The notes under the pieces are model-generated. The model ran no database searches. It had not been told where the DNA came from and saw nothing but the letters and a program-made list of their open reading frames with translations. The position numbers were made by a program, and so were the translations under genes. This document shows, piece by piece, positions 1 through 24,739 of a DNA stretch of 24,739 bases (the first letter of the stretch is position 1; the number at the start of each line of letters is the position of its first letter). This stretch comes from a virus, in IMG/VR virus record IMGVR_UViG_3300017697_000090, positions 1-24,739 of that record. One strand, 5' to 3'.

Positions 1-1612
1 TACCTCCCATTTTAAACACATTCATAAGAGCTTTATCTTTAGCTAAAACTGCTGCAACATATACTTCTGCGGTGGTTAAATCCATTGCTACAATCTTATG
101 CCCTACAGCGGCCTGTATACAACCTTTAACTATAGGATTATCTCTAGGCAGCTGCTGCATATTAAGTTTACCACTAGAGCTAAGACGCCCAGAAGTGGTA
201 CTATGCAAATTAAAGCCCGTACGCAGCCTACTATCTTTATCCAACTGTGGTATGATTTTGTCCAGATAAGTATTTTTAATCTTGGACTTCTGCCGTATAG
301 AGAGTATAAGTCCGGGTACTGACGACTGTGAGGCCAGGCTCCCAAGAACCTCTGCATCTGTCGAATGTGCTCCTGTACCTGTCTTCTTTCCAGTAGGTTG
401 TAGACCAAGGAAATCAAACAATAAACTACGGAGCTGCTTAGTACTATTAGGATTAAATTCTTTTCCATTAATCTTCTCAAATCGGGAGATAGCAGGGTCT
501 TTATACAACGCTACTACAGCTAAGTCAATCTCTTCTTGCATCAAAGATTGGGACTTTACAAGCCTTGGCTCATTAAAAGGAACACCGTTGTCTTGTATAT
601 CTGTAAGAAAACGACACCCAGGGATAAGTATATTATTGTAAACCTTAGCTAAACGAGCGTTTTGTTTGATCTTTACAAACTTCTCGTAAATTAAGAAAGT
701 ACATACTGCATCCATACCAGCATAAAGTTTCATTATGCTAAAAGGAATATCACCCCAATTGAACTGACTCTTAGTTAAGTTATTAGCTTTAATGTATGTA
801 TTAATCCAATCATACATAGGCTTCTCATAGTCGCCGTACTTTGTGTACTTCATAGCTAGCTGCTTTAACCCGTGAGTACCCGGATTCTCATCAATCAAGT
901 AATGTAGAAGCATAGTATCTTCAAATCTAGGAAACTTAAAGTTAAAATGGTACTCAAAGAAAGCTAAATCGAACTTAGCATTGTGAAAGATAACTATCTT
1001 CTTGTCAAACAACTCTTGTAGCATTTCCTCACATTCTTCATCTAAACACTCTGTGTCTATGTACGGGCCTTTATCTCTTTCATAAGAAACAGATAATCCT
1101 AGTATATAACCATCTCGAGGGTACAATGCTGTAGTCTCAGAGTCTAGAGCTATGTAAGGGCTAGGACTGTCTATAGCATTCTGTATGTAAGCCTTAGCTT
1201 CAGAAGTAGATTGTATACCCCAAGCATTATCCGTAGTGATTACTACGTCTTGCTTATCTCCTATAATGTACTCTATAATACTTTTCTTAGCGTCATCCCA
1301 GACACGTTGAGCTTCCGGCTTAAAAGCTAGCATAGCTGGATTAATTATAGGGAGGTACTTGTCATCTATCTTCTTACCTGAATATTCAGTAATAGAGTTT
1401 ATAATAGTATAGTACTTTAGAGCATCACTACCTACTAGGATAACCCAGTCATATTCATCTACGTCTAAGGTAATGTCACAGTCTCTTTTAAGAACTTTCT
1501 TAATAAAAGGGTCTGAACATAACTGATATTGATCAATCTCGAAAGACTCGTCAAACTCACTGAAGAAGTTTGTTTTACTTTGTTTAGTTTCTACTAATGC
1601 AACTTTAGGCAT
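1..1612 (-). CDS. Family A DNA polymerase, N-terminal part (cut by window edge)
   Basis: Replicative DNA polymerase of the Pol I family with 3'-5' proofreading. The start is ATG at 1612; about 537 codons are visible and the C-terminal half lies beyond position 1. The exonuclease domain shows DSETTALYP (DxE), NAKFDLAFFE (NxxxFD) and YAGMDAVCTF (YxxxD). The polymerase domain begins with STTSGRLSSSGKLNMQQLPR, the usual TSGRLSS/NLQNIP region. Motif A reads AMDLTTAEVYVAA, where most Pol I enzymes have DYSQIELR; the catalytic Asp is kept. The DLTTAEV variant is, from memory, like that of T5-type polymerases. Its first 8 nt overlap the end of the primase gene, so the two are probably translationally coupled. 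The polymerase identity is secure; the state of motifs B and C cannot be seen here. Confidence 0.95.
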   Translation of the reverse strand, partial: MPKVALVETKQSKTNFFSEFDESFEIDQYQLCSDPFIKKVLKRDCDITLDVDEYDWVILVGSDALKYYTIINSITEYSGKKIDDKYLPIINPAMLAFKPEAQRVWDDAKKSIIEYIIGDKQDVVITTDNAWGIQSTSEAKAYIQNAIDSPSPYIALDSETTALYPRDGYILGLSVSYERDKGPYIDTECLDEECEEMLQELFDKKIVIFHNAKFDLAFFEYHFNFKFPRFEDTMLLHYLIDENPGTHGLKQLAMKYTKYGDYEKPMYDWINTYIKANNLTKSQFNWGDIPFSIMKLYAGMDAVCTFLIYEKFVKIKQNARLAKVYNNILIPGCRFLTDIQDNGVPFNEPRLVKSQSLMQEEIDLAVVALYKDPAISRFEKINGKEFNPNSTKQLRSLLFDFLGLQPTGKKTGTGAHSTDAEVLGSLASQSSVPGLILSIRQKSKIKNTYLDKIIPQLDKDSRLRTGFNLHSTTSGRLSSSGKLNMQQLPRDNPIVKGCIQAAVGHKIVAMDLTTAEVYVAAVLAKDKALMNVFKMGG

Positions 1613-2432
1613 ATAATTTTCTCTTTAGTGTTTGTATTGCTTTTTCTGTTAGCGCCCCTGGGTCTGTGCCCTTGAGATGCACGTTTCTGTGAGATAAGCC
1701 TACGTTATCACACATAAGTTGTACTTCTTTAGCGGCTTTCAGGCCCGCCTCATCTCCATCAAAGAATATATCTACAGACTCTACGCCTTGTATAGATAAC
1801 ATTCTTAGTTTATCTTCATTAATATTATTAGTGCCAAAGCAGCATACAGTATTGGTCAACCCTTTGTCATGTAGATTAATCATGTCGAATATGCCTTCGA
1901 CTAAAATAACTGAGCCTTGTATAGGGCTTACTATAGGGAATAAAGGTAGTTTAGCTTTAGAAGGTGAGATCATATACCTAGGATCGCCTCCTGTTGTATG
2001 TCTACCATTAAATGCTCTAATGCGCCCAGAAATATCTCGTATAGGAAATACTATACGGCCGATATGATCCTTGTCATGGTGTTGGAACGCTTCAAAGCGT
2101 GTGTAGGTGGAGGGTTTCATGTTGCGCCAAGACCCTTCATAAGGTTTTGCACCCTGGGGAAAAGACAAACCAATACTTTCAGATCTCTTCTCTGTAATTT
2201 TACGCTTAAGGAGTTCTCTTCTTAATTGTAATTGATTTGCCTTTTCCCCAAAATGTGCAAACAGATTCCCTTTGTGATTGCAAGAAAAGCAACCGAAGAT
2301 TCCGGTTAACTGATCTATACGCATACTAGGGTTTCTATCTGCATGTTCAGGATTTAGACAGCTAACTAGAAAGTCACCGCCTTTTGGTATGTAATAAATA
2401 TCTCTACGTTGTAGTAGCTCTTCTACTGTCAT
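1605..2432 (-). CDS. DnaG-type DNA primase
   Basis: Makes RNA primers for the phage fork. It has a CHC2-type zinc finger (C25, H30, C48, C51, numbered from the ATG at 2432) followed by a TOPRIM fold with the catalytic Glu in VILVEGIFDMI (E179) and the DxD metal site in DIFFDGDEAG (D225/D227). At 275 aa it is shorter than bacterial DnaG and lacks an obvious helicase-binding domain, as is common in phages. The ATG at 2432 was chosen because GGAG lies 7 nt upstream; an in-frame GTG at 2444 has no Shine-Dalgarno. It is driven by its own promoter at 2477-2505 and overlaps the polymerase gene. The helicase is encoded just upstream, so the three form a replisome block. Confidence 0.92.
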   Translation of the reverse strand: MTVEELLQRRDIYYIPKGGDFLVSCLNPEHADRNPSMRIDQLTGIFGCFSCNHKGNLFAHFGEKANQLQLRRELLKRKITEKRSESIGLSFPQGAKPYEGSWRNMKPSTYTRFEAFQHHDKDHIGRIVFPIRDISGRIRAFNGRHTTGGDPRYMISPSKAKLPLFPIVSPIQGSVILVEGIFDMINLHDKGLTNTVCCFGTNNINEDKLRMLSIQGVESVDIFFDGDEAGLKAAKEVQLMCDNVGLSHRNVHLKGTDPGALTEKAIQTLKRKLYA

Positions 2433-2476
2433 GCCTAACTCCACTGTTCTAAATGTATTTCTATTAATAAGACATT

Positions 2477-2505
2477 ATTATACGCAATATAAGTAGAAAA
2501 GTCAA
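2477..2505 (-). promoter_or_regulatory. sigma70-type promoter of primase-polymerase
   Basis: TTGACT (2500-2505), 17-bp spacer, TATAAT (2477-2482) reading leftward. Upstream is the AATAGTTC stretch found before many promoters in this window. It sits between the helicase stop and the primase start, so primase and polymerase can be expressed apart from helicase. Confidence 0.85.
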
Positions 2506-2513
2506 GAACTATT

Positions 2514-3863
2514 TTACAGATCGTGGACGTCTTCTCCTGTTTTGTGGGAGCTATCCTCTCTCTCTTGTGGTGTTAGAGCAGTTTCTGGCCCTATTTTCAA
2601 CGTCTCCCAATCTACCTCTGAGGTAAAAGATCGCATAGCAGCTGAACGCATTTTTACACAATTAAAGGTCATACAACCGTCTTCGTGATCCCAGGTTTCT
2701 AGTGTGTATGCAGCATCAGCCGCATCTAGTATACCTTTCGCAAAACGAGCTTCACCGCTAGCATCTGTTTGGTAGGGAGTTATTACAGTACATTCGTACT
2801 CTTGTGCCATAGATTTTAGTGCTTTACTAACTTCTATTTGCTCTGTCCAGTCGTATTGACCTCCGCGAGAAGGTAGGTTAGAACGCTTTACTTGGTTAAT
2901 ATAATCAACAATAACAACTCCAACATTCATTGCCTTTACTTTTTTATCAAGCTCTGCTCGAATCTTAGCAAGGGTGAGAGATGGATCATAAACTACGTTC
3001 AACTGTTGAGTCGGGAGGATCTCGCAAGTTGTCTTTAGTTCATGATGGAACTTCTCAAAGTCTCTATGTTCTTTATATTCTTTCAAACGTTGCTGACCAT
3101 TAACGAAACGATGTGCCCACCAGCTTGCAACTTGTTCCCACTCAGTGACACTAAGATTCTTAGTGCGTAAGCGTGAAAAAGGTACTTTTGTGGCGATAGA
3201 ACAACATCTCTGTAAGATAGACCGACTATCCATTTCTATGGTGAAATAGATAGCCGACTTCCCAGATTCGTAAACACTATTGGCAATGTTACTGCATATT
3301 ACCGACTTGCCCGCTCCGCGCTTACCACCTACCATAACCAGATCTCTAGGAGAAAACTGAATATCTAGGTCGTACTCTTCATTGAGACCAAGTGGTATAT
3401 ACCTTTCTAAATCCTCCTCAGGCTCGAACAGTTCAATACGTTGCATACTTTCCTGTGGTTCCTCCAAGTCAACTTTGTCCTCTATGTCGAGAACAATTTG
3501 ATGAAGGTGATCAACCGACTCCTGGGCATCTTCAAAAGCTACCGAGTTTTCGACATAATCTTCGAGTGAGGTTAGGATCTCTTTCTGAGTATACTCATTC
3601 TTCAAGTACTGAAGAAGCATATATGGCTCAGCATCTGCCTCAACAGAGTCTACGCCGTACAACTTCTCTAAAGTATTTGAATCACGAATCTCAAGTTTAA
3701 GATCCTCAATCGAGGGCATCTTATGAAATTTCTCAGAATGCTTATCAATAATGCTATGCAAACTGTGATATTCGCTAGGCAGATAACGCTTATGTACTTG
3801 TGTCCACGTCTCAAAGTCGCTTAACTCAAGTGTGCGTTTAATTAAGGCACTAGCAATGTTCAA
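2514..3863 (-). CDS. DnaB-like replicative helicase
   Basis: RecA-fold replicative helicase of the DnaB superfamily, 449 aa. The N-terminal ~150 residues form a helical, charged domain. Walker A is GGKRGAGKS (residues 179-187), preceded by SPRDLVMVGG typical of DnaB-type enzymes. Walker B is VVIVDYINQV (about 316-325). Later segments such as ECTVITPYQTDASGEAR match the DnaB H4 region, where a Gln contacts DNA or nucleotide. The start is TTG at 3863 with GGGAG 7 nt upstream; no better ATG is near. It follows the repeat-HTH gene after a 74-nt gap that holds a UUCG hairpin and is followed by the primase promoter. A RecA-like recombinase is less likely because of the N-terminal domain and the primase/polymerase context. 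Confidence 0.88.
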   Translation of the reverse strand: MNIASALIKRTLELSDFETWTQVHKRYLPSEYHSLHSIIDKHSEKFHKMPSIEDLKLEIRDSNTLEKLYGVDSVEADAEPYMLLQYLKNEYTQKEILTSLEDYVENSVAFEDAQESVDHLHQIVLDIEDKVDLEEPQESMQRIELFEPEEDLERYIPLGLNEEYDLDIQFSPRDLVMVGGKRGAGKSVICSNIANSVYESGKSAIYFTIEMDSRSILQRCCSIATKVPFSRLRTKNLSVTEWEQVASWWAHRFVNGQQRLKEYKEHRDFEKFHHELKTTCEILPTQQLNVVYDPSLTLAKIRAELDKKVKAMNVGVVIVDYINQVKRSNLPSRGGQYDWTEQIEVSKALKSMAQEYECTVITPYQTDASGEARFAKGILDAADAAYTLETWDHEDGCMTFNCVKMRSAAMRSFTSEVDWETLKIGPETALTPQEREDSSHKTGEDVHDL

Positions 3864-3891
3864 TGAAATTCTCCCGATTCATATTGAAGGC

Positions 3892-3913
3892 GGCAGACCC
3901 CGAAGAGTCTACC
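3892..3913 (-). promoter_or_regulatory. Intercistronic stem-loop with UUCG tetraloop
   Basis: On the minus strand a 9-bp stem (GGTAGACTC/GGGTCTGCC, with two G-U pairs) is closed by a C(UUCG)G tetraloop between the HTH gene and helicase. It has no U-run on the minus side. On the plus side it is followed by GTTTTTG, so a plus-strand terminator is also possible. The likely role is mRNA stability or partial termination. Confidence 0.45.
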
Positions 3914-3937
3914 GTTTTTGTACTAAGTAAGAAAAAC

Positions 3938-4672
3938 CTATGCAGAAGCTGCGGCTTTCTCTTTCTTAGAAGCACCATCATAGTCAGAAGCAATAAGACC
4001 ACGACGTGTTAACATAGTCTTAACACCACGAGCAGTTTTACCAATCGCTTCAGCGATAGCTTCAACAGTTTGTGTGCTAAGATCGCCTAAACCAGCTAAT
4101 GGATCTTCTTTAGAAGCGCCTTTAGTAATTTCTTGTTTAGGAATGGCATCAATCTCATTAGTGCGTAGGAAGCTTAAAGCTTTACCACGTACAGAGTTAA
4201 TTGAACGGCCCATAGCTTCAGCAATAGCTTCTACAAAAGCGCCATCTTTAACCATTTTGATAAAGATAACTTCTTCTTCAGGAGTATAAGTACGAACAGC
4301 TTCTACTTTAGGAGCAGGCTTAACGTGACTAGTTAGTTCCATAGAAAGGATCTTACCTTGGATTGACTTAGGAGAGAAAGTACCGTCTTCAAAGTGACCG
4401 GCGATTTCCGCGTAAGTGTAAGCACCGCTGTTATCTGTAACAAATGCTGATAAGGTGGCTTCTTGGTTGTCTGTAAAAGACTTGCCCGCTGAGGCTGAAG
4501 CTAATTGTACATCGAAGCCCATCTTGCGTAATTTGCTAGAGATAGAGCGAGTTGATGTTTCTAATTCTGCAGCTGCTTCTGCAACTGTAGCTTGTGAGAT
4601 AGGGCTTTCGCTACCTACGAATTCGGTTAGTTGAGTTGTACGTTCGTCAGTCCATTTAGGTAAAGTTGACAT
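3938..4672 (-). CDS. Repeat Myb/SANT-like HTH DNA-binding protein
   Basis: A 244-aa protein built of about four related helical units. Three begin with an aromatic-T-D/P-E pattern: KWTDERTTQLTEFV (near residue 6), SFTDNQEATLSAFV (near 65) and TYTPEEEVIFIKMV (near 128). Each ends in an S-I/V-x-x-K/M recognition-helix pattern (TRSISSKLRKMGF, PKSIQGKILSMEL, INSVRGKALSFLR); a fourth unit ends TARGVKTMLTRRGL (near 220). This recalls Myb/SANT or MarR-like trihelical units; the exact fold is inferred. Very basic, Ala-rich linkers and C-terminus fit a DNA binder. It lies 6 nt after LigB and before helicase, suggesting a role in replication or transcription. GGAG lies about 11 nt before the ATG. Shorter paralogues occur at 7211-7582, 11882-12052, 19085-19396 and 24063-24407. 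Confidence 0.75.
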   Translation of the reverse strand: MSTLPKWTDERTTQLTEFVGSESPISQATVAEAAAELETSTRSISSKLRKMGFDVQLASASAGKSFTDNQEATLSAFVTDNSGAYTYAEIAGHFEDGTFSPKSIQGKILSMELTSHVKPAPKVEAVRTYTPEEEVIFIKMVKDGAFVEAIAEAMGRSINSVRGKALSFLRTNEIDAIPKQEITKGASKEDPLAGLGDLSTQTVEAIAEAIGKTARGVKTMLTRRGLIASDYDGASKKEKAAASA

Positions 4673-4678
4673 ATATTT

Positions 4679-5428
4679 TTATTCTCCAATTAAAGTTTTA
4701 AGGTTATTTACAATTTGTACGCCAGCGTCTCTGGCTTTTTTCGTTTTTGCGGATTCTATACCACTTTCATTCACCAGGATTGTGACATCCTTCGTTAAAC
4801 TGGTCTTCACTTCATATCCTAGACTAACTAGAATTTGCTGTGCCTCTGCTTTCGATTTGTAACTGGTAAGTTTACCACTAATACAAACTACTCCCATGAC
4901 AGCTGAGGTTGTGACTGTTTCAATAAACTTGAAACTGAAAGGAAGAAAGCTTACGTCATAGTATTCATTCTCAATCCAGTTACAGAGGCTTAAAGCCGTT
5001 TTCTCTCCTAGTCCAGCCGAGCGACAGACTTTATAGTCTATATCATCAATATGTTTGGAGACTTTCGAAAGTTTCTCCGCTGCGGTTTTTCCTACAAGAG
5101 GTATGCTAAATGCAGCTAGTAGTACATTTAACGGGGCTTTCTGAGATCTCTCTAATTGCTCTAGTAACCTAACCGCAAGAAGCTTTGAACCTAAAGAATG
5201 GACTACTTCTTCTAAAGTAAGATCATATAATTCCTGTAAAGAAGTTATACCTAACTTACGAAGAGATATAGGGCCAAGACCTTTAATCTTCAATGTCTTT
5301 GCGAAGTGTTCTATACGCTTAAGAGTTTTCTCCCCGCATAACGGGTTTTTACAATAAAGAAGACAATTTACTTCAATTAACAATAACATGCACGATGGGC
5401 AATGTGTGGGTGGTTCAATTTTAGTCAT
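4679..5428 (-). CDS. ligB: NAD-dependent DNA ligase, C-terminal subunit (Zn finger, HhH, BRCT)
   Basis: The second half of a bacterial-type LigA, encoded as a separate 249-aa protein. In order it shows a four-Cys zinc finger (C10, C13, C26, C31; HCPSC and CKNPLC), a helix-hairpin-helix domain (about 40-165, with GLGPISLRKLGI and GLGEKTALSL hairpins) and a BRCT domain (about 170-249, GVVCISGKLTSYKSKAEAQ). The catalytic Lys and OB fold are in the partner gene at 5502-6473. T5 is known to encode its NAD ligase in two such subunits. It has its own promoter at 5455-5483, so the two subunits are not strictly co-expressed. The ATG at 5428 has only a weak GAGA upstream. Confidence 0.9.
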   Translation of the reverse strand: MTKIEPPTHCPSCMLLLIEVNCLLYCKNPLCGEKTLKRIEHFAKTLKIKGLGPISLRKLGITSLQELYDLTLEEVVHSLGSKLLAVRLLEQLERSQKAPLNVLLAAFSIPLVGKTAAEKLSKVSKHIDDIDYKVCRSAGLGEKTALSLCNWIENEYYDVSFLPFSFKFIETVTTSAVMGVVCISGKLTSYKSKAEAQQILVSLGYEVKTSLTKDVTILVNESGIESAKTKKARDAGVQIVNNLKTLIGE

Positions 5429-5454
5429 ACTGTCTCTTCTGATTCTGAATATGT

Positions 5455-5483
5455 ATTATACGTGCTTTTAAGGTCTTTGTCAA
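5455..5483 (-). promoter_or_regulatory. sigma70-type promoter of ligase C-subunit operon
   Basis: TTGACA (5478-5483), 17-bp spacer, TATAAT (5455-5460), reading leftward in the gap between the two ligase genes. The transcript starts with a TTCAGAA-type leader shared with other promoters here. Confidence 0.85.
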
Positions 5484-5501
5484 CAACTATTTTTTTCAAG
5501 G

Positions 5502-6473
5502 TTAAGAAGTTTCCACCCTACGAACAATCCTAGGAATAATCTCCCCAGACCTTATAACCTCTACTTGACAACCTATTTCAAGATTGAGGTCGCGTATATA
5601 CTCTATATTATGCAGTGTAGCTCTTGATACATTAGCTTCGCCTATTACAACCGGGTCTAGAATTGCTACTGGACTTACTATGCCACTCTTACCTAGTTGC
5701 CACACTACGTCAAGTAGAGTAGTTATAACACCTGACTTCTGCTCTTTTAAAGCAAACGCACCTCGCGGATGCTTAGAAGTATGTCCTAGTTCTATAAACT
5801 TCTCAGTATCCTGTAGTCTATATACTGCACCGTCCGTAGGGAATTTAATAGGGCTATCAGGATTAAATGTAGTAATAACATTGAACCCTAACCGGCTAAG
5901 AATATCCATCTGGACTGGCCAAGTATCTACGACATGAGGAAAAGAGTCATAAGCTACAAAAACTAGTGGACGACTTTTGAACTCTGTCAAACCATTAAGA
6001 TCATTCTTGAGTCCAAGAGACCCCGCAGCGAAGTTACGCGCATTAGGAATACTACTAGGGGCGATGAGTTCTCCAGTGATTTGCACAACGCCAGGATATA
6101 GTTTAGAAAACTTTAACCTACTAGACAATGTGGAACCTACTAATTCTCTCATCTTATCTGTAATATCTCTACCTTGTATGCCGTCCCCACGAGTTAAAGC
6201 TAACTCTAGATTTCCGTCAATATAAAGTAAAGATACCGCAGCCCCATCTAATTTAGGAGTACGTATGCACTCTGAAATATCAAGAGGGGCATCTTTAAGG
6301 TCAAAACACTTTTGCAGTGAGTACATTTGATACATATGCGAAACAGCATCTGTAACAGTGTAGCCTACTGAGTTATAGTTATGTTTATCAGCTAACAGAT
6401 CAAACTCTGTATCTGAAAGAACCGGAGTTCCTTCGTAGTAAAGTTTGCTTGCTTGGTCTAAAAAGTCCCGCAT
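5502..6473 (-). CDS. ligA: NAD-dependent DNA ligase, N-terminal adenylation subunit
   Basis: Seals nicks using NAD+. This 323-aa protein carries a short domain Ia (LYYEGTPVLSDTEFDLL, the NMN-binding Tyr pair), the nucleotidyltransferase domain with the adenylated Lys in TPKLDGAAVS (K74, motif KxDG), the GELI and LALKEQKSG-like motifs, and an OB fold (VVWQLGKSGIVSPVAILDP... SRATLHN). It stops after the OB domain (EVIRSGEIIPRIVRRVE); zinc finger, HhH and BRCT are on the separate gene at 4679-5428. The start ATG at 6473 has AGGAG 7 nt upstream and a promoter at 6499-6527. The split falls exactly between domains and both halves are intact, so this is a true two-subunit enzyme and not a frameshift. 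Confidence 0.93.
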   Translation of the reverse strand: MRDFLDQASKLYYEGTPVLSDTEFDLLADKHNYNSVGYTVTDAVSHMYQMYSLQKCFDLKDAPLDISECIRTPKLDGAAVSLLYIDGNLELALTRGDGIQGRDITDKMRELVGSTLSSRLKFSKLYPGVVQITGELIAPSSIPNARNFAAGSLGLKNDLNGLTEFKSRPLVFVAYDSFPHVVDTWPVQMDILSRLGFNVITTFNPDSPIKFPTDGAVYRLQDTEKFIELGHTSKHPRGAFALKEQKSGVITTLLDVVWQLGKSGIVSPVAILDPVVIGEANVSRATLHNIEYIRDLNLEIGCQVEVIRSGEIIPRIVRRVETS

Positions 6474-6498
6474 ATTGTTCTCCTAAAGTTGAAAATAT

Positions 6499-6527
6499 AT
6501 TATACGCAATTTAACCAAGTTTGTCAA
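6499..6527 (-). promoter_or_regulatory. sigma70-type promoter of ligase N-subunit
   Basis: TTGACA (6522-6527), 17-bp spacer, TATAAT (6499-6504) on the minus strand, preceded by AAATAGTTG. It lies directly after the stop of the PC4-like gene. Confidence 0.88.
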
Positions 6528-6530
6528 CAA

Positions 6531-6830
6531 CTATTTGTAAAGACCTTCAATTAAATCCATAAAGTTATCTTCTATTAAGGACTTGGATTCTGCCAAGGAT
6601 AGTATCTCTGTTAGCCCTGCAAAAAGCTCACGAGAGTTACTAAGGTCGAGCGGCATAGCTACACCCTCAGGTGTTGGCATCCATTCTTCGTCAAAGTTCA
6701 TATAATATTTACGTAGGTGAAGGTACTCAATACCTCTAAAAGTATTGATAGTAAGTCGAATCTGTACTTCCTTTACTTCATCATAATGTATCACACGTGA
6801 ATAGTTTTCAGGAGCCTGATGTAAGTCCAT
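6531..6830 (-). CDS. PC4-like ssDNA-binding / transcription cofactor protein
   Basis: A 99-aa protein. Residues about 18-75 (EVQIRLTINTFRGIEYLHLRKYY, then EEWMPTPEGVAMPLDL and RELFAGLTEIL) follow the PC4/p15 fold: four beta strands with an F-x-G-x-x-Y-x-x-I/L-R core, a W-x-P-T-x-x-G-V turn and a C-terminal helix. PC4-type proteins bind single-stranded or melted DNA as dimers and are found in several phages beside replication genes. Its ATG overlaps the stop of the upstream gene (TAATG), implying translational coupling. Likely roles are ssDNA binding at the fork or modulation of transcription. The family call rests on pattern recognition only. Confidence 0.65.
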   Translation of the reverse strand: MDLHQAPENYSRVIHYDEVKEVQIRLTINTFRGIEYLHLRKYYMNFDEEWMPTPEGVAMPLDLSNSRELFAGLTEILSLAESKSLIEDNFMDLIEGLYK

Positions 6831-7102
6831 TATCGATTCCCTGTGTTCTTAAGGATAGAAGATAAAGGAACAACACTAGATACACTAGAAGGTCGGAGTA
6901 AGCGGTAGGAGTCAGTATCCCAACAAAAGAAAAGAAGTGTGTCTTCAGTTTCTTTAGCTCGATTTTTCTTACCGCTAATATACGGAGTTGAAAAGTCTAG
7001 AGTACAGACATTGTATTTTAGTTTTTTTGAATGCTCACTACGGTAAGTAATGATGGCATCCCCATATTCATGCACTATTCGTGCTAGTTCTTGCTTTTTC
7101 AC
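6830..7102 (-). CDS. Hypothetical phage protein, 90 aa
   Basis: I do not recognise this protein. It is basic at the N-terminus (MKKQELARIVHEYGDAIITYRSEHSKKLKYNV), followed by predicted beta segments and a serine-rich tail (RLLRPSSVSSVVPLSSIL). The pattern of short beta strands and basic residues would suit a small nucleic-acid-binding fold, but no signature motif is visible. GTG start at 7102 with AAAGGA 8 nt upstream. Translationally coupled to the PC4-like gene. It lies downstream of a terminator at 7172-7202; the only promoter candidate in the gap is weak (TTGCAA, 18 bp, TATGTA), so read-through is likely. Confidence 0.7.
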   Translation of the reverse strand: MKKQELARIVHEYGDAIITYRSEHSKKLKYNVCTLDFSTPYISGKKNRAKETEDTLLFFCWDTDSYRLLRPSSVSSVVPLSSILKNTGNR

Positions 7103-7171
7103 TATAGTTTCCTTTTGTAGTAGTTAGCAGTCTTTACTGTTAGTTACATACTTCGAGGTTAATAGTTTTTG

Positions 7172-7202
7172 CAAAAAAGACCTACTAGGATAACCCAGTA
7201 GG
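7172..7202 (-). terminator. Rho-independent terminator
   Basis: On the minus strand CCTACTGG/CCTAGTAGG pair (one bulged T) around a 5-nt loop, followed by TCTTTTTTG. It ends the transcript of the HTH gene at 7211-7582. Confidence 0.8.
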
Positions 7203-7210
7203 CCTATATT

Positions 7211-7582
7211 CTAGCCTTCTTCGTCTTCTACGGGAGATAAAAGAGTTACGAAGTATTGAGCGGCTTTACCTGTCAACTTAGAGATAATCTCTTCGTCCGG
7301 TACTTTGCCTGCATCTGTTATTGCAGCGGTAAGAGCTTCCTGGGCAGCAGCCTTAGAAACGCGAGTACCTTTGGCAGGTGTGTCACCTGTAGCTGCTGAT
7401 TTAGATACTGAAGTCTTTTTGATATAAACTCCTGCTTTTGTTAAGATCATGCGAACACCGTTAGGTGACTGATCTAGCTCGTCTGCAATACCTTTTACAA
7501 TCTCCATAGAATTCTCTGGAGTAGGCTGCTCGCCTTCGTATAATGCGATTGCTTCTGCTTTAAGTTCGTCTGTCCAAGCCAT
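7211..7582 (-). CDS. Small Myb/SANT-like HTH protein (paralogue family)
   Basis: A 123-aa DNA-binding candidate. The N-terminus MAWTDELKAEAIALY and the later SPNGVRMILTKAGVY match the start and recognition helix of the units in the 3938-4672 protein. A basic Ser/Ala/Lys linker follows, then a helical domain (AAAQEALTAAITDAGKVPDEEIISKLTGKAAQYFVTLL) that also occurs, in diverged form, in 19085-19396 and 24063-24407. The ATG at 7582 was chosen because AAGGA precedes it; an upstream in-frame start would include a leader hairpin. Single-gene unit: promoter at 7693-7721, structured leader of about 105 nt, terminator at 7172-7202, which suggests a highly expressed, separately regulated protein. Confidence 0.8.
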   Translation of the reverse strand: MAWTDELKAEAIALYEGEQPTPENSMEIVKGIADELDQSPNGVRMILTKAGVYIKKTSVSKSAATGDTPAKGTRVSKAAAQEALTAAITDAGKVPDEEIISKLTGKAAQYFVTLLSPVEDEEG

Positions 7583-7686
7583 GTTGGTTTTCCTTTTAGT
7601 AGTTTTTTTGTAACCTGGGCAAGTACCCAAGCTCTGTGTTTGTTGAAAATAAAATCGGTCGCCGATGGTCTTCTCCCAAAGTTTGA
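7583..7686 (-). promoter_or_regulatory. Structured 5' leader of the HTH gene
   Basis: A transcript from the 7693-7721 promoter would have a leader of about 105 nt with two hairpins: ATCGG-CGA-CCGAT at 7654-7666 and CTTGGG/CCCAGG around a 6-nt loop at 7614-7631. Possible post-transcriptional control; no known riboswitch class recognised. Confidence 0.4.
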
Positions 7687-7692
7687 AATGAT

Positions 7693-7721
7693 ATTATACG
7701 CAATTTTGGGCAAGCCGTCAA
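7693..7721 (-). promoter_or_regulatory. sigma70-type promoter of HTH gene
   Basis: TTGACG (7716-7721), 17-bp spacer, TATAAT (7693-7698) reading leftward, with AAAAAATAGTTC upstream as an UP-like tract. Confidence 0.85.
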
Positions 7722-7731
7722 GAACTATTTT

Positions 7732-8475
7732 TTACAACCTCTCCAAATTTACGCCATACTTTTTCAAATGCTGTAGCTTTCCGATTTCACTAGCCACCGC
7801 ATAGGCATTAAAGCCACCTGCTGAGACACTTGTGAAAAAAGTGTCCTCTGTGTTTACTTTTTGCATGACATATATCTGATAACAATTAGAAGCGTACTTC
7901 TTATCATAGTCTACTTTAGATATGCCAATCTTGCTATCTTGATACTCAGGAGTGAGACATTTACCCACTCTTACAGCACTATGATAACTAGCAGACCATG
8001 CGATCTCTCCTTCAGTGAAATGTTCAGATACACATTCGTCTGGGAAGTACATCTGCACTAGTCTGTCTTCTTTTGATGCTGGCCGCGCTGGTACTCCAAC
8101 TGTTTCAAGAACGTTTCGTATGAAACCAACGGAGCGAAAAAGACGCTTGGAAATGTCTGTAAGAGTTTCTCCTGAGAGATAATCAGTAACAGCCTCACAA
8201 ATTTCTGTATCCGTAGCAGGGCAGCCTCTGTTTTGGGCCTTACGAGTTTTAACATATGCTTTCTGCTCCAAGTGTCCGTCTATTAATTTCTGTAGACGGG
8301 AGGTATTATATGCGATATTTAGTATATCACACGCCTGTTTTTTAGTTATAGGTTTAAGTGCCGGGGAGGTATCTCCCTCTTTCTGCAAAGGAGAGAGCAG
8401 TTTGATAACTTTCTCTAAATTCTGGGGTGTTAAGTTCTCCCTGGGCTTCTGCGGGCTTTTTGTTGGGTTCTTCAA
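7732..8475 (-). CDS. Putative HTH DNA-binding protein, 247 aa
   Basis: Function not recognised. The central part holds two HTH-like segments: ITKKQACDILNIAYNTSRLQKLI (about 43-66) and EICEAVTDYLSGETLTDISKRLFRSVGFIRNVLETVGVP (about 92-130); the second resembles sigma-like or resolvase-type recognition helices. The C-terminal ~115 residues (FTEGEIAWSASYHSAVRVGK... CYQIYVMQK... AYAVASEIGKLQHLKKYGVNLERL) form an alpha/beta region without known motifs. TTG start at 8475 with GGAG about 8 nt upstream. Its first 122 nt overlap the 3' end of the pyrophosphohydrolase gene in another frame. A regulator of late or middle transcription is plausible but unproven. Confidence 0.7.
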   Translation of the reverse strand: MKNPTKSPQKPRENLTPQNLEKVIKLLSPLQKEGDTSPALKPITKKQACDILNIAYNTSRLQKLIDGHLEQKAYVKTRKAQNRGCPATDTEICEAVTDYLSGETLTDISKRLFRSVGFIRNVLETVGVPARPASKEDRLVQMYFPDECVSEHFTEGEIAWSASYHSAVRVGKCLTPEYQDSKIGISKVDYDKKYASNCYQIYVMQKVNTEDTFFTSVSAGGFNAYAVASEIGKLQHLKKYGVNLERL

Positions 8476-8779
8476 TAGTCTTCTCCGTTTCTAGCTCTAA
8501 TTCTAGCTCTAATTTAAACAATAAACAACAGATAGCATGCGCTAAATGAGAGAGGTCTGTCTCTTCATCTTTAAGCTCTCCGTCAAGATGAGAGAATATA
8601 TGCCTTAAAGCGCCTCCACTGTACCTATTCTGGACATTATCTAGATGCCTCCAGTTGTCTTCATCATACTTCACGGCACCAAATGTTAGTACTTTACCTA
8701 CCTCTAGTAAGGCTTTAGGAGGTAGTAGATACATTCTAGGTTTATCACTATCGAACTTCTTTCCAAATTTAGAGCTCAT
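8354..8779 (-). CDS. dATP/dGTP pyrophosphohydrolase-like protein
   Basis: A 141-aa protein. The first ~90 residues match the phage domain annotated as dATP/dGTP diphosphohydrolase: KKFDSDKPRMYLLPPKALLEVGKVLTFGAVKY, then NW, YSGGALRHIFSHLDGELKDEETDLSHLAHAICCLLF with the helical R-H, E, D and H residues expected to bind Mg2+ and nucleotide. An acidic ELELELETE run follows, and the tail after about residue 100 is low complexity and overlaps the next gene. Likely job: dNTP pool control near ThyX. The ATG at 8779 lies 2 nt from the ThyX stop. No purZ-like gene is seen here, so a link to 2-aminoadenine DNA is not supported by this window. Confidence 0.7.
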   Translation of the reverse strand: MSSKFGKKFDSDKPRMYLLPPKALLEVGKVLTFGAVKYDEDNWRHLDNVQNRYSGGALRHIFSHLDGELKDEETDLSHLAHAICCLLFKLELELELETEKTIEEPNKKPAEAQGELNTPEFRESYQTALSFAERGRYLPGT

Positions 8780-8781
8780 AT

Positions 8782-9438
8782 CTACACAATCTCCTTATCA
8801 TGTACAAAGTCATCTACCATAGTAAATAGAGGGCGTATCACATCTGCACATTGTCTAGCTACTTCCATATGCTCTAGTTGAGTACCTGGAGTAGTACGTG
8901 TCTGAATAAAGTGAAGCCAAGAGCGTAGCGTACCTTGCATATACAAACGAGTCCTGGTTAGTCCTTCTGGAAGAACTGCCCTTGCTTGCTCTTTTGCAAT
9001 ACCATTACGTAGTGCCCAATCATAAGCTCCTTGAGCGGCTTTGAGTACATTCTCTTGATACCCTTTCCAGTCATTATCTAGTCTGTCATCTTGGATTTGT
9101 ATACTGTTCTGCCTATTCTTAGGATCCTGTAGTCTAGTCTCACGCAGTTCAAAAGGATAACCCATCTCAGCAGGGTCTGCGTATCTTTGGCTAAACTCTT
9201 GGAAAGTAAAGCTACGATGGCGTACTATCTGATGAGCTATATCACGAGTAGTGTTTATCTCCATAGTAATAGAACACATCTCAAAAGGAGACCAATGGGC
9301 GTGCTTTATTAAATAACGGATTAACTTCTCAGAAGTATCAGTATTTTTCTGGTTGCTAGGGTTAGAAACTCTAGCCATGTATGCAATATCATCAATAAAA
9401 TTCTGTGATGAAGTTGTTGTAAGTATAACTTTGCTCAT
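8782..9438 (-). CDS. thyX: Flavin-dependent thymidylate synthase
   Basis: Converts dUMP to dTMP using methylene-tetrahydrofolate, NADPH and FAD and releases tetrahydrofolate directly. The 218-aa length is typical. The signature RHRX7S is present as RHRSFTFQEFSQRY (R73-H74-R75, S83). Other family features are HAHWSPFEM near residue 47 and the C-terminal RTRLYMQGTLRSWLHFIQTRT...QLEHMEVAR region, which supplies substrate-binding Arg and Gln/Glu residues. ATG at 9438, just after the stop of the small Cys protein. Together with phage SHMT (12661-13806) it forms a folate cycle that needs no DHFR. Confidence 0.95.
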   Translation of the reverse strand: MSKVILTTTSSQNFIDDIAYMARVSNPSNQKNTDTSEKLIRYLIKHAHWSPFEMCSITMEINTTRDIAHQIVRHRSFTFQEFSQRYADPAEMGYPFELRETRLQDPKNRQNSIQIQDDRLDNDWKGYQENVLKAAQGAYDWALRNGIAKEQARAVLPEGLTRTRLYMQGTLRSWLHFIQTRTTPGTQLEHMEVARQCADVIRPLFTMVDDFVHDKEIV

Positions 9439-9585
9439 TTAATCTTCCTGGTCTTCTAGGTTACAATAGTGCGGGGCAGAATCTGGTTCAGTGTACCACC
9501 AGTCTTCCTCGCTTAAATTAATACAGTGAAAAGGTATCTTATACCCGTCACCGCTCATGTCTTCCCCGCAATCTCTACAGATCAT
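9439..9585 (-). CDS. Small Cys-containing protein, possible zinc ribbon
   Basis: 48 aa with C3-x2-C6 at the start (MICRDCGED) and further Cys at 21 and 41, preceded by His residues; this could form one zinc site. No family recognised. The ATG overlaps the stop of 9582-10175 (ATGA) and its own stop abuts the ThyX start, so it sits inside a coupled operon. Acidic C-terminus. Confidence 0.6.
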   Translation of the reverse strand: MICRDCGEDMSGDGYKIPFHCINLSEEDWWYTEPDSAPHYCNLEDQED

Positions 9586-10175
9586 TGGCCTGATATCCTC
9601 TTATCATAGTCAGCTAAGTCTTCATCCCACCAGTCTGGCTTATCTCTGTGCGACCATTTGGCGAAGACAGCTTTGTCCAGCATATAAAAGTTGCGGTATG
9701 CTTGTATAGGGTTGTCATCGTCTTTTAACTCTTCTGTCATAGCTAGAGCAAACTGAGTGAAACCCCGTTGCTCGATATGTTTAGGGTCGGGAAGAGCGTT
9801 TATCATTATTAAGCTTTTGTGGTTGCTTCCATAACGATAGTGAGCCTCACTGCCAAGTGCGTTTGCATAGCAATGAGTCCAACAAAAGTTTTCAAAGGAA
9901 GAACGCACCCAGACACAGCTAGGATGGTTCTGCATTGTAGGGAGGTAGGGGAAGATACGCTCATCCATAGGTAACTCTTTCTGTTCTTTACGAGTTTTTT
10001 GGAGTATTGCGTTTTCTTCTTTGGTTATAAGGCGTGGAACAAACCCAAACAAATGATCTATCCAGAGGTTTGTGCAGATGAGCTGTGCAGCTTCTAGTAT
10101 CATCTTGTTGACATGTTTGTCTACATGATACTCTGCGCACTTGTCTAGGTCTTCGTCAAGGTAAAATAAATTCAA
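9582..10175 (-). CDS. Conserved phage protein, pyrimidine-dimer-glycosylase-like family
   Basis: 197 aa. The N-terminus MNLFYLDEDLDKCAEYHVDKHVNKMILEAAQL, the central NHPSCVWVRSSFENFCWTHCYANALGSEAHYRYGSNHKS and the C-terminal FALAMTEELKDDDNPIQAYRNFYMLDKAVFAKW are hallmarks of a conserved phage family that I recall being annotated as pyrimidine dimer DNA glycosylase-like or hypothetical. The DKHxxKMxxE box resembles an active site but no biochemistry can be read from it. TTG start at 10175 with GGAG about 11 nt upstream. First gene of the operon that includes ThyX, driven by the 10205-10233 promoter. Confidence 0.7.
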   Translation of the reverse strand: MNLFYLDEDLDKCAEYHVDKHVNKMILEAAQLICTNLWIDHLFGFVPRLITKEENAILQKTRKEQKELPMDERIFPYLPTMQNHPSCVWVRSSFENFCWTHCYANALGSEAHYRYGSNHKSLIMINALPDPKHIEQRGFTQFALAMTEELKDDDNPIQAYRNFYMLDKAVFAKWSHRDKPDWWDEDLADYDKRISGQ

Positions 10176-10204
10176 AAAAGGTAATCTCCGTAAGTTGAAA
10201 AGAT

Positions 10205-10233
10205 ATTATACTAAACTTTCAGGAGAGTGTCAA
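10205..10233 (-). promoter_or_regulatory. sigma70-type promoter of the thyX operon
   Basis: TTGACA (10228-10233), 17-bp spacer, TATAAT (10205-10210), reading leftward. It lies just after the holin stop codon and separates the lysis genes from the nucleotide genes. Confidence 0.85.
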
Positions 10234-10236
10234 GGG

Positions 10237-10635
10237 TTATTTTTCCCTGCTCACCTTTTTAATTTTCTCAACAGTGCGCATTGTACCTAGACCAAGCATA
10301 CCCATTAGTACGGGCATTAATTGTGTGGTGTCTATCATAGAAATAACTATAGTAGATTCAGCTATAGCTAAGCCTACGTTAACTAAAGGAATTACAATAA
10401 AATTACCTAAAAGACTTACACCACATACCCAGCCTATAAAAGGTCTCCAACCTGCTACAAACAGAGACTTATGAGCAGCCTCAGTCTTATTAACAGCCAG
10501 TTGTCCCGCTGCTAAATCATGGGCGTGACGATCCGCCATGGTAGCTAAGTCATGCACCAGTTGGTTTTTTACATCTTTGTCCTCGATAAATTTATCGAGT
10601 AACCCGGTTATCGGAGCTATTAAGTTAGCTAACAT
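10237..10635 (-). CDS. Putative holin (3-TM holin-like)
   Basis: 132 aa. The N-terminal half is an amphipathic helical segment (LIAPITGLLDKFIEDKDVKNQLVHDLATMADRHAHDLAAGQ). Then come AGWRPFIGWVCGVSLLGNFIVIPLV (about 60-86) and a second hydrophobic region VGLAIAESTIVISMI...LMPVLMGMLGLGTMRTVEK. The K-S-x-F-V-A-G-W-R-P-F-I-G-W box and the M-L-G-L-G-x-x-R-T-x-E-K end are typical of the GTA/3TM holin family. It overlaps the endolysin gene by 11 nt and ends in a basic tail. The role is to permeabilise the inner membrane so lysozyme can reach the cell wall. Confidence 0.82.
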   Translation of the reverse strand: MLANLIAPITGLLDKFIEDKDVKNQLVHDLATMADRHAHDLAAGQLAVNKTEAAHKSLFVAGWRPFIGWVCGVSLLGNFIVIPLVNVGLAIAESTIVISMIDTTQLMPVLMGMLGLGTMRTVEKIKKVSREK

Positions 10636-11068
10636 TTTCTAACCTCCGCATTAGTCGTTCGGCTCTATTACCTACTTGTCTATACCATAAAGAGTCTCTA
10701 CCCTCTACAGCGGCAACTGTCCATAGATGCATATCTATAGCTTTTTTCATGTTCTTAAATTTGGTAAGACGAGGTCTGCCTAGGTTAAACATCATATTAA
10801 CTAGGATCTCTTGTACTTCGTCAGGGAATTCATCCCACTTTTTATATAACACTTTGCATTCTGTAATTGATATAGACACGTCACACTTGAATGCTTCTGC
10901 TACTCTTTCTTTAGTTACAGAGGTATATACAGGTTGATCTTTTTCAGGGTCTTTATCCGTAATCAAATGGCCTATACCAAAAGTAGCGTACCCTAAATGA
11001 TCTAAGTAGATTCTATACACCACTCCTTCATCCAATTCTAACTGTTTTTGTAGTCTTTCTATATTCAT
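10625..11068 (-). CDS. T4-type lysozyme (endolysin, GH24)
   Basis: 147-aa peptidoglycan muramidase. The N-terminus closely follows T4 lysozyme, with the catalytic triad E14 (ELDEGVVY), D23 (IYLDHLGY) and T29 (YATFGIGHLI). Downstream, LVNMMFNLGRPRLTKFKNM and the C-terminal DSLWYRQVGNRAERLMRRL match GH24 lysozymes. No signal peptide is visible, so it depends on the holin. It is preceded by AGGAGAG inside the stop region of the small membrane gene at 11080-11193 and overlaps the holin start, giving a compact lysis cassette. Confidence 0.93.
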   Translation of the reverse strand: MNIERLQKQLELDEGVVYRIYLDHLGYATFGIGHLITDKDPEKDQPVYTSVTKERVAEAFKCDVSISITECKVLYKKWDEFPDEVQEILVNMMFNLGRPRLTKFKNMKKAIDMHLWTVAAVEGRDSLWYRQVGNRAERLMRRLENVS

Positions 11069-11079
11069 ATATTACTCTC

Positions 11080-11193
11080 CTATACTAAGTATCCTGCGCT
11101 GTACATTATTACTGGTAGCGGTATTGCAAATACTGCTAATAACGTTGTTAGGTTTTTAACTAGGCAGACAGCCTCTTTTCGTTTATGTTTCAT
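11080..11193 (-). CDS. Small single-span membrane protein in lysis cassette
   Basis: 37 aa: a basic N-terminus (MKHKRKEAV) then one hydrophobic span (LLAVFAIPLPVIMYSAGYLV). The stop codon overlaps the AGGAG that serves the lysozyme start. N-in topology is expected from the positive-inside rule. It could be a holin partner, antiholin or spanin-like helper; nothing in the sequence decides this. Confidence 0.55.
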   Translation of the reverse strand: MKHKRKEAVCLVKNLTTLLAVFAIPLPVIMYSAGYLV

Positions 11194-11244
11194 TTTTAAG
11201 TTTCTCTTTAACTTTCTTAAGCCTTTATAAGCTTGGGTTTGTAT

Positions 11245-11403
11245 CTAGTCTTCTTTTTCTACTTCTAAAACTACCTGACCTGTGTCTACTAAATAGTCCA
11301 GAAGCTTATGCATTCCGTCATCCTGTCCTAATCTATAGCTTGTAAGGCCACAGCCAATAAGACAGAAAACAAAAACAACACCTTCAATTACAGTTAATTC
11401 CAT
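11245..11403 (-). CDS. Small membrane protein, 52 aa
   Basis: The ATG at 11403 has AGGAG about 6 nt upstream. A hydrophobic span (VIEGVVFVFCLIGCGLTSY) is followed by a charged, acidic tail (LGQDDGMHKLLDYLVDTG... EVEKED). The Cys-x-x-x-Cys within the span (CLIGC) is only loosely lipobox-like. First gene after the 11434-11462 promoter, upstream of the lysis genes. Function unknown. Confidence 0.6.
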   Translation of the reverse strand: MELTVIEGVVFVFCLIGCGLTSYRLGQDDGMHKLLDYLVDTGQVVLEVEKED

Positions 11404-11433
11404 AAAATCTCCTAAGATTTACTTCAAATATAT

Positions 11434-11462
11434 ATTACAACGCAGCTTTTCAACTGCGTCAA
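11434..11462 (-). promoter_or_regulatory. sigma70-type promoter of lysis genes
   Basis: TTGACG (11457-11462), 17-bp spacer, TGTAAT (11434-11439). The spacer and -35 contain an inverted repeat (GACGCAGTTG and CAGCTGCG-like arms) that could bind a regulator. It has the weakest -10 box of the set. Confidence 0.6.
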
Positions 11463-11467
11463 CTCAA

Positions 11468-11644
11468 CTAAATTCTAAACGCTAAAGCCATTGGACTCTT
11501 TGTAGCTTTATGTAAAAGACCTCTTTCTAGGTCAGCCATTTTAATACGTGTGCTTTTTTCAGTTTTTGATACCGCTACAACTTTGCCGTTGTTATCTTCG
11601 ATATTAAAAAGGCCATTAGAATAGAAAAAAGTGAAGTTTGACAT
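11468..11644 (-). CDS. Small hypothetical protein, 58 aa
   Basis: Starts at ATG 11644 with GGAG 6 nt upstream. The sequence starts MSNFTFFYSNGLFNIEDNNGKVVAVS, which reads like two beta strands with a D-N-N-G turn, then a basic helix (KSTRIKMADLERGLLHKA). Not recognised. It is first behind the promoter pair 11710-11738 / 11787-11815, so it is probably expressed early and strongly. Confidence 0.6.
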   Translation of the reverse strand: MSNFTFFYSNGLFNIEDNNGKVVAVSKTEKSTRIKMADLERGLLHKATKSPMALAFRI

Positions 11645-11709
11645 TTGTTTCTCCAGAAACTTATCGGGGAATCCCCTAGAAAATCAGGTGTTCCCAAATT
11701 TCTAAACAT

Positions 11710-11738
11710 ATTATACCGCGAAAATACGTTATTGTCAA
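11710..11738 (-). promoter_or_regulatory. sigma70-type promoter, leftward
   Basis: TTGACA (11733-11738), 17-bp spacer, TATAAT (11710-11715). Drives 11468-11644 with a leader of about 60 nt that contains a short GGGG-ATT-CCCC hairpin before the GGAG ribosome site. Confidence 0.85.
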
Positions 11739-11786
11739 CATCTATTTAGTTATTGCTCGATTAAATTTCCTACTATTTAAAAAGGA

Positions 11787-11815
11787 ATTATACATCAATT
11801 ATACTATATTGTCAA
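11787..11815 (-). promoter_or_regulatory. Second leftward sigma70-type promoter in the divergent region
   Basis: TTGACA (11810-11815), 17-bp spacer, TATAAT (11787-11792), 77 bp upstream of the first leftward promoter and only 31 bp from the rightward promoter at 11847. Tandem firing or mutual interference is likely. Confidence 0.7.
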
Positions 11816-11846
11816 GCTTTAATTTTAAGAAGTTCTTAAAAAGTTG

Positions 11847-11875
11847 TTGACAATATACTTATTTTAATCTATAAT
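11847..11875 (+). promoter_or_regulatory. sigma70-type promoter, rightward (start of plus-strand block)
   Basis: TTGACA (11847-11852), 17-bp spacer, TATAAT (11870-11875). The ATG of the next gene starts 7 nt after the -10 box, so the mRNA would be leaderless. Confidence 0.88.
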
Positions 11876-11881
11876 ACAACC

Positions 11882-12052
11882 ATGAAAAAATATAAAAAGA
11901 AGCCTTGGGCAGAGCAAGAACGAGAAACTCTGAAACTATATTATTTCCATGCTACTATAGAGGAGATGATGTTTATGTTACCTGGTCGTACTTTGACATC
12001 TATACGTAATCAGGTATCTTACTTAAGAAAAAGAGGGATAAGATTTAAATGA
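11882..12052 (+). CDS. Tiny Myb/SANT-like DNA-binding protein, probably leaderless
   Basis: 56 aa, strongly basic. KKPWAEQERETLKLYYFHATIEEMMFMLPGRTLTSIRNQVSYLRKRGIRF shows the Myb/SANT order: Trp in helix 1, a small middle helix, then R-T-x-x-S-I-R-N-Q-x-x-x-L recognition helix. It is a single unit of the type repeated in 3938-4672. The -10 box of its promoter ends at 11875, placing the expected transcription start at or next to the ATG, and no Shine-Dalgarno exists. Its stop overlaps the ATG of the next tiny gene. As the first gene of the rightward block beside divergent promoters it is a good candidate for a local regulator. Confidence 0.75.
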   Translation: MKKYKKKPWAEQERETLKLYYFHATIEEMMFMLPGRTLTSIRNQVSYLRKRGIRFK

Positions 12053-12129
12053 ACATAGAGATAAATGTGATAGTAACAGCTTGTATAGTAGGACTCCTTT
12101 TGGCTCGTATGGTTAAAGATAACCAATAG
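12049..12129 (+). CDS. Tiny membrane peptide, 26 aa
   Basis: ATGA overlap with the preceding gene gives translational coupling. One short hydrophobic helix (INVIVTACIVGLLLARMV) followed by KDNQ. Too short for family assignment; supported only by the coupling and the clean hydrophobic profile. Confidence 0.45.
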   Translation: MNIEINVIVTACIVGLLLARMVKDNQ

Positions 12130-12155
12130 AAATATAAGGTATATTATTTTAGTTC

Positions 12156-12184
12156 TTGACAAAATACTGAGAAAGGTGTATAAT
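12156..12184 (+). promoter_or_regulatory. sigma70-type promoter of peptidase-glyA
   Basis: TTGACA (12156-12161), 17-bp spacer, TATAAT (12179-12184), preceded by TAGTTC. Confidence 0.88.
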
Positions 12185-12209
12185 TACGTATAAATTGGAG
12201 AAACAAGCA

Positions 12210-12668
12210 ATGATTAAGTATATTAACGAAGACCCTGTCTTTGACCCTTTCATCTCAAAATGTATACAGTCTTTATTTCTTAAAGATACCAATGCCCTTA
12301 TAAACATAGTATGGGTTGAAGAACTTGAGCACAACCAAGCCGGAAACTGTACGGGAGACACCCAGGAAGTTGAGATATGTATCTCAAAAAACTATAGATT
12401 TGAGTGCGGAGATAAGGGAGCTTATTGTCAACAAGAGATTGCTTCTACTCTAGCTCACGAATTAATACATGCTCGACAGTTTATACTGGGAGATATAAAC
12501 AACGAAGACTATTACTACAAAGGGCTTAATTATAAGTCAGTGAAATACGAAGAGACCCCGTGGGAGGTTGAAGCATATTCCCTAGAGTTGGTATTAGTAG
12601 ACTCTTTTTGGCTTCATTCAACAGAAATACAACAAGATAAAGAACTTAAGGATAGTAAAATTGGATAA
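12210..12668 (+). CDS. HExxH metallopeptidase-like protein
   Basis: 152 aa from the ATG at 12210, which has GGAG about 9 nt upstream; a TTG at 12195 overlaps that site and is less likely. The core ASTLAHELIHARQF holds the zinc motif HExxH (H83, E84, H87). About 30 residues on, TPWEVEAY gives a Glu (E119 or E121) suited as third ligand, as in gluzincin-like minimal peptidases. Several Cys in the N-terminal half (C47, C57, C66, C73) could form a second metal site or disulfides. No signal peptide, so it is cytoplasmic. Substrate unknown; a host or phage regulatory protein is possible. It overlaps the glyA start by 8 nt. Confidence 0.7.
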   Translation: MIKYINEDPVFDPFISKCIQSLFLKDTNALINIVWVEELEHNQAGNCTGDTQEVEICISKNYRFECGDKGAYCQQEIASTLAHELIHARQFILGDINNEDYYYKGLNYKSVKYEETPWEVEAYSLELVLVDSFWLHSTEIQQDKELKDSKIG

Positions 12669-13806
12669 CAGAATAGAAGAAATATTGTATAAAGAAAAAA
12701 AGCGTCAACTGCTAACAGTAGAACTAATTGCTAGCGAGAACTTTGCGTCAGATGCGGTAATGGAGTTGAACGGCTCTATCTTTACAAACAAATACGCTGA
12801 AGGATACCCAGAGAACCGTTATTATAACGGATGTAAGCACATGGATGAAATTGAGACTCTAGCAATAGACCAGCTTAAAGAGATCTACGGCTGTGAGTAT
12901 GCGAACGTTCAGCCGCATTCTGGAGCTAATGCTAATACTGCTATATACAATGCATTTCTTAGTCCAGGGGATAAACTTCTAGGCATGGATCTTTCTAGCG
13001 GAGGTCATCTAACTCATGGAGCTAAGGTAGCAATGCCAGGTAAACTATATGACTGTGAAACCTATGGCGTAGATGAGAACGGTTTAATTGATATGGAAGA
13101 AGTATTATCATTAGCCATTAAACATAAGCCTAAGATGATCGTGGCAGGAGCCTCTGCATACCCCCGACAAATTGATTGGAAAGGGTTTAGGCAGATTGCT
13201 AACGAAGTCGGGGCTTATCTACTAGTAGACATGGCTCACTACTCTGGTCTTGTAGCAGGAAATGTATATGACAGCCCAATGAAGTATGCACACTTTGTTA
13301 CATCTACTACACATAAGACATTACGCGGCCCGAGAGGCGGTATCATCATGTGGAATGAGAAGATTTTTACTAAAAAGATTAACAGCTCTATCTTTCCTGG
13401 TACACAAGGTGGGCCTCTCATGAATACTATAGCTGCTAAAGCTCAGTGTTTTATAGAAGCTAACACACCAGAATTTAGTGTATATGCTAAGTCTGTAGTA
13501 GAAAACGCTCAAGAGATGTGTAGAGTATTCGCAGCTCGAGGTATCAAAACACAAACTAACGGTACAGACAGTCACATAGTATTAATAGATCTTAGTGATA
13601 GTGATATGTCCGGTAGGGAAGCAGCGGATCTTTTGGAAGAAAATTCAATTACTGTAAATAAGAACGGTATTCCAAATGATCCACGCTCATTTACAGAGAC
13701 TTCGGGTATCCGTATCGGCACTGCAGCAGAAACCACTAGAGGCTATGACTTAGAAGACTTTAATGAATTAGCGCACACAATATGCGATATTTTACTTGAC
13801 GAGTAG
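12661..13806 (+). CDS. glyA: Serine hydroxymethyltransferase
   Basis: PLP enzyme that moves the serine hydroxymethyl group to tetrahydrofolate, giving glycine and methylene-tetrahydrofolate. 381 aa, somewhat shorter than the roughly 417 aa of E. coli GlyA. Motifs: ELIASENFAS (20-30), NKYAEGYPENRYYNG (43-57), NVQPHSGANAN, LSSGGHLTHG, the PLP-binding LVDMAHYSGLVAG (D190, H193), and the Schiff-base Lys in TSTTHKTLRGPRGG (K219), then FPGTQGGPLM. All catalytic residues are present. Start TTG at 12661 with AAGGA upstream; the TTG is supported by the paralogue at 13862, which has ATG at the same place. It probably recharges folate for ThyX. Codon use looks phage-like, so not a recent host capture. 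Confidence 0.95.
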   Translation: MDNRIEEILYKEKKRQLLTVELIASENFASDAVMELNGSIFTNKYAEGYPENRYYNGCKHMDEIETLAIDQLKEIYGCEYANVQPHSGANANTAIYNAFLSPGDKLLGMDLSSGGHLTHGAKVAMPGKLYDCETYGVDENGLIDMEEVLSLAIKHKPKMIVAGASAYPRQIDWKGFRQIANEVGAYLLVDMAHYSGLVAGNVYDSPMKYAHFVTSTTHKTLRGPRGGIIMWNEKIFTKKINSSIFPGTQGGPLMNTIAAKAQCFIEANTPEFSVYAKSVVENAQEMCRVFAARGIKTQTNGTDSHIVLIDLSDSDMSGREAADLLEENSITVNKNGIPNDPRSFTETSGIRIGTAAETTRGYDLEDFNELAHTICDILLDE

Positions 13807-13824
13807 TTGATTATTTGATATAAT
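13796..13824 (+). promoter_or_regulatory. Promoter inside the glyA 3' end
   Basis: TTGACG (13796-13801) lies in the last glyA codons, 17-bp spacer, TATAAT (13819-13824). The leader TTCAGAAATTAAGAAACAG closely matches that of the 14888-14916 promoter. Confidence 0.82.
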
Positions 13825-13861
13825 AGTTTCAGAAATTAAGAAACAGTTAAGGAATTATAAA

Positions 13862-14122
13862 ATGGATAATAGAAGAGAAGAAATATTGTATCAAGAAAAA
13901 AAGCGTCAACTGATGGCAATAGAATTATTAATTTCTAGTGAGAACTTTGTGTCAGACGCAGTAATGGCTTTAAATGCTTCTATCTTTACAAACAAGTATG
14001 CTGAAGGATGTCCTGACACACAAGGTGGGCCTCTCATGAAAGAAAGATACGAAATTTATGTTAGTTGCATGGAAGGTTCTGGTGAATACATTAAAACCTT
14101 CGATGAGTGGATTAACTCATGA
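13862..14122 (+). CDS. Internally deleted SHMT paralogue, 86 aa
   Basis: Residues 1-51 copy the N-terminus of the adjacent SHMT ([16 protein letters not shown], then [20 protein letters not shown]). They are fused at GCP to DTQGGPLM, which corresponds to SHMT positions 247-254. About 196 residues, including the PLP pocket and Lys219, are missing. Over 20 bp around ACACAAGGTGGGCCTCTCATG are identical in both genes, so the copying was fairly recent. The C-terminus ([26 protein letters not shown]) is unrelated to SHMT and resembles a short tail seen in small phage proteins. Promoter, AAGGA site and frame are intact, so it is not a simple decayed pseudogene. It cannot be an active SHMT; a dominant-negative subunit, a domain fusion or a neutral relic are options. 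Confidence 0.8.
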
Positions 14123-14157
14123 GTACCCTATTGGCTTTGGTTTAAAGGAGATAAATA

Positions 14158-14283
14158 ATGATTGATAAATATTTCATGAGCGCTGAATACTACGCTGGTT
14201 ATAATAAAGGGTATGGGCACGGCATAAGAGCTGCAGCTATTTGTTTAGTAATAGTATTTTTTACAATACATATTTTTAATTAA
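14158..14283 (+). CDS. Small single-span membrane protein, 41 aa
   Basis: ATG at 14158 with AAAGGAG 7 nt upstream. A Tyr/Gly-rich N-terminus (SAEYYAGYNKGYGHGIR) precedes one hydrophobic helix (AAAICLVIVFFTIHIF). Function unknown. The good ribosome site supports expression. Confidence 0.6.
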   Translation: MIDKYFMSAEYYAGYNKGYGHGIRAAAICLVIVFFTIHIFN

Positions 14284-14309
14284 ATTTATTTAGTCGAGGA
14301 GTATAACTC

Positions 14310-14804
14310 ATGAATAAGTTTCATATAGAAGAAGCAGAGTTAGAGCTAGAAATATCTAAAATAGGTAAAATGTTTTACAGTCCTGAATTAGATGAGAAAC
14401 GCAACTATCTAAAAGATCAGCTACAGCAACTAAGACGCAAGAACGAGTTTAAGTTAAAAGAAGAGTACGCTGCAAAGTTACTTGAAACATATGATATTAC
14501 ATTAGAAGAGTTACAGTACGCCTTAAGCTTAGATGAGGTGACTCGTGAATTTTACTTAGAGATAAAACCTTTTAAACAGAGAGAAGAACATATGAATAAT
14601 AACTTTGATATACAAGAAGCCTTAAAAGGTTCTCCAGTGTTTACTATCTCAGGAGACGCTGTAACTAACATAACTAGAGTGTATGCTTCAGGTAATACGT
14701 ATATAGCAGGAGTTTTAAAAGGTGGTATTAGGCTTTGGGAGGAGACGGGTAAAGCTGAGGGAGGAGGTTTTATTGACCTTACCTTAGTAACAACCTCTAA
14801 GTAA
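14310..14804 (+). CDS. Hypothetical protein: coiled coil plus small phage domain
   Basis: 164 aa. Residues 1-90 are charged and helical, probably a coiled coil (EEAELELEISKIGKMFY... LKDQLQQLRRKNEFKLKEEY). Residues about 95-164 (FDIQEALKGSPVFTISGDAVTNITRVYASGNTYIAGVLKGGIRLWEETGKAEGG) form a small domain common in phage proteins with the pattern F-x-x-x-x-A-L-x-G-x-P-V-x-T and a Trp near the end. An in-frame ATG at about 14592 preceded by GAGAGAAG might allow separate synthesis of that domain. GAGGAG precedes the main ATG. Ends at a clear terminator. Confidence 0.75.
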   Translation: MNKFHIEEAELELEISKIGKMFYSPELDEKRNYLKDQLQQLRRKNEFKLKEEYAAKLLETYDITLEELQYALSLDEVTREFYLEIKPFKQREEHMNNNFDIQEALKGSPVFTISGDAVTNITRVYASGNTYIAGVLKGGIRLWEETGKAEGGGFIDLTLVTTSK

Positions 14805-14815
14805 TATATTAAACC

Positions 14816-14842
14816 AACCCTTGCTAATTGCAGGGGTTTTTT
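14816..14842 (+). terminator. Rho-independent terminator
   Basis: AACCCTTGC/GCAGGGGTT 9-bp stem with loop TAATT followed by TTTT; ends the glyA-containing transcription unit. Confidence 0.88.
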
Positions 14843-14887
14843 ACACCTAAAATAGAAAAATAATAAGCTAAGATACCAAAGAAGTTC

Positions 14888-14916
14888 TTGACAAAATACC
14901 CCTTCTTTGGTATAAT
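14888..14916 (+). promoter_or_regulatory. sigma70-type promoter
   Basis: TTGACA (14888-14893), 17-bp spacer, TATAAT (14911-14916), then the conserved TTCAGAAGTTAAGAAAGCAG leader. Confidence 0.9.
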
Positions 14917-14958
14917 AGGTTCAGAAGTTAAGAAAGCAGTTAACCTTTAAGGAAGTAC

Positions 14959-15264
14959 ATGAACAGATTCATTTTAAAATCTATGCGCTATATAGACAAC
15001 CCAGACTTATTTACTATTGAAGAGATGGAAAACAATGCTACTGCTAGTGGTGGTTACCTTGTTAATGCTGCTGCTAATGCTGCTCATGCTGCTGCTCATG
15101 CTGCTAATGCTGCTGCTGCTGCTTCTCGTACTGCTGCTGCTTTTGATGCTGCTGCTTATGCTGCTCGTGCTGCTACTGCTACTGCTGATGCTATAGACAG
15201 ATTCTTTAAAATTACAGGTGAAAACAAACAGGTTTATATTCTCAAAGTGAGGAGTTTAAGATGA
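14959..15264 (+). CDS. Alanine-repeat protein
   Basis: 101 aa. Residues 32-80 are a low-complexity helix of Ala doublets and triplets broken by N, H, S, R, F, D, Y, T (for example AANAAHAAAHAANAAAAAS). Nearly every Ala codon is GCT, so the DNA is a triplet-type repeat. Flanking sequences are ordinary (MNRFILKSMRYIDNPDLFTIEEMENN and IDRFFKITGENKQVYILKV). Similar Ala-rich repeat ORFs occur in other phages, function unknown to me. AAGGAAGTAC precedes the ATG. Its stop overlaps the next ATG. Confidence 0.75.
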   Translation: MNRFILKSMRYIDNPDLFTIEEMENNATASGGYLVNAAANAAHAAAHAANAAAAASRTAAAFDAAAYAARAATATADAIDRFFKITGENKQVYILKVRSLR

Positions 15265-15458
15265 AGATACCATTAAAAACGTTGGAACACATATTCCAAA
15301 CAGTTCGGGGAAAAGGGACAGTGAGAGGGATCCCCACCCAGGAAACCTTTAGGTTTGACATATTGGTGGAAGGACAAAACCCAAATGAATACATACTCAA
15401 AGAGATCGAAGTATATTATGATTACACTGACAACTGGGTACTAGAGGTAAGAAGATGA
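15261..15458 (+). CDS. Hypothetical protein, 65 aa
   Basis: ATGA coupling to the Ala-repeat gene and overlap with the next gene. The sequence looks like a small beta-rich fold (FRFDILVEGQ... YILKEIEVYYDYTDNWVLEVRR). Not recognised. GAGGAG lies in the upstream gene's end. Confidence 0.65.
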   Translation: MKIPLKTLEHIFQTVRGKGTVRGIPTQETFRFDILVEGQNPNEYILKEIEVYYDYTDNWVLEVRR

Positions 15459-15817
15459 CAGATAGAAAACAAAGTAGAAACAAAACGTTTGCAGTAAAAT
15501 ATGGCAGTACATACCCTACTCTAGGTTCGATACCTGGACAAATACAAGCCTCAGGGGTTAAACTTAGTAATGAGTTAAAGGAGATAAGTGACTCAGGGGA
15601 GGTAGGGGACAATATACAAGGTTTGTCGACTTTGGCAGAATCATTGGAGCAAGAAATTGTGCGATTAAAGAATGAAGTAGTGATAAACTCAAGCCCTGAG
15701 TCTCTTAAAGGGTACATAGAGGGTACTAATGGGTACGCACTTTACCCTTACAAGGGAGAATATCGAGAGTCTGCTTCTATAAGCAATTACTTTCTTAGAT
15801 CAATCAGAGAGGACTAG
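15455..15817 (+). CDS. Hypothetical protein, 120 aa
   Basis: Overlaps the upstream stop by 4 nt. Basic N-terminus (MTDRKQSRNKTFAVKYGS), an acidic coiled segment in the middle (LKEISDSGEVGDNIQGLSTLAESLEQEIVRLKNE) and a Tyr-rich end. No motif recognised. The predicted coiled coil suggests oligomerisation. Confidence 0.65.
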   Translation: MTDRKQSRNKTFAVKYGSTYPTLGSIPGQIQASGVKLSNELKEISDSGEVGDNIQGLSTLAESLEQEIVRLKNEVVINSSPESLKGYIEGTNGYALYPYKGEYRESASISNYFLRSIRED

Positions 15818-15820
15818 AAA

Positions 15821-15925
15821 ATGGCGGGAATTAAAAAGTATCGCCCTAACTACCTTAGGGCAGACCCGGGTATGTCGTTAAACTGCCTTCCATTCTTAAA
15901 AAACCTCTTGACAAATCCCTTCTAA
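15821..15925 (+). CDS. Possible small ORF, 34 aa
   Basis: ATG 4 nt after the previous stop, basic N-terminus (MAGIKKYRPNYLR). It contains a perfect hairpin (GCCCTAA/TTAGGGC, about 15843-15861) and runs into the next promoter, so it may be non-coding. Weak Shine-Dalgarno (AGAGAGGA about 10 nt upstream). Confidence 0.3.
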   Translation: MAGIKKYRPNYLRADPGMSLNCLPFLKNLLTNPF

Positions 15926-15936
15926 AGGAGTATAAT
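15908..15936 (+). promoter_or_regulatory. sigma70-type promoter
   Basis: TTGACA (15908-15913), 17-bp spacer, TATAAT (15931-15936). The leader contains TTCATAACTTAAGAACAG. Confidence 0.88.
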
Positions 15937-15967
15937 ACCTTCATAACTTAAGAACAGAAGGAAAAAA

Positions 15968-16153
15968 ATGCCGACATATAATTATAAATGCACAAAATGT
16001 GACCATAAGTTTGAAATTATTCAACGTATGAGTGATGACCCATTGATTACCTGCCCAGAGTGTGAAGAAGACGAACTAAAGAAAGTTATAGTCGCTGGTA
16101 CAGGTGGTTTTAGTTTAAAAGGTAAAGGCTGGTTCAAGTCGGGAGGCTACTAA
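15968..16153 (+). CDS. FmdB-type zinc ribbon protein
   Basis: 61 aa. MPTYNYKCTKCDHKFEIIQRMSD and TCPECEEDELKKVI give two CxxC pairs (C8, C11, C29, C32) in the spacing of the FmdB/CxxC_CxxC_SSSS family, followed by a Gly/Lys-rich tail (GGFSLKGKGWFKSGGY). FmdB-like proteins are proposed transcription-related zinc ribbons, and small copies are common in phages. AGAAGGA lies before the ATG. Two nt before the HD hydrolase gene, so the two are probably co-translated. Confidence 0.85.
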   Translation: MPTYNYKCTKCDHKFEIIQRMSDDPLITCPECEEDELKKVIVAGTGGFSLKGKGWFKSGGY

Positions 16154-16154
16154 T

Positions 16155-16730
16155 ATGACAGATAGAATTAAATTGGCAATAGAATACGCTACAGAATGCC
16201 ATGGCGAGCAGAAAAGAAAGTACACAGGGGAAGATTACATTGAACACCCTAAAGCGGTAGCAAAAATGTTTGAAGAAGAGTTCATCTTCCCTCCACTTAT
16301 GCTAGAAGATGGTATCATAGCTGCTTTACTTCATGACGTAGTAGAAGATACCCAGGCTACCTATGATGATATTATGAAGTACTTTGGTGACACAGTAGCT
16401 TCCTACGTATGGTTCTTAACAGACGCAGATGGGTTCGTAGGGTCTCGAAAGCTTCGGAAAACTCTAACAATTGAGCGGTTGAAGTGTGCTCCAGACGTTG
16501 TTAAAGCTATTAAACTGTGCGACCTAATGCACAATAGTGTAAGCATCAAGGAACAAGACCCTAAGTTCTGGTCTACCTACAAGAAAGAAGCATGGAAACT
16601 AGTAGAGGTAGATGGAGGTGCGGGACTTACTAGAGTGGCTGCACAATACTCCCACCTAACATTCTTTTTACATGAATATTCGGAATTTATTGAGTCTATA
16701 TCCGATCCCTTAACATGGGACGCAAAATAG
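16155..16730 (+). CDS. HD-domain hydrolase, SpoT/Mesh1-like
   Basis: 191 aa. The metal ligands and catalytic pair match the (p)ppGpp hydrolase domain of RelA/SpoT proteins and Mesh1: H31 (YIEHP), H60-D61 (AALLHDVVEDT), E64-D65 and D123 (KLCDLMHN). No synthetase or TGS/ACT region is present. It would therefore be a stand-alone alarmone or related nucleotide hydrolase acting in the host cytoplasm, for instance removing ppGpp, or pppApp made by toxSAS defence enzymes. Substrate specificity cannot be read from sequence; other HD-4 pyrophosphohydrolases look alike. Follows the FmdB gene closely. Confidence 0.82.
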   Translation: MTDRIKLAIEYATECHGEQKRKYTGEDYIEHPKAVAKMFEEEFIFPPLMLEDGIIAALLHDVVEDTQATYDDIMKYFGDTVASYVWFLTDADGFVGSRKLRKTLTIERLKCAPDVVKAIKLCDLMHNSVSIKEQDPKFWSTYKKEAWKLVEVDGGAGLTRVAAQYSHLTFFLHEYSEFIESISDPLTWDAK

Positions 16731-16733
16731 TTG

Positions 16734-16762
16734 TTGACAAAGCAACTTAAACACAGTATAAT
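16734..16762 (+). promoter_or_regulatory. sigma70-type promoter of the groES operon
   Basis: TTGACA (16734-16739), 17-bp spacer, TATAAT (16757-16762), preceded by AAAATAGTTG; leader TTTAGAAATTAAAAC. Confidence 0.9.
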
Positions 16763-16795
16763 AGCTTTAGAAATTAAAACAACCAAGGAGTATAA

Positions 16796-17203
16796 ATGAA
16801 CAACGAACTGGCTTATAGGTTTACTAAGTTTCCCTACGATGACGCATTCGAAAATGCTCAGGTAGACTTCAGTTTTACTAATAAAGATATGGATCTAAAT
16901 GAAATAGTTGAAGAGTTTCAAAGGTTTCTATCAGCAGCAGGGTTTATCATAGATCCAGGATCTGTTCTTATGTTTACTAGTCAAGAGTCGGCACAGGAGG
17001 AATCTAAATCTTGGCACGAACGTAAAGAAGTGACTGCTGCTAATCTTAAAAAGGATCAGGATGAGTGTATGAACTTTACACAGGAACAGGACGGTTGGTT
17101 AAAAGCTAATAAAGCCGAGGCAGCTAGAGAACGAAGCCCTAAAGAAGATCTCGACTTTTTTACAAAACAACTAGAGCTAGAGCAGCAATGGAAAATGAGG
17201 TAG
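16796..17203 (+). CDS. Hypothetical protein, 135 aa
   Basis: AAGGAG 6 nt before the ATG. The first half reads as an alpha/beta fold (YRFTKFPYDDAFENAQVDFSF... EEFQRFLSAAGFIIDPG), the second half is a long charged helix (AQEESKSWHERKEVTAANLKKDQ...EDLDFFTKQLELEQQWKMR), probably coiled coil. Not recognised. First gene of an operon with groES and the MazG-like gene. Confidence 0.7.
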   Translation: MNNELAYRFTKFPYDDAFENAQVDFSFTNKDMDLNEIVEEFQRFLSAAGFIIDPGSVLMFTSQESAQEESKSWHERKEVTAANLKKDQDECMNFTQEQDGWLKANKAEAARERSPKEDLDFFTKQLELEQQWKMR

Positions 17204-17207
17204 GAAA

Positions 17208-17471
17208 ATGAGAATAAAAGCAATTGGGGAAAGAGTAATAGTAAAGCGTGATGCCGCTGAAACAAAAACAACAGGTGGTATCATCTTGCAGGCGTCAGAT
17301 CAGGACAGACCTATGCAGGGTACGATAATTTGTGCCGGTAACAGCGAGGAGTTAAAGGAGGGAGATACTGTAGTATTTAGTAAATATGCATCGAGTACCC
17401 CAATTATGATAGATGGGAAAAGTCTTGACATCATGGACATTAGTGATATCAAAGGCGTTATCTATGAGTGA
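17208..17471 (+). CDS. GroES-like co-chaperonin
   Basis: 87 aa. MRIKAIGERVIVKRD aligns with the Cpn10 start, and ETKTTGGIILQASDQDRPMQGTIICAGN contains the mobile loop whose hydrophobic GGIIL tripeptide region would bind GroEL. The ending SLDIMDISDIKGVIYE matches the C-terminal strand. It is shorter than E. coli GroES (97 aa), with changes in the roof region, as in T4 gp31-like replacements that enlarge the folding chamber. AGGAAA precedes the ATG. No phage GroEL is seen, so it would work with host GroEL, probably for capsid or another large protein. Confidence 0.88.
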   Translation: MRIKAIGERVIVKRDAAETKTTGGIILQASDQDRPMQGTIICAGNSEELKEGDTVVFSKYASSTPIMIDGKSLDIMDISDIKGVIYE

Positions 17472-17742
17472 TAAAGATAAGTGGAACCATCTTTGGGAAG
17501 CTAGCAACGAATTGAAGGAGGTTTACTTAAAAGAACAGGCCATTGAAGTTGCTAGTGAGATGCTTGAACTAGCGAAAGAATTACTTACTGAAACTCTCAT
17601 AGTAGAGAAACTACCAGAAGTTGATATGATTAGTATCCCCGTAGAGAGATGGGATCTTATAGTCAACTTTCTTGAAGCCGCCAAAGAGCTTGACCCCGTT
17701 ATAGCTCTCGGAATAGATGAATTATTAAAAGGATTAAACTAA
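17464..17742 (+). CDS. Hypothetical helical protein, 92 aa
   Basis: The ATG at 17464 overlaps the groES stop by 8 nt; an upstream in-frame ATG at 17413 would lie deep inside groES and is unlikely. All-helical, acidic (WNHLWEASNELKEVYLKEQAIEVASEMLELAKELL), lacking known motifs. Abuts the MazG-like gene. Confidence 0.65.
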   Translation: MSDKDKWNHLWEASNELKEVYLKEQAIEVASEMLELAKELLTETLIVEKLPEVDMISIPVERWDLIVNFLEAAKELDPVIALGIDELLKGLN

Positions 17743-18144
17743 ATGAGCAATGTAACAAACTTTGAATGTGTGGGAGACTTTATGCAGGTCTTCGGTCAGG
17801 AAGTACTTGACAAACCAACTCTACCGAACAAAGGTCTAGCAAAGCTTAGAGTAGATCTAATTATAGAAGAGCTAGAAGAATTAAGGGAAGCTCTCTCAGA
17901 GGGAGATATCGTAGAGACAGCTGATGCACTTACTGATATTCTTTATGTAACCTATGGAGCAGGACACGCTTTCGGTATTGATCTAGATGCATGTCTTCAA
18001 GAGGTACATCGAAGTAATATGACTAAGCTCGACACAAACGGTAAACCTCTCTATCGAGAAGATGGTAAAGTAATGAAAGGCCCAGGATACGAGAAGCCTC
18101 AACTCGCTAAGCTCATACTGGAGAGTATCAATGCTAACGACTAG
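17743..18144 (+). CDS. MazG-like nucleoside triphosphate pyrophosphohydrolase
   Basis: 133 aa all-alpha NTP pyrophosphatase. Metal-binding signature: IEELEELREAL (E42/E43, E45/E46) and ETADALTDILYVTYG (E58, D61, D65), then LQEVHRSNMTKLD and the GKPLYREDGKVMKGPGYEKP tail common in phage and HisE-like members. It hydrolyses NTPs or dNTPs to monophosphate plus PPi; specificity unknown. Phage MazG has been linked to nucleotide pools and stress signalling, which fits the HD hydrolase two genes upstream of this operon. Confidence 0.85.
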   Translation: MSNVTNFECVGDFMQVFGQEVLDKPTLPNKGLAKLRVDLIIEELEELREALSEGDIVETADALTDILYVTYGAGHAFGIDLDACLQEVHRSNMTKLDTNGKPLYREDGKVMKGPGYEKPQLAKLILESINAND

Positions 18145-18361
18145 AGACGATGTCTTTCAAGCTGTTCTGAATGCTAGCAGTCTTCAAGATGCTTGTGATG
18201 TACTTGGAATAGCTCCGAAGAGAGCGCTTGAGAGATATATACTAGCTCAAGGCGTTATACACCCGAGGGGAGAGCTATGGAAGGTATCCATTCAGGACTT
18301 TCTAGATGCAGGAGAACCAAGGCAACTAGAGCTATTCGAGGTTGAGGATATCTACTATTAA
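18131..18361 (+). CDS. Small HTH-like protein with clamp-binding-like tail
   Basis: 76 aa, overlaps the MazG gene by 14 nt. VFQAVLNASSLQDACDVLGIAPKRALERYILAQG reads as an HTH in which a Fis/FIS-like or AsiA-like helix pair could bind DNA. The acidic end RQLELFEVEDIYY holds QLELF (65-69), matching the QL[S/D/E]LF pentapeptide by which many proteins bind the bacterial beta sliding clamp. Whether it binds the clamp is inference. Last gene of the plus-strand block. Confidence 0.65.
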   Translation: MLTTRDDVFQAVLNASSLQDACDVLGIAPKRALERYILAQGVIHPRGELWKVSIQDFLDAGEPRQLELFEVEDIYY

Positions 18362-18450
18362 CACTCTTGAAAAATAATTTTATATCCCACCTCTAATTCC
18401 TCTACTTTCACAACACCTTCTCAGTCGAGGAGGTGATGCAAAAATAGTTC

Positions 18451-18479
18451 TTTACAGATCTGAAAATCCATGATATAAT
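18451..18479 (+). promoter_or_regulatory. sigma70-type promoter without a clear gene
   Basis: TTTACA (18451-18456), 17-bp spacer, TATAAT (18474-18479), preceded by AAAATAGTTC as at other promoters here. Confidence 0.78.
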
Positions 18480-18814
18480 ATTACTTAATTCGTAACAAAG
18501 ATCAACAACAAGATCAAAACAACACTTCTTCTTAACTAGATGGTGGTTAAGGACATAGTGATATTTATGCAATTGTTCTTCTCTCATCCCCAGAGGAGAG
18601 GGTGAACTAATCCATAAGATTATTACGTTGTTGTCTTTAACCAGCAATCAACCCCACAATGACATAACATTGACCCAAGAGATTAGATCAATTGTTGATG
18701 ACAACGATAACCAAACAGGACTTACGAGTACCTAAGATTACTAAGCTAAGACCTTATAATCATTTAAGTGGGATTCTCTTTTTTAAAAACAAGCATAAAA
18801 AGCGCAACTTGTGT

Positions 18815-18838
18815 CCAATCCGCGATTGGTTGTTTTTT
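18815..18838 (+). terminator. Probable rho-independent terminator
   Basis: CCAATC-CGC-GATTGG followed by TTGTTTTTT. The stem is only 6 bp but the U-tract is good. Confidence 0.5.
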
Positions 18839-18910
18839 ACCGTATTCCTTTTCATCAATTTTCATCAATTGTGTTTGCTTTCACTAGTGGGACATCAATC
18901 TTTAGCTACT

Positions 18911-18962
18911 TATCCTTAGTACTCTCTTTCTTTAGCTATCCTTAGTACTCTCTTTCTTTAGC
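18911..18962. repeat. Perfect 26-bp tandem duplication
   Basis: Two head-to-tail copies (18911-18936, 18937-18962) beginning TATCCTTAGTACTCTC. Between convergent transcription units; no ORF. Confidence 0.9.
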
Positions 18963-18964
18963 AT

Positions 18965-19000
18965 ATAAAAAAGCCTTAGCTACTTTCATAGTTAAGGCTT
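18965..19000 (-). terminator. Rho-independent terminator
   Basis: 12-bp stem AAGCCTTAACTA/TAGCTAAGGCTT (one G-U) with a 6-nt loop followed by TTTTTT on the minus strand; ends the 19801-19085 operon. Confidence 0.88.
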
Positions 19001-19005
19001 AATAT

Positions 19006-19071
19006 TCTGTGTTATGTTCTGCTCTAATCTCTGCTCTAATCTGTGTTATGTTCTGCTCTAATCTGTGTTAT
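19006..19071. repeat. Tandem repeats of TCTGTGTTATGTTCTGCTCTAA
   Basis: The 22-bp unit occurs at 19006 and again about 34 bp later, with the partial unit TCTCTGCTCTAA between and TCTGTGTTAT after. It lies in the untranslated end of the leftward operon. Confidence 0.8.
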
Positions 19072-19084
19072 CCCCGCTGCTGGG

Positions 19085-19396
19085 TCAAGGCAGTACTACT
19101 CTTTCCAACGCTTGGAGTACCGATTTTGGAGCTTTATCGAGACCATCCAAATCCTCAATCTCAATTCGTAGATTGTCAGATATACTAGCAACCAATTCCA
19201 CCTTCGTAATAGGTACGCCTCCACTTTTGTTTTTGTAGACTGCACGTTTATATACTCCTTCTCTTGATAACTTGCCGATTATCGACTTCGTACTCTTTTC
19301 AAGTTCTCTAGCTAATAGCTGCACCGTTTCGGGTGTTGGATCTTTTTCATAGAGACCTACTAGATACTCAGTTTGTTCATCACTATAGTTAACCAT
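19085..19396 (-). CDS. Small Myb/SANT-like HTH protein (paralogue family)
   Basis: 103 aa from the ATG at 19396, which has a near-perfect AGGAGGTGAT ribosome site; the GTG 6 nt upstream is less likely. MVNYSDEQTEYLVGLYEKDPTPETVQLLARELEKSTKSIIGKLSREGVYKR matches the trihelical unit of the family. The C-terminal ITKVELVASISDNLRIEIEDLDGLDKAPKSVLQALERVV aligns in pattern with KNDLVAAISAKVGILPIEGLEKATGMALAELLASL of 24063-24407. The strong ribosome site predicts high expression. Overlaps the upstream small gene by 8 nt. Confidence 0.8.
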   Translation of the reverse strand: MVNYSDEQTEYLVGLYEKDPTPETVQLLARELEKSTKSIIGKLSREGVYKRAVYKNKSGGVPITKVELVASISDNLRIEIEDLDGLDKAPKSVLQALERVVLP

Positions 19397-19538
19397 TATC
19401 ACCTCCTATGAGAGGAGAGGGCTGATCTAAGAAATGATGTCTTGATAAGTCATTTACTACGACTGCAAGTAAAACCATACAGATATACAAGGCTATAATA
19501 GGCATATGTTTGTTCATAGCCTGCATCCATTTTTTCAT
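19389..19538 (-). CDS. Small single-span membrane protein, 49 aa
   Basis: ATG at 19538 overlaps the upstream stop (ATGA), with AGGAG about 8 nt before. Basic start (MKKWMQAMNKHM) then one hydrophobic span (PIIALYICMVLLAVVV) and a polar tail. Its 3' end contains the ribosome site of the next gene. Function unknown. Confidence 0.6.
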   Translation of the reverse strand: MKKWMQAMNKHMPIIALYICMVLLAVVVNDLSRHHFLDQPSPLIGGDNG

Positions 19539-19801
19539 AGAGGTTCTCCTGTGTAGTACTCTCCGGTATAATATTCTTGCATCGTAGAGGATACACGGTT
19601 ACCTGTTTCTTCTACATACTCTCTTACTGCACTGTTAAATCTTTCTTCGAGATCTGCTGCTTCCATCTCTAAAAGATGAACAACTTTGTGTACTTCACTC
19701 AAGCTGTCATAGATGCTTGATAACTTTTCCATTTTTTCATTAAGGGTTTGAAGCATCGCTGTTTCTTGTATTTCTTTGGTTGGGAATTGTACTATTGTCA
19801 T
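19535..19801 (-). CDS. Hypothetical coiled-coil protein, 88 aa
   Basis: MTIVQFPTKEIQETAMLQTLNEKMEKLSSIYDSLSEVHKVVHLLEMEAADLEERFNSAV is a clear heptad-type helix; the end has a direct repeat EYYTGEYYTGE. TAGGAG precedes the ATG and a promoter lies at 19834-19862. First gene of a three-gene operon ending in the HTH paralogue. Confidence 0.7.
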   Translation of the reverse strand: MTIVQFPTKEIQETAMLQTLNEKMEKLSSIYDSLSEVHKVVHLLEMEAADLEERFNSAVREYVEETGNRVSSTMQEYYTGEYYTGEPL

Positions 19802-19833
19802 TCTTATTGCTCCTAGTTAAAGTTTACATATAT

Positions 19834-19862
19834 ATTATACGGGGGTTTAAGGAAATTGTCAA
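19834..19862 (-). promoter_or_regulatory. sigma70-type promoter, leftward
   Basis: TTGACA (19857-19862), 17-bp spacer, TATAAT (19834-19839), immediately downstream of the tRNA-unit terminator. Confidence 0.88.
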
Positions 19863-19885
19863 GAATTTTTTAAGGTGTTACTAGA

Positions 19886-19919
19886 TAAAAAAATACCCCA
19901 ATCACTGACGTGACCGAGG
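19886..19919 (-). terminator. Terminator of the tRNA/structured-RNA transcript
   Basis: CCTCGGTCAC-GTCA-GTGATTGGGG 10-bp stem (with G-U pairs) followed by ATTTTTTTA on the minus strand. Confidence 0.88.
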
Positions 19920-20123
19920 CTAAAGTGGGCGACTACTCCCGAATAGTTGTTATACACTGCCCTTCCTTCCAGTATAGTATAACGGTTTGCCCTTGACCTT
20001 GCGTTTTTATAAAGATAGGAAAACGTAGTCTACGACCACAAACCTTCTCTTGTTGAGTACAAGAGTGCAAACTCCCCAAGTATTTAATTATACACCAGTT
20101 CTTGGGGTCTGGTGTTTTGTTAG
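19886..20123 (-). ncRNA. Structured RNA with H-type pseudoknot, downstream of tRNA-Gly
   Basis: About 240 nt between the tRNA CCA end and a strong terminator, in a transcript from the 20218-20246 promoter. Minus-strand elements in order: an H-type pseudoknot at 20115-20074 (stem 1 ACACCAG/CTGGTGT, stem 2 CCCCAAG/CTTGGGG, loops of 1, 2 and 11 nt, the last all A/U); hairpin CTCTTGT-ACTCA-ACAAGAG; CGTTTT/AAAACG; GTTATAC+ACTG/CAGT+GTATAAC with a 3-nt bulge; ACTATT-CGGG-AGTAGT; then the terminator. No ORF with a ribosome site is present. I know no matching RNA family. An RNA gene released by tRNA processing is the simplest reading. Confidence 0.65.
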
Positions 20124-20197
20124 TGGAGCGAACTGAGAGAATCGAACTCTCATCCAAAGGTTGGAAACCTCTCATAATGCCTTTATACTAAGTTCGC
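20124..20197 (-). tRNA. tRNA-Gly (anticodon UCC)
   Basis: 74 nt including an encoded CCA. Acceptor GCGAACT/AGTTCGC (7 bp) with discriminator U; D arm with GG in the loop and a weak stem; anticodon stem AGAGG/CCTTT with loop TTTCCAA giving anticodon UCC, reading GGA; variable loop GGAT; T arm GAGAG-TTCGATT-CTCTC. U73 and anticodon C35, C36 are glycine identity elements. The only tRNA seen in the window; promoter 21 nt upstream. Confidence 0.93.
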
Positions 20198-20217
20198 TTT
20201 CTTAAACTTGAAGTAAT

Positions 20218-20246
20218 ATTATACGCCCTTTTAACCTCCCCGTCAA
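20218..20246 (-). promoter_or_regulatory. sigma70-type promoter of tRNA-Gly/structured RNA
   Basis: TTGACG (20241-20246), 17-bp spacer, TATAAT (20218-20223); the leader TTCAAGTTTAAGAAA runs straight into the tRNA. It overlaps the stop of the small ORF at 20243-20410. Confidence 0.9.
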
Positions 20247-20410
20247 GAATTATTTTTAAAATACTTGAAATTTATATCTCCTCTACCTTTGCAAACTTCC
20301 ACCTTTTCCTTAAGATTGCGGATAAGATGCTGTGACGTAATCATATTTACTATTGAGCCTAGCAATAGTACTATTAATAATATTTCGATTGCTTCAGTTC
20401 TTTTAGACAC
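20243..20410 (-). CDS. Small membrane protein, 55 aa
   Basis: GTG start at 20410 overlapping the upstream stop, AGGAG about 10 nt before. Basic N-terminus (MSKRTEAIE) followed by one strong span (ILLIVLLLGSIVNMI) and a basic tail (LIRNLKEKVEVCKGRG). Not recognised. Support is the operon overlap and the hydrophobic profile. Confidence 0.5.
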   Translation of the reverse strand: MSKRTEAIEILLIVLLLGSIVNMITSQHLIRNLKEKVEVCKGRGDINFKYFKNNS

Positions 20411-20657
20411 CTTTTAAATACTCCTGTAGTTCTTCTATGTGTGCTTTTATTTTCGTGTCTAGGTAAGACGCTTTAGCAAGCCCTTCCTCCCCAGAAGACA
20501 CTCCAACTTGTTTGTAATGCCTTTGTCCTTTGTGCCACAAAGACATTGTTATAATTGTCCCTTTACCTTCAAAACTTTCATCCACCGCTACTTGAGCGCC
20601 TGTACCTATGCCTTCCTTTAATAAGGCATATATACTAAGTATCCCTTTACTCTCCAT
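20403..20657 (-). CDS. Hypothetical protein, 84 aa
   Basis: Overlaps the upstream gene by 11 nt. Likely alpha/beta: QVAVDESFEGKGTIITMSLWHKGQRHYKQVGV forms strands, and the C-terminal AKASYLDTKIKAHIEELQEYLKGV is helical. No family recognised. Confidence 0.7.
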   Translation of the reverse strand: MESKGILSIYALLKEGIGTGAQVAVDESFEGKGTIITMSLWHKGQRHYKQVGVSSGEEGLAKASYLDTKIKAHIEELQEYLKGV

Positions 20658-21069
20658 TTTTAAACCTCTTTACTTCGGCATAGTATAAGTCTCCATGAGT
20701 AATGTCTTGGATAGCAGATGCAAGATCCCCATACTCTTCGACTAAGCAGTCGATACTTTTCCCTGTAGGCTCTATGAATTCCTGTAAAGCCTCTTCTACG
20801 TAACGCATCCCTGTTGCTCCAAAGAACTCAAAACCACCTTCAGCCATATCGAAAAACACATGCTCAGCATCCGCAGGTACTTCTGATACATAAGCTTCTT
20901 CACCGAATATTAGATCTACTACTTCTTCTGCATCTAATACTTGATCATGCCCTAAGCCTTCCTCTAGCAAATCACGTCTCCATTCCTTGAGTGCTGCTAT
21001 CCACTGTTCTTTATTGTACTGCTGAAATCCACCTTCTGCTATATCAAATATTACTGCAAATGTCTTCAT
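20647..21069 (-). CDS. Hypothetical acidic protein with repeated AEGGF box, 140 aa
   Basis: Strongly acidic. Two related segments: VIFDIAEGGFQQYNKEQWIAALKEW (near residue 6) and VFFDMAEGGFEFFGATGMRYVEEALQEF (near 70), suggesting an internal duplication. Acidic DNA-mimic or inhibitor roles are possible for such early phage proteins, but nothing proves it. AAGGA lies about 8 nt before the ATG; promoter at 21114-21142. Confidence 0.72.
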   Translation of the reverse strand: MKTFAVIFDIAEGGFQQYNKEQWIAALKEWRRDLLEEGLGHDQVLDAEEVVDLIFGEEAYVSEVPADAEHVFFDMAEGGFEFFGATGMRYVEEALQEFIEPTGKSIDCLVEEYGDLASAIQDITHGDLYYAEVKRFKNGE

Positions 21070-21113
21070 ATAAATCCTTAAAAATGTTGGTTCTTTTCTT
21101 AACTTCTGGATGT

Positions 21114-21142
21114 ATTATACGCCCTTCCAGGGTCATTGTCAA
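21114..21142 (-). promoter_or_regulatory. sigma70-type promoter, leftward
   Basis: TTGACA (21137-21142), 17-bp spacer, TATAAT (21114-21119); leader TCCAGAAGTTAAGAAAAG matches the conserved leader motif. Confidence 0.88.
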
Positions 21143-21245
21143 GACATTCCGGATAAAGTCGTTGAGGTAACACAAAGGAGTTCCCGGGGGCCGTTCACAC
21201 CTCTGAGGCAAGATTTATTTGCTCAAATCTCCCAAATCTCCCAAA

Positions 21246-21274
21246 ATTATCCGCCCTTTGCCCCAACCTGTCAA
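21246..21274 (-). promoter_or_regulatory. sigma70-type promoter, leftward
   Basis: TTGACA (21269-21274), 17-bp spacer, GATAAT (21246-21251). In tandem with the 21114-21142 promoter for the leftward operon. Confidence 0.6.
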
Positions 21275-21339
21275 CAATTGCCCCGATTTGCCTAGACTAG
21301 CCCGAATTAGCCCTAATTTACGCAACATTGATTCATTAC

Positions 21340-21368
21340 TTGACAAATCGACTCGCGGCCTGTATAAT
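21340..21368 (+). promoter_or_regulatory. Full-consensus sigma70 promoter, rightward
   Basis: TTGACA (21340-21345), 17-bp spacer rich in GC, TATAAT (21363-21368). Both boxes are perfect. Confidence 0.88.
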
Positions 21369-21430
21369 CGGCGCTAATCGACCGGATTGCATTTAATTGC
21401 TCCTAATTTGGTGCTGGGAGCAAAAAAGAC

Positions 21431-21459
21431 TTGACATCGGTTTGCCCAGGCGCTATAAT
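21431..21459 (+). promoter_or_regulatory. Full-consensus sigma70 promoter, rightward
   Basis: TTGACA (21431-21436), 17-bp spacer, TATAAT (21454-21459), 91 bp after the previous one and preceded by CAAAAAAG. Confidence 0.9.
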
Positions 21460-21465
21460 CCGCGT

Positions 21466-21718
21466 GAGGAACTCATGGAGCAACCTGGTCGGTTTCGCAC
21501 TGGCGCCCCCGCGCCAAAACAGACTGCACCATGTTGGTGAAAGCTCTACACACGTTTGCAGGGCCCATGAGCGAGAAGTCGTTGACTTCCTACTGGCGCT
21601 GAGGCGCCAAAATGCTCACAGGAGACTACCCCTATTTCCCCAAATTTTCACAGACGTTTTTGAGGCCCACGAAAATAAGGTCGTTGACTTACTACTGGCG
21701 CGCACGCGCCGATTTTTT
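21466..21718 (+). ncRNA. Candidate non-coding RNA with three identical hairpin stems
   Basis: Transcript expected from the promoters at 21340 and 21431 to the terminator at 21697-21718. Hairpins GGCGC-N4-GCGCC at 21502-21515, 21595-21608 and 21697-21710, with loops CCCC, TGAG and GCAC, each preceded by ACT. The second and third share GTCGTTGACTT(C/A)CTACT upstream. A 21-aa ORF (21475-21540, MEQPGRFRTGAPAP...) with GAGGA upstream could be a leader peptide. Palindromic operators are an alternative reading. Confidence 0.5.
21697..21718 (+). terminator. Rho-independent terminator (third GGCGC hairpin)
   Basis: GGCGC-GCAC-GCGCC followed by GATTTTTTC. Confidence 0.65.
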
Positions 21719-21750
21719 CAGGAAAAATCGAAAAAGTTTTCCGAAATTTT

Positions 21751-21817
21751 CTGAAAAAAATCGAAAAGTTTTCGAAAAAGTTTTCCAAAAATTTCTGAAA
21801 AAAATCGAAAAGTTTTC
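21751..21817. repeat. 44-bp-period AT-rich direct repeats
   Basis: The 23-bp unit starting CTGAAAAAAATCGAAAAG is identical at 21751-21773 and 21795-21817; a diverged copy precedes it near 21719. Phased A-tracts predict bent DNA. Confidence 0.85.
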
Positions 21818-21840
21818 CGAAATTTTCTGAAAAACTTTCG

Positions 21841-21918
21841 TGAAAACTTTCATAAAAATGTTGAAAACTTTCATGGTGACTTTCAAAAAAATGTTGGAAA
21901 CTTTCATGATGAATTTCA
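21841..21918. repeat. 33-bp tandem repeats with TGAAAACTTTCA palindromes
   Basis: Units at 21854-21885 and 21887-21918 differ at 3 of 32 positions. TGAAA-N2-TTTCA palindromes occur at 21841, 21862 and, with one change, 21895. Iteron- or operator-like. Confidence 0.8.
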
Positions 21919-22104
21919 TATTGTCATCATGCCAATTAAAAAAACGCCCATTAATAATAGGCAAAAACAGAAAGTAAAAAAAGATAACACCACAAAAAAT
22001 AATGATGCCCTGGAGTCGCTAGTTTGGCTAGCCAAAGTCGAAAGGCCCAAAGATACAAGCAAAAACGCGATAATGAAAAAAGTGGTAACAAAAAGAAAAA
22101 TCAT
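21916..22104 (-). CDS. Possible two-span membrane protein, 62 aa
   Basis: Two hydrophobic spans (FLFVTTFFIIAFLLVSLGLSTLA and LFFVVLSFFTFCFCLLLMGVFLIGMM) joined by a polar loop (SQTSDSRAS). ATG at 22104 with a weak AGG upstream. It lies just after a terminator and has no visible promoter; an antisense ORF (21929-22117, Lys-rich) competes for the same DNA. The hydrophobic pattern favours the minus strand. Confidence 0.4.
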   Translation of the reverse strand: MIFLFVTTFFIIAFLLVSLGLSTLASQTSDSRASLFFVVLSFFTFCFCLLLMGVFLIGMMTI

Positions 22105-22120
22105 AATAAATACCTAAAGT

Positions 22121-22150
22121 AAAAAAGAAAAACTAGCCGACTAAGCCGGC
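22121..22150 (-). terminator. Rho-independent terminator
   Basis: GCCGG-CTTAG-TCGGC stem followed by TAGTTTTTCTTTTTT on the minus strand; ends the 22159-22425 gene. Confidence 0.65.
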
Positions 22151-22158
22151 CGGTAATT

Positions 22159-22425
22159 TTAACGAGATAAGCTTGCTAGCATTTTTAAACTAATTTGTTC
22201 GTTTGTTAATCCCAAACAATCAGGCTCAATATAAGCCGCAAAACCATAAAAAGAATCATAGGTAGCCTCGCATGATACCCAAAGGTTTTCATCTACTAAT
22301 AAATACGCTTCGCCCGCAGTACCCGCACAAGGTTCCGACAAAACGATAATTTTCTCGAATACTTCTATACCACTATGATTGTTTAAGACATTTACAGTGA
22401 CGTTATTTTCTATATTTATATTCAT
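22159..22425 (-). CDS. Hypothetical protein, 88 aa
   Basis: The ATG at 22425 was chosen for its GGAG site; a longer frame would run through the terminator hairpin. MNINIENNVTVNVLNNHSGIEVFEKIIVLSEPCAGTAGEAYLLVDENLWVSCEATYDSFYGF is beta-rich; the last 20 residues form a helix. Not recognised. Flanked by terminators on both sides with no visible promoter, so its expression probably depends on read-through past the 22438-22471 hairpin. Confidence 0.65.
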   Translation of the reverse strand: MNINIENNVTVNVLNNHSGIEVFEKIIVLSEPCAGTAGEAYLLVDENLWVSCEATYDSFYGFAAYIEPDCLGLTNEQISLKMLASLSR

Positions 22426-22437
22426 ATCATTTACTCC

Positions 22438-22471
22438 AAAAAAAAAAAACCAAGTCGATATCGACTTGGTT
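22438..22471 (-). terminator. Strong palindromic terminator next to a ribosome site
   Basis: A perfect 24-bp palindrome AACCAAGTCGAT/ATCGACTTGGTT followed on the minus strand by T10 and then, at once, the GGAG ribosome site of the next gene. Confidence 0.88.
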
Positions 22472-22502
22472 ATTATGCCGAAATTATCCCAACATTGCAA
22501 GC

Positions 22503-22661
22503 CTATCTAGGGATTTTAGGCAAAAAACCAGATAACCATATAGACAAATCCTCGCATTTTTCGCCTAAAGTGTAAATAATCCATAGGGTCAAAATAACGG
22601 GTAAAGTGCAAATTCTTACCCAACATTGCCAATATTTTAATTTTCTTAAAGTGTCTTTCAT
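22503..22661 (-). CDS. Small membrane protein, 52 aa
   Basis: ATG at 22661 with AAGGA 8 nt upstream (an upstream TTG frame lies in a hairpin). Basic start (MKDTLRKLKYWQCWVR), one span (ICTLPVILTLWIIYTLG) and an amphipathic tail. Function unknown. Confidence 0.6.
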   Translation of the reverse strand: MKDTLRKLKYWQCWVRICTLPVILTLWIIYTLGEKCEDLSIWLSGFLPKIPR

Positions 22662-22678
22662 TGCTTTTTTCCTTATTG

Positions 22679-22706
22679 AAAGCCCCCCCAACTGACGGGG
22701 CTTTAT
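22679..22706 (-). promoter_or_regulatory. GC-rich intercistronic hairpin
   Basis: AAAGCCCC/GGGGCTTT around a loop just after the exonuclease stop codon. No U-run on the minus side, so more likely an mRNA-stability hairpin than a terminator. Confidence 0.45.
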
Positions 22707-22710
22707 TAAC

Positions 22711-23370
22711 TTATTGACCCAATAACATTAACTGTTTCCGAGTAGTGTCTAACAGAATATGGGTCAAAATTGCTGCCTCATAATCTCGCGCGTCTTCTAA
22801 TGCTGTATGGGGTTCATCTTCTAGATCCTCACCAATTATGAATTTAGCCATTGCGTCCGCCGTCATGCTAGGCTTTTTCAACTTAGCCGTTAATAGGTTA
22901 TTATCTACACAAAAACTTTGATATTCTGCTAGTACGCCAATTTTACGTTTAGCCGCTTTCATCAAACAAAAACGTTTACCAAATATGCCCAAATTAATTC
23001 CAGTATTTCTACATTTTCCCAGATCAAAAGCGATATTGTACGCTGTTAGTGTGGGGCTGTATCTCGCTTCAATACCTGCTAACCAAAGATTAATAAGAGC
23101 AACCGAAGACAAAGATCTGGACCCGTTGGTTAGCATATCGTCATACATTTTTACCCTACGCTGTGCCGACTGTTCCGACCAAAAGGCTGCAGGGTCCGCG
23201 CTAGGGTCAGAAAATAGAGGCAATTTACCGAAGTGGTTTAAAACCATTGCGCCAAACTGTTCTACAATTTCGCCCTGCTTAGTTACCAAAACCGCGCCAA
23301 AGTCTGCCACTGTTTGTTTCTTTGTTGTTTCGGTATCTACAATTAAATAATAATGTTTTTTGTTCATCAT
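22711..23370 (-). CDS. DEDDh 3'-5' exonuclease (DnaQ-like)
   Basis: 219 aa (218 if the second Met is used). Exonuclease motifs: Exo I LIVDTETTKK (D12, E14), Exo II TAYNIAFDLGK (D116) and Exo III PHTALEDARDYEA (H188, D193), giving the DEDDh set of RNase T/DnaQ enzymes. Cleaves single-stranded DNA or RNA from the 3' end. The polymerase has its own exonuclease domain, so this one probably acts in nucleotide recycling, RNA turnover or repair, perhaps degrading host nucleic acid together with the HAD phosphatase upstream. Weak ribosome site; 4 nt from the HAD stop. Confidence 0.87.
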   Translation of the reverse strand: MMNKKHYYLIVDTETTKKQTVADFGAVLVTKQGEIVEQFGAMVLNHFGKLPLFSDPSADPAAFWSEQSAQRRVKMYDDMLTNGSRSLSSVALINLWLAGIEARYSPTLTAYNIAFDLGKCRNTGINLGIFGKRFCLMKAAKRKIGVLAEYQSFCVDNNLLTAKLKKPSMTADAMAKFIIGEDLEDEPHTALEDARDYEAAILTHILLDTTRKQLMLLGQ

Positions 23371-23374
23371 GATC

Positions 23375-23860
23375 TTAAGCCGCCGTTAGTAGTGAATTTA
23401 AAATAATAGCATCATAGCAAGTAATGTTTAGAGACTCTAGGCGGATTAATACGGCCTGATTATCGTCATACATTCCCGCAGTTCTAGAGAAACGCGCCCA
23501 ACTTCTGCCCGTCTCTTTAGCGTATTTTCTAAGTAAATTTTCTTTTAGATCTGCGTCACCGTCACGGCAACCCATAGGCCTGCTAAGAATTTTAACAGCA
23601 TTTAAAGAATGCATTTTTAAAAATTCATAATCATGTTCGCCCATAACGCGCGCCGTACAAACTATTATTTCATTATCAGGGTTTTTTTGTGCTGCACGCC
23701 AATATTCCGCAAGCGGTAACAAACTATCCGCAAAGATTTTTTCTTTGGTACAGTTTGCGATCCAGTTATTAAGATCAAGAGAACCGTCTGCAAAAGTGAT
23801 CTGCCTATGGCTAGAATCTATAATTGTGTGGTCTAGGTCGAATATTAATACTTTTTTCAT
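23375..23860 (-). CDS. HAD-family phosphatase
   Basis: 161 aa from the ATG at 23860. HAD motifs: I MKKVLIFDLDHTIIDS (nucleophile D8, acid D10), II IIVCTARV (T68), III the Lys in DADLKENLLRKY, IV GMYDDNQAVL (D133-D134). It resembles phage nucleotidases and polynucleotide-kinase phosphatase domains. T5 encodes a deoxyribonucleotide 5'-monophosphatase among its first-transferred genes, which fits this position, but specificity is inferred. A longer upstream reading frame in the same phase overlaps the membrane gene and is not used. Follows the membrane gene by 5 nt. Confidence 0.85.
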   Translation of the reverse strand: MKKVLIFDLDHTIIDSSHRQITFADGSLDLNNWIANCTKEKIFADSLLPLAEYWRAAQKNPDNEIIVCTARVMGEHDYEFLKMHSLNAVKILSRPMGCRDGDADLKENLLRKYAKETGRSWARFSRTAGMYDDNQAVLIRLESLNITCYDAIILNSLLTAA

Positions 23861-23865
23861 AATGG

Positions 23866-24063
23866 TTATAATCCGTAAATTGAGAAACAAAAACCTATAA
23901 TCGAACAAAGGTTTAGGATAATTAAATTGTATTGTTTTAATGATATAGCTTGAACAGTTAAGAGGATTAAACCAGAGACTGCAAGAACACAGCCTCCGAT
24001 CGTCCCCATGTTGAATGATGCTATAATCATTAAAACAGCACCAATCCAACCGAGGACAACCAT
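23866..24063 (-). CDS. Small three-span membrane protein, 65 aa
   Basis: MVVLGWIGAVLMIIASFNM, IGGCVLAVSGLILLTVQAISL and YNLIILNLCSIIGFCFSIYGL are three hydrophobic spans; the W-x-G-A...N pattern resembles small CBU_0592-type membrane proteins. The ATG overlaps the upstream stop (TAATG), so it is coupled to the HTH paralogue. Role unknown. Confidence 0.65.
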   Translation of the reverse strand: MVVLGWIGAVLMIIASFNMGTIGGCVLAVSGLILLTVQAISLKQYNLIILNLCSIIGFCFSIYGL

Positions 24064-24407
24064 TACTTAAGGCTAGCCAATAATTCAGCTAAGGCCATGC
24101 CCGTTGCTTTTTCTAATCCCTCGATTGGCAATATACCCACCTTAGCCGATATAGCCGCGACTAAATCATTTTTGCTAGGCGCTGCCTTTTTCTTAGCAGG
24201 AGCAGGTTTGCTGATATACTCAATATTTTCGCGTTTACATTTAGCGATAATTGAACGAGCACCTCGGCCAAGTTCAACGGATAAAGCTTGCGCTTTGTCA
24301 TAATCTACAGGAGCGGCAGCGCGTAGAATTGCGACCATTGCATCGGTGTAATTTACGGCGGTTTTTGCGACTTTTGTAACTTTTGGAGTAGTCAAGATAT
24401 TTCTCAC
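24063..24407 (-). CDS. Small Myb/SANT-like HTH protein (paralogue family)
   Basis: 114 aa. VNYTDAMVAILRAAAPVDYDKAQALSVELGRGARSIIAKCKRENIEYIS matches the family's trihelical unit. A basic PAPAKKKAAPSK linker leads to KNDLVAAISAKVGILPIEGLEKATGMALAELLASL, shared in pattern with 19085-19396. GTG start at 24407, 6-7 nt after a TATTAT box, with no Shine-Dalgarno, so the mRNA may be leaderless. First gene of the right-hand leftward module. Confidence 0.78.
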   Translation of the reverse strand: MRNILTTPKVTKVAKTAVNYTDAMVAILRAAAPVDYDKAQALSVELGRGARSIIAKCKRENIEYISKPAPAKKKAAPSKNDLVAAISAKVGILPIEGLEKATGMALAELLASLK

Positions 24408-24412
24408 TTTTT

Positions 24413-24441
24413 ATAATATTGGCCAAAATTGGCTTTTTCGA
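24413..24441 (-). promoter_or_regulatory. Weak promoter candidate of the right-hand module
   Basis: TCGAAA (24436-24441), 17-bp spacer, TATTAT (24413-24418). Far from consensus compared with the rest of the window, but correctly spaced and placed. The following 24442-24560 holds no gene that I can see. Confidence 0.4.
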
Positions 24442-24560
24442 CGTCTCTTTCAACGTGGGGCTATTATCTCAAATTACTGGATACATTGCAAGCTTAATAC
24501 AGTTTATTTTCATCTAATTGCTATATATATTTTAGGCCCAAATTCCGGCCCTGTTAGATT

Positions 24561-24737
24561 AAAATGTTCTAAGCGATTCCTTATAACATTTTAGTCTTAA
24601 AAACCGGTAGCTATATGTTAAAATGTTCTAAGCGATTCCTTATAACATTTTAGTCTTAAAAACCGGTAGCTATATGTTAAAATGTTCTAAGCGATTCCTT
24701 ATAACATTTTAGTCTTAAAAACCGGTAGCTATACGCT
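24561..24737. repeat. Three 59-bp tandem repeats with inverted-repeat cores
   Basis: Units at 24561-24619, 24620-24678 and 24679-24737; the first two are identical and the third differs at two bases near its end. Each begins with a 13-6-13 inverted repeat AAAATGTTCTAAG / CTTATAACATTTT (one mismatch) around CGATTC, then 27 bp including ACCGGTAGCTAT. The window ends as a fourth unit would begin. Could be an origin or terminus element, an operator array or a recombination site. Confidence 0.9.
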
Positions 24738-24739
24738 AA

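Follow-up and report, generated by a model that had tools for sequence, protein, structure and literature searches.

The tRNA cluster of phage T4 gives rise to two small stable RNAs, RNA C and RNA D, whose role is unknown. Larger phage RNAs are also found near tRNAs: GOLLD sometimes has tRNAs inside its linker, and ROOL, which lies near tRNA islands, contains several pseudoknots and has no known protein partner (PMC12286853; PMC7567579). H-type pseudoknot RNAs standing before a terminator are known from type III antitoxins (PMC5086642). Here we describe an H-type pseudoknot (PK1) on the minus strand of a 24.7-kb virus record, the whole of which was analysed and is called the window below. Its DnaB-like helicase is ~30% identical to those of T5-like phages, and two separate genes encode the parts of its NAD-dependent ligase. 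We consider PK1 to be the conserved 5' core of a free-standing phage noncoding RNA (ncRNA) that is transcribed by the host polymerase and most likely acts in trans, a reading to which we give a probability of about 80%.

Conservation of PK1

PK1 reads ACACCAG-A-CCCCAAG-AA-CTGGTGT-ATAATTAAATA-CTTGGGG on the minus strand, and inspection of that strand bore out the first-pass annotation of this DNA in every coordinate and in the length of every stem and loop. In a search of the whole window, it was the sole H-type knot with 7+7 perfect pairs and such proportions. The earlier judgement that the arrangement is unlikely by chance needs a qualification, since dinucleotide-preserving shuffles yield a mean of 0.065 7+7 knots per window (both strands): the window sequence alone is therefore suggestive and uncommon, only mildly surprising and no proof, and it is the comparative evidence that makes the knot certain. 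At 0.065 per shuffled window, inverted complements could arise randomly in AT-rich intergenic DNA of any one sequence, but both stems are kept by compensatory change across 22 contigs, which refutes chance as an explanation and leaves it virtually no probability.

Across 20 sequences, stem 1 has standard pairs in 97.5% of cells (71% in shuffled data) and 27 cells with double changes (9 in shuffles), with double changes at four pairs, and its covariation score of 0.593, compared with 0.137 for shuffled sequences, is lost when the register is slid. Because stem 2 varies in length, it was tested in two ways. In a hand-made register, which was picked so as to pair and thus favours a pairing result, the inner four positions pair in 16 of 16 distinct strand pairs, and at least three of the four Watson-Crick pair types occur at each of them. 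The second test left the register free: strands were permuted among the sequences, and none of 5000 permutations gave a duplex energy as good as that of the native combinations. The sequences are related and non-independent, so these covariation and permutation statistics should not be taken as exact probabilities, although they leave no doubt about the pattern. Homology settles the question, and PK1 is a genuine, conserved H-type pseudoknot. The first-pass annotation had proposed a covariance check on relatives and had named uncompensated stem-breaking changes in homologues as the observation that would count against the knot; in the relatives, compensatory changes preserve the pairing of both stems, and no uncompensated breaks were found.

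The description of the long loop as entirely A/U is true of the window and does not extend to the family, nearly all other members of which carry a conserved UAAAG(C/U)GUAUGG in loop 3. The sequence of this loop thus marks the window as a diverged member. As its conserved loop-3 sequence has been lost, the function of the window copy may have changed or decayed.

Table 1. Positions of the RNA, its parts and its signals in the window
Feature	Position	Strand	Details
Sigma-70 promoter of the tRNA/ncRNA unit	20218..20246	minus	TTGACG-17-TATAAT; 11 of 12 consensus positions
tRNA-Gly (anticodon TCC)	20124..20197	minus	CCA encoded; ARAGORN; Rfam tRNA, 58 bits
PK1, H-type pseudoknot	20074..20115	minus	stems of 7 bp and 7 bp, loops of 1, 2 and 11 nt; sequence, and covariation in ~20 relatives
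PK1 stem 1	20115-20109 / 20098-20092	minus	ACACCAG / CTGGTGT; 7 of 7 perfect
PK1 stem 2	20107-20101 / 20080-20074	minus	CCCCAAG / CTTGGGG; 7 of 7 perfect
PK1 loop 1	20108	minus	A
PK1 loop 2	20100-20099	minus	AA
PK1 loop 3	20081..20091	minus	11 nt; AUAAUUAAAUA in the window, diverged from the relatives' consensus
SL1 hairpin	20047..20065	minus	CUCUUG-UACUCAA-CAAGAG; permutation test 0/5000
P2 (candidate)	20017..20045	minus	AGG (20045-20043) / CCU (20019-20017)
P3 helix	19995..20031	minus	GACU (20031-20028) / GGUC (19998-19995), around an A-rich stretch; permutation test 0/5000
P5 hairpin	19949..19983	minus	GUUAUAC / GUAUAAC, loop exposing GGAAGGAAGGG; arms co-change among members
Intrinsic terminator	19887..19920	minus	11-bp stem and U7
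Promoter of the next gene	19834..19862	minus	TTGACA-17-TATAAT; 12 of 12 consensus positions

The RNA family and its architecture

Relatives were gathered by scans with two phage proteins and with DNA patterns, followed by profile searches and inspection. The RNA is present in 22 distinct virus contigs, the window included (the other 21 are L004, L010, L016, L017, L021, L028, L029, L035, L058, L068, L113, L116, L127, L131, L137, L139, L140, L144, L201, L203 and L209). Wherever a relative has enough flanking sequence, the RNA lies between the same two genes, which resemble T5 D5, in the order promoter, RNA, terminator, promoter. With the window left out, 12 relatives were used to train a covariance model. 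It matches a single place in the window, at 65.2 bits (E=8e-14), finds PK1, SL1 and P3 there in that order, and also recovers members on which it was not trained (L035, L209, L137, L068, L127, L017, L131 and L144).

Searches for the RNA elsewhere were negative. At both gathering and permissive thresholds, Rfam identified the tRNA alone in the window and gave only chance matches in the RNA regions of the relatives. Three versions of the RNA, used as nucleotide queries against the INPHARED phages, returned no match, and there is therefore no cultured relative in that collection. The exact pattern of the window's knot had no match in virus contigs, nor did the neighbouring D5-like protein in bacterial genomes, and the 35 stretches of bacterial genomes that fit the loop-3 pattern were all at chance level against the covariance model (best E=0.064). 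No earlier description of this RNA was found in a search of open-licence papers. These results are best read as a new, previously unnamed family of structured phage ncRNA that occupies one fixed place in T5-related uncultured phages.

The ncRNA spans ~240 nt in the window (roughly 20123-19885, minus strand) and ~240-300 nt in the family, with the shortest whole transcripts predicted at ~260 nt. PK1 is followed by the SL1 hairpin and the P3 helix, both of which covary (Table 1). L017 and L127 appear to have two copies of the SL1 hairpin, with its ACCGAAC loop, directly behind the pseudoknot. The pairing of the P2 candidate is present and nearly invariant, so there is little variation by which to test it (2176/5000 permutations as good); if formed, P2 would interlock with P3, making a second pseudoknot possible. 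The arms of P5 vary together between members while its loop retains a GGN(1-2)GG motif. P5-type hairpins with arms of at least 7 bp occur in 8 of 20 members, compared with 0.1 in shuffles, and hairpins with arms of at least 6 bp and a GGN(1-2)GG loop occur in 10 of 20, compared with 0.5 expected. A putative role of the GG-rich loop as a CsrA site or Shine-Dalgarno mimic was considered and set aside; the GGA trinucleotide is not common to all members. A coding function was rejected: the RNA core has no conserved open frame, and in most members no frame is open across it.

Two other features of the window were noted. A serine hydroxymethyltransferase-like gene (12661-13806, plus strand; named by eye from its translation) is followed by a short ORF that repeats its start, plus a fragment, and this region (13862-14122, plus strand) looks as if it were a decayed partial duplicate of the gene. 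Four similar small proteins of the D5-like DNA-binding type are encoded on the minus strand (19085-19402, recognised by search through weak PHROG matches, and 24063-24407, 7211-7630 and 3938-4672, recognised by eye), as if this family had expanded in the fragment.

The transcription unit and the position 5' of PK1

The boundaries of the unit are marked in the sequence. A promoter stands before tRNA-Gly and a terminator after the RNA behind it, so the two form one transcription unit without a protein gene, and the same promoter arrangement precedes the RNA in relatives. PK1 lies only 8 nt past the encoded CCA of the tRNA, a proximity that fits the proposal that it protects the tRNA from 3' exonucleases or determines where its 3' end is matured. 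As a general function this is contradicted by the relatives, from which tRNA-Gly is usually absent: since most members have PK1 without any tRNA in front, blocking of exonucleases during tRNA maturation, as suggested by the first-pass annotation, is not the conserved function. Moreover, the tRNA-Met of L016 and L116 is located 3' of the RNA body, between it and the terminator, and an encoded CCA requires no such device. A role in tRNA processing is therefore very unlikely, and to view the knot as an element belonging to tRNA-Gly was too narrow, PK1 being the 5' core of a larger RNA.

In the relatives, the position immediately 5' of PK1 is held by a closed helix, P0, that is unrelated to tRNA-Gly; its sequence differs freely, yet its own strands out-pair exchanged ones (0/5000 permutations as good). 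In the window, tRNA-Gly occupies this position. L201 has two tRNAs, both upstream of the promoter. A 5'-flanking tRNA is thus optional for the family and PK1 is no tRNA accessory; one closed RNA domain before the conserved core can be replaced by a tRNA.

The 3' side of the unit bears on another suggestion, that PK1 senses a ligand. Small H-type pseudoknot riboswitches exist (preQ1-I and SAM-II), and a terminator follows PK1, so a ligand or protein could in principle control readthrough of that terminator into the next gene (19801-19535). However, in the window as in the relatives, the consensus promoter of the next gene comes directly after the terminator, and the RNA is not part of that gene's 5' UTR. 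With a terminator and a new promoter separating the two, a cis riboswitch or attenuator is unlikely. The poor conservation of the gene just downstream, the other conserved structure, ~170 nt of it, that separates PK1 from the terminator, and the lack of an Rfam riboswitch match all argue in the same direction.

Some relatives carry other RNAs at this locus. Just before its RNA cassette, L024 encodes a phage permuted (two-piece) tmRNA with the tag GNDDIYDMAA (13245-13621, plus strand; identified with ARAGORN and matching Rfam RF04321 at 107.8 bits). At or near the same place, L024, L185, L094, L194, L154, L163, L173 and L027 have a different unnamed structured RNA; the L024-type RNA follows the pattern GGGAAG(C/U)CAGGGAC-hairpin-GAUAAG(G/A)CAGUAAAGAU-hairpin-AGCCC and has double compensatory changes in 8 of 16 predicted pairs in a six-sequence alignment. 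Another type of noncoding transcript, running from promoter to terminator, is found at the locus in L159 (3005-3428) and L162 (1502-1923), on the plus strand in both, and these transcripts have GACTATAA...GGGCTTTATAA motifs in common. The virus contig L027 also contains a glutamine riboswitch aptamer (2839-2893, minus strand; RF01739, 50.8 bits).

We tentatively raise the possibility, doubtful as it is at present, that the locus is a fixed-place "RNA slot", a strong promoter-terminator cassette that swaps structured RNAs, each of which might act on host translation or on RNA-based defences. If so, its contents would include tRNAs, a permuted tmRNA, the PK1 RNA and one or more further unnamed RNAs that show covariation.

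Proposed mode of action and comparison with known RNAs

Two observations make a free-standing RNA acting in trans the best reading: the unit is shut off by a terminator and a new promoter, and its core is conserved even though the domain 5' of it can be exchanged. We infer that the RNA is transcribed during infection, is processed, and acts in trans on a binding partner. Host RNA polymerase would transcribe it from the consensus sigma-70 promoter along with the closed 5' domain (tRNA-Gly in the window), and the intrinsic terminator would end transcription. Ordinary maturation of the tRNA 3' end would then free tRNA-Gly in the window, leaving an ncRNA that begins just before PK1. The folded RNA would consist of PK1, SL1, P3, the hairpin with the GG-rich loop, and the terminator hairpin. 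This compact molecule most likely acts in trans by binding either a protein, one of the roles suggested for PK1 by the first-pass annotation, or the infected cell's ribosome, with PK1 loop 3 and the GG-rich loop as its likely contact surfaces.

A more specific trans role would be that of a decoy or mimic directed against RNA-based host defence, for example by posing as the antitoxin of a type III toxin-antitoxin ribonuclease (ToxN/CptN/TenpN) or by sequestering another RNA-binding defence protein. The RNA stands alone under a strong promoter, the locus swaps RNA modules between phages, as arms-race genes would, and the type III antitoxins ToxI, CptI and TenpI are likewise H-type pseudoknots, comparable in size and followed by an intrinsic terminator (PMC5086642), though the likeness is general only. 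In contrast to these antitoxins, PK1 is present in a single copy with no tandem repeat at 19800-20300 and is embedded in a longer conserved RNA. A ToxN-family gene would be expected directly downstream in the operon; here no ToxN-like gene adjoins, the downstream gene has its own promoter, and the downstream proteins have no toxin match in Pfam, PADLOC or PHROGs. No similar sequence was found in bacterial genomes. We regard such a decoy as rather unlikely and continue to favour the broader reading, in which the RNA acts in trans on a protein or on the ribosome.

Comparison with tmRNA is invited by the occurrence of that pseudoknotted RNA at the same locus in L024, but neither ARAGORN nor Rfam detects a tmRNA in the window, and the RNA there lacks both a tag reading frame and an alanyl tRNA-like end. 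RNA C and RNA D of T4 are co-transcribed with tRNAs, and the ncRNA can be likened to them by description alone. GOLLD is closer: it too is encoded by phages or prophages, free-standing, strongly structured, often near tRNAs, and made up of conserved and variable regions (PMC12286853). Ribosomes have been reported as a binding partner of GOLLD. With GOLLD and ROOL the ncRNA shares being phage-borne, free-standing and near tRNAs, a resemblance in context only. The Rfam covariance models of GOLLD and ROOL have no match in the window or the relatives. Both of those RNAs are several hundred nucleotides long (GOLLD often exceeds 800 nt), well beyond the ncRNA described here, and ROOL, which is much larger, has no architecture in common with it that we could recognise. 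We file the ncRNA as a new family of a known general kind and as a member of neither. GOLLD and ROOL are abundant, large and unexplained; the new family is small, and its minimal architecture is clear. Its pseudoknot is strongly supported and has a conserved loop, and its neighbouring parts are exchanged naturally. These traits make it easier to ask what free-standing phage RNAs do.
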